A stretch of DNA of 64,000 nt from Arthrobacter woluwensis (GTDB taxonomy: Bacteria; Actinomycetota; Actinomycetes; Actinomycetales; Micrococcaceae), in assembly GCF_030816155.1 (NCBI RefSeq), contig NZ_JAUSXR010000001.1:2790001-2854000 (forward strand). Reading direction: 5' to 3'. This document shows, one piece after another, positions 1 through 64,000 of this stretch (position 1 is its first letter; each line of letters starts with the position of its first letter). The notes beneath the pieces were generated by a model. The model ran no database searches. It was not told the DNA's origin and worked only from the letters and a program-made list of their open reading frames with translations. The translations under genes were made by a program, and so were the position numbers.

Positions 1-1296
1 TACAACGGCGACTTCCTCACGGCGGCCTTCGGGTCCGGCTCTTCCAACGGCTCCGGAACCGCGACCGCCGCCAGCTTCGCCGCCTTCGGCCTCGGCGAGG
101 AGACGTGGTCCAGCGGCCGCGCCCCGGCGTCGAACAACGCACTGTGCGCCTACACGCCCTCCCGCGGCGTCATCTCCGTGCGCGGCAACTGGCCGCTCGT
201 CCCCACCATGGATGTCGTTGTGCCGCACACCCGCAGCATGGACGACCTGCTGGAGGTCCTGGACGTGATCGTCGCCGATGACACCGAGACCCGCGGCGAC
301 TTCTGGCGCGTCCAGGAGTTCGTGGACGTCCCGGCGTCGTCGGAGGTCCACCCGGCGTCCTACCCGGCTCTCGTCCCCGCCGACCGCGGCGAGCGCGCCG
401 CCCTGCTGCGCGGCAAGCGCTTCGGCGTGCCGAAGATGTACATCAACAAGGACGACGACGCCGGCACCCTCGCCGAGGGTGAGGCGCCGTCCGCGCGGGG
501 CATCGGCGGCCCCACGGGGCAGAAGATCGACACGCGGGCTTCGGTGATCGCCCTGTGGGAGGCGGCCCGCCGGGACCTCGAAGCCGCGGGTGCCGAGGTC
601 GTGGAGGTCGACTTCCCCGTGGTGTCGAACTATGAGTCGGACCGTCCGGGCGCACCGAGCATCACGACCCGTGGATTCGTCTCCCCGGAGTACCTGCAGG
701 AGGAGATCGTCGATCTCTCCGCCTGGAGCTGGGACGACTTCCTCGCCGCCAACGGCGACCCGGCGCTCAACAGCCTGGCCCAGGTGGACGGAGCCTCGAT
801 CTTCCCGCACCCGGAGGGCGCGCTCCCGGACCGCTACACGGGCTTCGACGACGACATCGCCGAGTACCCCGCAGTCGTGGCCGAGCGGCCGATCACCCAT
901 CCGCGCGAACTGTACACCCTGGAATCCGGGCTCCTGGGCCTGGAGAAGACCCGACGCGTGGACCTCGAGGAGTGGATGGACGGGTTGGGCCTGGACGCCG
1001 TGATCCTGCCGGCCGCGGCCGATGTCGGACCGGCCGACATGGACGTGCGGGAGGAGTCCGCGGATCTCGGATGGCGGAACGGGGTGTGGGTGTCGAACGG
1101 CAATCTGGTCCCACGTCACCTCGGCATCCCCACGGTCACGGTGCCGATGGGCACCATGGCGGACATCGGCATGCCGGTCGGGCTGAGCTTCTGGGGCAAG
1201 GCCTACACGGACAACGAACTCCTGGCCCTGGCCGCCGCGTTCGAGGCCACCGGCGAGCGCCGCACCGAACCCCCGCGGACGCCGCGCCTGGGCTGA
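1..1296 (+). CDS. Amidase signature-family amidase, 5' end outside window
   Basis: About 431 codons are visible, open from the first base of the window and ending in TGA. The amidase-signature core is at the very start: GSGSSNGSG supplies the glycine/serine loop with the cis-Ser, and TWSSGRAPAS about 25 residues later matches the region holding the nucleophilic Ser. The catalytic Lys would lie upstream and is not visible. The C-terminal half (VILPAAADVGP, then GIPTVTVPMG near the end) also fits the family. These enzymes hydrolyse amide bonds in the cytoplasm; the substrate cannot be told from sequence. Its length, with the missing N-terminus, would be near 500-560 residues. The family is sure, the specificity unknown. 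Confidence 0.85.
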   Translation, partial: YNGDFLTAAFGSGSSNGSGTATAASFAAFGLGEETWSSGRAPASNNALCAYTPSRGVISVRGNWPLVPTMDVVVPHTRSMDDLLEVLDVIVADDTETRGDFWRVQEFVDVPASSEVHPASYPALVPADRGERAALLRGKRFGVPKMYINKDDDAGTLAEGEAPSARGIGGPTGQKIDTRASVIALWEAARRDLEAAGAEVVEVDFPVVSNYESDRPGAPSITTRGFVSPEYLQEEIVDLSAWSWDDFLAANGDPALNSLAQVDGASIFPHPEGALPDRYTGFDDDIAEYPAVVAERPITHPRELYTLESGLLGLEKTRRVDLEEWMDGLGLDAVILPAAADVGPADMDVREESADLGWRNGVWVSNGNLVPRHLGIPTVTVPMGTMADIGMPVGLSFWGKAYTDNELLALAAAFEATGERRTEPPRTPRLG

Positions 1297-1380
1297 GGCC
1301 GGGGCGGACCGGCCGGGCGGGGTCTCAGCGGGGTCTCAGCGGCGTCCCAGCGGCGTCCCAGCAGCGGCTCGCCGGTACCG

Positions 1381-1479
1381 CGAGTTCGTGGTTTCCCGGG
1401 CGAGCCCGCCGAATTCGTGGATTCCAGGTGAGTTCGTGGGCACAGTCCACGAACTCACCTGGAACCCACGAACTCAGCT
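1381..1479. repeat. Intergenic palindrome, GAGTTCGTGG family, copy 1
   Basis: The dyad is centred near 1443. Its inner arms CCAGGTGAGTTCGTGG (1424-1439) and the exact reverse complement (1447-1462) enclose a 7-nt loop. The outer arms continue with few mismatches to about 1410 and 1479. A further half-unit, GAGTTCGTGGTTTCCCGGG, lies just to the left. It sits between convergent genes and slightly overlaps the end of the TPR gene. Related copies lie at 2018-2088 and 15153-15223. It could act as a bidirectional terminator. Confidence 0.8.
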
Positions 1480-1974
1480 CGCGGACGCCCCGGTTCCGGG
1501 CTCCTTCAGCTCGTCGGCGTAGGCCGCGACCGGGCGCGAGTACAACGGGAGCGTCGGTGCGAGCGCAGCCAGGGCGACCTGCAGAGCCTCCCGGGAACGG
1601 CCGGCGTCGAACAGCGCCAAGGCGAGGAAGGCCCGCGACGCCGAGCCCGTCGTCGGGTCCTCCGGAAAGTCCTCCAGGAGGCTCACGGCCTCCGGCGCGC
1701 GTCCGACGTTCCGCAGGGAACTGGCCAGCTGGATGATCGCCTGCGGTCTGCGTTCACCGCCCAGACCGCCGTCGAGCGCCGCCTGATACAGCGGAATCGC
1801 CCGGCTTTCGTACCCCAGGAAATCGTGGACCGAGGCGAGTTCGTACAGGACGGCCGGGTCGCCTTCCGGCCGCTCCCGGGCGAGGTCCTTCATCGCGGCG
1901 AGGAGGATTTCCGGATCGCGGCCGTCTGCGTCGGCCCAGAAGGCGGCGATCCGCCCGTCCCATGTTTCATCCAT
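1474..1974 (-). CDS. Tetratricopeptide repeat protein
   Basis: This is a 166-residue soluble protein with TPR-like helical pairs: AVLYELASVHDFLGYESRAI, then QAIIQLASSLRNVGRAPEAV, then SRAFLALALFDAGRSREALQ. The pattern, with Gly/Ala in the small positions and roughly 35-residue spacing, fits a small all-TPR scaffold. I chose the ATG giving MDETWDGR; upstream in-frame codons run into the neighbouring palindrome and look non-coding. No catalytic motif is present. The likely role is a protein-interaction adaptor of unknown partner. The gene is isolated between two copies of the same palindrome family. Confidence 0.75.
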   Translation of the reverse strand: MDETWDGRIAAFWADADGRDPEILLAAMKDLARERPEGDPAVLYELASVHDFLGYESRAIPLYQAALDGGLGGERRPQAIIQLASSLRNVGRAPEAVSLLEDFPEDPTTGSASRAFLALALFDAGRSREALQVALAALAPTLPLYSRPVAAYADELKEPGTGASAS

Positions 1975-2017
1975 CCAGGCATTCTGGCATGCCCGGAAAA
2001 TACGGCAAGCGAGCACG

Positions 2018-2088
2018 GCTGAGTTCGTGGTTTCCGGGCGAGTTCGCGGGCCCAGTCCACGAACTGACCCGGAACCCACGAACTCAGC
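2018..2088. repeat. Intergenic palindrome, GAGTTCGTGG family, copy 2
   Basis: The left arm begins GCTGAGTTCGTGGTTTCCGG and its near-perfect complement ends at 2088, giving a stem of about 30 bp around a central CGGGCCCAGTC. It lies immediately upstream of the TPR gene start and downstream of the small acidic-protein gene. Confidence 0.8.
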
Positions 2089-2101
2089 GCCGATCGGACA
2101 G

Positions 2102-2139
2102 CATGAAGGCCGCCCGGGAGTGCCCGGACGGCCTTCATG
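2102..2139 (-). terminator. Terminator hairpin
   Basis: CATGAAGGCCG pairs with CGGCCTTCATG around an inner CCCGGG/CCCGG region. It sits 3' of the minus-strand gene that ends at 2193. Confidence 0.6.
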
Positions 2140-2192
2140 ATGGTCGGAGTGGCGGTCGAAGTGGCGGTCGGCGTGGTGCTCGGAACCGCCAC

Positions 2193-2480
2193 TCAGTTCT
2201 GGTGGTCGCCGCCGTCGCTGCTCTCACGCTGCTGAAGGTAGTCCTCGCCGTCCTCGGTGCGCACGACTTCGTACTCCTCGGAGACCTGCTCGATCGCGGC
2301 CTTGTCGGCCGGGCTGGGTTCCTTGACGGGACCCGGGTTGGGCGTCCGCTCGGCATCGCCGAGGACGGCGCCGAGTCCCTGCGACGACGGCGTCACCTCA
2401 TCCTCGGCCACGGCGTCGTCGGCCGACTGCCGTTCGACGGGCTTCCCTGAATTGCGTTCTTCATTCCTGGCGTCGTTCAT
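2193..2480 (-). CDS. Small acidic hypothetical protein
   Basis: This 95-residue, highly charged protein has no membrane segment and no recognised domain. It is rich in Asp, Glu, Ser and Gln (for example EVVRTEDGEDYLQQRE near the C-terminus) and is probably largely disordered. The start ATG is preceded by AAAGGGGACAGG, a convincing ribosome-binding site, which argues that it is a real gene. I do not recognise the family. It is followed by a hairpin terminator at 2102-2139, so it is probably monocistronic. Confidence 0.6.
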   Translation of the reverse strand: MNDARNEERNSGKPVERQSADDAVAEDEVTPSSQGLGAVLGDAERTPNPGPVKEPSPADKAAIEQVSEEYEVVRTEDGEDYLQQRESSDGGDHQN

Positions 2481-2644
2481 CCTGTCCCCTTTCCGGAGCC
2501 GTCCCGAGAGAGATGCCGAACAGTGCGGCCACCCACTTCCCTCGACAGCCATAAATGCTCGATCGTCGAGCTTTCAGGCTATCCAGAAGCGAACGACGGT
2601 GGCAAGGGGGCACTTCCGGGCTTCCGGCGCCAGCTCGCGCCGCC

Positions 2645-3523
2645 CTACGCCGTGACGCGGAGCCTTCGGATGAAGTGCCGGGACTGCTCCGGGCCGTACG
2701 GGAGCACCGGAATGGCCTTGGTGGCGTCGTCGGGCGTCTCGCGCGTGGCCTGGTGCGCCTGGCGGACCGCCATCGCCATGGTGTCCGCCATGGTCTTCAC
2801 TTCGCGGTCGTCCATCGGAGCGCCATGACCGGGGACCAGGTACTCGTAGCGGTGGCGCAGCGCCGAGATATGCCGCAGGGCGTCCGCCCAGTCCACCGGA
2901 TAGGAGTCCTCGAACGCCGGGTAGCCGCCGTGTTCGACCAGGTCACCCGCATAAAGGGTCGTCGCGGAGCCCACCAGGAGGTCGCCGTCGGTATGGCCTC
3001 GCCCCAGGTGGAAGAGCCCCACGCTCCTGCCACCCAGATCCACCAGGACCGGCTGATCCCGGACGATCGCCTGCGGCACCACGAGTGCCGTCGCGTCGCC
3101 CTCGCCGGCCGCCATCTCAGGCTCGAAGACCTCCACCGCCGGACGCTGCGCCTCGCCGGATTCCTCGATGGCGCGGGCGGCGTTCTCATGAGCCCAGAAC
3201 TCGGTGACTCCCGCCTCCTCGAACACGGCATTGCCGAAGAAGTGGTCGTAGTGCGCGTGGGTGTTCACCACCACGAGCGGCAGATCGGTCACGCCGCGCA
3301 CCGCCTCCAGGATCTCCCGGCCCTGCCGCGGACCGCATCCGGTGTCGATGACGAGGGCCCTCTCCTGCCCCACCACCAGCCCGGTGTTGAGAAACTCCGC
3401 CTCCGTGGTCAGGACGTAACTGCCCTGCCCCAGATCTCGCAGACCGACATCGTGCACCGCCACGGAAACCTCCTGTATCGCCGGTGAGCAGGCACGCGGG
3501 CCGACTCCCTGGATGTCGCTCAT
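2645..3523 (-). CDS. MBL-fold metallo-hydrolase
   Basis: This 292-residue metallo-beta-lactamase-fold protein contains the metal motif HxHxDH as THAHYDHFFGN (about residues 88-98). It also has the downstream His in GRGHTDGD, Asp in YAGDLVEHGG and His in VPGHGAP, the usual second, third and fourth metal-binding regions. Such enzymes bind two metal ions and hydrolyse esters, thioesters or beta-lactam-like bonds; the closest general style is the glyoxalase-II/quinone-hydrolase type. The N-terminus has no signal peptide. GGAGGTACG before the ATG supports the start. Substrate unknown. Confidence 0.8.
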   Translation of the reverse strand: MSDIQGVGPRACSPAIQEVSVAVHDVGLRDLGQGSYVLTTEAEFLNTGLVVGQERALVIDTGCGPRQGREILEAVRGVTDLPLVVVNTHAHYDHFFGNAVFEEAGVTEFWAHENAARAIEESGEAQRPAVEVFEPEMAAGEGDATALVVPQAIVRDQPVLVDLGGRSVGLFHLGRGHTDGDLLVGSATTLYAGDLVEHGGYPAFEDSYPVDWADALRHISALRHRYEYLVPGHGAPMDDREVKTMADTMAMAVRQAHQATRETPDDATKAIPVLPYGPEQSRHFIRRLRVTA

Positions 3524-3668
3524 CGTACCTCCGCTCCCTGCCGCTTCCCTGAGACACGCGTAGGCGGGACGGCCCTGCGCTGGGGAGGCGAGGAGCCGTG
3601 TGACTCGCGCGACCGGACCCTGGATGGCTTAATGGCCACGGTCGACGGCGTTCAGGGAAGGGGCCGGC

Positions 3669-4913
3669 ATGCACAAGTGGGCACTGACCTGCTTCGCCGC
3701 GGTGGGCGCGGTCGCGGAGGGCCTCCAGCTCATCGCGCTGATGTGGACCACGCTCCATCTCACCGGCAGCGCCTCGGTGGTCGGGGTGGTGAACGCCTTC
3801 GCCTACCTTCCGGGCGTCATCGCGGGTGTGGCGCTGCGCCGCGCCTTCGACCGCGGCTCCGCGATCACCACCCTGAGCCGGACGAACTGGATCTGCGTGG
3901 CCTTCTCGCTGGCTCTCGCGGCCACCGTCATGACCGGATTGCCGACGGCGGCGCTCATCACCCTCTTCTGCGCCTCGCAAGCGGCCCTGAGCATCGCCAA
4001 ACTCGCCAACAAGAGCGCGCTGGCCCGCGCGCTCCGGCAGATCATCGGACGGCCGGACCTCCCCGCGGTCCAGGGGCGGATCTCCTCGACCACGATCATC
4101 GGCGGCGTGATCGGCAGCGGGGTGTCCGGCCTGCTCCTGGCCCTCGTCGGCGCCGCGTGGTGTTTCGCCGCCGCGGGTGCGCTGTACGCCGTGAGCGTCC
4201 TGCTCATCCGCGCCCTGGGCCGTGGCGATCGGGCGGAGGCGGCCGACGGCGGACCGGCGCGGGCCGTGCGGCCAGGCGCGCCGCAGAGTGGGGCGCCGTC
4301 GTCGGGCGCGGAGGTCTCCGTCATCGGCGCCGAGAGCGCACCGCAGCCCCTCGACGGCGGACGGCTGCTCGCACTCGTGCTCCTCGTCTCGATCCCCAGC
4401 AGCGGTGCACTGCAATTCGTCACCGCCCTCCTGCCCTCCTACGCGAACGCCGTCGTTCCCGGATCCGCCCCGTTCTACTCGGCGCTGGACATCTCCGCCA
4501 TGCTGGGCGGCGTCCTCGCCGGAGCGCTCCTCGGCCCCTCGGCCCGCGTCCGGAGGATGGTCCAGCGCTACGCCCTGGTGACCGGCGGCGTGCTGTGCCT
4601 GCTCCTGGTGCCGCACTGGCCGGCCGTGGTGTCGGTCCTCCTGGTCGGCATCGCCGCCCTGGTCATCACGGCCCACGTGGTCGGCATGCAGATCGCGACC
4701 AACCAGCTGGCCCCGGACGGCGAGATCGGCCGGTACATGGCGGTCCGGAATGCGGGCGCCGGACTCGCCAAAGCCGTCTTCTCGGTGGCCGCCGGAGTGC
4801 TGGCACAGATCGCCGGCGTGCCATCGGCCTGGCTGGCACTCGCGGGCCTCCTCATCGCGGTGGCCGCCGCCTTCAGCCTGAGCCCGGCCTGGCGGAGATT
4901 CACGGCGGCTTGA
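3669..4913 (+). CDS. MFS transporter
   Basis: This 414-residue polytopic membrane protein has about ten to twelve hydrophobic segments in two halves, joined by a Pro/Ala/Gly-rich cytoplasmic loop around residues 190-225. The first half opens with WALTCFAAVGAVAEGLQLIALMW-type packing typical of major facilitator permeases; the second half restarts near LLALVLLVSIPSSGALQF. GGAAGGGG precedes the ATG. Drug or metabolite efflux is plausible, but no motif assigns a substrate. It is followed 65 nt later by the oligopeptidase gene, which has its own promoter. Confidence 0.75.
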   Translation: MHKWALTCFAAVGAVAEGLQLIALMWTTLHLTGSASVVGVVNAFAYLPGVIAGVALRRAFDRGSAITTLSRTNWICVAFSLALAATVMTGLPTAALITLFCASQAALSIAKLANKSALARALRQIIGRPDLPAVQGRISSTTIIGGVIGSGVSGLLLALVGAAWCFAAAGALYAVSVLLIRALGRGDRAEAADGGPARAVRPGAPQSGAPSSGAEVSVIGAESAPQPLDGGRLLALVLLVSIPSSGALQFVTALLPSYANAVVPGSAPFYSALDISAMLGGVLAGALLGPSARVRRMVQRYALVTGGVLCLLLVPHWPAVVSVLLVGIAALVITAHVVGMQIATNQLAPDGEIGRYMAVRNAGAGLAKAVFSVAAGVLAQIAGVPSAWLALAGLLIAVAAAFSLSPAWRRFTAA

Positions 4914-4966
4914 GACGTTCGCCGAGAGCCGATCCCCCACCCCCTCTCCAGCGCTTCCCGTCCCAC

Positions 4967-4978
4967 TAGGCTGGGGTC
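4967..4978 (+). promoter_or_regulatory. -10 element directly before ptrB start (leaderless)
   Basis: TAGGCT at 4967-4972 is followed by 6 nt and then the ATG at 4979. This places the expected transcription start on the first base of the start codon. Confidence 0.55.
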
Positions 4979-7192
4979 ATGACCGCAACACCACACGCTC
5001 CTCAGCCGCCCCGCGCCAAGAAAGTCCCCGTCGAACGCTCCCACCACGGGGACCTGTTCGTGGACGATTACGAATGGCTCCGGGACAAGGAGAACGCCGA
5101 GGTCGTGCAGCACCTCGAGGCGGAGAACGCCTACCAGGAGGCCGTGACCGCGGACCAGGAGCCCCTCCGTGAGGCGATCTTCCAGGAGATCAAGGGCCGC
5201 ACTCTTGAGACCGACCTCTCGGTGCCCGGGCGCAAGGACGGCTGGTGGTACTTCACACGGACCGCCGAGGGCAAGGACTACCCGGTGTTCTGCCGCGTGG
5301 CGGCAGCGGACTCCGGCGACGCCCTGGCCGACTGGACGCCGCCGGTGGTGGCGGCCGACGTCGTGCTCGACGGCGAGCAGACCCTCCTGGACGGCAACGC
5401 GGAAGCCGAGGGGCAGCCGTTCTTCTCCGTGGGCGGCACGGCCGTGACGCGGGACGGCACCCTGTACGCCTACGCCGTGGACAACGCCGGCGACGAGCGT
5501 TTCACCGTCCGCATCAAGGACCTCCGGACGGGCGAGCTCCTGCCGGACGTGATCGAGGGAGCCTTCTACGGGCTCGCCTTCTCCCCTGACGGCACGCGCC
5601 TGTTCTACACGGTGGTGGACGAGACCTGGCGTCCGCACCAGGTCCGCAGCCACACCCTGGGCACCCCGGTGGAGGAGGACGAGCTCGTCTACCAGGAGGA
5701 CGACCCCGGCATGTGGCTCGGCTTCGAGCTGTCCGCCGAACGGACCCACCTGGTGGTCGCGTCGTCCTGCTCCGAGTACAGCGAAGTGCGCCTGCTCGAC
5801 TTCGCCGATCCGGGCGCCGGCCTGCGCACCGTGATCCCCCGCGACGCGCGGATCCTCTACGAGGCGGAGCCGTTCGTCCTGGTGACGGAGGACGACGGCG
5901 AGCCCGTGGACGGCGTCCTGCTGACCCACGACCGCGACGCCGTGAACTCCATGGTCTCCTTCGTCGCATGGGACGAGCTGTCCCGACCGCTGGAGGACCA
6001 GCAGTGGATCACGCTGGTGCCGCACTCCGACGACGTCCGCGTCAACGGAACCGCGATCCTGAAGGACTTCGTCGTCCTCTCGGCGCGTCAGGACACCCTG
6101 GAACGCGTGCAGTTCCTGCCCCGCGAAGGCCTGGGCACCTCGCGGCAGGCCGAGCCGGTGGAACCCGTCTTCGACGAGGAACTGTTCACGTCCTACCTGA
6201 GCGGCGCCGACTTCGCAGCGCCCATGGTGCGCCTGAGCTACACGACCTTCTTCACACCGACCCGGGTGTACGACTTCGTGCTTCCGACGGCGGCGGCCCC
6301 GTCCGGTGAGCTGCTGCTGCGCCGCGAACAGCCCGTGCTCGGCGGTTACGACCCGTCCGACTACGTGGCCACCCGCGAGTGGGCCACGGCCTCCGACGGG
6401 ACCCGCATCCCCCTGTCGGTGCTGCGCCACCGTTCGGTGCAGCCGGACGGGACGGCCCCGGGCCTCGTGTACGGCTACGGCTCCTACGAGGTCAGCATGG
6501 ACCCGGCCTTCGTGGTCTCACGGCTCTCCCTGCTGGACCGTGGCATCGTGTTCGTGGACGCCCACATCCGTGGCGGCGGCGAGCTCGGCCGGCGCTGGTA
6601 CGAACAGGGCAAGAAGCTCGCCAAGAAGAACACCTTCACGGACTTCATCGCCGCCACGGACCACCTCGTGGCTGCGGGCTGGGTGGACCCGCAGCGGGTC
6701 GCCGCCCTGGGCGGCTCGGCCGGCGGCCTCCTCATGGGCGCCGTCGCCAACCTGGCGCCGGAGAAGTACGCGGCGATCGTGGCGCAGGTGCCGTTCGTGG
6801 ACGCGCTGACCACCATCCTCGATCCGGAGCTGCCGCTCTCCGCCCTCGAATGGGAGGAATGGGGCAACCCGATCACGGACCCCGAGGTCTACGCGTACAT
6901 GAAGAGCTACACGCCGTACGAAAACATCCGGGAGACCGCGTACCCGAAGATCGCGGCGGTCACGTCCTTCAACGACACCCGGGTGCTGTACGTGGAGCCC
7001 GCCAAGTGGGTCCAGGCGCTCCGGGACAGGAACACCGGCTCCGAGCCCGTGGTCCTGAAGATCGAGATGGAGGGCGGCCACGGCGGCGCCTCCGGCCGCT
7101 ACGTCCAGTGGCGCGAGCGCGCCTGGGACTACGCCTTCATCACGGACGCCCTGGGCGCCCGTGAGTTGCTGCCGGGTGCGGGACCGCGGTAG
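4979..7192 (+). CDS. ptrB: Oligopeptidase B-like S9 family peptidase
   Basis: This 737-residue prolyl-oligopeptidase-family serine peptidase carries an N-terminal beta-propeller (about residues 60-420) that gates a C-terminal alpha/beta-hydrolase domain. The catalytic Ser lies in GGSAGGLLMGA (about residue 580), the Asp in FNDTRVLYVEPAKW and the His in EGGHGGASGR. RGGGELGRRWYEQGKKLAKK is typical of oligopeptidase B, which cuts after Lys/Arg in short peptides in the cytoplasm. Length matches the family (about 700). There is no signal peptide. The -10 TAGGCT six bases before ATG suggests a leaderless transcript. A hairpin at 7218-7245 follows. Confidence 0.9.
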   Translation: MTATPHAPQPPRAKKVPVERSHHGDLFVDDYEWLRDKENAEVVQHLEAENAYQEAVTADQEPLREAIFQEIKGRTLETDLSVPGRKDGWWYFTRTAEGKDYPVFCRVAAADSGDALADWTPPVVAADVVLDGEQTLLDGNAEAEGQPFFSVGGTAVTRDGTLYAYAVDNAGDERFTVRIKDLRTGELLPDVIEGAFYGLAFSPDGTRLFYTVVDETWRPHQVRSHTLGTPVEEDELVYQEDDPGMWLGFELSAERTHLVVASSCSEYSEVRLLDFADPGAGLRTVIPRDARILYEAEPFVLVTEDDGEPVDGVLLTHDRDAVNSMVSFVAWDELSRPLEDQQWITLVPHSDDVRVNGTAILKDFVVLSARQDTLERVQFLPREGLGTSRQAEPVEPVFDEELFTSYLSGADFAAPMVRLSYTTFFTPTRVYDFVLPTAAAPSGELLLRREQPVLGGYDPSDYVATREWATASDGTRIPLSVLRHRSVQPDGTAPGLVYGYGSYEVSMDPAFVVSRLSLLDRGIVFVDAHIRGGGELGRRWYEQGKKLAKKNTFTDFIAATDHLVAAGWVDPQRVAALGGSAGGLLMGAVANLAPEKYAAIVAQVPFVDALTTILDPELPLSALEWEEWGNPITDPEVYAYMKSYTPYENIRETAYPKIAAVTSFNDTRVLYVEPAKWVQALRDRNTGSEPVVLKIEMEGGHGGASGRYVQWRERAWDYAFITDALGARELLPGAGPR

Positions 7193-7217
7193 ACCCCGCC
7201 ACCATCACGCGCGCTGA

Positions 7218-7245
7218 AGGCCCGCTCCGTTCTCGGGGCGGGCCT
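7218..7245. terminator. Bidirectional terminator hairpin
   Basis: AGGCCCGCTCC pairs with GGGGCGGGCCT (one mismatch) around TTCTC-type loop bases. It lies between the convergent ptrB and acetyltransferase genes. Confidence 0.6.
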
Positions 7246-7268
7246 CCAGTGTGTCCGGGCGACCTCCG

Positions 7269-7793
7269 TCAGCCGACCTGGAACCAGTACCGGCGGAACC
7301 CGTCCCGCGTGTCCTCGTACTGGCCGTCGTTGCCCTCGATCACGGCGCGGGAGGCCTCGTTCTCCTCGACGCACGTGACCAGGACGTCCTGGATGCCCAG
7401 GCCCGGGGCGAGCCGCAGGGATTCGGCGAGCGCCTTGGTCGCGACACCCCGGCGACGCGCGGAGGGCCGCACCGAGTAGCCGATGTGGCCGCCGTAGTTG
7501 AACAGGAAGTCGTTGAGGTCGTGCCGGATGGCCAGGAAGCCGAGGATCTCGTCCTGGCCGTCCTCCACGATCCAGTAGTAGCTGCAGTGCACCCGGCCCG
7601 GAGCCGGTTCCACGGACGTGTCACCCTCGGTGAGCCGCTGCTTCAAGTACTGTTCGAACCCGTCCCGGCTCAGGTTCGGCGCGGCCACTTCCTGGTTGAA
7701 TCCGGAGCCGTCCAGAGGGCCGTCGCCGAAGTCGTGCAGGCAGTCCTTCCAGGCGTCGTAGGCGTCGGCGTGGGGCGCGATCAGAGTCAGCAT
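7269..7793 (-). CDS. GNAT family N-acetyltransferase
   Basis: This 174-residue acetyltransferase has the acetyl-CoA-binding region VRPSARRRGVATKALAESLR (about residues 103-122) preceded by the beta4 strand HIGYSV. The C-terminal LVTCVEENEASRAVIEG gives the beta5 and alpha4 elements of the fold. The substrate is not evident. The start ATG is preceded by GAGGGG with almost no spacing, so this may be a leaderless start (TTCAAT ends 6 nt before) rather than a normal Shine-Dalgarno start. It sits downstream of another GNAT gene on the same strand with 54 nt between them. Confidence 0.8.
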   Translation of the reverse strand: MLTLIAPHADAYDAWKDCLHDFGDGPLDGSGFNQEVAAPNLSRDGFEQYLKQRLTEGDTSVEPAPGRVHCSYYWIVEDGQDEILGFLAIRHDLNDFLFNYGGHIGYSVRPSARRRGVATKALAESLRLAPGLGIQDVLVTCVEENEASRAVIEGNDGQYEDTRDGFRRYWFQVG

Positions 7794-7847
7794 CCCCTCA
7801 TTGAAGCAAACTCCGTGCGCTCCGTCTTGTCACGCGCCCGGCCCGCC

Positions 7848-8441
7848 TCAGCGGGCCTTGCCCAGCCGGTACTCCAGGTTCCTCTTCACGGCGGCCCACT
7901 CCCCCGCCAGGATGGAGAACACCACGGTGTCCCGCAGCACCCCCTCGGGCGTCAGGGCCTGGCTGCGCAGCACCCCGTCCTGCTTCGCGCCGAGCCGGGC
8001 GATCGCTTCGCGCGACTGGTGATTGAGCCAATTGGTCCGGAATTCCACCGCCACGCAGCCCACCGTCTCGAAGGCGTGGCGCAGCAGCAGGTACTTGGAA
8101 TCGGCGTTGGTGCCGGTGCCGTGAGCCGAGCGGCGGTTCCACGTCGAACCGATCTCCAGCCGGGGCAGCGCATGGTCGATGTTCATGAAACTCGTCATCC
8201 CGAGCACCTGGCCGGTCGCGTTGGAGAAGGCCGTGAAGGGCAGCATGCTGCCCGTCTCCTGCAGTGCCAGGCGACGGTCGATCTCGGCCCCCATCGCCTC
8301 CGGACGCGGCACGGAGGTGTACCAGAGGTTCCACAGCTCGCCGTCGTGGACGGCCTCGACCAGCCCGGCTTCGTGGTCCCGGCTCAGGGGTTCGAGGGTG
8401 ACGTATTTCCCGCGCAGCGTCACGGGATCGATTTTTTGCAC
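7848..8441 (-). CDS. RimJ/RimL-type GNAT acetyltransferase
   Basis: A 197-residue protein of the Acetyltransf_3 type. LRGKYVTLEPLSRDH opens the domain, FMNIDHALPRLEIGSTW provides the beta-strand platform, and NWLNHQSREAIARLGAKQDG is the conserved C-terminal region seen in ribosomal-protein-Ser acetyltransferase relatives. Cytoplasmic. It starts at GTG; the next in-frame ATG would remove a conserved strand. Whether the target is a protein N-terminus or a small amine is not determinable. Confidence 0.8.
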   Translation of the reverse strand: MQKIDPVTLRGKYVTLEPLSRDHEAGLVEAVHDGELWNLWYTSVPRPEAMGAEIDRRLALQETGSMLPFTAFSNATGQVLGMTSFMNIDHALPRLEIGSTWNRRSAHGTGTNADSKYLLLRHAFETVGCVAVEFRTNWLNHQSREAIARLGAKQDGVLRSQALTPEGVLRDTVVFSILAGEWAAVKRNLEYRLGKAR

Positions 8442-8523
8442 GAGGACTATTGTGCGGCCCGGACGGCCCGGATTCCAAGGGGTTCACCAAGCGTTCATCT
8501 GCACCGGCGAAGCTCCGGAAACG

Positions 8524-8564
8524 ACGACGGCGGCGCCTCCCGCGTAGGGAGGCGCCGCCGTCGT
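8524..8564 (-). terminator. Strong terminator hairpin after the permease gene
   Basis: A perfect 18-bp stem (8524-8541 with 8547-8564, ACGACGGCGGCGCCTCCC and its complement) encloses a 5-nt loop. It lies 3' of the minus-strand permease gene and just upstream of the next gene's promoter. Confidence 0.75.
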
Positions 8565-8615
8565 GCGCTCAGTCCGTCCGGGCCGGGACCGCGGGTCCCG
8601 GCAACCGGTGGACTG

Positions 8616-10088
8616 TCAGCTGAAGAGTTCGTTCTTCGGCTTGTTGTTCCGCACCTTGAGCCAGCCGAGCCACAGGAGCAGCGCGAACAGCGGCACGGTC
8701 GCGAGGGTCCAGGCGCCGAGGTAGAACACGCTGCCGTCGGAGCCCTTGGTGGTGTCGAAACCGATCAGCACGGTGATGATCAGGAGCGCCACGAGACCGG
8801 CCCAGCTGGTCCAGGGCGAACCCGGCATGGGGAGGCTGGAGACCTCGCCCTTCTTCTTCCGGAGCATGATCTGGCAGGCGAAGATCGAGCCCCAGGTGAA
8901 GATCACGCCGATCGACGCGGTGTTGAGCGCCAGGTCGAAGGCGTGGGAGCCACCGAGCCAGACGTTCAGGATGATGCCGACGAGGTAGAACGCGCCGATC
9001 GCCAGGATGGCCGCGAACGGGATGTGCCGCGAGGACATCTTGGTGAGCCACTTCGGGGCGTGCCCGTTGTTGGCCATGGTGCGGAAGATGCGGCCGATCG
9101 AGTACAGGCCGGAGTTGCAGGAGGACAGTGCCGCGGTGATGACGATGAAGTTCATGACATCGCCCATCCACGGCAGGCCCATCTGGCCGAACACGGTGAC
9201 GAAGGGACTGGTGCCGGCCTTGTACTGGTCGCTCGGGAGGAGCATGGCCAGCAGGGTCACGGAGCCGACGTAGAAGACCACGATGCGGATCACGACGGCG
9301 CGGATCGCCTTCGGCACCTCGCGGGCCGGGTTCTGCATCTCACCGGCGGTGATGCCCACCAGTTCGATCGCGTTGTAGGCGAAGATGACGGCGTTGAGCA
9401 CGAGGACCATGACCAGAGCGCCATGCGGGAACATGCCGCCGTCGCCCGCGAAGAGGTTGGCCGGGCTGGCGTGCGAGGGGCCGACCTGGGCGTTCATGAC
9501 GACCAGGACGGTGCCGACCACGAGGAAGATCAGGATGGCGCCGACCTTGAGGACGGAGGCCCAGAACTCGAACTCGCCGAAGGCCTTGACCGAAAGGAGG
9601 TTCACGGCCACCAGGAGGACGAGCGCCGCGATGGCGGAGATCTCCACCGGGACGTTCGGGAAGAAGTACTGGAAGTAGAGGCCGATGGCGATCAGCTCGG
9701 CGATGCCGGTCATGCCCCAGTTCAGGAAGTACATCCAGCCGGAGAGGAACGCGCCCTTGGAGCCGAAGAGCTCGCCTGCGTAGGACACGAACGACCCGGA
9801 GGTCTGGCGGTACATGATGAGCTCGCCCAGGGCCCGCATGAGGAAGTAGGCGATCACGCCGGCGATGGCGTAGGAGAAGATCAAAGCCGGGCCGGTGGAG
9901 GCGAGACGCCCGCCGGCTCCCATGAAGAGTCCGACGCCGATGGCCCCGCCCATGGCGATCATGGTCACGTGACGGCGGCTCAGGGACTTGCTGTAACCCT
10001 CGGCGCTGAGAGTGGTGCTGTCTGCGGCGCTGGAACCCTGCCTGTTGGCCTGGCCCTCGGTGCGCTCCTGCTGCGTTGTATCTGACAC
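8616..10088 (-). CDS. Amino acid permease, L-asparagine permease-like
   Basis: This APC-superfamily amino acid transporter of about 490 residues has twelve membrane segments. The conserved segments SRRHVTMIAMGGAIGVGLFM, ALGELIMYRQTSGSFVSYA and GWMYFLNWGMTGIAE resemble the AnsP/CycA branch, and the NWGMTGI region is closest to asparagine permeases from memory. The hydrophilic N-terminus is Ser/Thr/Gln-rich. I placed the start at GTG (10088); a TTG three codons upstream is possible. TACACT lies 8 nt before the GTG. It is a single gene with a strong 3' hairpin, and probably imports a neutral amino acid by proton symport. Confidence 0.8.
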   Translation of the reverse strand: MSDTTQQERTEGQANRQGSSAADSTTLSAEGYSKSLSRRHVTMIAMGGAIGVGLFMGAGGRLASTGPALIFSYAIAGVIAYFLMRALGELIMYRQTSGSFVSYAGELFGSKGAFLSGWMYFLNWGMTGIAELIAIGLYFQYFFPNVPVEISAIAALVLLVAVNLLSVKAFGEFEFWASVLKVGAILIFLVVGTVLVVMNAQVGPSHASPANLFAGDGGMFPHGALVMVLVLNAVIFAYNAIELVGITAGEMQNPAREVPKAIRAVVIRIVVFYVGSVTLLAMLLPSDQYKAGTSPFVTVFGQMGLPWMGDVMNFIVITAALSSCNSGLYSIGRIFRTMANNGHAPKWLTKMSSRHIPFAAILAIGAFYLVGIILNVWLGGSHAFDLALNTASIGVIFTWGSIFACQIMLRKKKGEVSSLPMPGSPWTSWAGLVALLIITVLIGFDTTKGSDGSVFYLGAWTLATVPLFALLLWLGWLKVRNNKPKNELFS

Positions 10089-10285
10089 GGTAGACAAGTG
10101 TACGGACCCTTCACCGAACGTGATTTGACTAACACGCGCTTGAGTCGCACATCACACTGATCATGCGGCCCGCACGTGGGAGGATATTCGCCGGACTTCG
10201 ACAGCTGGGCAGGCCGATTCCCGCAGTTTCCAACATTTGACGAATGTTTCAGAGTCAGATGTCGGGTTCCGTCCCCGGAAACACG

Positions 10286-10326
10286 GAAATCCCCCGCCCG
10301 GCGCTGGTCGCCGAGCGGGGGATTTC
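10286..10326 (-). terminator. Terminator hairpin after the wall-anchored protein gene
   Basis: GAAATCCCCCGC pairs with GCGGGGGATTTC around a GC-rich loop. It sits 32 nt beyond the stop codon of the minus-strand gene. The T-rich tail on that strand supports intrinsic termination. Confidence 0.7.
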
Positions 10327-10357
10327 AGACTGGAGCCCAGGGTCGCGGGGCCGGGGA

Positions 10358-11894
10358 TCAGTGCCGTCCGCGGCCTCGCACGGTCAGCAGGGTCACGGCG
10401 CCGATTACCAGGAACCCGAACGCGGCGAGCGCGGTGGGCAGCAGCGCCGAGGAGGCGCCCGTGACGGCGAGGTCACCGTTGCCGGTGGCGGTCGGCGTCG
10501 CGGAGCCGTTCACGGGAGCGCTCGTCGAGGACGACGACGGCGTGGCCACGGGGGCCGTGCTGGTCGCCGGAGCGGAGGTGACGGGGCTCGAGGTCGCCGG
10601 AGCGGACGTCGCCGGGGCGGACGTGCTGGTCTCGGTCGGGACCGGCGAAGTGGCCGTCTCGGTCGGCACCGGCGAAGTGGCCGTCTCCGTCGGCACCGGA
10701 GACGTGGCGGTCTCGGTCGGGACCGGAGACGTGGCAGTCTCCGTCGGCACCGGAGACGTGGCGATTTCGGTCGGGACAGGCGATGTGGCCGTCTCCGTCG
10801 GAACCGGCGAGGACGTCGTCGGCTGCGGGGTCGGGTCGACGGTGCAGGTGGTCAGCTCATCCGGGAACGGGTAGGCATGCACCTCGGACCCGCTGCCGCC
10901 GTGGACGAAATCGCCGTTGACGTAGACGCGGCCGTTGTAGCCGGGCACGTCGATGGTCGTGGTGCCGGCCCCGCTCGGGACCAGCATCGAGCCGGGCACC
11001 TGGGCCGATCCCGTCACGTGGACGTTCTGCGCCTCGGTGTAGTTCCACAGCATGTGGCCGGCGAGCTCGCCGAACGTGGAGTCGCTGATCGGCACGGGGA
11101 CGCCGTTGAGGAGGAGGGCGTTCAGGCCCAGGGTCACCTGCGGACCGCCGGTGACGTTGATGATCATGCGCGACTTCGCCGGCACGTTTTTGACCTCGAG
11201 CGACCGCACCGCGGTGCCCAGCGCCTTGCCGTCGAGGGTGAAGACCTGGGTCGCGGAGGTGCCGTCGCCCACCAGGTCGATCCCCCAGCCGGTCACGGAG
11301 ACCGTGCCCGTTGCGGGCAGCGCCGCATAGGAGGCCGACGTCGTCTGGATGCGGGCCGGAAGGCCGCGGAAGGCGTCAGCGGCGGACGAGTCGTTCGTGG
11401 TGACCTTGCCGCCGTTGGTGCTGAGCTTGGCCACGGTCACGTCGCCGCCGGCGGAGATCGCGCCTCCACCGGGGGGTGTTGTTGGCCCCGACGTCGACCG
11501 TCACGCCGGAGCTCGCGCTCAGCGAGCCGCCGACCACCAGGTGGTCCGTGCCCGGCTGCGGCCACAGGCCGGAACCGACGCCGGCCGTGCCGACGTTGTA
11601 GATGCCGCTGGCCTTGGTCACGGACGCGTTGCCGAGCACGACGGCCTTGCCTTCCATCTCCGCGGCGTTCTGCACGACCGTGAAGCCGCCCTTGACGAAG
11701 AGGTTCGGGCTGTTGTCGTAGCCTTCGGGCGCAGGATTCGCGTCGATCCCGGGCAGCGTCTGGATGCAGTTCACCGCAGCCGCGACGGCGGCCGGTGCGC
11801 TCTGGACCGCGAGAGTTCCTGCGGCAAGGAGGGCGGCGACCCCGGCCGCCAGCGAGAAAGTGGGCGCGCCGATGCGGCGCAGACTGGATTTCAT
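10358..11894 (-). CDS. Choice-of-anchor A family wall protein, frame broken at a G6 tract
   Basis: A secreted surface protein read in two frames. The N-terminal part has a signal peptide (MKSSLRR, then a hydrophobic run ending near VAAAV), followed by the collagen-binding-like region with VVLGNASVTKASGIYNVG. The C-terminal part continues the domain (GHMLWNYTEAQNVHVTGSAQ), then has a Pro/Thr stalk of seven 9-residue repeats and a sorting tail of LAVTG, a hydrophobic helix and RGRGRH. LAxTG is the class E sortase signal. The frames join if one G is removed from the G6 run at 11471-11476 (giving NNTPGGGAISAGGDV). The start ATG has GAGG 11 nt upstream. Whether the shift is real or an error cannot be decided here. 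Confidence 0.8.
10629..10817 (-). repeat. Seven 27-bp tandem repeats coding SPVPTETAT units
   Basis: Seven consecutive 27-bp units (from 10629, 10656, 10683, 10710, 10737, 10764 and 10791) encode the stalk of the wall-anchored protein. Unit length is a multiple of three, so copy-number change would keep frame. Two alternating sub-variants are visible, and the last unit is diverged. Confidence 0.85.
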
Positions 11895-12000
11895 CAGAAG
11901 AAGAACCTCGGTGGCTCGATGCCGCGCACCGCCCCCAGTGCGCCGACTCATGGTCATGTGGACATAGACGTCAACGTCACTGAGAGTATTCTATCGTTTA

Positions 12001-12028
12001 TTTGGAGAGGGTTCGCCGGGCATAGTAT
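12001..12028 (+). promoter_or_regulatory. menB promoter, leaderless
   Basis: TTTGGA (12001-12006), a 16-nt spacer, then TAGTAT (12023-12028), followed by 6 nt and the ATG. The surrounding DNA is unusually AT-rich for this window. This predicts a transcript that starts at the menB start codon. Confidence 0.55.
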
Positions 12029-12034
12029 GCACCC

Positions 12035-12988
12035 ATGACCGCCAATGCCCTCCCAGCGTCCGTCTCCGACACCTTCGACCCCCGCCAGTGGCGCGTGGTG
12101 GACGGCTTCGATTTCACGGACCTGACGTATCACCGGCAGGTGGAGCGGGACGAGGACGGCGCCGTCATCCGTGACCTCCCCTGCGTCCGGATCGCCTTCG
12201 ACCGGCCCGAGGTGCGCAACGCCTTCCGCCCTCACACCGTCGACGAGCTCTACCGGGCCATGGACCACGCCCGCATGACGCCCGACGTCGCCACCGTCAT
12301 CCTCACCGGCAACGGCCCCTCCCCGAAAGACGGCGGCCACGCCTTCTGCTCGGGCGGCGATCAGCGCATCCGCGGCCGTGACGGTTACAAGTACGCCGAG
12401 GGCGAGACGAGCGAGACCGTGGACCCGGCACGCGCCGGACGCCTCCACATCCTCGAGGTTCAGCGCCTCATGCGCACCATGCCCAAGGTGGTCATCGCCG
12501 TCGTGAACGGCTGGGCGGCCGGTGGCGGGCACTCGCTGCACGTCGTCTCGGACCTGACCATCGCATCCCGCGAATACGGCAAGTTCAAGCAGACCGACGC
12601 CACGGTGGGCAGCTTCGACGCGGGCTACGGCTCGGCGCTCCTGGCCCGCCAGGTGGGCCAGAAGAACGCCCGGGAGATCTTCTTCCTGGCCCGCGAGTAC
12701 TCCGCCGAGGACATGGTCCGGATGGGCGCCGTGAACGAGGCCGTGCCACATGCCGAACTGGAGACCGTGGCCCTGGGCTACGCCCGGGACATCGCCCGCC
12801 AGTCCCCGCAGGCCATCCGCATGCTCAAGTTCGCCTTCAACCTCGCCGACGACGGTCTGGCCGGTCAGCAGGTCTTCGCCGGCGAAGCGACCCGCCTGGC
12901 CTACATGACGGACGAGGCCGTGGAGGGCAAGCAGGCGTTCCTCGAGAAGCGCGATCCCGACTGGTCCGACTTCCCGTACTACTTCTAG
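12035..12988 (+). CDS. menB: 1,4-dihydroxy-2-naphthoyl-CoA synthase MenB
   Basis: This 317-residue crotonase-fold enzyme closes the second ring of the naphthoate during menaquinone synthesis, converting O-succinylbenzoyl-CoA to 1,4-dihydroxy-2-naphthoyl-CoA. MenB hallmarks are AFCSGGDQRIRG (oxyanion hole and CoA binding), VNGWAAGGGHSLHVVSDLTI, SFDAGYGS and the C-terminal WSDFPYYF. The long form with an N-terminal extension is usual in Actinobacteria. It is followed 53 nt later by menE, then menA. A -10 hexamer six bases before ATG indicates leaderless expression. Confidence 0.95.
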   Translation: MTANALPASVSDTFDPRQWRVVDGFDFTDLTYHRQVERDEDGAVIRDLPCVRIAFDRPEVRNAFRPHTVDELYRAMDHARMTPDVATVILTGNGPSPKDGGHAFCSGGDQRIRGRDGYKYAEGETSETVDPARAGRLHILEVQRLMRTMPKVVIAVVNGWAAGGGHSLHVVSDLTIASREYGKFKQTDATVGSFDAGYGSALLARQVGQKNAREIFFLAREYSAEDMVRMGAVNEAVPHAELETVALGYARDIARQSPQAIRMLKFAFNLADDGLAGQQVFAGEATRLAYMTDEAVEGKQAFLEKRDPDWSDFPYYF

Positions 12989-13041
12989 GCCCGCCTCCTT
13001 CTGACCCTTCCCCTTTCCAGGCCCTCGACACCCAGGACCCC

Positions 13042-14157
13042 ATGCAGAACCTCGACCCCGTCCTCCACGACCTCGCCGCGGCCCTCCACGGCGAAGGCCC
13101 GGCCGTCGACTTCGGTGAGCGGATCGGCACGGTGCGGCTGCCCGGCCACCCGGACGCCGCCGCCGTCGTCCGCACGTCCGGTTCCACCGGCCGGCCCAAG
13201 GCCGTCGTGCTCTCCTCGGAGGCCCTGGCGGCCAGCTCCATGGCCACGGCCGTGGCCCTGCGGGGCGAAGGACAGTGGCTCCTGGCCCTGCCGCTGCACT
13301 ACGTGGCCGGAGTCCAGGTCCTGGTCAGATCCCTCTTCGCCGGGACGCGACCGTGGGCCATGGACCTCTCGGGCGGTTTCACCCCGGAGGCCTTCGTGGC
13401 CGCCGCGGACGAGCTGACCGATCCGGTGCGCTTCACGTCCCTCGTCCCCACACAGCTCGCGCGGCTACTGGAGAATCCGGCCGAGGACACCCTGCGCGTG
13501 CTGCGCCGCTTCACCGCGATTCTGCTGGGCGGCGCCGCGGTCTCCCCCACGCTCCTGGCGCATGCCCGGGAGCTGGGCCTGAACGTGGTCACCACCTACG
13601 GTTCCGCCGAGACGTCCGGGGGCTGCGTCTACAACGGGCGGCCTCTGGAAGACGTCGAGGTGCGCCTCGTGGACGGCCGCGTGCACCTGGGCGGTCCGAC
13701 CCTCGCGGACGGCTACCTGGACGATCCCCGGGCCACCGAGGACGCCTTCGTGGACCTCGACGGCGAACGGTACTTCCGCACGAGCGATCTGGGCGAACTG
13801 GACAGCGACGGCGTGCTGCGTGTGACGGGCCGCGTGGACGATGTGATCAATTCCGGCGGCAGCAAGGTCGCCGCGCTGGATGTCCAGCGGGCGCTGGAAG
13901 CGCTCGACGGCGTCGCGCAGGCGTTCGTCGGCGGTGTCCCCTCCGCCGAGTGGGGGCAGGCGGTGGCAGCCGCCGTCGTGCTGCGCCCCGGAGCCGCCGG
14001 CGACCCGACGGCACTGGCCGAAGCGCTGCGCGCGGACTTCGGCGCCCTGCGTCCACGGCTGGTGTCCGTCTGGGACGCACTGCCCCTGCTGGAGAACGGC
14101 AAAGTGGACCGGCAGGCGATCCTTGCCCGGCTCGCCTCCGAACATGGGGGAAAATAG
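13042..14157 (+). CDS. menE: O-succinylbenzoate-CoA ligase MenE
   Basis: A 371-residue AMP-forming acyl-CoA synthetase. The P-loop-like motif is TSGSTGRPKAVVLS (about residues 48-61), the adenine-binding region is TTYGSAETSGG, and the hinge and C-terminal part are DSDGVLRVTGRVDDVINSGG. It activates O-succinylbenzoate to the CoA ester, the substrate for MenB. The short length is typical of actinobacterial MenE. AGGA before the ATG is a modest ribosome-binding site. It lies between menB and menA in the same direction, consistent with one menaquinone unit. Confidence 0.9.
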   Translation: MQNLDPVLHDLAAALHGEGPAVDFGERIGTVRLPGHPDAAAVVRTSGSTGRPKAVVLSSEALAASSMATAVALRGEGQWLLALPLHYVAGVQVLVRSLFAGTRPWAMDLSGGFTPEAFVAAADELTDPVRFTSLVPTQLARLLENPAEDTLRVLRRFTAILLGGAAVSPTLLAHARELGLNVVTTYGSAETSGGCVYNGRPLEDVEVRLVDGRVHLGGPTLADGYLDDPRATEDAFVDLDGERYFRTSDLGELDSDGVLRVTGRVDDVINSGGSKVAALDVQRALEALDGVAQAFVGGVPSAEWGQAVAAAVVLRPGAAGDPTALAEALRADFGALRPRLVSVWDALPLLENGKVDRQAILARLASEHGGK

Positions 14158-14247
14158 CTACGGCGCATCCGCGCCGCAGACTCCGCGACAGCGGATTCTG
14201 AAACAGCAGATTCTGAAACAGCACCCGATGCCGAGCGAGAGGTAACC

Positions 14248-15129
14248 GTGGCTACAGCCGCCCAGTGGATCCAAGGGGCCCGGCCCCGCACCCTTCCCGC
14301 GGCGATCGCCCCCGTGGTGATCGGCAGCGCGGCGGCGTACCAGCTGCACGCCTTCAATCTCGTCAACGCGATTCTGGCGGCGGTCATCGCGCTCCTGCTC
14401 CAAGTCGGCGTCAACTACTCGAACGACTACTCGGACGGCATCCGCGGCACGGACGAGAACCGTGTCGGCCCGTTCCGTCTGGTCGGATCCGGGGCCGCCA
14501 AACCGCGCGCCGTGCTCATCGCGGCGCTGAGCTGCTACGGGCTCTCCATGGTGGCCGGCCTCGTCCTGGTCCTGCTCACGCAGACGTGGTGGATGATCCT
14601 GGTGGGCCTGGGAGCCGTCATCGCGGCCTGGGGCTACACGGGCGGCAAGAACCCGTATGGCTATCAGGGCCTCGGCGAGCTGTTCGTGTTCGTGTTCTTC
14701 GGCCTCGTGGCGACGCTCGGCACCACCTACACCCAGGCGGGGCACATCAGCCTCAGCGCGATCGTGGGCGCCGTCGGAACGGGCCTCATCGCCTGCGCGG
14801 TCCTCATGGCGAACAACGTGCGGGACATCCCCACGGACAAGGCCGCCAAGAAGTACACACTGGCCGTCCGGCTCGGCGATCGCCTGGCCCGCCGCACCTA
14901 CGTGCTGATGCTCGCGGTCGCCATCCTGTCCTCGCTCATCCTGGTGCCGGAGAACCTCTGGATCCTCCTGGTGCTGCTGCTGATCCCGGCGGCCCTGCTC
15001 CCCTGCTGGCTCATGCTCTCCGGCCGGACCGGCAAGGCCCTGATCCCGGTGCTGCAGCAGACCGGCATGCTCAACCTCGGCTACGCGGCCCTGTTCGCCG
15101 TGGCGCTCATCCTCCAGCACGGGGTGTAG
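14248..15129 (+). CDS. menA: 1,4-dihydroxy-2-naphthoate polyprenyltransferase MenA
   Basis: A 293-residue UbiA-family membrane enzyme with eight to nine helices. The first Asp-rich motif is NYSNDYSDGIRGTDENR (about residues 59-75) and the second, NNVRDIPTDKAAKK, lies around residue 190. It joins the polyprenyl chain to dihydroxynaphthoate to give demethylmenaquinone. The GTG start is preceded by GAGAGG. The 90-nt gap after menE contains a short direct repeat (ATTCTGAAACAGCA-like, twice), whose role is unclear. No methyltransferase (menG) is seen nearby. Confidence 0.93.
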   Translation: MATAAQWIQGARPRTLPAAIAPVVIGSAAAYQLHAFNLVNAILAAVIALLLQVGVNYSNDYSDGIRGTDENRVGPFRLVGSGAAKPRAVLIAALSCYGLSMVAGLVLVLLTQTWWMILVGLGAVIAAWGYTGGKNPYGYQGLGELFVFVFFGLVATLGTTYTQAGHISLSAIVGAVGTGLIACAVLMANNVRDIPTDKAAKKYTLAVRLGDRLARRTYVLMLAVAILSSLILVPENLWILLVLLLIPAALLPCWLMLSGRTGKALIPVLQQTGMLNLGYAALFAVALILQHGV

Positions 15130-15152
15130 GGCCCGGGCCTGCCTGGCGGCCG

Positions 15153-15223
15153 GCCGAGTTCGTGGTTTCCGGCTGAATTCGTGGCTTCTGCCCGCGAACT
15201 CACCCGGAAACCACGAACTCGGC
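15153..15223. repeat. Intergenic palindrome, GAGTTCGTGG family, copy 3
   Basis: The arms GCCGAGTTCGTGGTTTCCGG and CCGGAAACCACGAACTCGGC are exact complements at the two ends, and the inner arms GAATTCGTGG and CGCGAACTC pair imperfectly. It lies just after menA, between convergent genes. Confidence 0.8.
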
Positions 15224-15296
15224 ACGGGGGAATCAGCATTTGGGGACGCGGGCCCCGGGGACCCGGACTCTTGGACCTCAACACCAGGCCCAAACG

Positions 15297-15333
15297 ACGG
15301 ATGCCCCGGACCATCGTGGTCCGGGGCATCCGT
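15297..15333. terminator. Bidirectional terminator hairpin
   Basis: A perfect 17-bp stem (ACGGATGCCCCGGACCA with its complement) and a 3-nt loop lie between the convergent menA and DUF4229 genes. Confidence 0.75.
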
Positions 15334-15353
15334 GGGTCTGGGCTGAGGGGTTT

Positions 15354-15677
15354 CTAAGCGTTCCGCGAATCCGTGGGGGCGTCGTTCCGGCGCGGTTCCA
15401 CCGGTTCCGGCAGGCTCTGCTCGGCCCGGCCCACTTCGGCGTCCTCCGCAGCGGCGTCCTTCTCCGCGCGGCCGTCCCGCGGGCGGGCGCCGATGGTGCT
15501 CGCCAGCTGGACCGCGGCGTCGTCGCGCTGGCGGCTGAAGAAGAGGTAGCTGACCGCGAACGCGATCACGGCGGCGAAGATCGCGCCGAGGATCAGGCCG
15601 GTCCCCAGGAAGAGGCAGATGACCAGAGCCACCGCGAAGAGGGCCAGCCGGATGAGAAGGTACTTCAGATTCGCCAC
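15354..15677 (-). CDS. DUF4229 small membrane protein
   Basis: A 107-residue protein with two N-terminal membrane helices (LIRLALFAVALVICLFLG and GAIFAAVIAFAVSYLFF) followed by a charged cytoplasmic tail, RQRDDAAVQLAS and beyond. This layout and the location beside menA match the DUF4229 family of Actinobacteria. Function is unknown; the menaquinone context suggests membrane respiration, but that is only association. The gene converges on menA with two hairpins between them. Confidence 0.75.
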   Translation of the reverse strand: MANLKYLLIRLALFAVALVICLFLGTGLILGAIFAAVIAFAVSYLFFSRQRDDAAVQLASTIGARPRDGRAEKDAAAEDAEVGRAEQSLPEPVEPRRNDAPTDSRNA

Positions 15678-15760
15678 CTCACCATTCTACCGGCCGTTCC
15701 TGGGCGATCCCCGGCCTGCACCCGCACCACCGTCGGCCCACCCCACCCCCACGCCCGGCC

Positions 15761-15825
15761 GAGACAGTGAGTTTCCGCTGAAACAGTGTGTTCAGCTCAC
15801 TGTTTCAGCGGAAACTCACTGTCTC
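15761..15825. repeat. Intergenic palindrome, GTTTCAGCGGAAAC family, copy 1
   Basis: A perfect 28-bp stem (15761-15788 with 15798-15825) encloses the 9-nt loop TGTTCAGCT. The core CACTGTTTCAGCGGAAAC recurs at 44685-44743. It lies in the divergent region between the DUF4229 and PLDc_N-domain genes, so it is not simply a terminator. Confidence 0.85.
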
Positions 15826-15887
15826 AGCGGCAGGCACAGGCGCACGCGCCCCAGCTGGTTTCCAGGGCGGCTCAGTAGACTGACAGG

Positions 15888-16304
15888 ATGCCCCGGGTCA
15901 TCATCTCAGTCGTCATCGTCGCTGTCTGCATCTACGCCCTCATCGACTGCCTCCGCACGGACTCCCGTGAGGTGCGCGGAGTCCCGAAGGGCGTGTGGAT
16001 CGTCGCGCTGCTTCTGCTGCCCCTGCTGGGCGCCCTCCTGTGGTTCCTGCTCGGCCGTCCCCGCTCCGCCGCGACGCGTCCGGCCACGGGCGGCCCCACC
16101 ACGAACGGCCGGGCGGGCGGCGGTGGAACCGCGAGCGGACGGCCTCTGGGCCCCGACGACGACCCCCAGTTCCTGCGCAACCTCGAGGAGCGCCGCCGCA
16201 ACCAGGAGGAGGCCCGCAAGCTCGAGGAGATGCGCAAGAAGCTGGAAGAGCAGGAACGCCGGCTTCACAAGGGCGACGACGGCGCTCCCGGCCAGGACGC
16301 CTGA
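15888..16304 (+). CDS. PLDc_N domain membrane protein
   Basis: A 138-residue protein. An N-terminal membrane helix (VIISVVIVAVCIYALIDCL) is followed by RGVPKGVWIVALLLLPLLGALLWFLLGRPR, the signature of the phospholipase D N-terminal-type domain, here without any PLD catalytic part. The C-terminal half is Gly-rich, then a predicted coiled coil of Glu/Arg-rich repeats (LEERRRNQEEARKLEEMRKK). Function is unknown. TAGACT ends 6 nt before the ATG, implying a leaderless mRNA. Confidence 0.8.
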   Translation: MPRVIISVVIVAVCIYALIDCLRTDSREVRGVPKGVWIVALLLLPLLGALLWFLLGRPRSAATRPATGGPTTNGRAGGGGTASGRPLGPDDDPQFLRNLEERRRNQEEARKLEEMRKKLEEQERRLHKGDDGAPGQDA

Positions 16305-16398
16305 CGCACCTCCGCACCCCGCGCCTTCGCCCCCCGCACCTCCGGTCGGCTCCGCACCAAGCCCCGCGAGCGTCTCCGCCGGAGGCCCCGGATACACG

Positions 16399-16435
16399 TC
16401 AGGCCCGGTCCCAGGAATCCTGGGACCGGGCCTGA
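16399..16435. terminator. Bidirectional terminator hairpin
   Basis: TCAGGCCCGGTCCCAGGA and its complement form an 18-bp stem around a single central base. It lies between the convergent PLDc_N and ccsB genes. Confidence 0.75.
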
Positions 16436-16468
16436 TCGCTGTCCGGAAGGCGCCGCAGAGGCTCGGGC

Positions 16469-17482
16469 TCAGAGTCCGGAGTAGGAGTGCAGCCCGTTGA
16501 AGTACTGGTTCACGATCGTGAAGTTGAAGACCACGCACAGGTAGCCGACGATCGACAGCCAGGCCGCACGGGTTCCGGTCCAGCCGCGGGTGGCACGGGC
16601 GTGCAGGTAGCCTGCGTAGACCACCCAGATCACGAAGGTCCAGACTTCCTTGGTGTCCCAGCCCCAGAACCGGCCCCAGGCCTTCTCGGCCCAGATGGCG
16701 CCGAACATCAAGGTGAAGGTCCAGCCGACGAACGCGATGGTGTTGATGCGGTAGCTGAAGTTCTCCAGGCTCAGGGCGTTGGGGACCAAGCGCATGAAGC
16801 TGAGCTTGTCCTCGCGTCCCAGGGCGAGCTGACCCTCGCGGCGTGACTGGATGAGCTGCAGCACCGACATGGAGAACGTCAGGGTGAACAGCGCCGAGGA
16901 CAGCACCGCGATGGAGACGTGGATGATCAGCCAGTAGCTCTGCAGTGCCGGGACCAGGTGGCCCACGGGCGTCCAGAACGCGACGGAGGCCGCCACGAGC
17001 ATGATGATGACGAGCGCCGTCACGAAGGTGCCCACGAAGCGCAGGTCGCGGCGCAGCAGGACGAGCAGGAAGACCACGGCCACGAGCCAGGCGCCCGTGG
17101 TGAGGAATTCATACATGTTGCCCCACGGCACACGGCCGGCGGCGATGCCACGGGTGATCACGCCGGCGCCGTGGATCAGCGCCGCGAGGACCGTGAGCGC
17201 GACGGCCACGCGGGCGGGGACTCGCCGTTCCGTGGCGTAGCGCATGGAGGGATCCGCCGTGATGGCGCCGCCCCCGGAGGAGCCCTGGGACGTGACGGGC
17301 GCGCCCGCTCCGACCAGCTGGCGGGCCTGCTGCTGCGCGGCCCGCTCATCGATCGCCTTCAGGGTGGCGCTGCTCTTGGCCAGGTCCCAAGCGAAGGCGA
17401 TGAACGCCACCGTGTAGGTTCCGGCGGCGAGCAGCATGAAGAGCTCGCTGTACTGCCCCAGCAGCGGGTTCAGCGGTGTCAT
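16469..17482 (-). CDS. ccsB: Cytochrome c biogenesis protein CcsB/CcsA (haem handling)
   Basis: A 337-residue polytopic membrane protein of the system II cytochrome c synthetase. The WWD-type haem-binding stretch is seen as WGRFWGWDTKEVWTFVIWVV (about residues 262-281), with conserved His residues in flanking helices (LIHGAGVITR, WLIIHVSIAV). It presents haem across the membrane with ResB for attachment to apocytochromes. The ATG overlaps the resB stop (ATGA), showing translational coupling. It is the last gene of the minus-strand maturation operon. Confidence 0.93.
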   Translation of the reverse strand: MTPLNPLLGQYSELFMLLAAGTYTVAFIAFAWDLAKSSATLKAIDERAAQQQARQLVGAGAPVTSQGSSGGGAITADPSMRYATERRVPARVAVALTVLAALIHGAGVITRGIAAGRVPWGNMYEFLTTGAWLVAVVFLLVLLRRDLRFVGTFVTALVIIMLVAASVAFWTPVGHLVPALQSYWLIIHVSIAVLSSALFTLTFSMSVLQLIQSRREGQLALGREDKLSFMRLVPNALSLENFSYRINTIAFVGWTFTLMFGAIWAEKAWGRFWGWDTKEVWTFVIWVVYAGYLHARATRGWTGTRAAWLSIVGYLCVVFNFTIVNQYFNGLHSYSGL

Positions 17483-19258
17483 GAGCTTTCCTTTCCATTG
17501 CGCGCCGCCCCGGTGTCAGGCCCGGACGCGTTCTTACCATTATCCGCCGTGCTTCCGGAGCCGCCAGGCGGGTCTCCGGGTCCGGCGTTCAGTCCCCAGC
17601 CGTCCTGAAGCGCCTGCCGGATCTTCGCGGTCTCCTTGGCCAGGCCGTGGTCCTCACCGCGGGCCAGGAGGCCGTACTCGACCATGACCCGGCCGTCGTC
17701 GGCGGTTCCGGTCCGGACCCAGGCCCGGCGGCGCCCGACGTAGAGGGAGATCACCAGACCGCCCACGGCCACCAGCGCGAACACGAGCGCGGGGACCTGG
17801 CCCGGGTTGTGCCGGACGTCGACGGCGATGAAGCGCTTGAGCCCGTCGAACGTGATGGACCCCTTGCCGTCCGGGAGCTTGTAGGTCTGCCCGGCGTCCA
17901 GCACGATGCCCTTGGCCGGCAGATCGCGGCCGTTGAGCTGCTTGAGGTTCTTCACGTCCAGGCTGTAGACGTTCTGCGGGGATCCCGAGTCGAGGCCGAG
18001 GTCACCGTAGTACGAGTTGAGGTTCAGCTGCGGCTTGAGCGGATCCGGGTCTGCGCTGAACGCCACGCCCTGCTCGTTGAGCTCAGCGGTCGGCAGGAAG
18101 AAGCCCACGAAGCCCAGCTGATCCGGCTTGGCGTCGGGCACCTTGATCACCATCGTGGAGGTGTAGACGCCGTCCGTCGGGATAGAGGGCATCGGCCCCT
18201 GCAGTGCCACGTTCCCGTTGCCGTCGCGCACGGTGACGACCGGAGCGTAGCCGTTGCCCACCAGGTAGACGCCGGTCCCGCCGATCTCCAGCGGGGAGTT
18301 GACCTTCAGGGTCTGCTGCTGGGGCGCCGCGTCGGGGCCGACCTGCGTGGTGACGTGGGCGGTGAAGTCGATCGGCTGGCCGAACTGCTTGACGGATTCG
18401 CGGTCGTAGCGGACCTCGAACTTGTCCAGCCTCATCGAGTACGGGCTCAGCCAGGCCGACTGGAAATTGGTCCCAGGGCGTGAACTGGTCGTAGCCCACC
18501 AGAGTGTTGACGAAGGTCTCGCCCTCCACGATCGTGCGCTGGCCGCTGTATCCGAAAAGTCCACCGAGGGCCACGGAGACGAGCACACCCACGAGCGAGC
18601 TGTGGAACACGAGGTTGCCGACCTCACGCAGGTAGCCGGTCTCGGCGCCGAGGTGGGGACGCTCGCCGTCGGCGTCGCGGGTCTCCACGCGGTAGCGGCG
18701 CTTGCGCAGCACCGCCGCGGCATCCTCCAGCGCCGACGACGCCGTCGCCCCCTGCGCGGCCGGGATCACCAGGGTGCCGTACTGGGGCAGCCGCGAGATG
18801 CGGCGCGGGGTCCTCGGCGGGGCGGTGCGCAGCGCCTTGTAATGCGCCCGCACGCGCGGGATGATGCAGCCGATCAGCGAGATGAAGAGCAGCAGGTAGA
18901 TGGCGGAGAACCAGTAGGACGCGTAGACGTCGAAGAGCTGGAGACGGTCCAGCCACGGCCCGGTGACCGGGTTGTTCTTGATGTACTGCGTGACCACGGC
19001 CGGGTTGGCCGGGCGCTGCGGGAAGAGCGAGCCGGGGACCGCCGCCACCGCCAGCAGGAGGAGGAGCAGCAGGGCGGTGCGCATACTGGTCAGTTGCGTC
19101 CAGGCCCAGCGGAGCATGCCGAGCGGGCCCAGGACCGGGACGGCGATGTCCCGCTGCTGCGCCTTCTTGCTCTGGGCTTTCTTGCTCTGGGCTTTCTTGG
19201 CCTGTGCCTTCGTGGCCTGCGCTTCCGTGTCCTCGGGCTTCTTCACCGTCTCACTCAT
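17479..19258 (-). CDS. resB: Cytochrome c biogenesis protein ResB, single-base frameshift
   Basis: ResB is the partner of CcsB in system II cytochrome c maturation. The N-terminal part has three membrane helices (TALLLLLLLAVAAVPGSLFPQ and following) and the ResB region GYLREVGNLVFHSSLVGVLV. The C-terminal part (LSPYSMRLDKFEVRYDRES to the final helix VFALVAVGGLVISLYVGRRR) is in another frame. Removing one base in the CCC of 18472-18474 or nearby restores FTPGTNFQSAWLSPYS. About 592 residues when joined. The N-terminus has short Lys/Ala/Gln repeats (KAQSKKAQSKK). All neighbours are intact, so an assembly indel is at least as likely as a true mutation. Confidence 0.85.
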
Positions 19259-19330
19259 CCGTGCTTCTTCCCTGTCTGCGCTTTTCCCTGTCCGCGCTTC
19301 ATGTCCTCTGGTCCCATTCCCGCGCCGGCC

Positions 19331-20089
19331 CTAGATGGGCAGCTTCACCTCGTTCTGGAACCAGGTCTGGAGCTGAACCGTCCATTCCCCCCACAGGCCG
19401 CTGATCATCAGCAGGCCCAAGGCGATCAGCATGAGTCCGCCGAGCCGCTGGATGGCGAGCTTGTGCTGGCGGAAGAACTTCATGACACCCATGCCGCGCC
19501 GGACCGCCAGGGCGATCAGCAGGAACGGGATCCCCAGGCCGAGGCTGTAGGCGAAGGCCAGCAAGGCGCCCTTGGCCGCCGTCGAACCGCCCGAGAGGCT
19601 GAGCAGCTGCACCGCCGAATAGGTCGGGCCGATGCACGGCGCCCAGCCCAGTCCGAACGTCATGCCGAGCAGGGGCGCGCCCCACAGCCCGGCGGGCGGC
19701 TTGGCTTTGAGCTTGGCGTTGCGCTGGAAGAAGTCGAAACCGCCCAGGAAGATGATGCCCATGATCACCACGACCACGCCGAGCCAACGGGTGACGGTCG
19801 GCAGCCGGTCACCCGAGATCAGACCGCCGAGCTGACCGAACGCGCCGCCCAGCAGGACGAACACCACGGAGAAGCCCAGCACGAACAGCGCCACGCCCGC
19901 AAAGATCCGGCCGCGCCGCTGCTTCTCCAGATCCACCCCGGTGAGCCCCGTGACGTAGCCGAGGTATCCCGGCACGAGGGGCAGGACGCACGGTGAGAGG
20001 AAGGAGACCAGCCCGGCGAGCATGGCCACCGGGATCGCCAGGAGCAGCGAACCGTTGAGCACGGTCTCCGCGAAGGGGTTGTTGGGCAT
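19331..20089 (-). CDS. ccdA: Cytochrome c biogenesis protein CcdA
   Basis: A 252-residue membrane protein of the DsbD/CcdA family with six to seven helices. The redox Cys residues lie in SFLSPCVLPLVPGYLGYVTG (about residues 27-46) and LGWAPCIGPTYSAV (about 150). It carries electrons from cytoplasmic thioredoxin across the membrane to the extracytoplasmic TlpA-type protein encoded just upstream, keeping apocytochrome Cys residues reduced. It starts 3 nt after the tlpA stop. Part of the five-gene maturation operon. Confidence 0.93.
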   Translation of the reverse strand: MPNNPFAETVLNGSLLLAIPVAMLAGLVSFLSPCVLPLVPGYLGYVTGLTGVDLEKQRRGRIFAGVALFVLGFSVVFVLLGGAFGQLGGLISGDRLPTVTRWLGVVVVIMGIIFLGGFDFFQRNAKLKAKPPAGLWGAPLLGMTFGLGWAPCIGPTYSAVQLLSLSGGSTAAKGALLAFAYSLGLGIPFLLIALAVRRGMGVMKFFRQHKLAIQRLGGLMLIALGLLMISGLWGEWTVQLQTWFQNEVKLPI

Positions 20090-20092
20090 GGG

Positions 20093-20707
20093 TCAGGCCC
20101 GCTCCGCCAGGGCGGACGCGATCAGGGTCTTCAGCGTGCCCTTCTCGAGCTGGCCGAGAATGCGGGCACTGACCCGGCCCTTCCGGTCGAAGATCAGCGT
20201 GGTGGGCACGGCGCCCGGAGGAACCAGGCCGGACACGGAGAGCAGCACTTGCCCGTCCTTGTCGTTGAAGCTGGGGTAGGTGATGCCGAAGTTCTTCTCG
20301 AACGCCTCGGCCGTGGCCTTCTCGTCGCGGAGATTGACGCCGTAGAACTCGACGCCCTTCGGCGCGAACTCGGTGTGCATGGCCTTGAGGTCCGGGGCCT
20401 CGACGCGGCAGGGCGCGCAGGCGGCGAACCAGAAGTTCATGACCACCACCTTGCCCTCGAGGTCCTTGCTCGTGACGCGCTTCCCGTCGAACAGGACACC
20501 CTGGAAGTCCTTGGCCGCCTTGCGCTGATCCGGGGCGAACTCGGTGACGGAACCGTCCCCGGCCACGTAGTTCTTGTTGTCACCGGCGCGGGCCTGCTTG
20601 GCGAGCGGGTCGTCCTGGCTGCAGGCGGACAAGGCGAGGCCCAGAAGACCGGCGCCCGCCAGGCCGAGGACCCGGCGGCGGTCCGGGGAGAAACGTTCGG
20701 TGCTCAT
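20093..20707 (-). CDS. TlpA/ResA-like thioredoxin lipoprotein
   Basis: A 204-residue exported thiol-disulfide oxidoreductase. The N-terminus RRRVLGLAGAGLLGLALSAC has both an Arg-rich stretch and a lipobox (LSAC), so it is probably lipid-anchored. The thioredoxin active site is NFWFAACAPCRVE (CxxC, about residues 112-124), followed by GVNLRDEKATAEAF and the cis-Pro in PPGAVPTTLIFDR. It likely reduces apocytochrome c with electrons from CcdA. It starts 3 nt after the phosphatase stop. Confidence 0.9.
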   Translation of the reverse strand: MSTERFSPDRRRVLGLAGAGLLGLALSACSQDDPLAKQARAGDNKNYVAGDGSVTEFAPDQRKAAKDFQGVLFDGKRVTSKDLEGKVVVMNFWFAACAPCRVEAPDLKAMHTEFAPKGVEFYGVNLRDEKATAEAFEKNFGITYPSFNDKDGQVLLSVSGLVPPGAVPTTLIFDRKGRVSARILGQLEKGTLKTLIASALAERA

Positions 20708-20710
20708 CGC

Positions 20711-21376
20711 TCAGGCTCCCGGGGTGGTCGAGGCGCCCACCAGGAGGTCGGCGGCGGGTTCACGGTACGTCACACCGACCAGCCGGCCGGCGTCGTCGAA
20801 CAGGAGGGAGGTGACCGAGGTGAGCGTGCATTCCCGCTTGCGGGGGTCATGGGCCAGACGGCGGCCCTCGGCGGCCAGGCGCGTGGACCAGATGGGCAGC
20901 TGGTGACTGACGATCACGGCCTCCGCTCCCGCTCCGGCACGCGCGACGGCGGTCTCCCGGGCCTGGTGCACGGCCGCCATGACGCGGCTCACCTGAGCGG
21001 CGTAAGGCTCACCCCAGGACGGGCGCAGGGGGTTCATCAGGTGCGGCCAGTGCCGCGGGTTCAGGAGTTCCTTGCGGTTGACCCGCAGTCCTTCGAAGTG
21101 GTTCTCCGCCTCGATGACCCGTTCGTCGGTCTCGATCTCCAGTCCCAGCGCGGAGGCGGTGGGAGCGGCGGTCTCCTGGGCGCGGAGCAGGGGTGACGCC
21201 ACCAGGTGCACGATGGCCGCACCGGCCTCACGCTGCGCGCCGAAGTACTCGCCGAGACGGTCCGCCATGCGATAACCACGTTCTGAGAGGTGGAAGCCGG
21301 GGAGCCGCCCGTAGAGGACGCCGTCCGGGTTGTGGACCTCGCCGTGGCGCATCAGATGAACGATTGCATGGGGCAT
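20711..21376 (-). CDS. Histidine phosphatase family protein
   Basis: A 221-residue phosphoglycerate-mutase-like enzyme. The catalytic His is in HLMRHGEVHNPDG (RHG at about residues 10-12), the second Arg in VASPLLRAQETA, and the second His in VIVSHQLPIW. This is the first gene of the cytochrome c maturation operon, a linkage also remembered from the mycobacterial Rv0525-Rv0529 cluster. Its phosphatase substrate is unknown. GGAG lies close to the ATG, and GAAAAT ends 6 nt before it, so the mRNA may have a very short leader. Confidence 0.85.
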   Translation of the reverse strand: MPHAIVHLMRHGEVHNPDGVLYGRLPGFHLSERGYRMADRLGEYFGAQREAGAAIVHLVASPLLRAQETAAPTASALGLEIETDERVIEAENHFEGLRVNRKELLNPRHWPHLMNPLRPSWGEPYAAQVSRVMAAVHQARETAVARAGAGAEAVIVSHQLPIWSTRLAAEGRRLAHDPRKRECTLTSVTSLLFDDAGRLVGVTYREPAADLLVGASTTPGA

Positions 21377-21506
21377 GGCTCCATTTTCTCAGAGTTTAAG
21401 GGCGGCCCGGGCCAGAGTGGGCCCGCAGCGGCTGAGAATCCGCCATGAATCGGCGGGCGGCGCCGATCACGCGGGGACATGTGACTGGCGCCACGCTGGA
21501 AGTTCA

Positions 21507-21519
21507 GGAAAAATTTTCC
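21507..21519. promoter_or_regulatory. Perfect 13-bp palindrome upstream of yceI
   Basis: GGAAAAATTTTCC, flanked by GTTC and GAAC that extend the dyad with one bulged base. It is strikingly AT-rich for this genome. Confidence 0.5.
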
Positions 21520-21536
21520 GAACCCGGGAACAAAAG

Positions 21537-21557
21537 ATGCATATGCATGTTTATACT
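21537..21557 (+). promoter_or_regulatory. ATGCATATGCAT palindrome with yceI -10 element
   Basis: A perfect 12-bp palindrome at 21537-21548 is followed by TATACT at 21552-21557, the best -10 hexamer before yceI. The palindrome fills the spacer region, so a bound regulator there would block the promoter. Confidence 0.5.
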
Positions 21558-21570
21558 GGGTGACAGAAGG

Positions 21571-21590
21571 TTGGTTGAGGCTTCAACCAA
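21571..21590. promoter_or_regulatory. Inverted repeat TTGGTTGA/TCAACCAA, candidate operator
   Basis: TTGGTTGAGGCTTCAACCAA has perfect 8-bp arms with a 4-nt spacer, 31 bp before the yceI ATG and downstream of the -10. The arm style resembles MarR-type operators; the regulator is not in this window. Confidence 0.5.
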
Positions 21591-21621
21591 TCGACCTGAG
21601 TGACCTGACAAGGAGAACCCC

Positions 21622-22167
21622 ATGAGCATCCCCACCAACCTCACCGCCGGCACCTGGACCCTGGACCCGTCCCACAGCGAGGCCGCCTGGACCGTCCGCC
21701 ACGCAGGCATCAGCAAGGTGCGCGGCACCTTCGGCGATCTCGCCGCGACCGTGACCGTCAGCGACAGCGACGCCGTCGTGGACGCCACCATCCAGTCCGC
21801 CAGCATCAGCACCGGCGACGCCAACCGTGACGGCCACGTCAAGGGCGAGGACTTCTTCGACGTGGAGAACCACCCGACCCTGACCTTCAAGTCCACCAGC
21901 CTGGAAGGCGACGGCGAGGACTACAAGCTGAACGGCGAGCTGACCATCAAGGGCGTCTCCGTCCCCGTGACCTTCGACGCCGAGTTCGGCGGCGTGGCCG
22001 TCGACCCCTTCGGCAACACCCGCGCCGGCGTCTCCGCCGAGACCACCATTTCCCGCAAGGAGTTCGGCCTGACCTGGAACGCGGCCCTGGAAGCCGGTGG
22101 CGTGCTGGTCTCCGACAAGGTCAAGATCAACCTCGAGCTCTCCTTCCTGGCCCCGTCCGCCAACTGA
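21622..22167 (+). CDS. YceI family lipocalin-like protein
   Basis: A 181-residue YceI-domain beta-barrel. Typical features are TWTLDPSHSEAAWTVRHAG at the N-terminus, VRGTFGDLAATV, GHVKGEDFFDVENHPTLTFK and the C-terminal KVKINLELSF. YceI proteins bind isoprenoid-type lipids. No signal peptide is present, so this is the cytoplasmic actinobacterial form. The start has AAGGAG at ideal spacing. The upstream region carries three separate palindromes (21507-21590), suggesting tight regulation. A hairpin at 22219-22256 ends the unit. Confidence 0.9.
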   Translation: MSIPTNLTAGTWTLDPSHSEAAWTVRHAGISKVRGTFGDLAATVTVSDSDAVVDATIQSASISTGDANRDGHVKGEDFFDVENHPTLTFKSTSLEGDGEDYKLNGELTIKGVSVPVTFDAEFGGVAVDPFGNTRAGVSAETTISRKEFGLTWNAALEAGGVLVSDKVKINLELSFLAPSAN

Positions 22168-22218
22168 AGCCCGCCCGGCGCACGGCCGCAGCATCGTCCT
22201 GAAGGATGATGCCGGCCT

Positions 22219-22256
22219 GGATGCCCGACGACGCCACCCGGCGCCGTCGGGCATCC
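22219..22256 (+). terminator. yceI terminator hairpin
   Basis: GGATGCCCGACG pairs perfectly with CGTCGGGCATCC about 50 nt after the yceI stop. Confidence 0.7.
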
Positions 22257-22382
22257 TGCGTTAAGCGCCGCGTCATCCCAGGTCACTCACACCGTTACCT
22301 CGGGGTAACGGATGCATTGCGCTCCGGCGAAAGTTACGCCAGGGTCTATCCGGCGCGGCCCGTCGACCCTAAAGTGTGGATT

Positions 22383-22892
22383 ATGAGCAGCCAATATCCC
22401 GGGGCTCCGGGCACCGCACCCAGCAACCAACCTCCCGCGGGTCTCGGCTATGCAGCCCCGGCCCGGAACAGCTTCGGTTTCGACACGAAGAATCTCGCCG
22501 TCCGGCTCAAGGACGTGTCCGGCGTCCCCCAGCAGCTGGCCTACTCCTACTGGCTCTGGGTGGCAGGAGCCGTGCTCGGCGTGCTCCTGTCCATCATCAA
22601 CGTCTTCCTCCTCACCGCGACGTACGGCTCCTACGCGGGCATCGCGATCGGCGCTTCCGTGGGCGGGATCATCTGGAGCATCATCTGGGCCGCCGTCGTC
22701 ATCTTCATCGCCGTCCGGCTCAAGGAAGGCTCCCGCTGGGCACGGATCGTCCTCAGCATCCTGGGCGGCCTCGCCGTCATCGGGCTGATCGTGGGCCTGG
22801 TAGGCCTCAGCATCACAGCCATCGGCTCCGCGGTGACCGTCGCCGCGGCCGTCCTCATGTGGCTGCCCGAGTCGCAGAAGCACTTCGTCTGA
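22383..22892 (+). CDS. Four-helix membrane protein, paralog 1 of 3
   Basis: A 169-residue protein. A Pro/Gln/Ala-rich disordered N-terminus of about 50 residues is followed by four membrane helices (LWVAGAVLGVLLSIINVFLL, IIWSIIWAAVVIFIAVRL, IVLSILGGLAVIGLIVGLVG and a C-terminal one ending VLMWLPESQKHF). The motif SRWARIVLSILGG recurs as NWARILGTVFAAL and HWARVLGTVLAAI in the next two genes. Function unknown. TAAAGT ends 7 nt before the ATG, so it is probably leaderless. Confidence 0.65.
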   Translation: MSSQYPGAPGTAPSNQPPAGLGYAAPARNSFGFDTKNLAVRLKDVSGVPQQLAYSYWLWVAGAVLGVLLSIINVFLLTATYGSYAGIAIGASVGGIIWSIIWAAVVIFIAVRLKEGSRWARIVLSILGGLAVIGLIVGLVGLSITAIGSAVTVAAAVLMWLPESQKHFV

Positions 22893-22906
22893 GGAATTGA
22901 AGAATC

Positions 22907-22943
22907 ATCCCCTGGGCTGGGGATACGCCCCCGCCCAGGGGAT
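22907..22943 (+). terminator. Terminator hairpin
   Basis: ATCCCCTGGGC pairs with GCCCAGGGGAT, with an inner GGGG/CCCC extension. It lies after paralog 1. Confidence 0.65.
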
Positions 22944-23008
22944 ACGGTAGAGGGAACGCCGTGTTCCTGGCGGCGCGACCCGTACATGCCGTTCACGAAG
23001 GAGCTGTC

Positions 23009-23668
23009 ATGAGCAGCACACCCAACGAGCCTGCAACCCCTCAGCAGCCAGGCCAAGACCAGCCGTCCAGCGCACCCCAGTACGGTGCATCCCAGCCGAG
23101 CGCATCCCAGCCGGGCCCGCCGCAGTACGGTGCGAATCCGAGCGCACCGCAGTACGGCGCTCCCCCGGCCTATGGAACCCAGCCGGGCCCGCCGTCGTCC
23201 GGCTACCCCGGCGCTCCGCAGTGGCCCGGCGAGAACCCCTCGGCACCCGTCGCACGTCCCCAGAAGGTGGAGATCGCCTTCTGGCTCATCATCGCGGCCG
23301 GCGTGCTCAATCTGGTGGCCTCCCTGCTGGGCGCCGCCCTCGTCGGCGACACGGCTCAGTACCGTGACCTGGTCCGCCAGGTCGAGCAGTCCGGCGGCAC
23401 CGCGGATTCCCTGCGGTCCATGATCACCGTGATGTCGATCGTGATCGGCGTCATCCAGCTGGGCCTGTATCTCCTGGTGGCGTTCTTCGTCCGCAAGGGC
23501 GCCAACTGGGCGCGCATCCTCGGCACCGTCTTCGCGGCGCTCTCGCTCTTCAGCCTGATGAGCGGCAACGTCCTGAACATCGTCGTCGTCCTGATGGGCA
23601 TCGCCGCCATCGTGCTCCTTTACCTGAAGGACTCGAGCCCGTACTTCGCCAAGCGCCCGAAGTTCTGA
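23009..23668 (+). CDS. Four-helix membrane protein, paralog 2 of 3
   Basis: A 219-residue protein. The N-terminal about 85 residues are low-complexity Pro/Gln/Ser/Tyr (QYGASQPSASQPGPPQYGA style). Four membrane helices follow, with the family core NWARILGTVFAALSLFSLMS and the C-terminal YLKDSSPYFAKRPKF. AAGGAG precedes the ATG. Such YGxxP-type tails often mediate protein clustering at the cell pole or wall in Actinobacteria, but no function can be assigned. Confidence 0.65.
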   Translation: MSSTPNEPATPQQPGQDQPSSAPQYGASQPSASQPGPPQYGANPSAPQYGAPPAYGTQPGPPSSGYPGAPQWPGENPSAPVARPQKVEIAFWLIIAAGVLNLVASLLGAALVGDTAQYRDLVRQVEQSGGTADSLRSMITVMSIVIGVIQLGLYLLVAFFVRKGANWARILGTVFAALSLFSLMSGNVLNIVVVLMGIAAIVLLYLKDSSPYFAKRPKF

Positions 23669-23698
23669 GCGCCGGAACCGCAGCAGCACACCGTCCAT

Positions 23699-23737
23699 GA
23701 GCCGGGGTGGGACGTGGTCGACGTCCCACCCCGGCTC
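23699..23737 (+). terminator. Terminator hairpin
   Basis: A perfect 17-bp stem (GAGCCGGGGTGGGACGT with its complement) and a 5-nt loop lie between paralogs 2 and 3. Confidence 0.75.
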
Positions 23738-23770
23738 GTCCGGGGCCACGCCCCAGTCAGGGATTTCCAC

Positions 23771-24628
23771 ATGAACAGCCACACGCCCACTCCGGAACCG
23801 GGCCGCGAGCCCGTCGCCCCGGAAGGTGGCTCGGGGCAGGACGCCCAGCAGGCGCCGGGCCAGCCGGCCGGCGCCCAGGCGCCACTTCAGCAGGACCGGC
23901 CCCAGCAGGACCGGCCCCAGTACGGGCTCCGCGCCGCCGATCTCGGGCTGCCCTCCCCGTATGAGAAGTACCAGCGCGACCAGGAGGCCGAGGCACGCGC
24001 CGCCCAGCAGGGCGGCTGGCAGGGTCACGCCCAGCAGCAGCCCGGTCCGTACGCCCCGCACCAGGGTCCATACGCTCCACAGCCCGGCGCCCAGTCCTGG
24101 CAGACACCCGTGCAGCCCGGTCCCTGGTACCAGGGCGCCCCGCCGGAAAAGCCGCAGGAACCGCGGACCATCGGCTGGGCTTTCTGGCTGATCCTCTCCG
24201 GCTGCGCCTTCGGCCTCATCTCCTCGCTGCAGGTGTTCCTGGGCATGGACCTGGACGAATTGTTCCGCCGGGCCCTGGAGCAGGCGCCGGCCAGCACCAG
24301 GGACATCCTGTCCCGGCAGAGCGGCGATTCGCTCAAGGGCATGGTCATCGCGTCCATGGTGATCACCCTCATCCTCACCGTGGCGCTCTATCTGCTGGTG
24401 GCCATCTTCGTGAAGAAGGGCCACCATTGGGCCAGGGTCCTGGGCACGGTCCTGGCCGCGATCTCCGTGACCGGCTTCGGTTCCCCCTCCCTCCTGGATC
24501 TGCTGAGCATCCTGTGCGGCGTCGTCGCGATCGTGCTGTGCTGGCTGCCAGACTCGGGCGCCTTCTTCGCGCGCATGAAGCTCTACAGGGACTTCCAGAA
24601 GTTCGCCCGCTTCCGCGCACCGCTCTGA
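23771..24628 (+). CDS. Four-helix membrane protein, paralog 3 of 3
   Basis: A 285-residue protein. A disordered N-terminus of about 150 residues is rich in Pro, Gln and Gly (repeats like QQDRPQQDRPQYG and GPYAPHQGPYAPQPG). Four membrane helices follow, starting at TIGWAFWLILSGCAFGLISS, with the core HHWARVLGTVLAAISVTGF and the C-terminal LPDSGAFFARMKLYRDFQKF. It is the longest of the three tandem paralogs; the disordered region grows from gene 1 to gene 3. Function unknown. Confidence 0.65.
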   Translation: MNSHTPTPEPGREPVAPEGGSGQDAQQAPGQPAGAQAPLQQDRPQQDRPQYGLRAADLGLPSPYEKYQRDQEAEARAAQQGGWQGHAQQQPGPYAPHQGPYAPQPGAQSWQTPVQPGPWYQGAPPEKPQEPRTIGWAFWLILSGCAFGLISSLQVFLGMDLDELFRRALEQAPASTRDILSRQSGDSLKGMVIASMVITLILTVALYLLVAIFVKKGHHWARVLGTVLAAISVTGFGSPSLLDLLSILCGVVAIVLCWLPDSGAFFARMKLYRDFQKFARFRAPL

Positions 24629-24683
24629 CCACGATCGCACCTCTCACGGACGACGACGGCGACTCCCACCCGTTCCGTCCCCC

Positions 24684-24717
24684 CGCAGCGCCCCGCCCAC
24701 CTGGGCGGGGCGCTGCG
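24684..24717 (+). terminator. Terminator hairpin
   Basis: A perfect 16-bp stem (CGCAGCGCCCCGCCCA with its complement) and a 2-nt loop lie 55 nt after the third paralog. Confidence 0.75.
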
Positions 24718-24803
24718 GCATTCCCGGCTGCGGCATTTCCGGCATCGGCATACCCAGCTGCGGCATTCCTGCGGCCGTCACGGCCGGGCGATAGGCTGAC
24801 CCC

Positions 24804-25520
24804 GTGACCGGCAGCCCCTCCTCGCAGCGCATTGAAGACGCCCTCCGGGACGCCATCGCCTCCGGCCGGTACGCGCCCGGCACGAAGCTCCCGGCCGAAC
24901 GTGACCTCGCAGCGGAACTGGGCGTGAGCCGCATGACGCTCCGGCAGGCGCTGGAGACCCTACAGTTCCAGGGGGTGCTCCGCCGCCGTCCGGGACGGGC
25001 CGGAGGGACGTTCGTGTCCGGGGACGTCCCCGTGCTGGAACTCGGTTCCCTGCAGGGGCTCTTCCAGCAGCTTTCACGTGCCGGAGCGGTGGTCGAGTCC
25101 CGGATCCTGCTCGCCGAAACCTTCCCCGCTCCGGAGGACGTGGCCGAGGCGCTCCGGATCCCCGCGGGAGATCCCGCGCACCGGCTCCGTCGGCTCCGCT
25201 TCCTCGACGGGGAACCGCTCATGCTTGAGGACTCGTGGTTCCCGACGGAGAGGCTGCCCGGCTTCGCCGTCGAATCACTGACCGGCTCCGTCTACGCGCG
25301 CCTGGAGGGTCTCGGCTGGGAACCCGTCCGGAAGACCGAGGACCTCACCCCTTCCGCGGCCACACCGGAAGAGCGGGAACTCCTCTCGATCGGCGCCCGC
25401 CACCCGGTCCTGCGGATCATCAGGACCGCCTATCGTTCGGACGGCCTGCCGGTGGAGTACGCGGAGGACATCCACCGCTCGGACTCCCTGCGCCTGCGGG
25501 TCACCACCGGCGCCACCTGA
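24804..25520 (+). CDS. GntR/HutC-family regulator with UTRA domain
   Basis: A 238-residue regulator. The N-terminal winged helix of GntR type (YAPGTKLPAERDLAAELGVS, then SRMTLRQALETLQFQGVL, about residues 22-68) binds DNA. The C-terminal UTRA domain (about 85-235, with ending motif PVEYAEDIHRSDSLRL) binds a small effector, often a sugar phosphate. The GTG start has TAGGCT ending 6 nt upstream, so it is leaderless. The HAD phosphatase gene converges on it, and a palindrome matching the DasR-type site lies in front of that phosphatase (26289-26304); this regulator is the obvious candidate to bind it. Confidence 0.88.
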   Translation: MTGSPSSQRIEDALRDAIASGRYAPGTKLPAERDLAAELGVSRMTLRQALETLQFQGVLRRRPGRAGGTFVSGDVPVLELGSLQGLFQQLSRAGAVVESRILLAETFPAPEDVAEALRIPAGDPAHRLRRLRFLDGEPLMLEDSWFPTERLPGFAVESLTGSVYARLEGLGWEPVRKTEDLTPSAATPEERELLSIGARHPVLRIIRTAYRSDGLPVEYAEDIHRSDSLRLRVTTGAT

Positions 25521-25541
25521 GCCAATCCCGTCCGGGAGCGC

Positions 25542-26225
25542 TCAGGCCGCCAGCGCCGCGAGCTCCCCGAGCGGGTGCACCTCCGCGGGCGCACCCGTGG
25601 CCGGCGTCGCAGTGGCGAGCGGCCCGACCAGCACACACCGCATGCCCGCCGCCCGCGCAGCGGCCACCCCGGCGAGTGAGTCCTCGAAGACCACGGTCGC
25701 CGCGGCAGGCGCACCCAGCAGCTCGGCGCCGCGCAGGAAACCCTCCGGGTCCGGTTTGCCGCGCTCGACGTCGTCACTGCAGACCGTGGCGGAGATCAGC
25801 CCCGACAGCCCACTGTCCTCCAGCGCAGGCTCCAGCAGGCGGCGCAGTGTGCCCGTCACGACGGCGACCCTCGTCCCGGCGGCAACGAGTTCGCGGACCA
25901 GGGCGACGTGCGCGGCGGGGATCCGCGGCTCCCGGCGGATCTCGCGGAGGTACGCCCCACAGAGATGGTCCAGGATGCGGGCTGCGAGGCGCTCATCCCC
26001 CGAGGCCAGGGCGGCGCAGATGTCCGGATCGCTGAGGCCCACGAACCGCTCGCCGTATTCCTCCGGAGTGAGCTCCAGCCCGCAGACCTCCCGTGCGGCG
26101 TCCGCGTAGAGCCGGGCCATGAGGTCCTCGTCGAGGGAGAGCGTCCCGTTGAAATCGAACAGCACCGCCTCGGCCGAGTCCAGGAGCGCGCGGACGGCGT
26201 CGGGGGCGGAGGAGGGCTGAGGCAT
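25542..26225 (-). CDS. HAD superfamily phosphatase
   Basis: A 227-residue beta-phosphoglucomutase-like hydrolase. Motif I is LFDFNGTLSLDE (Asp nucleophile with Asn in place of the more usual second Asp), motif II AVVTGT, motif III with Lys in ERGKPDPEGFL, motif IV FEDSLAGVAAARAAG. The DxN form of motif I is unusual, because the second Asp normally serves as general acid; it occurs in some HAD phosphatases. AAAGGAACTCCC precedes the ATG. The dre-like palindrome about 64 nt upstream suggests control by the convergent UTRA regulator and a role in sugar-phosphate metabolism. Confidence 0.8.
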   Translation of the reverse strand: MPQPSSAPDAVRALLDSAEAVLFDFNGTLSLDEDLMARLYADAAREVCGLELTPEEYGERFVGLSDPDICAALASGDERLAARILDHLCGAYLREIRREPRIPAAHVALVRELVAAGTRVAVVTGTLRRLLEPALEDSGLSGLISATVCSDDVERGKPDPEGFLRGAELLGAPAAATVVFEDSLAGVAAARAAGMRCVLVGPLATATPATGAPAEVHPLGELAALAA

Positions 26226-26288
26226 GGGAGTTCCTTTGCGGCGGGAGACCTTACGGAGGGAACACTAGAGGCTCGACTCCCGGGATCT

Positions 26289-26304
26289 TTTGGTCTAGAC
26301 CAAA
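26289..26304. promoter_or_regulatory. dre-like operator TTTGGTCTAGACCAAA
   Basis: A perfect 16-bp palindrome with core TGGTCTAGACCA, identical to the core of sites bound by DasR/NagR-type GntR regulators as I remember the consensus. It lies 64 bp upstream of the HAD phosphatase start, in the spacer between that gene and rex. Confidence 0.7.
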
Positions 26305-26377
26305 GTTTACCGAGTGTTCCCCCGCCAGGCGGCGACTTTTCATCCCCGCGGCCGTTCCGGCGCCACGAAGGGCCGGG

Positions 26378-27112
26378 TCAGTCCACCAGACGCTGAGCGT
26401 GATACGCCAGGATCTGCAACTCGGTGGCCATGTCCACCTTGCGCAGATTCACCCCGTCCGGGACCTGGAGCGTGATGGGCGCGAAGCTCAGAATGCTCTT
26501 CACCCCGGCCGAGACCACGCGGTCACACATCTCCTGGGCCACATGCGCGGGCAGTGCGAGCACCACCATGTTCGCCCGGGTCTGCGCCAGTCCTGTTTCG
26601 AGACCGAGGACGTCGCTGACCCGCAGGAAGCCGATCTCCTGGCCGACGATGAGCGGGTCGGCGTCGAAGATCGCCACGATGTCGAACCCGCGTGACTGGA
26701 AGCCGCCATACCGGGCGAGCGCGCGGCCCAGGTTGCCCGCACCCACGATTGCCACTTTCCAGTCCAGCGTGAGGCCCAGCGCGGCGGCGATCTGCCGGTT
26801 CAGGTAATCCACCTCGTAGCCGACGCCGCGCGTGCCGTGCGAGCCGATGTAGCTGAGGTCTTTCCGCAGCGTCGCCGAGCTGACCCCGGACGCTTCCGCC
26901 AGCGCCTCCGAGGAGACCCGCTCCACGCCGTCGCCGGTCAGGGAGTTGAGGGCGCGCAGGTAGAGCGTCAGACGAGCGACGGCGGCCGGCGGGATCTGCT
27001 TGACCGCCTGCCCGGCAGCCGGATATCCGCTCAGCGGGTCCTGCGCGGTGCGCGGCACCTCCACAGGGGGCTTCCCCCCGGTCGGCAGCGGACTCAGTTC
27101 TTTTTTCTTCAT
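26378..27112 (-). CDS. rex: Redox-sensing transcriptional repressor Rex
   Basis: A 244-residue NAD(H)-sensing repressor. An N-terminal winged helix (about residues 38-105, with SSATLRKDLSYIGSHGTRGVGY) is followed by a Rossmann domain whose dinucleotide motif is AIVGAGNLGRALARY. FDADPLIVGQEIG and the C-terminal swapping helix ELQILAYHAQRLVD complete the family pattern. It normally represses respiratory genes (nuo, cyd, and its own operon) when NADH is low. It starts 29 nt after the glutaredoxin-like gene, so the two may be cotranscribed. No clear TTGTGAAN4TTCACAA site was seen in the window. Confidence 0.93.
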   Translation of the reverse strand: MKKKELSPLPTGGKPPVEVPRTAQDPLSGYPAAGQAVKQIPPAAVARLTLYLRALNSLTGDGVERVSSEALAEASGVSSATLRKDLSYIGSHGTRGVGYEVDYLNRQIAAALGLTLDWKVAIVGAGNLGRALARYGGFQSRGFDIVAIFDADPLIVGQEIGFLRVSDVLGLETGLAQTRANMVVLALPAHVAQEMCDRVVSAGVKSILSFAPITLQVPDGVNLRKVDMATELQILAYHAQRLVD

Positions 27113-27141
27113 CGGTCTGTCTTCTTCACGGGCGGCCTCGG

Positions 27142-27396
27142 TCAGCCCTGCTGCGCAGCGCGCAGCTTCCGTTCCAGGCGGACGGGGTCGATCGTCCAGA
27201 AGTCGCGCTGCACGCCGTCGATCATCACCACGGGCACTTCGTCGGCGAACCGTTCCCGCAGCCCGGCGTCGTCGTCGATCAGGGATTCGCGCCAGGGGAC
27301 GCCCAGGCGGCCGGCCACCTCGGACACGGTCTCACGGGCCGCGGCGCACAGATGACAGTCCTTCTTGGTGATGAGGAGAAGTTCAGGGACCCGCAT
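27142..27396 (-). CDS. Glutaredoxin-like (DUF836) protein
   Basis: An 84-residue thioredoxin-fold protein with redox motif KKDCHLCAAARETV (CxxC, residues 14-17) and a C-terminal VPVVMIDGVQRDFWTIDP containing the cis-Pro. Probably a small cytoplasmic thiol reductant. It lies between the HAD-IB phosphatase (divergent) and rex (downstream), the same neighbourhood recalled for mycobacterial Rv0508. The ATG at 27396 is preceded by TACCGT and 6 nt, so the message is probably leaderless; the intervening GGGAGG is too close to act as a normal ribosome-binding site. Confidence 0.85.
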   Translation of the reverse strand: MRVPELLLITKKDCHLCAAARETVSEVAGRLGVPWRESLIDDDAGLRERFADEVPVVMIDGVQRDFWTIDPVRLERKLRAAQQG

Positions 27397-27460
27397 CCTC
27401 CCACGGTAGCGGTATCGGGGCGCCCACGGCACATCAGCGCCGTTGGATAGACTCGTCTTC

Positions 27461-28276
27461 ATGGCCTCCACGCGAACTGAATCATCCTCCAGCGTTCCCG
27501 TGGCCGATCTGCACCGCCATGAAGCCGCCTTCTTCGACGTGGACAACACGCTGATCCGCGGCGCCAGCATCTTCCACGCCGCCCGCAAGATGTACGAGCG
27601 GAAGGTCTTCACCCTCCGCGACGCCGCCTCGTTCGGCTGGCAGCAGCTCAAATTCATCGTCCGGGGCGAGAAGCTCTCCGACGTCCACGAGATCCGCGAC
27701 CGCGGCATGAAGATCGCCGCCGGGATCCGCGCCGAAGACGTCGCGACCCTCGGGGACGAGGTCTTCGAGGAGAGCATCTCCAGCCGGATCTGGCCCGGCA
27801 CCCGCGCCCTCGCCGAGCAGCACCTGCGCGTCGGCCGAAGGGTCTGGCTCATCACGGCCACCCCGATCGAACTGGCCGAACCCATCGCGTCACGGCTCGG
27901 CCTGACCGGCGCGCTGGGCACGCGGGTCGAAGTGGTCGACGGCGTGTACACCGGACGGCTGGTCGGAGACATCCTGCACGGGGAGGCCAAAGCCGACGCG
28001 GCCCGCGCCCTCGCCGACGCCGAAGGGCTGGACCTGGCGGAATGCTGGGCCTACAGCGACTCCCACAACGACATCCCCCTGCTGAGCATGGTGGGCCACC
28101 CGGTCGCGATCAACCCCGACGCCGGTCTGCGCCGTCACGCCAAAGCCCAGAACTGGCCGGTCTACGACTTCCGCTCCGGCCGCCGTGCCGCCACCCTGGG
28201 CCTGAAGGCGGCCACCGTGGGCGGGGCGGTGTACGGGCTCTGGAGGGGTCTCAACCACGCCCGCGGGCGGAGGTAG
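27461..28276 (+). CDS. HAD-IB family hydrolase (SerB-like)
   Basis: A 271-residue phosphatase. Motif I is AAFFDVDNTLIRGAS (about residues 23-37), motif II LITATP, motif III/IV YSDSHNDIPLLSMVGHPVAI. The cap domain is helical. The C-terminus is basic with a hydrophobic segment (TLGLKAATVGGAVYGLWRG) that may touch the membrane. It matches the actinobacterial SerB1-like group, whose substrates are not settled (phosphoserine or a lipid phosphate). TAGACT ends 7 nt before ATG. The downstream spacer holds a 60-bp inverted repeat. Confidence 0.85.
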   Translation: MASTRTESSSSVPVADLHRHEAAFFDVDNTLIRGASIFHAARKMYERKVFTLRDAASFGWQQLKFIVRGEKLSDVHEIRDRGMKIAAGIRAEDVATLGDEVFEESISSRIWPGTRALAEQHLRVGRRVWLITATPIELAEPIASRLGLTGALGTRVEVVDGVYTGRLVGDILHGEAKADAARALADAEGLDLAECWAYSDSHNDIPLLSMVGHPVAINPDAGLRRHAKAQNWPVYDFRSGRRAATLGLKAATVGGAVYGLWRGLNHARGRR

Positions 28277-28310
28277 TTCTTCCTGCCGTGCCGGCTTTCG
28301 CGGGTTTTCA

Positions 28311-28705
28311 CGCGGCTTAGACACGAGCCTTCGCTCGTTCCTCGCTACGGCTCGCGATGCGCCGCTTCCGAAAACCCACGACGCCGGCTCCTGTTCCACT
28401 CCGCCCGCGACGTGGTTTCGGTGGGAGATTGCCCGAGGTGCTCGGATTCTGCGGGGGCGGCTGGTCGAGAGTGCACTTTCTCGGGGTTCCACGCCTCCCA
28501 AACCCCAGAAACTGCAACCTCAAGAACACCCCGCCCCTCGGGCCTCTCCCCACGGAGCAGGCGTCAGCCCGGAACCTCAACGTCCCGGCCTCACGCTCAC
28601 GGGCGCGACGACCGCGGTGACATCGGAAGAGCCGTGAGGCGATCCCGAAAGCGGCGCATCGCGAGCCGTAGCGAGGAACGAGCGGAGGTTCGTGTCTAAG
28701 CCGCG
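28311..28705. repeat. 60-bp inverted repeats flanking 275 bp, unknown element
   Basis: 28311-28370 and 28646-28705 are inverted copies matching at 57 of 60 positions, with ends CGCGGCTTAGACACGA and its complement. The 275 bp between has no convincing gene: open frames there lack ribosome-binding sites and family features. The whole 395-bp block fills most of the 533-bp convergent spacer between the HAD-IB and bS22 genes. No obvious target-site duplication flanks it. It could be a MITE-like element or an inverted duplication; I see no known family. Confidence 0.7.
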
Positions 28706-28761
28706 GGGGATTGCCTCGCGGCCACCCAAGGCGACCCGCCGTCGTCGCGCGTTAAAAGCAC

Positions 28762-28791
28762 CAGGCCCGGGACCTGACGGTTCCGGGCCTG
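28762..28791 (-). terminator. bS22 terminator
   Basis: CAGGCCCGG pairs with CCGGGCCTG; on the minus strand it is followed by GTGCTTTTAA. It lies 19 nt beyond the bS22 stop. Confidence 0.75.
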
Positions 28792-28809
28792 TACGCGTGC
28801 GAAGTATCT

Positions 28810-28908
28810 CTACTTCTTATTGCGGCGCTGGTGGCGAGTCTTGCGAAGCAGCTTGCGGTGCTTCTTCTTGGCCATGCGCTTGCGACGCTTCTTGATAACT
28901 GAACCCAC
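28810..28908 (-). CDS. 30S ribosomal protein bS22 (AURKAIP1/COX24-type)
   Basis: A 32-residue, extremely basic protein read from a GTG start: MGSVIKKRRKRMAKKKHRKL followed by a short Arg/Lys tail ending in NKK. This is the actinobacterial small-subunit protein bS22, of the COX24-like family. It is about half Lys/Arg and has no hydrophobic core of its own, as expected for an rRNA-embedded peptide. AAGGAACTTCT supplies the ribosome-binding site. The next gene upstream on the same strand is the HTH protein, the same order as mycobacterial Rv0500A-Rv0500B. It is easily missed by gene finders because of its size. Confidence 0.9.
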   Translation of the reverse strand: MGSVIKKRRKRMAKKKHRKLLRKTRHQRRNKK

Positions 28909-29070
28909 AGAAGTTCCTTACGGTAATACGCGGCCACCCCGCACCCGAGAATCCGGGGCTTGGCAAGCCACACTTTCTTACGATGACGTAAAACGTTCCT
29001 TAACAGGGTACCGCTTCCGGCAGCCTGCCCTTGACCGGGTCCCTGAGGACCGGTCCGGAGGAACCCAGGT

Positions 29071-29274
29071 TCACGCGGTTTCGGAGCGATTCCCCGTGAC
29101 CGCTGCGCGGACGTACTCCTCGACAGCCACTTCCGGCACACGGTAGGAACGCCCGAAGCGCACAGCCGGCAGCTCACCCGAGTGAATCAGGCGATAGACG
29201 GTCATTTTGGACACACGCATCTGGTCTGCAACTTCAGCCACCGTGAGGAAGTCGGTGTTCGCAAAGTGGGCCAC
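29071..29274 (-). CDS. Excisionase/BldC-type helix-turn-helix DNA-binding protein
   Basis: A 67-residue MerR-like single-domain protein. FLTVAEVADQMRVSKMTVYRL is the HTH (residues 8-28), and HSGELPAVRFGRSYRVPEVAV is the wing and linker. I chose the GTG at 29274 because GGAGGGGGAGG stands 6-8 nt upstream and the domain begins directly after; longer starts add an unconserved Arg-rich tail. It matches the actinobacterial Rv0500A-type regulator found beside bS22. Target genes are unknown. Confidence 0.85.
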   Translation of the reverse strand: MAHFANTDFLTVAEVADQMRVSKMTVYRLIHSGELPAVRFGRSYRVPEVAVEEYVRAAVTGNRSETA

Positions 29275-29421
29275 GTCCGGCCTCCCCCTCCTGCAATTCA
29301 GCCTTGGTTCACGCCGCGAGGTAGTGCGGCGTGTCGGTACTGAGGTTGTCCCATCCTGAGTGCTAGTAACTCTAGTGGCAATTGAGCCTAAAGTGAAAGG
29401 CGCCACGGATGCGTCGGATGA

Positions 29422-30575
29422 CTACTGTCCCGCCCTCCGGTTCCGGCTCGCGACGGCGAGACGTTTCAGCACGTCAGAGGTCACTTCCCAGCCCATGCAG
29501 GCGTCCGTGATGCTCTGCCCGTACACGAGGGCCTCGCGCGTCGAGGCATCCGTCTGAGGGTCGAACTTCTGGGCGCCGGGCACCAGGAAGCTCTCCAGCA
29601 TCACCCCGGCGATCGCGTCGGCCGTCGCGGCGGTCTCCAGCTGCTCGGCGAGCTCGACGGCGACCCCGGCCTGTCGCACATGGTCCTTGCCGCTGTTGGC
29701 ATGGCTCGCGTCCACCACCACGCGAGGGTTGCCGCCCCTCGCCTGCAGGGCCCGGGAGACCTCCGCGACGGATCCGGCGTCGTGGTTCGGGCCCGAGACT
29801 CCGCCGCGCAGGATGACGTGCCCGTCGCGGTTCCCGGCCGCGTGCACCACGCTGGTCCGCCCGTCCAGGTCCGTCCCGAGGAACGACTGCTCCCCCGCGG
29901 CCGCCTGGCACGCGTCGATCGCGTGTCCCACGGTGCCGTCGGTCGCGTTCTTGAAGCCCACGGGCAGATCCAGGGCCGCGCGGCCATCTGCCGGTGCACC
30001 TGGCTCTCCGTGGTCCGGGCGCCCACCGCGCCCCAGCTCACGAGGTCCTCGAGGTACGGGGCGCTGAACGGTTCCAGGAATTCGGTGGCCACGGGCAGTC
30101 CCAGGTCCGTCACGTCCAGCAGGAATCCGCGGGCCCGGTCGAGGCCCGTCGCCATGTCGTGGCCGCCGTCCAGCCCGGGATCGTTGATCAGGCCCTTCCA
30201 GCCGACGGTGGTGCGGGGCTTCTCGAAGTAGCAGCGCATCACCACGAGCAGATCCTCCCGGTGCCGTTCGGCCTCCGCCGCGAGACGACGGGCGTACTCG
30301 AGGCCCGCCTCGGTGTCATGCACGGAACACGGACCCACCACGACCAGAAGCCGGTCGTCCACACCGTTGAGGATGGCGCGGACCTCGTCACGGGCCCGCG
30401 CGACGACGGTCCCCTGCGCCGCCGTGAGCGGCCGGGAGGCGCGGAGTTCGCGAGGAGTGGGCAGCGGCGCGTAGCGGGTCACCGGAACGGTCGCGGCGGG
30501 AGAGGCGGCTCCCGGGGTGAGCGGGAGGTCCACGGCGGACGGTGCTGCCGGGTTCACGATGGCTGCTGGTTTCAT
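29422..30575 (-). CDS. aroG: Class I DAHP synthase, single-base frameshift
   Basis: This is 3-deoxy-7-phosphoheptulonate synthase, the first step of the shikimate pathway (PEP + erythrose 4-phosphate). The first frame runs from MKPAAIVNPAAP through VVVGPCSVHDTEAGLEYA, VMRCYFEKPRTTVGWKG and GARTTESQVHRQMA. The second carries PVGFKNATDGT, VVVDASHANSGKD and LESFLVPGAQKF to the end. A one-base gain near 29971-29985 (CAGGGCCGCGCGGCC on the plus strand) joins them to about 384 residues. The protein is otherwise complete, so an assembly error is plausible. Upstream lies an aromatic leader peptide with an attenuator-type hairpin, so expression should respond to charged aromatic tRNAs. Confidence 0.88.
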
Positions 30576-30633
30576 GATCTGGGTCCTCGGTTCTGGACGG
30601 ACCCTGACCCGCAGAGCCCGCCGGAATGGCGAA

Positions 30634-30656
30634 GGGCAGGGATTGCATCCCTGCCC
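30634..30656 (-). terminator. Attenuator hairpin in the aroG leader
   Basis: GGGCAGGGA and TCCCTGCCC form a perfect 9-bp stem with a 5-nt loop, between the leader peptide stop (30689) and the aroG start (30575). On the minus strand it is followed by TTCGCCATTC, a weak U-tract, so termination may depend on the context. Confidence 0.6.
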
Positions 30657-30688
30657 TGTGAGCTCTGAAGGTCGATGTGTATGCGCGA

Positions 30689-30748
30689 CTAGCGACGCCG
30701 TTGGCCCTCCAGAGCCACAGCAAAATACGCATACCAACGCTTCGTCAT
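30689..30748 (-). CDS. Aromatic leader peptide for aroG attenuation
   Basis: A 19-residue peptide MTKRWYAYFAVALEGQRRR ends in TAG. It places Trp, Tyr, Tyr and Phe codons within residues 5-9, exactly the amino acids made downstream of DAHP synthase. It is followed by a hairpin and then aroG. This is the classic layout for ribosome-mediated attenuation; an analogous leader upstream of a DAHP synthase gene is reported for Corynebacterium. The ATG lies only a few bases after the predicted transcription start, so translation is probably leaderless. Seen: codons and hairpin. Inferred: attenuation. Confidence 0.75.
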   Translation of the reverse strand: MTKRWYAYFAVALEGQRRR

Positions 30749-30756
30749 GGTCCCAA

Positions 30757-30785
30757 ACTGTAAGACCTCCGCCCGGCCCGCGCAA
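30757..30785 (-). promoter_or_regulatory. aroG leader promoter
   Basis: On the minus strand TTGCGC (30785-30780), a 17-nt spacer, then TACAGT (30762-30757). The expected start falls within about 3 nt of the leader peptide ATG. Confidence 0.6.
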
Positions 30786-30851
30786 GCCCGCGGCCGGATT
30801 ATGGCGAGCCCGGCCGCCCTCCAGGTCACGCAACTACACACGGAGACCTAT

Positions 30852-31007
30852 ATGACAACCGCACGCGACGCCGTCGTCGTGCGTCGGTACATTTGGCGGC
30901 AACCGCGGCGCATGGGCGCCCGGCGACCACCCCGCTTCTCCGCCCGGTCCCTGACGTACGTCAGGACCGGCCCACTGCTGGAAGACCCAACGCTGGAAGA
31001 CAACTGA
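30852..31007 (+). CDS. Possible upstream small ORF of the sulfate transporter operon
   Basis: A 51-codon frame begins at an ATG with GGAG 7 nt upstream and ends 11 nt before the substrate-binding protein start. It opens MTTARDAVVVRRYIWRQPRR and is very Arg-rich, with no Cys and no hydrophobic segment. Short Arg-rich leader peptides are common before sulfur-assimilation genes of Actinobacteria, but the usual Cys codons are missing. It may be a regulatory leader or a chance frame. Confidence 0.3.
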   Translation: MTTARDAVVVRRYIWRQPRRMGARRPPRFSARSLTYVRTGPLLEDPTLEDN

Positions 31008-31018
31008 AGGAAGACCTC

Positions 31019-32035
31019 ATGAAGACCTGGAAATCCCGTCTGGCCGTCACCGCCACCGCTCTCGCAGCAGTCCTCGGCATGACCGCCTGCAGCGGTGGGG
31101 CCTCCGGGGCGAGCGGCACCCAGCTTTCGATCGTCGGCTTCGCCGTGCCGGAAACGGCCAACAAGGCCATCGCCGCCAAGTTCCAGCAGACCGACGCCGG
31201 CAAGGGCGTCACCTTCAGCGGTTCCTACGGCGCCTCCGGAGACCAGAGCCGCAAGGTGGCCGCCGGCGCCAAGGCTGACTACGTCCACTTCTCCCTGCAG
31301 AGCGACGTCACCCGCCTCGTCAAAGCCGGTCTCGTCGATGAGGACTGGAACAAGAACGCCACGAAGGGCATCGTCTCGGACTCCGTGGTCGTCCTCGTGG
31401 TGCCGAAGGGCAACCCCCAGAACATCAAGGGCTGGGAGGATCTGACCCGTCCCGACGTCAAGATCATCACCCCGGACCCCAAGTCCTCCGGCTCCGCCCG
31501 CTGGAACATCCTGGGCGCCTACGGCCACGCGGTCGCCTCCGGGAAGACCGAGGCCCAGGCCTCCGACTTCCTGAAGAAGATCTTCGCGAACGTGACCCAG
31601 TGGGCCGGCAGCGGCCGCGAGGCCACCGAAGCCTTCGACAAGAAGGTCGGCAACGTTCTCATCTCCTACGAGAACGAGGCGATCCTCGCCCGGCAGAAGG
31701 GCAAGGACTACGACTACATCGTGCCGAATGACACCGTGCTGATCGAGAACCCGGGCGCCATCCTGAAGAAGGCCGACCCCAAGGCCAAGGACTGGCTGAA
31801 CTTCGTGCTCAGCAAGGACGGCCAGACCGAGTTCGCCAAGACCGGCTTTCGCCCCGTGATCGACGGCGTGAAGACCGAGGTCAAGGGCGCCAACGACCCC
31901 GCCAACCCGTTCCCGACCCCTGAGCACCTGCTCACGGTGGAGAAGGACTTCGGCGGCTGGACCACCGTGGACAAGAAGTTCTTCGCGGACGGCGCCCTCA
32001 TCGACCAGCTGCGTGCGGCGGCCGTCAAGAAATGA
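31019..32035 (+). CDS. Sulfate ABC transporter substrate-binding lipoprotein
   Basis: A 338-residue periplasmic-binding-protein-type lipoprotein. The signal peptide ends in the lipobox LGMTAC (Cys at about residue 23). The mature part has family features LSIVGFAVPETANKAI, GSYGASGDQSRKV, FSLQSDVTRLVKAGLV, TPDPKSSGSARWNILGAYG and YENEAILAR, all typical of sulfate/thiosulfate-binding proteins (Sbp/CysP). I chose MKTWKSRL because GAAGGA lies upstream and the lipobox then fits. The next gene overlaps it by 4 nt. It delivers sulfate to the CysTW channel. Confidence 0.92.
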   Translation: MKTWKSRLAVTATALAAVLGMTACSGGASGASGTQLSIVGFAVPETANKAIAAKFQQTDAGKGVTFSGSYGASGDQSRKVAAGAKADYVHFSLQSDVTRLVKAGLVDEDWNKNATKGIVSDSVVVLVVPKGNPQNIKGWEDLTRPDVKIITPDPKSSGSARWNILGAYGHAVASGKTEAQASDFLKKIFANVTQWAGSGREATEAFDKKVGNVLISYENEAILARQKGKDYDYIVPNDTVLIENPGAILKKADPKAKDWLNFVLSKDGQTEFAKTGFRPVIDGVKTEVKGANDPANPFPTPEHLLTVEKDFGGWTTVDKKFFADGALIDQLRAAAVKK

Positions 32036-32826
32036 AGCCTGACACGCTGACCCGCCCCGCCGCCGCGGGCCTCGGACTCGCGCTGCTCTGGTTCAGCATC
32101 CTGGTGCTGATCCCGCTCGCCGCGATCGTCCTGAGCTCGACGGCGGGGGGCTGGCAGCAGTTCATCGGCACCATCACGGATCCGCAGACCTTCGCGGCAC
32201 TGCGGCTGACCGTGCTGCAGGCCCTGGGCGCGGCGCTCGTGAACGTCGTGGTCGGCACGACGATCGCCTGGGTCCTGGTCCGCGACCATTTCCCGGGCAA
32301 AGCGATCCTCGAGGTCATCATCGACATCCCGTTCGCGCTGCCGACCATCGTGGCCGGTCTGGTGCTGCTGAGCCTGTACGGGCCGGAGAGCCCGCTCGGT
32401 ATCAACGTGGTCAACACGCAGCAGGGCATCTTCCTGGCGCTGCTGTTCGTGACCCTCCCCTTCGTGGTCCGGACCGTGCAGCCGGTGCTCCTGGAGCTCG
32501 ACCAGGACGTCGAAGAGGCGGCCGCGTCCCTCGGCGCCGGCCGCTTCACCACGTTCCGGCGTGTGCTGCTGCCTGCGCTGATCCCTGCGATCACGGCCGG
32601 CGCCTCCCTGGCGTTCGCCCGGGCCATCAGCGAGTTCGGGGCCCTGGTCCTGATCTCGGGCAACACCCCGTTCGAGACCGAGGTGGCGTCCCTGAAGATC
32701 CTCAAATTCATCGAGAGCGACAACCGGGCCGCGGCCGCCTCCGTGGCGCTGGTCCTCCTGGTGGTCTCCCTGGCCGTCCTGGTCGCCCTCGACATCCTGC
32801 AACGGAAGGTGGCGCGTCGTGGCTGA
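32032..32826 (+). CDS. cysT: Sulfate ABC transporter permease CysT
   Basis: A 264-residue inner-membrane permease with six helices. The EAA loop is seen as DVEEAAASLGAGRFTTFRRVLLPALIPAI (quoted in part: EEAAASLGAGRFTTF), which docks to CysA. The C-terminal SEFGALVLISGN and NTPFETEVASLKI are usual for CysT. It overlaps the binding-protein stop (ATGA) and the cysW start, so it is translationally coupled. Confidence 0.92.
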   Translation: MKPDTLTRPAAAGLGLALLWFSILVLIPLAAIVLSSTAGGWQQFIGTITDPQTFAALRLTVLQALGAALVNVVVGTTIAWVLVRDHFPGKAILEVIIDIPFALPTIVAGLVLLSLYGPESPLGINVVNTQQGIFLALLFVTLPFVVRTVQPVLLELDQDVEEAAASLGAGRFTTFRRVLLPALIPAITAGASLAFARAISEFGALVLISGNTPFETEVASLKILKFIESDNRAAAASVALVLLVVSLAVLVALDILQRKVARRG

Positions 32827-33796
32827 GACCTCCCTGTCCACCGGCGTCTCCGCAGGCGTCTCCGCGGGAGCGACCGCTGACCAGGCCGTGCTCGCGTCCG
32901 ACGCCTCGCGGACCTCCGCACCCAGCGCCCCCGCCCGCCGTCGGGCGTCCCGGAACCCCGGTCCGCGCCGCAACGGCGGGAGCCCTGTCCGCGTCCTGCT
33001 GCGCGTGCTCGTGATCGTCTACCTGTTCTTCCTGGTCGTCTGGCCGGTCTCGCTCGTGGTGCTGCGGACTTTCGCACCGGTGAACGACGTCGGCGGTTTC
33101 GACGCCTTCCTGACCCGCATCTCCGATCCCGCCTTCGGGTACGCGTTCGGCCTGACGCTCACCGCAGCCCTCTGGGCCGTGGGGCTCAACGCGTTGTTCG
33201 GCCTCGGCATCTCCCTGCTCCTGGTCCGCTACTCGTTCCCCGGACGCCGACTGCTCTCCGCCCTGGTGGACCTGCCCATGTCCGTCTCCCCCGTGGTGGT
33301 GGGACTGGCCCTGGTCCTCGCGTACAGCAGCAATCAAGGCTGGTTCGGTCCGGTCCTCGAATCCCTGAACTGGCAGATCATCTTCTCCACACCGGGCATC
33401 GTCCTGGCCACCACCTTCGTCTCCCTCCCCCTGGTGATCCGGGAGATCGTTCCGGTCCTTCAGGAGATCGGCACCGAACAGGAGCTCGCGGCCCGCAGCC
33501 TGGGCGCCGGGGCGGTGCAGACATTCCTGCGCATCACGCTGCCGGCCATCAAGTGGGCGCTCGTGTACGGCGTCGTGCTGTCACTGGCCCGCGCTCTCGG
33601 CGAATTCGGCGCCGTGAAGATCGTGAGCCAGGGGGCGTCCTTCAACGGCGAGACCGCCACCCTTCTGGTGGCCAACCGCTACGGCAACTTCGACGAGGCG
33701 ACCGCCTACGCCGCCGCGTTCCTCCTGGTCCTGATCGCCATCACCGCGCTGGTGGTCGTGACCATCCTCCGCCCCTCCAAGGAGCACCGCTCATGA
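32819..33796 (+). CDS. cysW: Sulfate ABC transporter permease CysW
   Basis: A 325-residue permease. The GTG start is followed by an Ala/Ser/Pro/Arg-rich cytoplasmic tail of about 55 residues that is longer than in E. coli CysW. Six helices then begin at [20 protein letters not shown]. The EAA loop is [20 protein letters not shown], followed by [14 protein letters not shown]. It pairs with CysT to form the sulfate channel. Overlaps both neighbours. Confidence 0.92.
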
Positions 33797-34749
33797 GCAT
33801 CACGGTTTCTCAGGTCAACAAGAACTTCGGGGACTTCGTCGCCCTGCAGGACATCAACCTGGACATCCCCACCGGTCAGCTGACCGCCCTCCTCGGCCCG
33901 TCCGGCGGCGGCAAGTCCACCCTGCTGCGGATCATCGCCGGGCTGGAGAACGCCGACTCGGGGAGCATCACCATCAGCGGTCAGGAGGCCACGCATCTGC
34001 CGGCGCAGAAGCGCAATGTGGGCTTCGTGTTCCAGCACTACGCGGCGTTCAAGCACATGACGGTGGCGAAGAACATCGCGTTCGGGCTGGAGATCCGCAA
34101 GCTGCCCAAGGCACGCATCAAGGAGAAGGTGGACTCGCTCCTGGAGCTCGTCCACCTGACACAGTTCGCGAACCGGCTCCCGGCACAGCTCTCGGGCGGA
34201 CAGCGGCAGCGCATGGCGCTGGCCCGCGCGCTGGCGATCGAGCCCAGCGTGCTGCTGCTGGACGAGCCGTTCGGCGCGCTCGACGCGAAGGTCCGCAAGG
34301 AGCTCCGGGACTGGCTGCGGCGCCTGCACGACGAGGTCCATGTGACCACCCTCTTCGTCACCCACGACCAGGAGGAGGCCCTCGAAGTGGCGGACAACAT
34401 CGTGGTCATCAACCACGGCCGCGTGGAGCAGGTCGGCACGCCGGATGAGCTCTACGACGAGCCGGCCAACGACTTCGTCCTCGGGTTCCTGGGCCCCGTG
34501 ACGGAGTTCCACGGACGGCTGGTCCGGCCGCATGATCTGGAGATCTTCACGTCCGAGACTCCGGGCGCCACGGCCGGCCGGATCGTCCGGAGCACCCGGG
34601 TGGGGTTCGAGGTGCGCCTCGAAGTGCAGCTGTTCGCGGCTCCCGACGGCCCCTCGGTGAACGTGGTGGTGACCCGAGGCGAGGCCCGTTCCCTGGGTCT
34701 GGCCGTCGGCGACACGGTGTTCCTGGGACTCCAGGCCGCCCTCGTCTGA
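33793..34749 (+). CDS. cysA: Sulfate ABC transporter ATP-binding protein CysA
   Basis: A 318-residue ABC ATPase. Walker A is GPSGGGKST (about residues 37-45), the Q-loop is [12 protein letters not shown], the signature [15 protein letters not shown], Walker [15 protein letters not shown] and the switch His [10 protein letters not shown]. The C-terminal part (VRPHDLEIF onward) is a shortened TOBE-like regulatory region. It powers the CysTW channel. The ATG overlaps the cysW stop (ATGA). A long hairpin at 34771-34840 ends the operon. Confidence 0.93.
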
Positions 34750-34770
34750 CCCGCCCCGTCGTCTCAACCC

Positions 34771-34840
34771 ATCGACTGCTCCGTAGGATGCCGTTTTTCC
34801 CGGATTTCCGCCGGAAACGGCATCCTCTGGAGCAGTCGAT
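34771..34840. terminator. Long two-stage hairpin between cysA and the ArsR-type gene
   Basis: ATCGACTGCTCC pairs with GGAGCAGTCGAT, then a 3-nt internal loop, then GGATGCCGTTT pairs with AAACGGCATCC, with an 18-nt apical region. It is a bidirectional terminator position between convergent genes. It is far longer than needed for termination and resembles the other repetitive palindromes in layout. Confidence 0.7.
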
Positions 34841-34852
34841 CAGGAGATGGGC

Positions 34853-35356
34853 CTACTTCTTGCGGCCCAGCTTGGGGAGGTTCGCGAACACCTCTGCCGC
34901 GCGGGTGGCGGCGCGGCTCGCCGCACGGCCGAGCTGCTGGCCCGTGTTGGCCACGGCCCCCGCTTCCAGTCCCGCGAGTTCGGCATGGTCGGCGTCCGGC
35001 TGGACGAACGCCGCTGCAGCGGGCTGCAGTGCAGGAGCCGACGACGCCGGCACGCGGCTTCCGGGAGCCGGCGCAGTCTGCGGCCGGACGGGTCGCGGTG
35101 GCGTCAGGCCGCCGAGCCACTCCTGCACCGCGCGCAGGGGTTCCCGCTCGAGGGAGTAATAGCGCTTCTGGCCCTGGGCGCGCATGGTCACGAGACCGGC
35201 TTCCCGCAGGACGCGGAGATGCTTGGAGACCGTGGGCTGGCTCGCCTGGAGATCCGCCACGAGCTCGCCGACGGCTTTGTCGCCGGAACGGAGCGCGGAC
35301 AGGATCTCCCGCCGCGTCGGCTCGGCAATGACCGCGAAGATGTCGTCAACCACCAT
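34853..35356 (-). CDS. ArsR-family winged-helix regulator with Ala/Pro-rich tail
   Basis: A 167-residue protein. The N-terminal about 80 residues are a standard ArsR/HTH domain (FAVIAEPTRREILSALRSGD, then QASQPTVSKHLRVLREAGLV, then KRYYSLEREPLRAV). No metal-binding Cys pair is seen. The C-terminal half is unusual: a Pro/Ala-rich linker, then a helical Ala/Arg segment (RAASRAATRAAEVFANL) ending KLGRKK. The tail may mediate contacts with DNA or partners. The start ATG has TAGGGT ending 7 nt upstream (leaderless). Target unknown. Confidence 0.8.
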   Translation of the reverse strand: MVVDDIFAVIAEPTRREILSALRSGDKAVGELVADLQASQPTVSKHLRVLREAGLVTMRAQGQKRYYSLEREPLRAVQEWLGGLTPPRPVRPQTAPAPGSRVPASSAPALQPAAAAFVQPDADHAELAGLEAGAVANTGQQLGRAASRAATRAAEVFANLPKLGRKK

Positions 35357-35470
35357 GTTTCTTACCCTAGCGACATATATCGCCGAAGGCATCCTTGTGC
35401 CGTCATGAGTCGTGCGGCCTTGACCTGTGGGCGCGCGGCCTCCGGGGCCGTGGCGTGCGCGACAGGGCCT

Positions 35471-36736
35471 TCAGTCGAACCAGGGGTCGAGCCCGAAGAG
35501 CGGGAAGACCTCTTTGCGGGTGGCCATGATCGCCCGGTCCACGGCGTTGGACGGGTCGTACCCGGTCTCCCAGGACCGCCACCAGATGTCCTCGCCGTCG
35601 CCCATGAAGCGCGGGGCCTCCACGCCGAAGTCCCGTTCCACACGCTCGATCCAGCGTTCCGGCACGGGGGTGCTCACCGGCAGGGAGCGGCCACTGGCGA
35701 TGGCCACCAGATGGGTCCAGGACCGCGGCACCACGGAGCACACCTCGTAGCCTCCGCCACCCGTGGCGATCCAGCGGTCCGCGCAATGACGCTGTGCCAG
35801 GGAGGCCACGGAGTTCATGGCCTCGCGCTGTCCGTCCACCGTGACGCGGAGATTGCTGAGGGGATCGTCCCGGTGCGAGTCCGCCCCGTGCTGGCTCACG
35901 ATCACCTCAGGCGCGAATTCCCGCACCACCGCCGGAACCACCGAATGGAACGCGCGCAACCAGCCGGCGTCGTCCGTTCCGGCCGGCAGGGCGATGTTCA
36001 CGGCGCTGCCCATCGCCTCCGGGCCGCCCGTCTCTCCGGGGAAACCGGTGCCGGGGAAGAGGGTCTGGCCGGATTCGTGGAGGGAGATGGTCAGGACCCT
36101 CGGGTCGTTCCAGAAGATGCTCTGGGTGCCGTCTCCGTGATGGGCGTCGACGTCGATGTAGGCCACGCGCCGCACTCCCCCGTCGAGGAGCCGCGTGATC
36201 GCGAGGGCCGCGTCGTTGTAGATGGAGAATCCGCTGGCACGGTCCCGGGCCGCATGATGCATGCCTCCGCCGAAATTCACCGCGCGGACGGCCTCCCCGG
36301 AAAGTATGCGGTCCGCGGCAAGCAATGAAGCACCCGCCAGGCGGGCGGCTGCCTCGTGCATGCCCGAGAAGGCGGGGTCGTCCTCGGTCCCCAGACCCAG
36401 CAGGGGCAACGGGCTGGCAGGATCCTTCGAGACCTGGCGGACCGCCTCCACGTACGCGGGGTCATGGACCCGCTCCAGCTCGGCATCCGAGGCGATCTCC
36501 GGGGCCAGCACCGTCACCTGAGGCCGGTACAGCACCCCGAGGTCCTGGGCGAGCTGGGCGGTCAGCTCAAGCCGCGCGGGGGCCATGGGGTGGGTGGGGC
36601 CGAAGTCATAGGCCGTCATGGCCGGGTCCCAGACCACCGTGGTCAGCGGCATGTCATGATTCACCGCACTCCGTGGCACTGCCGTGGAGTGGACAGGAGA
36701 AGACGGCGCCGGTGCTGCTTCATGGGACTGAGACAT
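35471..36736 (-). CDS. acuC: Acetoin utilization AcuC / histone deacetylase-family protein
   Basis: A 421-residue zinc-dependent deacetylase of class I HDAC fold. Zn and catalytic elements are NFGGGMHHAARDRASGF, DVDAHHGDGTQ (Asp, His) and ATGGGGYE with the late Asp/Tyr region; DPAYVEAVR lies before. In Bacillus, AcuC deacetylates acetyl-CoA synthetase; here the substrate may equally be another acetyl-lysine protein. The start at 36736 is supported by TAGCCT ending 7 nt upstream; MPLTTVVWDP at 36652 is an alternative that drops a low-complexity N-terminus. Confidence 0.85.
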   Translation of the reverse strand: MSQSHEAAPAPSSPVHSTAVPRSAVNHDMPLTTVVWDPAMTAYDFGPTHPMAPARLELTAQLAQDLGVLYRPQVTVLAPEIASDAELERVHDPAYVEAVRQVSKDPASPLPLLGLGTEDDPAFSGMHEAAARLAGASLLAADRILSGEAVRAVNFGGGMHHAARDRASGFSIYNDAALAITRLLDGGVRRVAYIDVDAHHGDGTQSIFWNDPRVLTISLHESGQTLFPGTGFPGETGGPEAMGSAVNIALPAGTDDAGWLRAFHSVVPAVVREFAPEVIVSQHGADSHRDDPLSNLRVTVDGQREAMNSVASLAQRHCADRWIATGGGGYEVCSVVPRSWTHLVAIASGRSLPVSTPVPERWIERVERDFGVEAPRFMGDGEDIWWRSWETGYDPSNAVDRAIMATRKEVFPLFGLDPWFD

Positions 36737-36839
36737 CAAGGACAGGCTACACGTCAGCCGCACAATGGGGCCGAATGGTGGTTAACTACTGCAAGGACAA
36801 CGCGGGCCCCGGCCCAGAGCCTCAACAGAAGGACTGCTC

Positions 36840-38411
36840 ATGCCCACCTCCGGGCCCCATCACCAGCCCCCACGGCCCTCCCGGGCCGAGGGGGCTCCGA
36901 CGTCGGGCGGACGCGCCACAGGGAAGGCCCGCCGCGGCGTCGCGCCGGCCGCTCCGGGCGGCCGGACGCTGCGAGGCGATCCCGGCATGGACGCCCCGTT
37001 CGCCGAGCCCCTCACCGGCTGGCAGCCCCCTCAGGAGCCCGGAAGGTTCGGTGCCTTCACGGCGGTGCGCGACTTCGTCGACCGGCTGGCCAACTCCTCG
37101 CCCGCCCGCCTCGCGCTCGTGGCCTTCAGCTCGGTCATCCTGCTCTTCACCTTCCTGCTCTCGCTGCCGATGGCCTCCAGCAGCGGACAGGTCACCCCGC
37201 TGCACCAGGCCCTGTTCACCGCGGTCTCGGCGGTCTGCGTCACCGGCCTGACGGTGGTCTCGACCGCCACGCACTGGACGTTCTTCGGACAGTTCGTGAT
37301 CATGATCGGCATCTTCGTCGGCGGGCTCGGCACGCTGACCCTCGCCTCCCTCCTCGCCCTCATGGTCAGCAAGAAGCTCGGCGTGCGCGGCAAGCTCATC
37401 GCCCAGGAGGCCATGAACAACGCCGGCAGGCTCGGCGAGGTCGGCACCCTGCTCCGGGTGGTCATCATGACGTCCATGGTGATCGAAGGCGCGCTGGCCC
37501 TCGCCCTCATCCCGCGCTTCTGGACGCTCGGCGAGAGCTTCTGGACGGGCATCTGGCATGGGGTGTTCTACTCGATCTCCGCGTTCAACAACGCCGGATT
37601 CACCCCGCATTCGGATGGGATCGTGCCCTATGAGACGGATCTGTGGATCCTGATCCCCCTCATGCTGGGCGTGTTCCTGGGTTCCCTGGGCTTCCCCGTG
37701 GTGATGGTCCTGCAGCAGAACGGCCTGAACTGGCGCAAATGGAACCTCCACACGAAACTCACCATCCAGGTGTCCCTCATCCTCCTGGTGGTCGGCAGCC
37801 TGCTCTGGGCGCTCATGGAGTGGGACAACCCCCGCACCATCGGCAGCATGGGGGTCGGGGACAAGGTCATCCACTCCGTGTTCGCCTCGGTGATGACCCG
37901 TTCGGGCGGGTTCAACCTGGTGGATCAGAACCATCTGGACTCCACCACCATGCTCCTGACCGATGCGCTGATGTTCGCCGGCGGCGGCTCGGCGTCGACG
38001 GCCGGCGGCATCAAGGTCACCACGATCGCCGTGATGTTCCTGGCCATCCGGGCCGAGGCCCGAGGTGACGCGGACGTGAAGGTCTACGGCCGGACCATCC
38101 CCCAGGGCACCATGCGGGTGGCCATCTCGGTGATCGTCATGGGCGCGACCTTCGTCTCGGTCGCCGCGTTCTCCCTGCTCGCCATCAGCGGCGCCAGCCT
38201 GGACCGGGTGCTCTTCGAAACCATCTCAGCCTTCGCCACCGTGGGGCTGAGCACCAACCTCAGTGCTGAACTGCCGCCCGCGGGCGTATATGTTTTGAGT
38301 GCTCTGATGTTCGCCGGACGCGTCGGCACGGTCACCCTGGCCGCGGCGCTGGCGATCCGGCAGCGGAGCCAGCTGTACCACTTCCCGGAAGAGAGGCCGA
38401 TCATTGGCTAA
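36840..38411 (+). CDS. TrkH/KtrB-type potassium uptake channel subunit
   Basis: A 523-residue membrane protein. About 85 hydrophilic residues at the N-terminus are followed by four M1-P-M2 repeats. The selectivity-filter loops contain the conserved Gly: SAVCVTGLTVV, SAFNNAGFTPHS, VMTRSGGFNLV and SAFATVGLSTNL. This is the pore of a Ktr/Trk K+ uptake system, gated by the RCK protein encoded next. AAGGA precedes the ATG. The long N-terminal tail is longer than in typical KtrB. Confidence 0.9.
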   Translation: MPTSGPHHQPPRPSRAEGAPTSGGRATGKARRGVAPAAPGGRTLRGDPGMDAPFAEPLTGWQPPQEPGRFGAFTAVRDFVDRLANSSPARLALVAFSSVILLFTFLLSLPMASSSGQVTPLHQALFTAVSAVCVTGLTVVSTATHWTFFGQFVIMIGIFVGGLGTLTLASLLALMVSKKLGVRGKLIAQEAMNNAGRLGEVGTLLRVVIMTSMVIEGALALALIPRFWTLGESFWTGIWHGVFYSISAFNNAGFTPHSDGIVPYETDLWILIPLMLGVFLGSLGFPVVMVLQQNGLNWRKWNLHTKLTIQVSLILLVVGSLLWALMEWDNPRTIGSMGVGDKVIHSVFASVMTRSGGFNLVDQNHLDSTTMLLTDALMFAGGGSASTAGGIKVTTIAVMFLAIRAEARGDADVKVYGRTIPQGTMRVAISVIVMGATFVSVAAFSLLAISGASLDRVLFETISAFATVGLSTNLSAELPPAGVYVLSALMFAGRVGTVTLAAALAIRQRSQLYHFPEERPIIG

Positions 38412-39090
38412 GAACCAGGGCGCCACGAACCGCCCCTCCCCCAACGCGCCGGTCCTCGTGATCGGGCTGGGCCGTTTCGGCGCCGCGACGGCCGAGCAAC
38501 TGGTCAAACAGGGCCGCGAGGTCCTGGCGATCGAGCGCGACCGCACCCTGGTCCAGAAGTGGGCCCCGGTCCTGACCCACGTGGTCGAGGCCGACGCCAC
38601 GAACATGGATGCTCTGCGGCAGCTGGGCGCACAGGAGTTCTCCTCCGCCGTGGTGGGAGTGGGCACGTCCATCGAGTCGAGCGTGCTCATCACCGTGAAC
38701 CTGGTGGACCTCGGCATCGAACACCTGTGGGTCAAGGCCATCACGCCGTCGCACGGCAAGATCCTCACCCGCATCGGCGCGAACCACGTCATCTATCCGG
38801 AGGCCGACGCCGGCGTCCGCGCGGCGCACCTGGTCTCCGGCCGTCTGCTCGACTTCATCGAGTTCGACGACGACTTCGCCATCGTCAAGATGTACCCGCC
38901 CAAGGAGACCGTCGGTTTCACCCTGGAGGAGTCCAAGGTCCGCTCCAAGTACGGCGTGACCGTGGTCGGCGTGAAGTCCCCCGGCGAGGACTTCACCTAC
39001 GCGCGGCCGGACACCAAGGTCTCCAGCCACGACATGCTGATCGTCTCAGGCCACGTCGATCTCCTGGAGCGTTTCGCGGCACGCCCCTGA
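38404..39090 (+). CDS. TrkA/KtrA RCK regulatory subunit of K+ uptake
   Basis: A 228-residue cytoplasmic ring protein. RCK_N has the nucleotide motif VLVIGLGRFGAATAEQLVKQ (about residues 17-36) and the acidic residue in AIERDRTL; RCK_C follows (EESKVRSKYGVTVVGVK, about 170-186). It binds ATP/ADP or NAD(H) and gates the TrkH-type pore. It starts at TTG, overlapping the channel stop by 8 nt, with GAGAGG upstream. The uncommon TTG start may lower its translation relative to the pore. Confidence 0.88.
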   Translation: MAKNQGATNRPSPNAPVLVIGLGRFGAATAEQLVKQGREVLAIERDRTLVQKWAPVLTHVVEADATNMDALRQLGAQEFSSAVVGVGTSIESSVLITVNLVDLGIEHLWVKAITPSHGKILTRIGANHVIYPEADAGVRAAHLVSGRLLDFIEFDDDFAIVKMYPPKETVGFTLEESKVRSKYGVTVVGVKSPGEDFTYARPDTKVSSHDMLIVSGHVDLLERFAARP

Positions 39091-39114
39091 GACTCTCTCC
39101 TTCGGCCACCGGCA

Positions 39115-39175
39115 CGCGAGGTCACAGTTGAGGCCCGGAAAACCATGTTTTCCGGGCCTCAACTGTGACTTCGCG
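39115..39175. terminator. Very long hairpin between trkA and proC
   Basis: A perfect 22-bp stem (39121-39142 with 39148-39169) and a CCATG loop are extended by six outer pairs to about 28 bp. The stem carries AAAA/TTTT near the loop. It sits between convergent genes, so bidirectional termination is likely, though the length is exceptional. Confidence 0.75.
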
Positions 39176-39192
39176 GGTGACGAGCGGGCGCG

Positions 39193-40020
39193 TCAGTCCA
39201 GGCTTGCGGTGATCTCCGCAGCACGGGCCGCAGCGGCGCGCGCACCGGCGGCGATGATCGCGGGAATGCCCTTCTCATCGAAGGTGGCGATGGCGCGTTC
39301 CGTCGTGCCGTTGGGGCTCGTGACGGCCTTGCGCAGCGCCGCGGCGTCGGCGCCCTCTTCGCCCAGCATCAGGCCCGCTCCCGCGACCGTCTCGCGAGCC
39401 AGGAGGGCGGACAGCTCGGGATCCAGCCCCAGTTCGACGCCGGCGGCGGCCATGGCCTCGGCCAGGTAGAAGGCGTAGGCGGGTCCGGAGCCGCTGACGG
39501 CGGACAGGGCGTCCACCTGCTCCTCCGGGATCTCGACGACGGTCCCCACCGTTTCGAACAGCTCCCGGACCGTGGCGAGCTGGTCAGCACTGGTGCTGGT
39601 GCCTCCGGACACCGAGATGACGCCCTTGCCCAGACGCGCGGGCGTGTTGGGCATGGTGCGGATGACGGGCTGACCGGCCGGCAGAGCCGCTTCCAGCTGC
39701 GCGATGGACACGGCCGCGGCCACACTCACCACGACGGTCTCCGGTGCGAGCACCGGGGCGATCTCCCGGGCGAGCGCGGCGATCCCCACCGGCTTGACCC
39801 CCAGGATCACGACGGCGGCGTCCCGCACGGCTTCACGGTTCGCCTCCGGGTCCTCGGAGCCCGCGATGGCCACCACCCCGTGGCGCTCCGCGAGTTCCGC
39901 GGCCCGTTCGGCGCGACGCACCGTGGCGACGATGTCGCTGGGCTCAGAGCCTGCGGCGATCATGCCGGACAGGATGGCTTCGTTCATGGATCCACAACCG
40001 AGGAAGGCGATTCTGCTCAT
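39193..40020 (-). CDS. proC: Pyrroline-5-carboxylate reductase ProC
   Basis: A 275-residue enzyme for the last step of proline synthesis. The Rossmann motif is IAFLGCGSMNEAILSGMI (residues 4-21). VILGVKPVGI, VIRTMPNTPARLGKG and the dimer/active-site region ALSAVSGSGPAYAFYLAEAM with VAGAGLML follow. The start is MSRIAFLG, the standard N-terminus; CAAGAT ends 6 nt before it, possibly a leaderless promoter. Mycobacteria keep proC next to the HTH and bS22 genes; here the two are separated by about 9 kb. Confidence 0.95.
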   Translation of the reverse strand: MSRIAFLGCGSMNEAILSGMIAAGSEPSDIVATVRRAERAAELAERHGVVAIAGSEDPEANREAVRDAAVVILGVKPVGIAALAREIAPVLAPETVVVSVAAAVSIAQLEAALPAGQPVIRTMPNTPARLGKGVISVSGGTSTSADQLATVRELFETVGTVVEIPEEQVDALSAVSGSGPAYAFYLAEAMAAAGVELGLDPELSALLARETVAGAGLMLGEEGADAAALRKAVTSPNGTTERAIATFDEKGIPAIIAAGARAAAARAAEITASLD

Positions 40021-40311
40021 GTCCCCATCTTGGCACGGAGCGTCCAAGGGGCACGAGGCTCGTGACAGCAAGGGGTCGAGGGGTCGAGCGCCTGAGCAAG
40101 CTGGGGGGGTTGGTTTGAGCACCGGGCCTGAACACGAGGCCGGCCACATTGAGTGCCAGCACCGGGCCCGACCACACGGGGGCCGAGCGTGGCGTGGCAC
40201 GCCGGTCAGGCCAAGCGATCCGACCACATCTTGAGACGCAGGTCACCGACCGTTTTCCCGATTCCCAGGCTATGCACGGGTTCGGTGAAGCCTCTTCACA
40301 ACTTGCCTTCC

Positions 40312-40436
40312 TAGAGTAGTAACTACCTCAAAGGGTGCGAGTGAATCTGCGGATGCGAAAGCGTCCGCACGGAAGTCGGTAGCTGTTCGGGTTTTCCCCC
40401 TGATCCCCCGTTCAGCTGCCGGCTTTCGGTCTTTAA
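40312..40436 (+). ncRNA. Candidate small RNA A with C-rich hairpin loop
   Basis: The 5' block TAGAGTAGTAACTACCTCA is followed by GGTGCGAGTGA (40334-40344). Then comes a perfect 9-bp hairpin with a GAAA tetraloop (40348-40369), then a 16-bp stem (40370-40385 with 40413-40428, three G-U pairs) whose 27-nt loop holds two C5 runs. It aligns with RNA B 277 bp downstream, including the exact 11-mer. No gene follows on this strand, so it should be a free RNA. TAGAGT at 40312 is a possible -10 (RNA start near 40325); I could not find a clear -35. Confidence 0.6.
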
Positions 40437-40588
40437 CGCCGCGTTACGCGGCCCGCCACGCCGGAGCGCCACGCGTCATCTGACATCGTGGACAAAGTAT
40501 TCCCACGTCAAACACGTGTTAAGTGAAAATCGTCGCTTTTCCCAGGGAGTTCCAAGGTAAAAACTGTTGTTTCGGGGAGCTTGAAGAG

Positions 40589-40716
40589 TAAAGTAGTTAT
40601 TGCCTCATGGAGGTGCGAGTGATGATCCAGCCCCGCAAGGGCTGGACGACGCCGGGTAGTGCAAGGAACGTTCCCCCCAAGTGTTCCTTGATCAAGCTAC
40701 CCGGCGTTCGCTCGTT
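40589..40716 (+). ncRNA. Candidate small RNA B with C6 hairpin loop
   Basis: The 5' block TAAAGTAGTTATTGCCTCA matches RNA A at 15 of 19 bases and is followed by the identical GGTGCGAGTGA (40612-40622). Hairpin 1 is an 8-bp stem (40626-40646). Hairpin 2 has an 11-bp perfect outer stem (40649-40659 with 40697-40707), an internal loop and an 8-bp inner stem (40662-40669 with 40683-40690) with the loop GTTCCCCCCAAGT. The only downstream gene is convergent, so it is free-standing. The C6 loop could pair with Shine-Dalgarno sequences. The layout recalls the actinobacterial 6C RNAs, but only one hairpin has C6. Confidence 0.6.
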
Positions 40717-40772
40717 AACGTGCAGGTTCGTCAGCGGGCCCGTGAGTAGGCCCGCCCTTCAACCGCGGGCCC

Positions 40773-40809
40773 CCGGCGGGCCGGGATCGTCACGATCCCG
40801 GCCCGCCGG
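40773..40809. terminator. Bidirectional terminator hairpin
   Basis: CCGGCGGGCCGGGATCG pairs with its exact complement around TCA, 14 nt after the DUF305 gene's stop and downstream of RNA B. It may end both transcripts. Confidence 0.7.
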
Positions 40810-40822
40810 CGACCCCGGACGG

Positions 40823-41443
40823 TCAGAGTCCGGCCAGCAGCTTCTTCATCTCGGCGATCTCCGCGGCCTGATCGGCCACGATCTTGCGGCTCAGTTCCAC
40901 GGACTTCGCATCCTTGCCGTCACGGCTCTCCGTGCGGGCCATGGTGAGCGCCCCCTCGTGATGCTTGATCATCTGCGTCAGGAAGAGCCGCGCGGCGGCC
41001 GTTCCCTGAGCGGACTTCAGCTGCTTCAGGTCCTCGGCGCTCATCATCCCCTCCATCGAGTGGCCTCCGTGATCGGCGGGATTCTCACCCCAGCCGCTGA
41101 GCCACGAGGTGAGCGTGGCGATCTCCGGACCCTGCGCCTTCTGGATCCTTCGGGCCAGGGCCGTCACCTCCGCAGGCAGCCCCTTTTTCTCCAGCACGAT
41201 CCCGCTCATCTCAAGGGCCTGCTGATGGTGCGGGATCATCATGGCGGCGAACATCGTGTCCGCGGCATTGTGGCCACCTTGAGCAGGGGTGCCGGCCGAC
41301 GACGCCGGAGCGCTGGACGCGGACATACTGTGCCCGGGCATCCCGGCCATGTCCCCGCCCGAGCCCCCGGAGCCCGTCGAGCAGGCTGAGAGCAGGAGCG
41401 CGGCGCTGAGTGCGGCCGCCGTGGTGATCAGTGTCTTCTTCAT
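40823..41443 (-). CDS. DUF305 domain lipoprotein
   Basis: A 206-residue exported protein. Signal peptide with lipobox LLSACS (Cys at about residue 21), then a Gly/Ser/Met-rich linker (DMAGMPGHSMSAS). DUF305 repeats contain the His-rich helical motifs FAAMMIPHHQQALEMS and FLTQMIKHHEGALTMA, in a ferritin-like four-helix arrangement. The Met/His content and the position as last gene of a copper operon suggest periplasmic copper binding, which is an inference. It follows the DUF6153 gene by 53 nt. Confidence 0.85.
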   Translation of the reverse strand: MKKTLITTAAALSAALLLSACSTGSGGSGGDMAGMPGHSMSASSAPASSAGTPAQGGHNAADTMFAAMMIPHHQQALEMSGIVLEKKGLPAEVTALARRIQKAQGPEIATLTSWLSGWGENPADHGGHSMEGMMSAEDLKQLKSAQGTAAARLFLTQMIKHHEGALTMARTESRDGKDAKSVELSRKIVADQAAEIAEMKKLLAGL

Positions 41444-41496
41444 GAAATGGGTCCTTCCAGTGGATTCAGGGGTCGGTCAGCGATGCCACCGGGACC

Positions 41497-41880
41497 TCAC
41501 GTTCTGCTGATGCAGAGTTCCACCAGGGACGGCGCTCCCGGACCACGAGGCGACGCCGGGACCATCAACTCCCGGAACGTCATCCCGAATCCGGCCCGCA
41601 ATTGGGCCGGAGCCACGAGCCCCGGTGCCTGGCCGCCCGGCAAGGGTACGCAGCCCGACCCCGTGCCTGCCATGGTGTGGCACGGAGCCGGGCCGTCACA
41701 CGGTGCGGTAGCCTCCGACGGCGAGCCGTCCCCGGCGTGGGGGACGGCGCCGTCGTCGTGGGCCGGCTGAGCCGCCGCATGCGAGTGGGCCGCGGCCAGC
41801 GGAAGGCCCGCGAGCGGGTGCATGCCCAGGAGCCCCGCCACCACGCCGAGGACGAGCAGCAGCCGCTTCAGCACGGTCAT
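41497..41880 (-). CDS. DUF6153 family small exported protein
   Basis: A 127-residue protein. An N-terminal hydrophobic segment (LKRLLLVLGVVAGLLGMHPLAG) is a signal peptide or anchor, followed by a His/Cys-rich mature part (AHSHAAAQPAHDD, ATAPCDGPAPCHTMAG, SGCVPLP) and a C-terminal GAPSLVELCISRT. This fits the DUF6153 family, which I recall next to copper-transport genes. The His and Cys residues could bind metal. The ATG overlaps the ATPase stop (ATGA), so it is coupled to copper export. Confidence 0.7.
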   Translation of the reverse strand: MTVLKRLLLVLGVVAGLLGMHPLAGLPLAAAHSHAAAQPAHDDGAVPHAGDGSPSEATAPCDGPAPCHTMAGTGSGCVPLPGGQAPGLVAPAQLRAGFGMTFRELMVPASPRGPGAPSLVELCISRT

Positions 41881-44084
41881 ACGAGCGACGCCGGATCGAG
41901 GCGGAGGCGGCGCAGCAGCTGTGCGTTGAGAGCCACCACGATCGTGGACAGGGACATGAGCACGGCACCGGCCGCCGGAGACAGCACGACGCCGGCGAAG
42001 GCCAGGACGCCCGCGGCGAGCGGCACGGAGAGCACGTTGTAGCCCGTGGCCCAGACCAGGTTCTGCCACATCTTCCGGTAACTCGCGCGGGAGAGCTCGA
42101 CCAGGGAGAGGACCGCCCGCGGGTCGTTCCCGGCCAGCACCACCCCGGCCGATTCGACGGCGACGTCCGTGCCGGCGCCGATCGCGATCCCCACATCGGC
42201 CCTGGCCAGCGCCGGGGAGTCGTTGACGCCGTCGCCCACCATCGCCACGCGCAGACCCCGGGCCTGCAGCTCCGCGACCTTGCCGTCCTTGTCGGCGGGC
42301 AGCACCTCGGCGAAGACCTCGTCGATGCCGAGTTCGGACGCGACCGCCTCGGCCACCTGACGGGCGTCGCCGGTGATCATGGCGACCCTGATCCCCCGCG
42401 CCTGGAGAGCGGACACCGCTTGCCGGGACTCGGGCCGGATGCCGTCCTCCAGGCTCAGGGCACCCAGCACGGTCCGGTCCCGGAGCACGTGCAGCACCGC
42501 CGCGCCGCGCGATGACCAGGCCTCCGTGGCACCCCGCAGCTCCTCGGGCTCGGTGACGCCCAGTTCGGCCAGCAGGGCGGGGCCGCCCACCTGGTACTCC
42601 ACACCGTCGACGACGGCGCGAGCCCCTCTCCCGGTCAGCGCGGCGAAGTCCCGGGCCGGGGGAACCGTCAGGCCACGCTCCCGGGCCGCGCGGACGATCG
42701 CGCGGGCCACAGGGTGCTCGCTGTCAGCCTCGACGGCGGCCGCGAGGGCGAGCATCCGGTCGATGTCGCCGTCGACCGCGGCGGTCTCGCGGACGGCCGG
42801 CTCACCCTGCGTGAGGGTCCCGGTCTTGTCGAAGAGCACGACGTCCACGGTCCGCATCTTCTCCAGGGCGATCCGGTTCTTGATAAGGATCCCGGCCCGC
42901 GCCGCCCTTTCCGTCGAGATCGCGATCACGAGCGGAATGGCCAGGCCCAGGGCGTGCGGGCACGCGATCACGAGTACCGTCACGGTCCGGGTCACGGCCT
43001 CGGGGATGTTCCCCAGGAGGGCCCAGACCAGGAAGGTCAGAAGCCCCGCGCCGGTGGCGAAGTAGAAGAGGAAGGCGGCCGCGCGGTCGGCGAGGGCCTG
43101 CGTCCGGGACGAGGACGCCTGCGCTTCGGCGACGAGCCGCTCGATGCCCGCCAGTGCAGTGTCCCCGCCCACCGCGGTGACCCTGACCCGCACGCTGTTG
43201 TCCGTGGCGACGGTGCCGGCGACCACCTGGTCGCCCGGAGACCTGAGGACGGTCCGGGACTCGCCCGTGATCATCGACTCGTCGAACTCGGCCCGCCCTT
43301 CCGTGATCACGCCGTCCGCGGGCATCCGCGAACCGGACCGGACCAGGAGCAGGTCGCCTGCCCGCAGCGCGGAGGTCGGCACCGTCTCGGTCCCCTGATC
43401 CGTGAGGCGCTCCGCCTCATCGGGCAGGAGCGCGGCGAGGGCGTCGAGCGCACCGCGGGCCGAGCCGAGGGCCCGCATCTCGATCCAGTGCCCGAGCAGC
43501 ATGATGGTGACCAGCAGAGCCAGCTCCCACCAGAAGTCCAGGTCGAAGCCGCCCAGGCCCAGGGTGGTGGCCCAGGACGCCAGGAAGGCCACGGTGATGG
43601 CCATGCTGATCAGGAGCATCATGCCGGGGCGGCGATCCCGCAGTTCCTGGGCGCCGCCTTTCAGGAACGGTGCGCCGCCGTACAGGAAGATCACGGTGCC
43701 GAGAATGGGCGTGATCCAGGACGAACCGGGGAACTCCGGGGCGCGGAAGCCCAGCAGGTGGCCCACCATGGGGCTGAAGAAGACCACGGGGACGGAGAGC
43801 ACGAGCGTGAGCCAGAACCGGCTGCGGAACATGGCGGTGCTGTGTCCGGCGTGTTCCCCGTGCTGGTGGACCTGGTGGTCGTCGTCCGGCGCGTGGTGGT
43901 GGGTGTGGTGAGTGTGTGCTGTCGTGGTGGCCGTGGGCGGCGCCGTCGTCAGCGAGCCGGGCTCGTGGGAGCCGGGCTCCTGGGAATCGGACTCGTGGCC
44001 CTGTTCGCCGTGGCCAGCGGAGGCCTCGTCGCCAAGGATTTCAGGATTCTGCGGGTGGTGATGGTCGTACTGTTGCTGCTTCAT
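41877..44084 (-). CDS. copB: CopB-type copper-translocating P-type ATPase
   Basis: A 735-residue P1B-ATPase. The N-terminal about 80 residues are His-rich (THHTHHHAPDDD), replacing the usual CxxC domain. The membrane metal site is VIACPHALGLAIP: CPH rather than CPC, the mark of the CopB (P1B-3) subgroup. The phosphorylation site is FDKTGTLTQGEP, the actuator TGES lies in SMITGESRTV, the nucleotide-binding HP in DSEHPVARA and the hinge MVGDGVNDSPALARAD. It exports copper. Expressed with the HMA protein upstream and the DUF6153 gene downstream. Confidence 0.92.
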   Translation of the reverse strand: MKQQQYDHHHPQNPEILGDEASAGHGEQGHESDSQEPGSHEPGSLTTAPPTATTTAHTHHTHHHAPDDDHQVHQHGEHAGHSTAMFRSRFWLTLVLSVPVVFFSPMVGHLLGFRAPEFPGSSWITPILGTVIFLYGGAPFLKGGAQELRDRRPGMMLLISMAITVAFLASWATTLGLGGFDLDFWWELALLVTIMLLGHWIEMRALGSARGALDALAALLPDEAERLTDQGTETVPTSALRAGDLLLVRSGSRMPADGVITEGRAEFDESMITGESRTVLRSPGDQVVAGTVATDNSVRVRVTAVGGDTALAGIERLVAEAQASSSRTQALADRAAAFLFYFATGAGLLTFLVWALLGNIPEAVTRTVTVLVIACPHALGLAIPLVIAISTERAARAGILIKNRIALEKMRTVDVVLFDKTGTLTQGEPAVRETAAVDGDIDRMLALAAAVEADSEHPVARAIVRAARERGLTVPPARDFAALTGRGARAVVDGVEYQVGGPALLAELGVTEPEELRGATEAWSSRGAAVLHVLRDRTVLGALSLEDGIRPESRQAVSALQARGIRVAMITGDARQVAEAVASELGIDEVFAEVLPADKDGKVAELQARGLRVAMVGDGVNDSPALARADVGIAIGAGTDVAVESAGVVLAGNDPRAVLSLVELSRASYRKMWQNLVWATGYNVLSVPLAAGVLAFAGVVLSPAAGAVLMSLSTIVVALNAQLLRRLRLDPASLV

Positions 44085-44148
44085 GTCCCCTCCCGGGAGA
44101 TCTGCCGCGCGCTGCCGACGGGACCGCGCCCGCCGGCAACGGATCGGC

Positions 44149-44496
44149 TCAGCGTTCGCTCAGGTGGAAGCCGGTGGACGCGAGAGCGTCACGCACGGCC
44201 GAGAGTCCGGCCGTTCCCGAGACACGGAGCCTCGAGGTTCCGCCCGGGACCAGCTCGACGCTGCTGGATTCGACGCCGTCCACGGTGGAGAGCGCCGTCT
44301 CCACCTTCCGGACGCAGCTGCCGCAGCTCAGGCCGTCGACGCCGACGTCGAGCGTCTGCGCCGCCGGCTGGGACTGTTCTGGAGCCGTTTCTAGCGCGTC
44401 GGTCGAGGGGCTGGGCGCCGCCGGGGCGCAGCAGGAGCAGGAGGATTCCTGCACGGGGGTGAGGGTCAGTTCATTCCGGAGTTCGGAGTCGCACAT
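44149..44496 (-). CDS. Heavy-metal-associated domain protein, copper chaperone-like
   Basis: A 115-residue protein. The C-terminal about 65 residues are an HMA domain with VDGLSCGSCVRKVETALST (CxxC at about residues 62-65), the fold of CopZ-type copper chaperones. The N-terminal part is unusual for CopZ: a Ser/Cys cluster SSCSCCAPAAP and a Pro/Gln-rich linker. The extra Cys residues may bind further metal. The first gene of the copper operon; the CsoR-like operator lies 114 bp upstream. AAGGA before the ATG. Confidence 0.82.
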   Translation of the reverse strand: MCDSELRNELTLTPVQESSCSCCAPAAPSPSTDALETAPEQSQPAAQTLDVGVDGLSCGSCVRKVETALSTVDGVESSSVELVPGGTSRLRVSGTAGLSAVRDALASTGFHLSER

Positions 44497-44609
44497 GTCA
44501 GTTCCATTCCTTGACGTGAGAAAGGTCGTGGGTGCTGGGGTTGAACGGCTGTGACGGCGGCGGAAAGACGACCGCCTGGACATACCACTTCACTGACAAC
44601 GCTTCAAAA

Positions 44610-44626
44610 ATACCCCTGGGGGGTAT
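44610..44626. promoter_or_regulatory. CsoR-like copper operator ATACCCCTGGGGGGTAT
   Basis: The arms ATACCCC and GGGGTAT are exact complements around a 3-nt centre. The G-tract style and the ATAC/GTAT ends match CsoR-family sites. It lies upstream of the copper chaperone-like gene. No csoR gene is in the window. Confidence 0.7.
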
Positions 44627-44684
44627 CTAGGTCAAGCCCTCACTCCGATGACATGAACGAGGCGGGACGGCAGGGGTGCTCGAA

Positions 44685-44743
44685 ACCGTGGGTTTCCGCC
44701 GAAACCGCGCGCACAACACACTGTTTCAGCGGAAACCCACGGT
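44685..44743. repeat. Intergenic palindrome, GTTTCAGCGGAAAC family, copy 2
   Basis: ACCGTGGGTTTCCGC pairs perfectly with GCGGAAACCCACGGT; the inner GAAAC/GTTTC extends the stem past one mismatch. The core CACTGTTTCAGCGGAAAC is identical to part of the palindrome at 15761-15825, 29 kb away. It lies just 3' of the TIM-barrel gene. Confidence 0.8.
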
Positions 44744-44771
44744 GTCGGCGAAAGAGGGGGCGCGGGAGTGG

Positions 44772-45569
44772 CTAGCGGGCCAGGTGACGGCGCGCGAAGG
44801 CGAGGGTCTGCGCGAGCATCTCTTCCCGCTCCCCCGCGACCTTGGCCTTGCGGGTGCTGATCTCGGCCACCACGACGCCGTCGAAATCGGAGGCGGCCAG
44901 GTACTGAAGGGCCTCGGCGCAGCGCTGATTGCCCTCCCCCGGCATGAGGTGCTCGTCCTTGCTGCCCACGCCGGTGCCATCCGTGAGGTGCACGTGCCGC
45001 AGCGCGGAGCCCAGCTCCCGCATGGCGTCCAGGCTGTCCATGCCCGCCGTCGCGGAGTGCGAGAAGTCCCAGGTCACATGCTGGTACCCGAATCCGAGCG
45101 GGTTCCAGTGCGGCAGGTACATCAGGATCTCCCGGCCACGGACGCGCCAGGGGTACATGTTCTCCACGGCGATCTTCACGCCGTGACGCTCCTGCGCCTC
45201 GAGCACGCCGTCGAAGAACTCCTCGGCATACCCGTTCTGCCAACGGAACGGCGGGTGGACGACCACGACGTCGCAGCCCACCTCACGGGCCATGAGGCAC
45301 GACTGCTCGATCTTGTTCCACGCCTTGCCCCACACCTGCTGGGTCAGCAGCAGCGTCGGCGCGTGGATGGACACGATCTCCTGGCCGTACCGTTCACTCA
45401 GCTGGCGGAGGGCGCGCGGATCCTGGCTGATGGGGTTGTTGGTGACCATGACCTCCACCCCGTCGTAGCCCAGGTCCTGGGCCACGGCGAAGGCGTCATG
45501 CACGCTCAGCGGGTACACGGAGGCGCTGGACAGCGCGACCGTGAGGGGAGACTTGCCGGATTCGGCCAT
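44772..45569 (-). CDS. Sugar phosphate isomerase/epimerase (TIM barrel)
   Basis: A 265-residue xylose-isomerase-like TIM barrel. Metal-site style elements are VVVHPPFRWQ, KIAVENMYPWR (Glu), HVTWDFSHSATAG (Asp/His) and RHVHLTDG with GEGNQRC (Glu). The true substrate is unknown. The ATG begins 1 nt after the ppx stop, so the pair is an operon; the same ppx-TIM barrel order is recalled from mycobacterial Rv0496-Rv0498. Confidence 0.85.
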   Translation of the reverse strand: MAESGKSPLTVALSSASVYPLSVHDAFAVAQDLGYDGVEVMVTNNPISQDPRALRQLSERYGQEIVSIHAPTLLLTQQVWGKAWNKIEQSCLMAREVGCDVVVVHPPFRWQNGYAEEFFDGVLEAQERHGVKIAVENMYPWRVRGREILMYLPHWNPLGFGYQHVTWDFSHSATAGMDSLDAMRELGSALRHVHLTDGTGVGSKDEHLMPGEGNQRCAEALQYLAASDFDGVVVAEISTRKAKVAGEREEMLAQTLAFARRHLAR

Positions 45570-45570
45570 C

Positions 45571-46548
45571 TCAGAGTTCTCCCTCGTCCTTGACGTGGGC
45601 CGGAGGGTCCAGCGGCCCGTCGAAGACCAGCTGGTCGAGACGCCGCAGGATGAGCCCTTCACGCAGGGCCCAGGGGCAGATCACGATCCGCGGCTGGTCG
45701 AAGAGTTCCAGCGCGGCCTCGGCCACGAGGGCGCCGGCCAGCAACTGAGGCGCCCTGGCCAGCGAGACGCCCGGCAGATGCAGGCGGTCTTCGGCACTCA
45801 TGGCGGAGATCCGCTGCGCCCAGAGGCCGAGGTCCTCGCGAAGGAGCTCACGCCGCACATACGGGCCGGCCGCGCTGGGCGCGGCACCGGCGATCCGGGC
45901 CAGCGAGCGGAAGGTCTTGGACGTCCCGGTCACCACATGCGGGGTGCCGACCCGGGCGAAGTCCTTCACGACGGGCTTGAGCGTGGACCGGATGTACTTC
46001 CGGAGTTCCTTGACGCTCTTGGCGGTGGGAGGATCCTCAGCCAGCCAGTCACGCGTCAGGCGGCTCGCGCCGAGCGGAACACTCGTGGCGATCTCCGGGA
46101 GCTCGTCACGACCCAGGGCCATTTCGAACGAACCGCCGCCGATGTCCAGGTCCAGGACGGTGCCCGCAGCCCAGCCGAACCAGCGCCGGACGGCGAAGAA
46201 GGTCATCTCCGCCTCTTCACTGCCGGACAGCTCACGCAGGGTCACGGTGGTCTCGTGCTTCACGCGGGCGAGCACCTGCGGACCGTTCGTCGCTTCCCGG
46301 ATCGCCGAGGTGCAGAACGCCAGGAGGTCCTCCGCTTTGTGCCGGGCGGCGAACTCCCAGGCCTCCAGGACGAACTCGACGAGTTCCTTCTGCCCGGCCT
46401 CGTTGATGCTGCCGTCCGGCTCCAGGTACTGGACCAGGGAAAGCGGCCTCTTGTGGGAGGCGAACGGCACCGGCTGGGCACCCGGATGGGCGTCCACCAG
46501 CAGCAGGTGGACGGTGTTGGAACCGATATCCAGGACGCCTAGACGCAT
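45571..46548 (-). CDS. Ppx/GppA family phosphatase
   Basis: A 325-residue ASKHA-fold exopolyphosphatase/pppGpp phosphatase. The phosphate-1 motif is GVLDIGSNTVHLLLVDA (residues 4-20), the Ser/Ala-rich AFCTSAIREATN and the phosphate-2 motif DIGGGSFEMALGRD, with Glu in SGSEEAEM. The short actinobacterial form lacks the C-terminal HD-type domain. It degrades polyphosphate chains or (p)ppGpp. CATAAT ends 6 nt before ATG, suggesting a leaderless transcript shared with the epimerase gene. Confidence 0.9.
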   Translation of the reverse strand: MRLGVLDIGSNTVHLLLVDAHPGAQPVPFASHKRPLSLVQYLEPDGSINEAGQKELVEFVLEAWEFAARHKAEDLLAFCTSAIREATNGPQVLARVKHETTVTLRELSGSEEAEMTFFAVRRWFGWAAGTVLDLDIGGGSFEMALGRDELPEIATSVPLGASRLTRDWLAEDPPTAKSVKELRKYIRSTLKPVVKDFARVGTPHVVTGTSKTFRSLARIAGAAPSAAGPYVRRELLREDLGLWAQRISAMSAEDRLHLPGVSLARAPQLLAGALVAEAALELFDQPRIVICPWALREGLILRRLDQLVFDGPLDPPAHVKDEGEL

Positions 46549-46567
46549 GTGCTCATTATGTCCTGTG

Positions 46568-49306
46568 TCAGGCCTTCTTCTTCGCGGCCGGCTTCTTGGC
46601 CGTGCTCCGTGACGTGGTGCTACGGGCGGTCCGCTTCACCGGCCCCTTGGCCCGCTTCTCCGCCAGAAGTTCGACGGCGCGTTCCCGGGTCAGCTCCTCG
46701 ACGCTCGTGGAGCGCGGGACGGTGATGTTGGTGATCCCGTCGGTGATGTACGGCCCGAAGCGGCCCTCCTTCACCACGATGTTCTTCTCCGAGACCGGGT
46801 CCGGCCCGAACTCGGCGAGCGGCGGAACGGCCGCACGGGCGCCACGCTGCTTGGGCTGCGAGTAGATCTCCAGCGCCTGTTCCAGGGTGATGGTGAAGAT
46901 CTCCTCTTCGGAGCCGATCGACCGGGAGTCCGCGCCCTTCTTCAGGTACGGACCGAAGCGGCCGTTCTGCACCGTGATGGGAGTGCCTTCCTCATCCTGG
47001 CCCAGCACGCGGGGCAGGCTGAGCAGCGCCAGGGCCTCGTCCAGCGTGACGGTGTCCACGGACATGGACTTGAAGAGCGAACCGGAACGCGGCTTGAGCT
47101 TGACCGGCTTCTTCGGGGGCTTCGGCTTGCCGTTCTTGTAATACTCGACCGGCTGCGCGGCGATCTCCTCGGCCGTCGGCTCGGGGATGATCTCCGTGAC
47201 GAAGGCGCCATAGCGGCCGTTCTTGGCCACCACGGTGTGCCCGGTGTGCGGGTCCACTCCGAGGACGCGCTCTTCCGGGGCGGAGTTCTCCAGCAGCTCG
47301 CGGGCCTTCTCCGGGGTCAGCTCGTCCGGCGCCAGGTCCTCGGGGACGTTGGCGCGCAGCGCCTCCACCACCTCACCGGTCTTGGCGTCGACCGTGGGCA
47401 CGGTGCTCTCCAGGTACGGGCCGAACTTGCCCACCCGGAGGACGATGCCGTCGGTGACGGGGATCGAGTTGATGTCACGCGCGTCGATCTCGCCGAGGTT
47501 GTTGACCACGGACTTCAGGCCGGCGTCCTTGCCGCCGTCACCGAAGTAGAAGTGCTTGAGCCAGCTGGCGCCGGGCTCCTCACCGCGGGCGATGCGGTCC
47601 AGGTCCGTCTCCATGTCAGCGGTGAACTCATAGTCCACGTAGTCGGAGAAGTGCTGTTCGAGCAGCTTGATGACGGAGAACGCGATCCAGCTGGGCACCA
47701 GGGCGGAACCCTGCTTCCGGACGTAGCCGCGGTCCTGGATGGTGGAGATGGTGGCCGCGTACGTGGAGGGACGGCCGATGCCCTCCTTCTCCATCTCGGC
47801 GGTCAGCGAAGCCTCCGTGTACCGCGGGGGCGGGGACGTCTGGTGCCCGACGGCGGTGATGTCGCCACCCTGCAGGCGGTCGCCTTCGCCGACGTTCGGC
47901 AGCCGGCGAGACTCGTCCGAGTCGTCCTCGCGGCTTTCGTCCTTGCCCTCCTCATAGGCGGCCAGGAAGCCGGGGAAGGTGATGACGGTGCCGGACGCCG
48001 TGAACTCGGCGTCCCGGCCGTCGGAGGACACGGCGCCCAGCTTGATGGTCGCCGTCGAGCCCTTGGCATCCGCCATCTGCGAGGCGACGGTGCGCTTCCA
48101 GATCAGTTCGTACAGGCGGAACTCGTCAGCGGAGAGCTGGGACTTGACCTGCGCCGGGGTGCGGAAGGCGTCACCGGCGGGGCGGATGGCCTCGTGGGCC
48201 TCCTGCGCGTTGGCGCTCTTGTTGGCATACACGCGGCGGCTGGACGGGATGTACTCGGCGCCGTACAGCTCGCTCGCCTGCTTGCGGGCCGCGTTGACGG
48301 CCTCGTCCGAAAGCGCCGACGAGTCGGTGCGCATATAGGTGATGTAGCCGTTCTCGTAGAGACGCTGCGCCACCTGCATGGTGATCTTCGAGGAGAAGCG
48401 GAGCTTACGGCCCGCCTCCTGCTGGAGGGTCGACGTGGTGAACGGCGCTGCCGGACGGCGGGTGTACGGCTTGGTCTCCATGGAGCGGACGCTGAAGTCC
48501 GCGGATCCCAGGTTCTCCGCCAGGCTGGTGGCCGAGGCTTCGTCCAGCAGGGCCACGGCCTTGCCCTTGAGCTGGCCGGCGTCGGTGAAGTCCTTGCCCG
48601 TGGCGAGACGCTCGCCGTTGACGGCGCTCAGCTTGGCCTTGAAGGACTCGCCCGCGGCACTGAAGACACCGGTGAGGTCCCAGTACGAGGCGGACGTGAA
48701 CGCCATGCGTTCCCGTTCGCGGTCCACCACGAGGCGGGTGACCACCGACTGCACGCGGCCTGCGGAGAGCCCGCTGGCGACCTTCCGCCAGAGCACCGGG
48801 GAGATCTCGTAGCCGTAAAGGCGGTCCAGGACGCGGCGCGTCTCCTGAGCGTCCACCAGATCCGTGTCGATGTCCCTCAGGCTGGTCATGGCCCGCTGGA
48901 TGGCTTCCTTGGTGATCTCACCGAAGGTCATCCGGTACACGGGGACCTTGGGCTTGAGCACCTCGAGAAGGTGCCACGCGATGGCTTCGCCTTCGCGATC
49001 CCCATCAGTGGCGAGGTAGAGCTCGTCGGCGTCCTTGAGCTGCGCCTTGAGTTCCGCCACCACCTTCTTCTTGTTGCTGGAGACCACGTAGTACGGCTTG
49101 AAGTCGTGATCCACGTCCACCGCGAACTTGCCCACCGAGGTCTTCTTCAGCTCGGCGGGGAGTTCGGAGGGCTGCGGCAGGTCACGGATGTGACCGATGG
49201 AAGCCTCCACCACGAAACCCTCGCCCAGGTACTTGGCGATGGTCTTGCTCTTGGCGGGAGACTCCACGATCACGAGTTTCTTGCCGGTCTTGGCCTTGGT
49301 GGGCAC
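46568..49306 (-). CDS. topA: DNA topoisomerase I TopA
   Basis: A 912-residue type IA topoisomerase. The Toprim domain has KLVIVESPAKSKTIAKYLG and ATDGDREGEAIAWHLL; the catalytic Tyr is in GYITYMRTDSSAL (about residue 329 of this start). Four topo-I C-terminal repeats of the FGPYLE/RYGAFV type and a Lys/Ala-rich basic tail (TAKKPAAKKKA) follow. It lacks Cys4 zinc fingers, as in Actinobacteria, where the basic tail is used for processivity. The GTG at 49306 has TAGGAG 7 nt upstream; an upstream ATG is less convincing. It relaxes negative supercoils. Confidence 0.95.
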   Translation of the reverse strand: MPTKAKTGKKLVIVESPAKSKTIAKYLGEGFVVEASIGHIRDLPQPSELPAELKKTSVGKFAVDVDHDFKPYYVVSSNKKKVVAELKAQLKDADELYLATDGDREGEAIAWHLLEVLKPKVPVYRMTFGEITKEAIQRAMTSLRDIDTDLVDAQETRRVLDRLYGYEISPVLWRKVASGLSAGRVQSVVTRLVVDRERERMAFTSASYWDLTGVFSAAGESFKAKLSAVNGERLATGKDFTDAGQLKGKAVALLDEASATSLAENLGSADFSVRSMETKPYTRRPAAPFTTSTLQQEAGRKLRFSSKITMQVAQRLYENGYITYMRTDSSALSDEAVNAARKQASELYGAEYIPSSRRVYANKSANAQEAHEAIRPAGDAFRTPAQVKSQLSADEFRLYELIWKRTVASQMADAKGSTATIKLGAVSSDGRDAEFTASGTVITFPGFLAAYEEGKDESREDDSDESRRLPNVGEGDRLQGGDITAVGHQTSPPPRYTEASLTAEMEKEGIGRPSTYAATISTIQDRGYVRKQGSALVPSWIAFSVIKLLEQHFSDYVDYEFTADMETDLDRIARGEEPGASWLKHFYFGDGGKDAGLKSVVNNLGEIDARDINSIPVTDGIVLRVGKFGPYLESTVPTVDAKTGEVVEALRANVPEDLAPDELTPEKARELLENSAPEERVLGVDPHTGHTVVAKNGRYGAFVTEIIPEPTAEEIAAQPVEYYKNGKPKPPKKPVKLKPRSGSLFKSMSVDTVTLDEALALLSLPRVLGQDEEGTPITVQNGRFGPYLKKGADSRSIGSEEEIFTITLEQALEIYSQPKQRGARAAVPPLAEFGPDPVSEKNIVVKEGRFGPYITDGITNITVPRSTSVEELTRERAVELLAEKRAKGPVKRTARSTTSRSTAKKPAAKKKA

Positions 49307-49439
49307 GGTGCTCCTACGGAATTCTTCTCTGGCGGGCCTGACGCCCATATCTGCCTAGTTCACCACACTTTGCCGGGCAGTTCCGACATGGAGCCTGCCC
49401 TGTGGACATCCGGCCTCCGGCCGGGACGGGACCGCGGCT

Positions 49440-50045
49440 CTAGGGAGCGCTGTCCGGCACGATCGACCACAGGGCGGAGACCCTGCGGGTGTCCTCGGAG
49501 GCCTCGTTGCGGTCCTGCACGGCGTATTCCCTGATCAACTGGTTCATCCGGTCGATCAGCTCGCGTGCCTTGGACGGGTCCAGGTAGAGCACTTCGGTGG
49601 ACATCGACATCGAGGGGAAGCGCTGGTTCTCGGCGCCCCGCAGGGTCAGCTCGTCCCGTTCCTGATTGTGAGCGAGGATACGGCGGCGCTGCGCATCCAG
49701 CTCGAGATCCAGGATCGCGAGCTCGGGGTGCCCCGAACCGCTGACCGACTTGATCATGAAATCGGTGCCCGCAGCCTTCCAGCGGCGCTCACGCGCGTCG
49801 CCGTCGCTTTCGGCGGGCTCCACCATGCCCCATTTCTGGAGTGCGCGGAGGTGATAACTCATCGCGCTGGGGGTGAGTCCGGTGACGGCCGCGAGTTCGG
49901 TGGCCGTGCGGCTCACCTGGCTCGAATAGAGGTCACTGATGGCAGCCAGGCGAGCGGCATGCGCAAGCGCACGGATGGCCTTCGGGTCGGAGATCTCCAC
50001 CTGGCGGCGGGGCTCCTGCGCAGTTTCTGAAGCCTGGGTGCTCAC
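49440..50045 (-). CDS. ArsR-like winged-helix transcriptional regulator
   Basis: A 201-residue protein. The DNA-binding domain is at residues about 20-95: IRALAHAARLAAISDLYSSQ, then TELAAVTGLTPSAMSYHLRA, then LQKWGMVEPAESDGDARERR. The C-terminal half is helical with ELIDRMNQLIREYAV, probably for dimerisation or effector binding. It resembles the HTH_20 group. No metal-site Cys is seen. The gene lies between topA and the methyltransferase gene, all on the minus strand but separately spaced, so its target cannot be guessed. Confidence 0.75.
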   Translation of the reverse strand: MSTQASETAQEPRRQVEISDPKAIRALAHAARLAAISDLYSSQVSRTATELAAVTGLTPSAMSYHLRALQKWGMVEPAESDGDARERRWKAAGTDFMIKSVSGSGHPELAILDLELDAQRRRILAHNQERDELTLRGAENQRFPSMSMSTEVLYLDPSKARELIDRMNQLIREYAVQDRNEASEDTRRVSALWSIVPDSAP

Positions 50046-50119
50046 AAAACCATTCTATCGATTGGGGGCAGATATGAAGGAAATCTTTGACGAAACTGCC
50101 CCTGAGGTCCAGCACTCCG

Positions 50120-51751
50120 TCAGGGCTGGGACACCAGGCCTACGGGAACAAGAAAGCCATCGATCACCAAATTGTGCACGTCTTCCAGCAATGCGGCAAT
50201 GCGGGACGCGTCATCGATCGGTCCGCCACCCTCCGCCGAAGGGGTCAGACTCACGACGGCGGCGGCCAGCTGGGCGGCCGTGAAGTCGCCATCGCAGGCC
50301 GAGACGAAGCCCGCGAGCTCGCTGCTGAGCAGGTTGGTGCGCCGCAGTCCGGCGCCCTGCCGGAGCAGGATCACGCCGGGATGCTCCGCGCCCGGGCGCT
50401 GATGACGTTCCTCCGTCACGTCCTCCGCCACGACGAGGGCCGCGTCGCCCACTTCATGCTCCTCGAGCCAGGCCCGGCGCTCCAGGGCGGCGAGCAGGTG
50501 AGGCCCGAGCGGCTGCTCCACGGGATAGGTGATCTCCTCGAAGCGCTCGAGGTCGGGTCCCTCCCACGCGCCGGTCAGCAGCACCATGCCGAAACCGATC
50601 GCCCCCACATCGCGGGCCGCGAAGTCGTTCAGATAGTCCCGGTAGCTGCGGGCGTACAGCTCAGGGTCGCGGCCTTCCGAGGCGTCCTGAAGCCAGGTCT
50701 CGGCGTAGAGCTCGGGGCTGAGCTGCTCCCGCTGGATGACCCACGCCCCCGCGCCGTCCGGCAGCCACGACCGCACCCGCTCGTCCCACGCGGCGCCTTC
50801 CGCGATCTCCCAGTTCCCGAGCATCTGGGCGGCCCCGCCCGGGTTGAGGACGCCCGGCAGGTCCCTGAAGAGCGTGGAGACGATCGCGTCACCCGGGAGC
50901 CCGCCGTCCCGGTACGTGAACTGGTCGTCGGTGGACTCGCCGTCGTGACGCGGGGTGATGACGAACGGCGGATTCGAGACCACCAGGTCGAATCGGTCCC
51001 CGGCGACCGGCTCCAGGAGCGAGCCGCAGCGCAGGCTGACGCGGTCGTCCGGGTGCTCCGGGTCGATCCCCAGAGGCCCGGCATTGAGCAGCAGATTGAA
51101 ACGGGTGACGGCGAGCGCCCGCGGGGAGATGTCCGTGGCCACCACGTGCCGCGCATGCTGGAGCAGGTGGAACGTCTGGATCCCGCAGCCGGTCCCGAGG
51201 TCCAGAGCCGTCCCGACCGGGCGGCGCAGGGTGACCTGGACGAGCGTGGTGGAGGCCTGGCCGATGCCGAGCACGTGGTCATGCCGGAGCACCCCGGGTC
51301 TCTGGTGAGCGCCCAGATCGCTGGCGACCCAGAGCAGCGTCTCCGCCCCGTCCTCACCGGTCCACGCGTACGGCCGCAGGTCGACGGCGGCCTGGACGGC
51401 GCCGTCGTCGGCCCGCTCCACGAGGCCGAGCGCCAGGAGGCCCGCGATCCCCAGCCGCGGCAGTGCCGCCTCCAGCGCCTCGGCCTGCTGCGGCGCGGCC
51501 AGCAGCCACAGCCCGACGACGGCGGCGAGCCCGCGCCCGGCGTGCGGCTCGAGGGCGATACGGGCCGGGACGAGCTGGTCCCGCGAGAGCGACTCGTACG
51601 CGGGCGCTCCGAGCAGGTCGGCGACGCCGTCGGCGGTGTAGTCGAGGGCCTTCAGATCCGAGGCCAGGGCCTGGAGGAGAGGGAGGTCGTCGGCGCGCGG
51701 CGCGTCCACGCGGGCTTCGGGCGAGTCCTGCCAGGAGGTCGGTTCAGTCAC
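50120..51751 (-). CDS. Class I SAM-dependent methyltransferase with DUF7059-type N-terminus
   Basis: A 543-residue protein. The N-terminal about 170 residues are helical and of unknown role. The methyltransferase domain has motif I TALDLGTGCGIQTFHLLQHA (about residues 179-198), the acidic motif VVATDISPRAL and the catalytic DLVVSNPPFVIT. NPPF is typical of enzymes that methylate amide or exocyclic nitrogens (PrmC/HemK, RlmG, RsmC types). The C-terminal about 130 residues are acidic and unassigned. The GTG start has TACCAT ending 6 nt upstream. The likely target is rRNA or a release/ribosomal protein. Confidence 0.82.
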   Translation of the reverse strand: MTEPTSWQDSPEARVDAPRADDLPLLQALASDLKALDYTADGVADLLGAPAYESLSRDQLVPARIALEPHAGRGLAAVVGLWLLAAPQQAEALEAALPRLGIAGLLALGLVERADDGAVQAAVDLRPYAWTGEDGAETLLWVASDLGAHQRPGVLRHDHVLGIGQASTTLVQVTLRRPVGTALDLGTGCGIQTFHLLQHARHVVATDISPRALAVTRFNLLLNAGPLGIDPEHPDDRVSLRCGSLLEPVAGDRFDLVVSNPPFVITPRHDGESTDDQFTYRDGGLPGDAIVSTLFRDLPGVLNPGGAAQMLGNWEIAEGAAWDERVRSWLPDGAGAWVIQREQLSPELYAETWLQDASEGRDPELYARSYRDYLNDFAARDVGAIGFGMVLLTGAWEGPDLERFEEITYPVEQPLGPHLLAALERRAWLEEHEVGDAALVVAEDVTEERHQRPGAEHPGVILLRQGAGLRRTNLLSSELAGFVSACDGDFTAAQLAAAVVSLTPSAEGGGPIDDASRIAALLEDVHNLVIDGFLVPVGLVSQP

Positions 51752-51900
51752 CTTGCCATGGTAGGCGCACCGGCCGGGACGGGCGGGTTGGGACCCCGCC
51801 CCTACCCCGCTAATTGTTATTCCGGTAGCATCACATGTTGCCTGACGCGAAACCTGCGGGCTCCCCGCTGTTCCGCCCGGCGTCGATTCGAAGGAGCATC

Positions 51901-52299
51901 ATGGAGACACCCACCCAGGCCAGCGTCGAAGAGGCTGCCGCAGCGATCGTCCAGGCCTTCCGGGCCAATGACCGGGATGCGTATTTCGGCACGTTCGCCG
52001 AGGACGCCACGTTCGTCTTCCACCCCGAACAGCACCGCCTGAACGACCGCGCCTCCTACGAGCGCGCGTGGGACGGCTGGCGCGCGGAGGGCTGGGCCGT
52101 CCTCGACTGCGTCTCCCGTGACGCCCTCATCCAGTGCTATCCCGGGATGGCCGTCTTCACCCACACCGTCGACACCACGGTGGACCCGGGGGACGGCAGC
52201 ACCGAGCGCAGCACCGAACGCGAGACCATCGTCTTCCGCACCGAAGGGGACGGCCTGATCGCCGTCCACGAGCACCTGTCCACCGTCCCCGGGGAGTGA
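51901..52299 (+). CDS. NTF2-like (SnoaL-type) domain protein
   Basis: A 132-residue single-domain protein of cone-like alpha+beta fold. AAAIVQAFRANDRDAYFGTF, then EDATFVFHPEQHRLNDRASY and the final strand IVFRTEGDGLIAVHEHLST are typical of the nuclear transport factor 2 family. AAGGAG lies before the ATG. Only 3 nt separate it from the permease gene. Such proteins act as small-molecule hydrolases, isomerases or binding partners; pairing with an NCS1 permease suggests a role with the imported base or hydantoin-like compound. Confidence 0.82.
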   Translation: METPTQASVEEAAAAIVQAFRANDRDAYFGTFAEDATFVFHPEQHRLNDRASYERAWDGWRAEGWAVLDCVSRDALIQCYPGMAVFTHTVDTTVDPGDGSTERSTERETIVFRTEGDGLIAVHEHLSTVPGE

Positions 52300-52302
52300 C
52301 GC

Positions 52303-53661
52303 GTGTCCCTGAAAACGGTGTACGCAGGACTCGACGCCCGGCTCTCCGCGGAAGCTGACAGCTCCGGGCCCGTCAAGGGCACCCTGTCCGGCGCGCGGAT
52401 CGGGATGATCTGGCTCGCCGCGAACCTCGTGGTCACCACGCTGCTGACAGGCACGCTGTTCGTGACCGCGGTGCCGTTCCCCACCGCCGTCGCGATGATC
52501 GTGGCAGGGACGCTGGTGGGCGCCATGGTCCTGACGTCCATCGGCGCGATCGGCACACGCACCGGTCTGCCCACCATGGCCGTGACCCGCGGCGCGTTCG
52601 GCCTGCGCGGCTCACTGCTGCCGGTCGGGGCGAACGTCGTGATCCTGATGGGCTGGAGCTGGGTGCAGGCGATGCTGGCCGGCGTGACCGTGAACCACGT
52701 GGTCCACGAGTTCACGGGCTTCAGCAATCCGGTGCTGTTCTCGATGCTGTGCCAGCTGCTCGTGGTGATCCTGGCGATCTTCGGACACTCGGGCATCTCC
52801 CGGGTCGAGCCGTGGCTGGCCGTCGTGATCCTGGTGGTCATCGCCTGGGTCTTCGCCACCGCCCTGGGCCGTTTCGCCCCCTCGGAATTCGCCGCGATCG
52901 CGGTGGACCCGGCCCTCGGCTCGACGCCCGCGATCGTCCTCGACCTCGTCATCGCCACGGCGGTCTCCTGGACCGTCCTGTCCGCCGACATCAACCGCAT
53001 GGCCCGCAGCACCCGTGCCGGGGTCCTCGGTGGCGGCATCGGCTACTCGCTCTCCACCATCGTCGCGATGCTGCTCGGCGCCACCGCGCTCGGCTACGTG
53101 GTGCTCTCGGGCGGGGACGCCGTCTCGTTCGACCCCGTCGCCATCGTGGGCCCGTTCGGCATCCCGCTCGCGCTCGTGATCTTCTTCTCCGTCATGGCCA
53201 CCAACTCGATGGTGGTCTACGGCATGACCACCACCGTGGTGAACGCCCGGCCCGACGGGCGCGTCCGGTTCCTCCCCGCCGCTCTCATCCTCGGGACGGT
53301 CTCGATCGCCGGTTCGGCCTGGCTAGGTCTGCTCGACCAGTTCACGTCCTTCCTGACGGTCATCAGCTCGCTGTTCGTCCCGGTGTTCGCCGTAGTCATC
53401 GTCGACTACTACTGGTTCAAGCGCGCGCGGTACGGCGCGGACCTGCTGCGGTCCTCCGGCGGGGCGTTCTGGTACTCCGGGGGCGTCAACTGGGTGGCGG
53501 TCGTGAGCTGGGCCTCCGGCGCCGCCGTCTCGGTGGTGCTGAGTTTCGTGTGGCCCAGCCCCCTCGGAGCCACGCTGCCGACGTTCGTCTGCTCGGCGTT
53601 GCTCTACTGGGGTGGCATGAGACTGAGCGGTCACACGCGGGCGGCCCGGCTCCCGGTCTGA
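52303..53661 (+). CDS. NCS1 family cytosine/purine permease
   Basis: A 452-residue transporter with twelve helices. Family traits are GTLSGARIGMIWLAANLVVT (helix 1 region), AIGTRTGLPTMAVTRGAFGL, VGANVVILMGWSWVQAM and SADINRMARSTRAG. NCS1 proteins import nucleobases, allantoin, hydantoins or thiamine precursors by cation symport. It starts at GTG 3 nt after the NTF2-like stop. No catabolic gene is nearby, so the substrate is open. Confidence 0.88.
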   Translation: MSLKTVYAGLDARLSAEADSSGPVKGTLSGARIGMIWLAANLVVTTLLTGTLFVTAVPFPTAVAMIVAGTLVGAMVLTSIGAIGTRTGLPTMAVTRGAFGLRGSLLPVGANVVILMGWSWVQAMLAGVTVNHVVHEFTGFSNPVLFSMLCQLLVVILAIFGHSGISRVEPWLAVVILVVIAWVFATALGRFAPSEFAAIAVDPALGSTPAIVLDLVIATAVSWTVLSADINRMARSTRAGVLGGGIGYSLSTIVAMLLGATALGYVVLSGGDAVSFDPVAIVGPFGIPLALVIFFSVMATNSMVVYGMTTTVVNARPDGRVRFLPAALILGTVSIAGSAWLGLLDQFTSFLTVISSLFVPVFAVVIVDYYWFKRARYGADLLRSSGGAFWYSGGVNWVAVVSWASGAAVSVVLSFVWPSPLGATLPTFVCSALLYWGGMRLSGHTRAARLPV

Positions 53662-53764
53662 GCGTCCGGGTGGCGGACGGCGTGAGCGGCGGGGCCGGCG
53701 TCGTCGGCCGGTGACTGCCCGGGCACTGCACGGGGACGACGACGGCGCGCGGTAGCGTAGATAC

Positions 53765-54205
53765 ATGACCTCCCGCATGACTGTCCTCACCCGCGCCCTC
53801 ACGGCGGGAGCGCTCGGCGCACTGCTGCTCGGAACGGTGTCAGGATGCGTGCAGCGGCCGGGCATCGAGCAGGTGGACGTCCCGTCCTGGCAGGCCACGG
53901 CGCTGCCTTCGGCCTCGGGCGCCGTTCTGGGTGGCAGCGGCAAGCTCCTGGACCGTCATCCGGCCGACACGTCCCTCGCCCACCTCACGGCGGGGAACTA
54001 CACCTTCACCATGACCTGCGAAGGCAACGGCAAGACGTATTTCACCCTCTCCGTGGCGGGCAAGGAAGCGGCCGATGCCACGAGCGCCTGTAACGGCAAC
54101 AAGGACGTCGTGACCGTGTCCCTGCCGGCCGGGGATCTCAGTGTCAAGGCGTCCACGGTCGACGCCCCCATCATCTACGCGTTCCAGCTCGTCCCGAAGG
54201 GCTGA
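53765..54205 (+). CDS. Small exported lipoprotein of unknown function
   Basis: A 146-residue protein. The signal peptide LTAGALGALLLGTVSGC has a lipobox (VSGC, Cys at about residue 28). The mature part contains LTAGNYTFTMTCEGNGKTYF and two Cys residues that could form a disulfide (MTCEGN and TSACNGN), with a beta-rich look. I do not recognise the family. TAGCGT ends 6 nt before the ATG, so the message is probably leaderless. Confidence 0.65.
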   Translation: MTSRMTVLTRALTAGALGALLLGTVSGCVQRPGIEQVDVPSWQATALPSASGAVLGGSGKLLDRHPADTSLAHLTAGNYTFTMTCEGNGKTYFTLSVAGKEAADATSACNGNKDVVTVSLPAGDLSVKASTVDAPIIYAFQLVPKG

Positions 54206-54298
54206 GCCGGGCTGGCGCTGGCACCGTTGGAGGGGCTGCCGCCGTCGGCGGGGCCGTGGCGGCGCTGGCACCGTCGGCAGGGCCGTGGTGGGGCCGGG

Positions 54299-55195
54299 TC
54301 AGGCGACCTGGCAGCCGTCCGGGCAGCGCAACTTCTCCGGGTCCGCGGCGCATTCGGCGCAGTAGAGGGTCAGTGTGCGGCATTCCGGGTTGCCGCAATT
54401 GTGGAAGTCGCTCGTGGGGGCGGCGCAGCGTGCACAGGCGCCGATGGTCTTCGCCTCGTCGCTGAACTCGAGGTGCATGCGCTTGTCGAAGACGTAGAGC
54501 GAGCCCTCCCAGAGGCCCTTGTCCTTGAACTTCTCGCCGTAGCGGACGATCCCGCCGTCGAGCTGATAGACCTCGGTGAAGCCGCGGTTGACCATCAGGC
54601 TGGAGAGCACCTCACAGCGGATTCCGCCCGTGCAGTACGTGACGACCGGCTGATCCTTGAGGTCGTCGTATTTCCCGGAGTCCAGCTCACGGATGAAGTC
54701 ATGGGTGGTGGCGACGTCCGGCACGATCGCGTCCTTGAATTTGCCGATCTGGGCCTCGAAGGCGTTGCGCCCGTCGAAGAACCGCACGGGCCGGCCCGCG
54801 GCCTCCTTTTCGGCCACCAGGGTGTGCAGCGCTTCGGGCGAGAGGTGCGTGCCACCGCCGACGACTCCGTGGTCGTCGACCTTCAGTTCACCGGGTGCCC
54901 CGAAGGAGACGATCTCCTCGCGGGCCTTGACGCTCAGCCGCGGGAAGTCCTCCGCCCCGCCGTCGGACCACTTCACGTCCAGTCCCCGGAACGCCCCGTA
55001 CTCCTTGGTGGTGCGGACGTACTCCTTCACGGCCTGGATGGGACCGCCGACGGTGCCGTTGATGCCGTCCTTCGAGATGATGATCCGGCCCCGCAGACCG
55101 AGCTTCTCGCACAGCGCACGCTGCCACAGCCGCACGGCGTCCGGGTCGGCGACGGGGGCGAAGGCGTAATAGAGGGCAATCTTGTTCTGGGCCAC
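54299..55195 (-). CDS. trhO: tRNA uridine(34) hydroxylase TrhO
   Basis: A 298-residue rhodanese-family enzyme that introduces the 5-hydroxyl of U34 in tRNA with oxygen. The N-terminal ferredoxin-like domain ([33 protein letters not shown]) precedes the rhodanese domain with active-site loop [18 protein letters not shown] (Cys at about residue 190). A C-terminal Cys cluster follows ([19 protein letters not shown], then YCAECAAD and RCPDGC), probably a zinc site. Length and motifs agree with YceA/TrhO. Confidence 0.92.
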
Positions 55196-55347
55196 CGTTA
55201 AAGGTTAACGTTCCGGCGGATCGCGGCTGTCCCCGGGGGCACGGGCCCGCGTCCGCTCGGCGTCGAGATGACTTTGAGACTGAGAGTTTACCGACAAGAT
55301 ACTGATACCGGCTGTCGCTTTAACCGGCCCTGTCATAGGCTCGAATC

Positions 55348-56037
55348 ATGACTGCGGAGACCCTGATGGAAGACATTGACGGCCTGCTGGATGTCTGGGT
55401 GGAAGGCTGGGCCGGCTGCCGAGGCTATTCGGTGGCGCGCGTCGGGGCCTTCCCTGCCGTGGACCGTGACGACAACGTCAAGGCCCGCGAGTTCTTCGCT
55501 GTGGAGCCGTCGGCCGAGGATTTCGCGAACCTCGCGCAGCAGACCCGTGAGGTGCCGGGACGTCTCCTGACGGTCCTGACCCGTGACCCCCAGAAGTACC
55601 TTGCTCTTGGCGATTCCGAGGGCCTTTTCCTCAATTCGACCTCCGAGTCGATGATGATCGTCGACATGGACACCCAGGACACCGAGGACCCCTGGCTCCC
55701 GGACGATGATCTCGAAGTCAGCTACACGGTCGTGGACGGCTCCCACCGTGCGGAGGTCCGCGCGGGTGACGTCGTAGCGGCCAGCGGCCGGGTGTTCGTG
55801 GCCAACGGCACCGTCGCCGTCTTCGACCAGATCGTCACCCATGACGATTTCCGCCGTCGCGGCCTCGGCAGCTTCATCATGAAATCCCTGGCGGCACGGT
55901 CCTTCGAGCACCCGGTGGAAATCGGCCTGCTCCTCGCCTCCGCGGACGGCCGCCTGCTGTACTCCCACCTCGGCTGGCAGGAAGTCTGCGCCGTGGTCAT
56001 GTTCTCCAGCACGGAGCAGAAGCCCGCCGACATCTGA
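55348..56037 (+). CDS. GNAT family N-acetyltransferase
   Basis: A 229-residue protein. The C-terminal half is a GNAT domain with the acetyl-CoA motif VTHDDFRRRGLGSFIMKSLA (about residues 165-184) and LLASADGRLLYSHLGWQEV. The N-terminal about 100 residues form a second, degenerate GNAT-like or GNAT-accessory region that opens with GCRGYSVARVGAFPAV. The substrate is unknown. TAGGCT ends 6 nt before the ATG (leaderless). Confidence 0.82.
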   Translation: MTAETLMEDIDGLLDVWVEGWAGCRGYSVARVGAFPAVDRDDNVKAREFFAVEPSAEDFANLAQQTREVPGRLLTVLTRDPQKYLALGDSEGLFLNSTSESMMIVDMDTQDTEDPWLPDDDLEVSYTVVDGSHRAEVRAGDVVAASGRVFVANGTVAVFDQIVTHDDFRRRGLGSFIMKSLAARSFEHPVEIGLLLASADGRLLYSHLGWQEVCAVVMFSSTEQKPADI

Positions 56038-56266
56038 GCGGCCTGAGCGTCCGGTTCCAGAATCGTCGGTTCCTGAGTCGTCGGTTCCGCCGGCACTTCC
56101 TGATGGGATGCCGCTCCGGCCGGGCACCTGGGTCCCGCGTTCGCGGTCGGCCGAGCCCGGCATGCGCGATCCGCGAACCGTCGGACGGGGGCGCCGCTCC
56201 AGTCATACGGCCGGCCCGGTTCCCGCCGCGAAAGTGGGCCCAGCCTGCGGGTGACACAATATTCCG

Positions 56267-58631
56267 GTGCGCTCCTCTGACTCGCTGATCCCTCTCCTGG
56301 GCCGCTCCGCGGAACCGGAACAGCTTCAGCACGTCCGCACCATCCCCTCGCGTCAGGCCCGCCACGGTTCCTGGCCGGAATGGGCTCACCCCGACGTCGT
56401 GGCCGCGTATCAGCGGCTGGGGGTCGACACCCCGTATGAGCACCAGGTGGCAGCGGCGGAGCGGGCTCATGCCGGCGACCACGTGGTGATCGCGACCGGG
56501 ACCGCCTCCGGCAAGTCGCTGGCGTACCAGTTGCCCGCCGTCGACGCCGTGCACCGGTCCGAACTCCGGGTGCTCGCCGAGCCGGGCAAGCTCCACGACG
56601 ACGGCGCCACGGTCCTCTACCTCGCCCCCACCAAGGCTCTGGCGGCGGACCAGCTGGCCTCCCTGCGTTCGCTTCGCCTGGGGACGCTGCGGGCCGAGAG
56701 CTATGACGGCGACACCGATGCGAGCTCACGCCGGTGGATCCGCGAGCACGCCAACATCATCCTGGCCAACCCGGACATGCTGCACCACGGCATCCTGCCG
56801 AACCATTCCTGGTGGGCCCGGTTCTTCCGGCGTCTGCGGTACGTGGTCATCGACGAGGCGCACAGCTACCGGGGCGTCTTCGGCTCCCATGTGGCGAATC
56901 TGCTGCGGCGCCTGCGCCGGGTCTGCGCCTACTACGGTGCCGAACCGGTGTTCCTCGCTGCCTCCGCCACCGCTGCCGAAACCCGCGGAATCCTTCTCCC
57001 GGCTCATCGGCGCTCCCGTCACCGCGGTGACGGACGACGCCTCCCCTCGGGGTGCCACCACCGTCGCCTTCTGGGAACCTCGGCTGACCGAATTGCAAGG
57101 AGAGAACGGAGCGCCCACCCGGCGGACCGCGATCGCCGAGTCCGCCGACATGCTCGCCAATCTGGTGTCGTCCCACGTGCGTACCATCGCTTTCATCAAG
57201 TCCCGCAGAGGGGCCGAGCGGATCGCCTCCATCACCAAGCGGCTCCTCGACGACGTGGATCCCAGTCTCCCGGGTCGAATCGCCGCGTACCGTTCGGGGT
57301 ACCTCCCCGAAGAACGCCGGGCGCTGGAGGCCTCCCTGCGCTCCGGGGAACTCCTCGGGGTGTCCAGCACCTCCGCCCTGGAACTCGGCATCGACATCTC
57401 GGGGCTCGACGCTGTCCTGGTGGCCGGCTGGCCCGGAACCAGGGCCTCCTTCTTCCAGCAGATCGGCCGGGCCGGGCGAGCAGGTCAGGACGCCGTGGCC
57501 GCTTTCGTGGCCAGCGACGACCCCCTCGACACCTACCTCGTGCACCATCCCGAGGCCGTGTTCGACGTCGGGGTTGAGGCCACGGTCTTCGATCCGTCCA
57601 ACCCCTACGTCCTGGGCCCGCATCTCTGCGCCGCCGCGGCTGAACAGCCACTGCGCCCCGGGGATGAGGAGCTCTTCGGTCCCACCGCCCGCGCCATGCT
57701 GGACACCCTGGTGGAACGCGGCTATCTGCGCCGCCGCCCCGCCGGCTGGTTCTGGACGCACGCCCAGAGCGCGGCGGGGATGGTCAGTATCCGCGATGAC
57801 GGCGGTGGACCCGCGCGGATCGTGGACGCGGACACCGGTGCCCTGCTCGGCTCGATGGACTCGCCCCAGACGCATTATCAGGCGCACCGGGGAGCGGTCT
57901 ACATCCACCAGGGTTCCAGTTACCTCGTGGAGGAACTGGATGAGGAGGACCACACCGTCCTGGTCCGGCGGGCCAATCCGGATTACTACACCACCGCCAG
58001 GGACGTCACCCAGGTGGAAGTCCTGTCCGTGGACCGCTCCATGGAATGGGGCGACGTCGCGGTTCACTTCGGCGAGGTCAAGGTGACGACTCAAGTGGTC
58101 TCCTTCCAGAGGAAATCGCTGGCCTCCAATGAGGTGCTCGGCGAGGAGCCCCTCGACCTGGAGGCACGCGACTTGTTCACCAAGGCGGTGTGGTTCGTGG
58201 TGGGCAACCAGCGCCTGATGAACGCCGGCCTGGTGGAGGCGCAGTTCCCGGGCGCCCTGCACGCGGCAGAACATGCTTCGATCGGCATGCTCCCGCTCGT
58301 GGCCTCGAGCGACCGCTGGGACATCGGTGGTGTCTCCACGGCCTTGCACGCCGACACCGGGCATCCCACGATCTTCGTGTACGACGGGCACGCCGGTGGA
58401 GCGGGCTTCGCCGAGCGGGCCTTCGCCAAGGCCCGCACCTGGCTCGCCGCCACCCGCGAGGCCATCCTGTCCTGTGAGTGCGAATCCGGCTGTCCCTCGT
58501 GCGTCCAGTCCCCGAAGTGCGGTAACAAGAACAACCCGCTCGACAAGGCGGGGGCGCTGGTCCTGCTGGAGGCCTTCCTCAAGGACGCCCATGACTGGAC
58601 AGGCCCGAAGACGCCCGACGGCGAAGCGTAG
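56267..58631 (+). CDS. MrfA/YprA-type DEAH-box helicase, single-base frameshift
   Basis: A superfamily 2 helicase of about 788 residues when joined. Walker A is ATGTASGKSLAYQ (residues 76-88), motif II VVIDEAHSYRG (DEAH about 196-199), motif III ASATAAE and motif VI QQIGRAGRAGQ. The DUF1998 region ends with a four-Cys cluster, CECESGCPSCVQSPKCGN. In Bacillus this family repairs mitomycin-type damage. The frame changes at GAAACCC (56978-56984); with one A fewer it reads AEPAESFSRLIG. The GTG start has a possible -10 six nt upstream. It is the helicase regularly found beside actinobacterial Tad loci. Confidence 0.88.
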
Positions 58632-59218
58632 GGGCCGGCGCGCAGGCCGACTCGGCCCTCTTGGCCGCCCAGGCCGACTCGGCCTCCAAAGCCGCCCAGA
58701 CCACGCGGGCCGCGCTGGCCGGAGAGGGCTGGCGAAGTGCTGCCCTGAGCGGCCCGAACGCCCAAGCCGCCCACACCACGCGAGCTGCGCGGGCCGGTGA
58801 CGGCTGGCGAAGTGCCGCCTCCTTCCTCAGGCGGCGGACCCGCGCGTGCGCGACCTTCGCCGCGTCCCACCCCGAACACACCGCCGATGCTCGTCCGGAT
58901 CTCCGCGATGTCTCGAGATGGCCCCTGCAATTCGCAGGAGTCCAGCTGTGCTCCGTCTCTGGAGGCGATCTCCGCCGCTACGGTGCATGGATCTCCGTTC
59001 CGCAAGCCACGCGCGGCGTCCGCGGCCGCGAGCGCTGAGAGATCCGCCGCAGCGGCCGCGCGGGAAGCCAGCGAGGCCGCCTGTCCGAGCAGGACGACGA
59101 GCAGTACCGCGACGAGGACCACCAGCCCGAGTCCGAGTGACAGCATGGTGCCCGAACCACCTTCCGACAGCCGGCGGGTCTCCTCTAAAGCCGGGCAGGA
59201 CGCCTTCCGACAGCTCAT
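58091..59218 (-). CDS. Tad-locus TadE/TadG-like protein (Rv3654c type), frame with no early stop
   Basis: The first about 125 residues are convincing. GGSGTMLSLGLGLVVLVAVL is the pilin-like N-terminal helix, followed by ADLSALAAADAARG (the Tad putative-flp segment) and VAAEIASRDGAQLDSCEL. The usual family member ends near an Arg/Ala/Pro stretch like GRARAGPPP, which occurs here at about 58820. The frame, however, stays open to 58091 through Gly/Ser repeats and antisense to the helicase 3' end. Either a stop was lost, a base was miscalled, or the repeat region is a genuine extension. The ATG overlaps the tadE-like stop. Confidence 0.6.
   Translation of the reverse strand: MSCRKASCPALEETRRLSEGGSGTMLSLGLGLVVLVAVLLVVLLGQAASLASRAAAAADLSALAAADAARGLRNGDPCTVAAEIASRDGAQLDSCELQGPSRDIAEIRTSIGGVFGVGRGEGRARAGPPPEEGGGTSPAVTGPRSSRGVGGLGVRAAQGSTSPALSGQRGPRGLGGFGGRVGLGGQEGRVGLRAGPYASPSGVFGPVQSWASLRKASSRTSAPALSSGLFLLPHFGDWTHEGQPDSHSQDRMASRVAASQVRALAKARSAKPAPPACPSYTKIVGCPVSACKAVETPPMSQRSLEATSGSMPIEACSAACRAPGNCASTRPAFIRRWLPTTNHTALVNKSRASRSRGSSPSTSLEASDFLWKETT
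58691..58819. repeat. Two imperfect 54-bp direct repeats, 75-bp period
   Basis: 58691-58744 and 58766-58819 match at 47 of 54 positions, starting GCCGCCCA and ending GGCGAAGTGCYGCC. Shorter AGGCCGACTCGGCC units lie just to the left. The period is a multiple of three, and in the minus-strand Tad frame it codes a 25-residue repeat (TSPAVTGPRSSRGVGGLG and a relative). Confidence 0.7.
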
Positions 59219-59598
59219 GGGGTTCCTCCGGGATCTTCCAACGCCGCGGTCGACTGAGCCGTCTGGACCCAGGGAACCGCGGCGCCGAGGACGCCCGGTG
59301 CGGGTGCCTGGACGGTGGCGCGGACGAAGCCCGCGCCGTCGTCGTGGAACTCCAGCGACGCGTGGTCCCCTGCCAGCCGGAGAGCACCGGCGCTGGCCGC
59401 TTCCTGACTGTCACCGCGGGCGAGGGCACGCGAGGCGGCCCGGGCCGCCTCCTCGAGGCGCACTTGCTGTGAGCCGGCGGCGACGGCTCCCAGCAGTACC
59501 GCGAGAAGGGAGACGACCACCGGCAACGTCACCGCGAACTCCGCAGTCACCGTGCCGCGTTCACCCGGTCCCCGGTGGCCGGGACGGTGCTCTTTCAC
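59215..59598 (-). CDS. TadE-like pseudopilin
   Basis: A 127-residue protein. ERGTVTAEFAVTLPVVVSLLAVLLGAV is the TadE N-terminal region with Glu at the fifth-type position and one membrane helix. SQQVRLEEAARAASRALARG and the C-terminal VRATVQAPAPGVLG are typical. It starts at a GTG overlapping the pilin gene stop (GTGA). A minor pilin-like subunit of the Tad/Flp pilus, inserted in the membrane. Confidence 0.82.
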   Translation of the reverse strand: MKEHRPGHRGPGERGTVTAEFAVTLPVVVSLLAVLLGAVAAGSQQVRLEEAARAASRALARGDSQEAASAGALRLAGDHASLEFHDDGAGFVRATVQAPAPGVLGAAVPWVQTAQSTAALEDPGGTP

Positions 59599-59927
59599 GG
59601 GATCGCCAGGGCCGTGCGGATGATGTTCAGCAGGAATCCTCGGACCTCGTCGCTGCGCATGATGACGACCAGGAGTCCGGCGAATGCCACGGCAGCCAAG
59701 GTCGCGATGGCATATTCCGCCGTCGATGTCCCTGCCTGCCCTGAACAGGTCCTGGCCAGCCTGGCGCGGAAGCGCCAGAGGATTCCGGCCACGCGGAGCC
59801 AGAGAACGGCACACTCGCCCGCAAGGATCTCCGTCCACCGGGCGACCCCTGCGCGGACCCCGCCCGCAAGGGTGCGGCGTTCAGGGATACTCACGTCTGC
59901 TGGAGACGGAGAAGTGTTGTTGTGCAT
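59595..59927 (-). CDS. DUF4244 Flp-type pilin
   Basis: A 110-residue protein with an unusually long N-terminal part (about 68 residues, basic, Arg/Ala-rich) before the pilin-like core AGTSTAEYAIATLAAVAFAG and a C-terminal about 25-residue tail. The E and Y of TAEYAI match the Flp pilin processing site pattern. The major pilin candidate of this Tad operon. GAAAGGAAATCTCT before the ATG is a good ribosome-binding site. A 16-bp repeat array lies directly upstream. Confidence 0.82.
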   Translation of the reverse strand: MHNNTSPSPADVSIPERRTLAGGVRAGVARWTEILAGECAVLWLRVAGILWRFRARLARTCSGQAGTSTAEYAIATLAAVAFAGLLVVIMRSDEVRGFLLNIIRTALAIP

Positions 59928-59945
59928 AGAGATTTCCTTTCAGTT

Positions 59946-59991
59946 GTTGCTTGCATAAGGGGTTGCTTGCATAAGGGGTTGCTTGCATCAG
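59946..59991. repeat. 16-bp tandem repeat TTGCTTGCATAAGGGG before the pilin gene
   Basis: Two full units and a partial third lie within the 98-bp gap between the TadC-like stop and the pilin start, about 20-65 bp upstream of the pilin ATG. Each unit contains TTATGCAAGC on the minus strand. Variation in copy number would alter promoter or leader spacing. Confidence 0.7.
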
Positions 59992-60025
59992 TTGCGACTT
60001 TCGGTGGGTGCCCTTCCGGGCGATG

Positions 60026-60703
60026 TCAAACGACTCCAGGGAGGAGCGCCAGGACCACCGGGACGATGCCCAGGCAGATGAACGACGGCAGGGAGCACAT
60101 CCCCAGGGGCAGGACGAGCCGGACGCCCAGAGTCGCGGCCCGTCGTTCGGATTCCCTCAGAGTCCTGCGCCGCTCTGCCGCAGCACTGGACTGGATGCTC
60201 TGAGCCGACGGCGCTCCGCTGAGTGCGGCGAATCCCAGTGATTGCTTCACCGCCTGCAGCGCCGGGTGAAGAGCAGGCGCGGATCCACGAACGAGGCGGA
60301 CTGCGAACCGGACCGGACCCGCCCGGCTGGGGCTCACGCCAGAAGGGAGACCGGCTCCGGATGCACTGCGCCAGGCTTCATCCCACGCGCCGCCCAGGGC
60401 AAGACCTGCCACGACTCTTCGAAGCTGAGCCGCTATGGCCTGATCCGTGCACTCAGCCAGCACTTCGAGGCTGCGCTGCACACTGAGTCCGGCCTCCAGC
60501 AGAACCCCGACCAGTTCCAGCAGGAGGGCACTGTCATCCACGGCTCCGGCACCCCCAAAGGTTTCCGACGGGTTGGGTGGCTCGCCGGACCTCTGCCGGG
60601 CAGGACCGGTCCTCCGGGCCAGAACTGCGACGCTCGATGGTCTGGCACTGGTCAGACACCAGCACGCGATCAGCAGGGCGAGAAACTGGAGAAGGCCCGT
60701 CAT
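60026..60703 (-). CDS. TadC-like type II secretion F domain protein
   Basis: A 225-residue membrane protein. A single N-terminal helix, a cytoplasmic GspF-like helical domain (LLLELVGVLLEAGLSVQRSL, LRRVVAGLALGGAWDEAW) and two C-terminal helices (LGVRLVLPLGMCSLPSFICL, GIVPVVLALLPG). RSLEVLAECTD is conserved in the family. It forms the inner-membrane platform of the Tad pilus with the TadB-like protein. The start overlaps the tadB stop (ATGA). Confidence 0.85.
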   Translation of the reverse strand: MTGLLQFLALLIACWCLTSARPSSVAVLARRTGPARQRSGEPPNPSETFGGAGAVDDSALLLELVGVLLEAGLSVQRSLEVLAECTDQAIAAQLRRVVAGLALGGAWDEAWRSASGAGLPSGVSPSRAGPVRFAVRLVRGSAPALHPALQAVKQSLGFAALSGAPSAQSIQSSAAAERRRTLRESERRAATLGVRLVLPLGMCSLPSFICLGIVPVVLALLPGVV

Positions 60704-61509
60704 AGCGCCGCCTCCGCCTGGCGTACCAAGTGCGAAGACCAGATCCGTCCGAGGAACCAGAAGACCAGGCCCGCTCCCACGGAAAGCCCGCCCAGCGGCG
60801 ACTGCAGCATGATGGTCACCGGGTCGACACCCAGAAGCAGTCCAAGGCCCAGCCCGAAGAACGGCAGCCAGCCGAGCAACACGACACTGGCCCTGGGACC
60901 GGCGAGCGCAGTCTGGCGAGACCTCTCCGCGTCGGCGGAGTGTTCGAGGTCAACGGCGAATCGCGCCAGAAGCTCTGCCAGCGGACAGCCACTGAGCTCG
61001 CTGGCCCGAACGCAGGCGGCGAGCCTGGACCAATGCCGAGCGGCGGAGCCGGACGCCTTCGCGAAATGTCCGGTCGTCACGTGACGGTGAATGGCAAGCG
61101 CGGGGCTCTCCCCCAGAGCGGCCGCCTGAGCCGCCGCGATGAGCGGGCCCGGATCCGCCAGGCGACCCCCGCCCGGCCCGGACATGGAGGGCAGCCCATC
61201 GTCCGTCCGTTGGAGGTCCAGCAGTTCCCGCCACGCCTGGGCCGGGCTGCGCCCGCCACTCAGCAATGCACCGAGATGGTGGACCAGAACAGCCATGGCT
61301 TCGAGATCCGAGGCGACGGATTTCCGTGCGCCGGAAGCGCCCCGACCGAACCGATTCCGGAAGGGGGCCAAAGTGCCGTTCCAGAATTTCCCACCGCTGC
61401 GACGGGAGCAACCGTCAGCGAATCGCCAGTGGTCCCGCCACACCCATGCGCCCTGTCCGGGACCGGCGACCAGCAGGGCCGCCATCAGAAAGACGGTGAA
61501 GAGCATCAC
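60700..61509 (-). CDS. TadB-like inner-membrane platform protein
   Basis: A 269-residue protein. An N-terminal helix is followed by a GspF-type helical domain (LEAMAVLVHHLGALLSGGRS, ACVRASELSGCPLAELLARF, AVDLEHSADAERSRQTALAG) and two C-terminal helices. The two start codons GTG and ATG at 61509-61504 overlap the tadA stop. Partner of TadC in the pilus platform. It is shorter than TadB of Gram-negatives. Confidence 0.85.
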   Translation of the reverse strand: MMLFTVFLMAALLVAGPGQGAWVWRDHWRFADGCSRRSGGKFWNGTLAPFRNRFGRGASGARKSVASDLEAMAVLVHHLGALLSGGRSPAQAWRELLDLQRTDDGLPSMSGPGGGRLADPGPLIAAAQAAALGESPALAIHRHVTTGHFAKASGSAARHWSRLAACVRASELSGCPLAELLARFAVDLEHSADAERSRQTALAGPRASVVLLGWLPFFGLGLGLLLGVDPVTIMLQSPLGGLSVGAGLVFWFLGRIWSSHLVRQAEAAL

Positions 61510-62819
61510 GAGTCCGCCTCGCCGTACAGCCTGGTCCTGAATGCCGGCCAGCCCGGCCCGTGACTCACTCGCCCGCCGGAGTGCCGCAGGACGGATTCCG
61601 TGATCAAGCGGCCGCTGACTGCGCGCACCACGCTCAGTTCACGGATTTCCCGTCCCGTCGACGTCCGGGCCAGATGGATGATCACATCGACCGCGCTCGA
61701 CACCTGGGCCGCTGTGGCGACGCCGTCCATCCCCGCCAAGGCGCACAAGGCCTCGAGACGGGCCGGCACGTCATCGGCCGAGTTCGCGTGCAGCGTCCCG
61801 GCCCCACAATGTCCGGTGTTCAGGGCCATGAGCAGTTCGCGGACCTCCGAGCCGCGGCACTCCCCCACCACGAGACGGTCCGGCCTCATACGCAGGGACT
61901 CCCGGACGAGTTCACGCAACCCGATCGCTCCTTTGCCTTCGATGTTTCCGTGCCGGGACTCCAGCCTGATGACGTGGGAGTGTCCGGGGTCGAGTTCCGA
62001 TGCGTCTTCGATCAGGACGAGCCGCTCCTGTGGTCCCGCGAGGCTCAGCAGCGAGGACAGCAAAGTGGTCTTGCCGGAGCCGGTGGCGCCACTGATCAAG
62101 AAGTTCATGCGTCGCATCATCAAGGCACGGAGCACACCCTGGAGGTCCGGGGTGAACATCCCGGCCTCGCCGAGTTCGGAGAGAGTGAACCGCTGATCAC
62201 GGCGGATCCTGATGGACAGCACGGTGCCGTCGGGCGATAACGGCGGGATGACCGCGTGGACCCGGTAGCCGCCCGGAATCCGCACATCAACGCACGGATT
62301 GCCTTCGTCCAGGCGTCTCCCACCGGCCGAGATCAACCGCTGGGCGAGGGCGCGCACCTGTTCTTCATGCCCCAAGGGCACAGCGATCCGCTCCAGCCCG
62401 GAACCGCGGTCCCACCAGACGTCGTCGGGACCGTTGACGAAGATGTCGGTGACTCCCGGAACGTCGGCGACCACCTGTAACGGTCCCAGACCTCGCAGTT
62501 CCGCGTTGATGCTCTCCACCGCCGCGAGCGCCACGGAAGGCCCCAGGAACCGGCCCGTCGAGTTCACAGCGGCAGCGACCAGCTCGGTGGTCACGGGGCC
62601 GGGTGAGCTCAGCACATCCTGGCGGATGGTCTCGAGGAGCGCCTGATCCACGCCGTGTCCGTTCCCGGGACTCTGGGCGAAGCCATCATCCGGGCCGCTG
62701 TCGATGGCCGCGAAAGGACGCCGCCGCCGTAGAGTGGCCGAACGGACTGCGCGTCGGCGGCCGCTGTCCGGCCCGGGGAGATCCGACGAGATCCGTCGCT
62801 CGTCCGGTGTCTCGGTCAT
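61506..62819 (-). CDS. TadA family secretion ATPase
   Basis: A 437-residue CpaF/TadA-type ATPase. Walker A is ISGATGSGKTTLLSSLLSL (about residues 241-259), the Asp box LVLIEDASELDPGHSHVIRL, Walker B RPDRLVVGECRGSEVRELL and the His box NTGHCGAGTLHANSADD. The N-terminal domain includes TDIFVNGPDDVWWDRG. It powers pilin assembly. The ATG overlaps the Ssd-like gene stop (ATGA). Its order with Ssd upstream matches Rv3660c-Rv3659c of mycobacteria. Confidence 0.93.
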   Translation of the reverse strand: MTETPDERRISSDLPGPDSGRRRAVRSATLRRRRPFAAIDSGPDDGFAQSPGNGHGVDQALLETIRQDVLSSPGPVTTELVAAAVNSTGRFLGPSVALAAVESINAELRGLGPLQVVADVPGVTDIFVNGPDDVWWDRGSGLERIAVPLGHEEQVRALAQRLISAGGRRLDEGNPCVDVRIPGGYRVHAVIPPLSPDGTVLSIRIRRDQRFTLSELGEAGMFTPDLQGVLRALMMRRMNFLISGATGSGKTTLLSSLLSLAGPQERLVLIEDASELDPGHSHVIRLESRHGNIEGKGAIGLRELVRESLRMRPDRLVVGECRGSEVRELLMALNTGHCGAGTLHANSADDVPARLEALCALAGMDGVATAAQVSSAVDVIIHLARTSTGREIRELSVVRAVSGRLITESVLRHSGGRVSHGPGWPAFRTRLYGEADS

Positions 62820-63934
62820 CGGGCACCACCTCCGACGTGGGTCAGCACCGCGTGAACCACCTTCCGCACGGGGCGGTCGTGGGCCAGCGCGGGCAGGCGG
62901 CCTTCATCCGCCGCAGCGACGACGCCCCGCAAAGGCGGGATCAGGCCGTGATACTCGAGACCCAGCCTCCCAGCGAGCTCTGCCGCTTCCGGACCCCGTC
63001 CTCGGTGAGCCCGGGCCACGAGTCCAGGAGAGGACACCGGCACATGGCCGAGTTCGTTGCTGGCACGGACGGCCGCATTGAGGGTGAGAGGGGCGCACAC
63101 GGTCAACGAATCGCACCACCGCGCGAGCTGGTGCAGGGTGGAATCCGCAAGGTCGAGGATGACCAGGTCATACGCCTTGCGCGCCGCATCCAGGACACGA
63201 GGATCATGAACCGTCGTTCCCGGCTCGACACTGCCAGCCGTCCACGTGAGGACCGAGAAACCCGAGACCTGTGGCAAGGAGTTCGCAAGGCGCTCGGGGC
63301 TGATCGCGCCACCACTCGAATTCAGCTCGGTCCACCCCACTCCCGCGAGTTCCGTGGCGGACAACGCGTATCCCCAGCCGGTGTCCTGGGACGCGGTGTT
63401 CACCAGCACCGCGCGCAATCCCTGCTCAGCCGCCTGCGCCGCCAGCCACACCGCGAGGGTCGAGGTGCCGCTTCCTCCGGAGGCACCCCAGACCCCGGTG
63501 ACCAGCCCGCCGTCGCGCACCGTGCCCATACCGCCGAGGAATTCCGCCAGCCAGCCCATGGCGGCGGGCAGGACACCGACTCGTTCCACGCCCCACATGG
63601 CCGCACGGTCCCACAGCCCGGAGTCATCCTCGGCGCCGAGCAGCGCATCCACCGGCCGACGACGAACCGGCAGTTCCAGCACGTCTCCTCCCACGATCAC
63701 AGCTCTGGACCGGTCCCACTCCGGGAGCGCACTCTGGACGTCTTCCGCGACCCGCAGCCGCACACCGGCCGCAGCGGCAGCAGCCCTCACCGCTTCACGG
63801 ATGACGGCGCGTCCGGTGATCACGAGGAATGGCGCGCTGAAGGGATCCGTTCCGGTGGCAGCCGATACCGGGGATCCGGGGGCGCCCTGCGCGGCCGGGA
63901 AAGGTGCCGTCGCGCTCTGCATACGTCGTTTCAT
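62816..63934 (-). CDS. Ssd/CpaE-like ParA-type protein
   Basis: About 372 residues. An N-terminal receiver-like domain (FLVITGRAVIREAVRAAAAA, VIVGGDVLEL) precedes a ParA/MinD-type ATPase domain. The P-loop is degenerate: GVWGASGGSGTSTLAVWLA, with the signature Lys missing (GGSGTS), a common trait of the actinobacterial CpaE homologues. DLVILDLADSTLHQLARWC follows. It positions the Tad machine or affects septum placement (Ssd of mycobacteria). The start is uncertain; no ribosome-binding site is visible before either in-frame ATG. First gene of the Tad operon. Confidence 0.82.
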   Translation of the reverse strand: MKRRMQSATAPFPAAQGAPGSPVSAATGTDPFSAPFLVITGRAVIREAVRAAAAAAGVRLRVAEDVQSALPEWDRSRAVIVGGDVLELPVRRRPVDALLGAEDDSGLWDRAAMWGVERVGVLPAAMGWLAEFLGGMGTVRDGGLVTGVWGASGGSGTSTLAVWLAAQAAEQGLRAVLVNTASQDTGWGYALSATELAGVGWTELNSSGGAISPERLANSLPQVSGFSVLTWTAGSVEPGTTVHDPRVLDAARKAYDLVILDLADSTLHQLARWCDSLTVCAPLTLNAAVRASNELGHVPVSSPGLVARAHRGRGPEAAELAGRLGLEYHGLIPPLRGVVAAADEGRLPALAHDRPVRKVVHAVLTHVGGGAR

Positions 63935-64000
63935 GAATCCAGCGTGCTGGCGAATCGGGCATCCCGGCATGGGCCGACTCCGCGATGTGGACAGGCCTCA

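Follow-up and report, generated by a model that had tools for sequence, protein, structure and literature searches.

Tandem blocks between the proC and DUF305 genes

Two related blocks lie as tandem copies on the plus strand of the window (the whole 64,000-nt stretch of the Arthrobacter woluwensis genome analyzed here), between a gene for a ProC-type reductase (minus strand, 39193 to ~40018) and a gene for a DUF305 protein (minus strand, 40823–41443). TrkH and TrkA genes lie upstream of the blocks, and a P-type ATPase gene lies downstream. The initial annotation had placed the blocks downstream of proC; they are better described as divergent from proC and beside the conserved trkH-trkA genes. 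Its statement that no plus-strand gene follows them holds, the DUF305 gene being the next one 3′ of the blocks; a plus-strand ORF (40607–41389) is present, but it is antisense to the DUF305 gene. The 11-mer GGTGCGAGTGA is common to both blocks at an offset of 278 bp, and the distance between the xCCTC elements (40325 and 40602) is 277 bp, in agreement with the common 5′ segment originally noted. A short hairpin followed by a long one, also proposed at the outset, was found in each block. The features of the two copies are as follows.

40263–40302, plus strand: four 11-bp-phased boxes of copy 1, a putative PhoP site, beginning with TCCCAGG (40263) and GCACGGG (40274)
40285 and 40296, plus strand: boxes three and four of copy 1, GTGAAGC (40285, degenerate) and TCACAAC (40296)
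40312–40317, plus strand: −10 element TAGAGT, copy 1
40324–40337, plus strand: small 5′ hairpin, copy 1 (TACCT/GGGTG pairing), with the probable transcript start
40334–40344, plus strand: conserved leader GGTGCGAGTGA, copy 1
40348–40369, plus strand: hairpin A, copy 1 (nine pairs, GAAA loop)
40370–40428, plus strand: hairpin B, copy 1 (C5 runs at 40396–40400 and 40405–40409)
40432–40436, plus strand: TTTAA, probable 3′ end region, copy 1
40540–40557, plus strand: two recognizable phased boxes of copy 2, TCCCAGG and TCCAAGG, the next two positions being degenerate
40589–40594, plus strand: −10 element TAAAGT, copy 2
40601–40615, plus strand: small 5′ hairpin, copy 2
40612–40622, plus strand: conserved leader GGTGCGAGTGA, copy 2
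40626–40646, plus strand: hairpin A, copy 2 (eight pairs, CGCAA loop)
40649–40707, plus strand: hairpin B, copy 2 (terminal loop TTCCCCCCAAG)
40714–40718, plus strand: GTTAA, probable 3′ end region, copy 2

The C5 and C6 runs that had been assigned to the loop of the long hairpin are present (the C6 run of block 2 at 40673–40678), but the two C5 runs of block 1 sit in a partly paired apical region of the predicted fold rather than in one open loop. The fold energies of the two blocks correspond to z-scores of −4.98 and −4.72, and both beat 200 of 200 dinucleotide shuffles. Copy 2 is separated from the DUF305 gene by a long GC-rich inverted repeat (40764–40815), probably a shared terminator.

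Distribution and structure of the RNA family

Judged from sequence comparison, the blocks appear to be two copies of a multicopy small-RNA family, apparently undescribed, that occurs in most Micrococcaceae. The conservation in relatives on which the initial annotation had staked its reading was found: a sequence-only model of the promoter plus leader matched 111 of the 120 Micrococcaceae genomes and 31 of the 32 genera, with 1–9 copies each. This model was built from 78 sequences, that is, from 85 candidates after the 8 with fewer than two CA boxes had been dropped and window copy 2 restored. Across the order, 11 of 149 genomes matched, nine of them Micrococcaceae and the other two weak (21 and 18 bits). 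Within the family, the model matched none of the six genomes of genus g6 and left three of the six of genus g3 without a match, and the pattern search agreed in both cases. When 59 genomes (A. woluwensis and its relatives) were searched with the DNA sequence, similarity over a whole block was confined to the genus; outside it, clear matches, several per genome in some cases, mostly spanned the −10 element to the end of the leader, and the loci behind these cross-genus matches have one common architecture. Among the matches listed, the pattern scan placed members in Arthrobacter, Paenarthrobacter, Paeniglutamicibacter, Glutamicibacter, Nesterenkonia, Sinomonas, Rothia, Kocuria, Galactobacter, and Zafaria. 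Promoter and leader co-occur in 130 of the 149 promoter-model matches; the remaining 19 include at least four in which the leader is a variant or is offset.

Matches to the leader pattern in distant phyla, among those listed, mostly look like chance, many being without a promoter, and those in 23 IMG/VR viral contigs were taken as chance because none is among the members kept. Two contigs, one titled Sporosarcina (L053) and one from an Acidobacteria metagenome-assembled genome (L106), contain members together with a TrkA 88–93% identical to that of the window, and are therefore probably misassigned Micrococcaceae. In the A. woluwensis genome itself, the model matched the two window copies and, beyond these, a single weak site with the promoter alone (E 0.21). 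At this site (C1:564861–564926; L238 1500–1566), phased CAG boxes without a leader follow the end of a gene, and it may be a further target of the regulator. The bare 11-mer with at most one mismatch is not enriched in this genome (59 sites versus 73 for the reversed pattern), and its other exact occurrences (118195 and 2139549) are not copies, being without the promoter and leader context.

At least one of the neighbor genes of the window occurs in 28 of 67 member loci (mostly 3–8 kb in length), trkA most often, and the placement beside trkA is kept across genera. A tandem arrangement is frequent, with 15 of 27 same-strand neighbor spacings at 168–331 bp. In L104 and L127, a DUF305-type gene lies within ~3–5 kb of the sRNA copies, as in the window, which may be chance.

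Members have, after the promoter, a small hairpin at the 5′ end, then the leader GGUGCGAGUGAUGA and either one or two hairpins whose stems vary greatly; in many members, a U-rich tail follows. Because members were mostly gathered by the exact leader pattern, and leader variants exist, the invariance of the 11-mer is partly by construction; the −10 element was likewise a selection requirement, both for the 85 members used for promoter anatomy, which were picked by leader and −10 element, and for a set of 120 non-redundant members. The transcript probably starts at or near ACCTC, which can form a small hairpin with the start of the leader, with variation on one side of the pairs only. Two hairpins are found in 57 of the 120 members, and CCC occurs in the second loop in 55 of these and in both loops in 13; the restriction of the C-run to one hairpin, as first described, thus applies to the window copies but not across the family. 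In the other 63 members, a CCC loop is present in 45. A CCCC terminal loop, typically UUCCCCCAA, was found in 93 of the 120 members, compared with 8–17 of 120 in eight shuffle sets, and is absent from the remaining 27. The 15 nt that follow the C-loop hairpin contain three consecutive T residues in 57 of 100 members; the corresponding figures are 5 of 99 for stretches 30–45 nt further downstream and 19 of 120 for an upstream stretch, the upstream control being the higher of the two. In L026 and L118, one copy contains the leader (GGTGCGAGTGATGA) twice, back to back, and in L038 and L052 (Rothia) the leader is kept while the phased boxes upstream are unrecognizable. Two reading frames through the leader are open for at least 30 codons in 71 and 81 of the 120 members, respectively (raw counts); a peptide-coding reading is opposed by the covarying stems and by indels that do not come in threes.

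Fifty two-hairpin members chosen from the 120, including both window copies, were aligned. In the consensus structure, 97.9% of cells were paired, compared with 39–51% when partners were slid by 1–3 columns, a percentage biased towards the structure because this was derived from the same alignment as was counted. The double changes are the stronger argument for RNA structure. Changes on both sides were found in 10 of 17 pairs, all within the long stem, and cells with double changes numbered 147, compared with 32 in shuffles; none of 500 shuffles reached any of the five measures. The first 110 nt of the members fold with a median z of −4.97 (below −3 in 107 of 120), whereas the upstream 90 nt used as the control have a median z of 0.06. 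The antisense strand folds well too (median z −3.96), since inverted repeats must fold on either strand. We infer that the stems are scaffolds under selection for pairing rather than for sequence. Both the conservation in relatives and this covariation support the initial view of the blocks as a pair of related small RNAs with C-rich loops, whose stems are kept while their sequences differ, and we are close to certain that the family is a real, selected RNA family.

Phased promoter boxes and the probable regulator PhoP

The promoter consists of up to four 11-bp-phased boxes and a −10 element, TAgaGT. In the 85 members, CAG occurs at −59, −48, and −37 and CA at −26 relative to ACCTC, followed by TAgaGT; the half-site derived from 255 boxes is TC[C/A]CAG[G/C], four of which stand in phase in the consensus. 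According to a published report, PhoP of Mycobacterium tuberculosis binds as a tandem dimer to TCACAGC-N4-TCACAGC, and binding is extendable to trimers and tetramers on proper repeats (PMC4832192). The boxes match this direct repeat, with the same 11-bp period and a position at the promoter. In the window, the match is uneven: copy 1 agrees partly, and copy 2 is strongly degenerate, keeping two of the four boxes.

The A. woluwensis genome yielded 12 Trans_reg_C matches, 11 of them over the cut-off. For one regulator of this genome (L246), the nearest solved structure is that of M. tuberculosis PhoP (E 1e−83), and its recognition helix, DASIVESYISYLRRK, is nearly equal to that of M. tuberculosis PhoP, DVNVVESYVSYLRRK. 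PhoP orthologs were present in all 12 genomes compared, both with and without sRNAs; therefore, the co-occurrence of PhoP and sRNAs is uninformative. A site before the regulator's own gene, that is, putative autoregulation, is a better sign for PhoP. With a weight matrix, a three-box site was found just before the PhoP gene in 9 of the 12 genomes, before a PhoP-like paralog in 2 of 8, and before other OmpR-type genes in 2 of 64, compared with 0 of 84 on the reverse strand. The p-value of 5.5e−7, for PhoP and paralog together versus the rest with gene starts placed by heuristics, is not independent, because the search window was set after the box matrix had been seen. Of the three genomes whose PhoP gene is not preceded by a site, two (G005 and G122) are from genus g3 and are likewise without sRNAs, and the third (G139) has them. 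Conversely, the site upstream of the PhoP gene is present in G035, G008, and G141, which have no sRNAs, so PhoP must have other duties. On this sequence evidence, control of the sRNAs by PhoP or its paralog is likely.

An earlier pattern search for the boxes in ten genomes gave 80 sites versus 58 for the reversed pattern, mostly chance-like, and was replaced by the weight matrix. In a genome from another family of the order (G040; L243 1501–1558), the same phased boxes and −10 element stand just before the start codon of a gene that reads, by eye, like an intradiol dioxygenase gene. Boxes outside the Micrococcaceae suggest that the regulator site predates the sRNA family.

Relation to known RNAs, mode of action and alternative readings

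Neither the window nor any of 16 member loci gave an Rfam 15 match at the gathering threshold; near the blocks, there were five weak matches up to E = 10, three of which overlap the GC-rich palindrome downstream. One of the closest known RNAs, 6C RNA (RF01066), is defined by two hairpins, each with a C-rich loop, whereas each window copy has one C-rich hairpin. Its leader, promoter, and 3′ tail are unlike those of the sRNA family. The initial annotation had already set the blocks apart from plain 6C RNA, and the covariance model agrees, with no 6C match in the window at the gathering threshold, in the block region up to E = 10, or in the 16 member loci. It matched 2 of 37 family genomes under strict filters and with a weak control, one match being over the cut-off, and one of these genomes (G013) also holds the sRNA family. 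Mycobacterial B11 we take to be 6C RNA. The B11 report cites a 6C study for the B11 orthologue, and describes how the C-rich terminator loop of B11 in M. marinum pairs with G-tracts near ribosome sites (PMC12395582). The family discussed here resembles 6C/B11 in being an actinobacterial sRNA with C-rich hairpin loops, but it has another leader, a PhoP-type promoter, 1–9 copies per genome, and usually one C-loop.

Similar arrangements are known elsewhere. The streptococcal csRNAs of the CiaRH regulon are described as two to six small RNAs per genome, variable in sequence and governed by a single response regulator, intergenic and located before a terminator (PMC3091779). Here, too, sRNA genes occur several to a genome and share a regulator-type promoter, but the phylum and the regulator differ, the boxes matching a PhoP-type site, and in the present family the leader is shared word for word and the C-loop is probably the active part. 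Mcr7 of M. tuberculosis depends on PhoP for its expression and is reported to occlude the ribosome site of tatC; according to the same report, it is ~350 nt long, has a 33-nt loop, and occurs in one copy in the M. tuberculosis complex only (PMC4038636). Compared by description, Mcr7 and the family are both linked to PhoP (here putatively) but differ in size, copy number, and range. Ms1, an actinobacterial sRNA listed for Arthrobacter too, lies beside HAD-hydrolase and oxidoreductase genes and binds the RNA polymerase core (PMC9130861); the neighbors here are instead TrkH, TrkA, ProC-type reductase, DUF305, and P-type ATPase genes. Full-text literature on the small RNAs of the group, on C-rich sRNAs, and on the leader word did not yield the family, a search that mostly covered papers outside subscription, so that a description elsewhere is possible; published texts holding the 11-mer look unrelated by title and abstract.

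Taken as a whole, the reading we favor, and rate as somewhat probable, is that of PhoP-activated sRNAs that pair through their C-loops with G-tracts near ribosome sites. The blocks would encode two paralogous small RNAs of ~110–120 nt. The response regulator PhoP would bind the 11-bp-phased boxes and promote transcription from the TAgaGT promoter; the RNA would start at or near ACCUC and end just past the C-loop hairpin, which may double as a weak terminator. The exposed C-run would then pair with G-tracts beside ribosome binding sites, much as the initial annotation had suggested for Shine-Dalgarno sequences, so that translation is repressed or the mRNA destabilized, and the leader would be a common module, such as a protein handle, a second pairing site, or an initiation-region signal. 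By analogy, action through pairing of the C-loop with mRNAs is fairly likely, and we take it as the most likely mode because a C-loop hairpin before a U-rich tail resembles the B11 design.

Candidate targets were sought in 926 start regions of the fetched loci (those from the complement search and from distant phyla left out). G5 runs numbered 42 versus 34 for C5, with no excess over chance, and GGGGGAA occurred four times versus once for its reverse. Complements of the leader of at least 8 nt were not enriched in these regions (8 versus 10 reversed and 1–11 in shuffles); therefore, sites complementary to the leader are a lead only. When 120 genomes were searched, the combination of leader complement, G-tract, and ATG occurred at seven places in six of them, compared with one place for the reversed control. 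One of these places (G119) is an sRNA copy read backwards, and two (G001 and G003, congeners of A. woluwensis) are homologous to each other and count as a single site, whose ATG opens no long ORF. The window has the same site at 22283–22312, TCACTCACACC followed by CGGGGTAACGG, with a mismatch to the leader complement, which is exact in the two congeners. The remaining four places precede ORFs with signal-peptide-like starts (by eye) and represent three independent genes: a surface protein (A. woluwensis and G003), an M28 peptidase (G102), and a 5′-nucleotidase (G103). Before the surface-protein gene of A. woluwensis, the leader complement and G-tract lie at C1:118195–118234 (L375 1501–1540); the same combination before a gene start in relatives is in L374, L372, and L377. 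The leader GGUGCGAGUGAUGA, which persists as the stems vary and occurs in duplicate in two loci, might be a shared handle, either a dock for an RNA chaperone or a site through which mRNAs for exported proteins are paired; for the latter, the three genes with signal-peptide-like starts offer one thin lead. We hold the shared-handle idea tentatively and think it unlikely.

The main rival to C-loop pairing is that the RNAs act on a protein, the leader and C-loop binding an RNA-binding protein that is titrated or guided. The persistence of the leader beside diverging stems, its duplication within L026 and L118, and the lack of enrichment at gene starts, for leader complements as for G-tracts, are consistent with such a role, but it is without a known candidate protein, and C-rich loops of related layout base-pair in M. 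marinum B11 (PMC12395582); we regard it as possible, though rather doubtful. A diverged branch of 6C RNA would account for actinobacterial RNAs with C-rich loops, including the 13 of 57 two-hairpin members with CCC in both. Yet 6C RNA, with no match in the window or the 16 member loci, was found in just 2 of 37 family genomes, and we consider this origin very unlikely.

Two further readings concern the loci rather than the loops. In two Nesterenkonia loci, a copy lies ~100 bases before a small ORF resembling an S4 domain by eye, on the same strand as the ORF (L041 ~4624–4748; L082 ~1070–1171), as would be expected of a cis-acting leader or attenuator of downstream genes. However, no plus-strand gene lies 3′ of the blocks in the window, neighbors vary between loci, and many copies face a convergent gene (ten loci; L104 without a member), which renders cis-action highly improbable. 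A mobile palindromic REP-like repeat without RNA function could explain elements that are multicopy, palindromic, intergenic, and often tandem. REP elements are recognized by a conserved palindromic core; here, conservation resides in the promoter and leader that flank the palindromes, the palindromes themselves diverge with compensatory changes, and the location next to trkA is retained in different genera. The REP-like reading is thus already disfavored, and we give it almost no credence.

These results add an RNA family for a whole bacterial family, that of Arthrobacter, Nesterenkonia, Glutamicibacter, and their kin. To our knowledge, Actinobacteria have no recognized Hfq; if the leader is a protein handle, it may serve as bait for an unknown sRNA chaperone of this group. 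If the shared-handle idea is true, PhoP would control export via several sRNAs that share the handle and differ in their stems. The PhoP two-component system would also be tied to several sRNAs per genome, a wiring comparable to that of the csRNAs and Mcr7.
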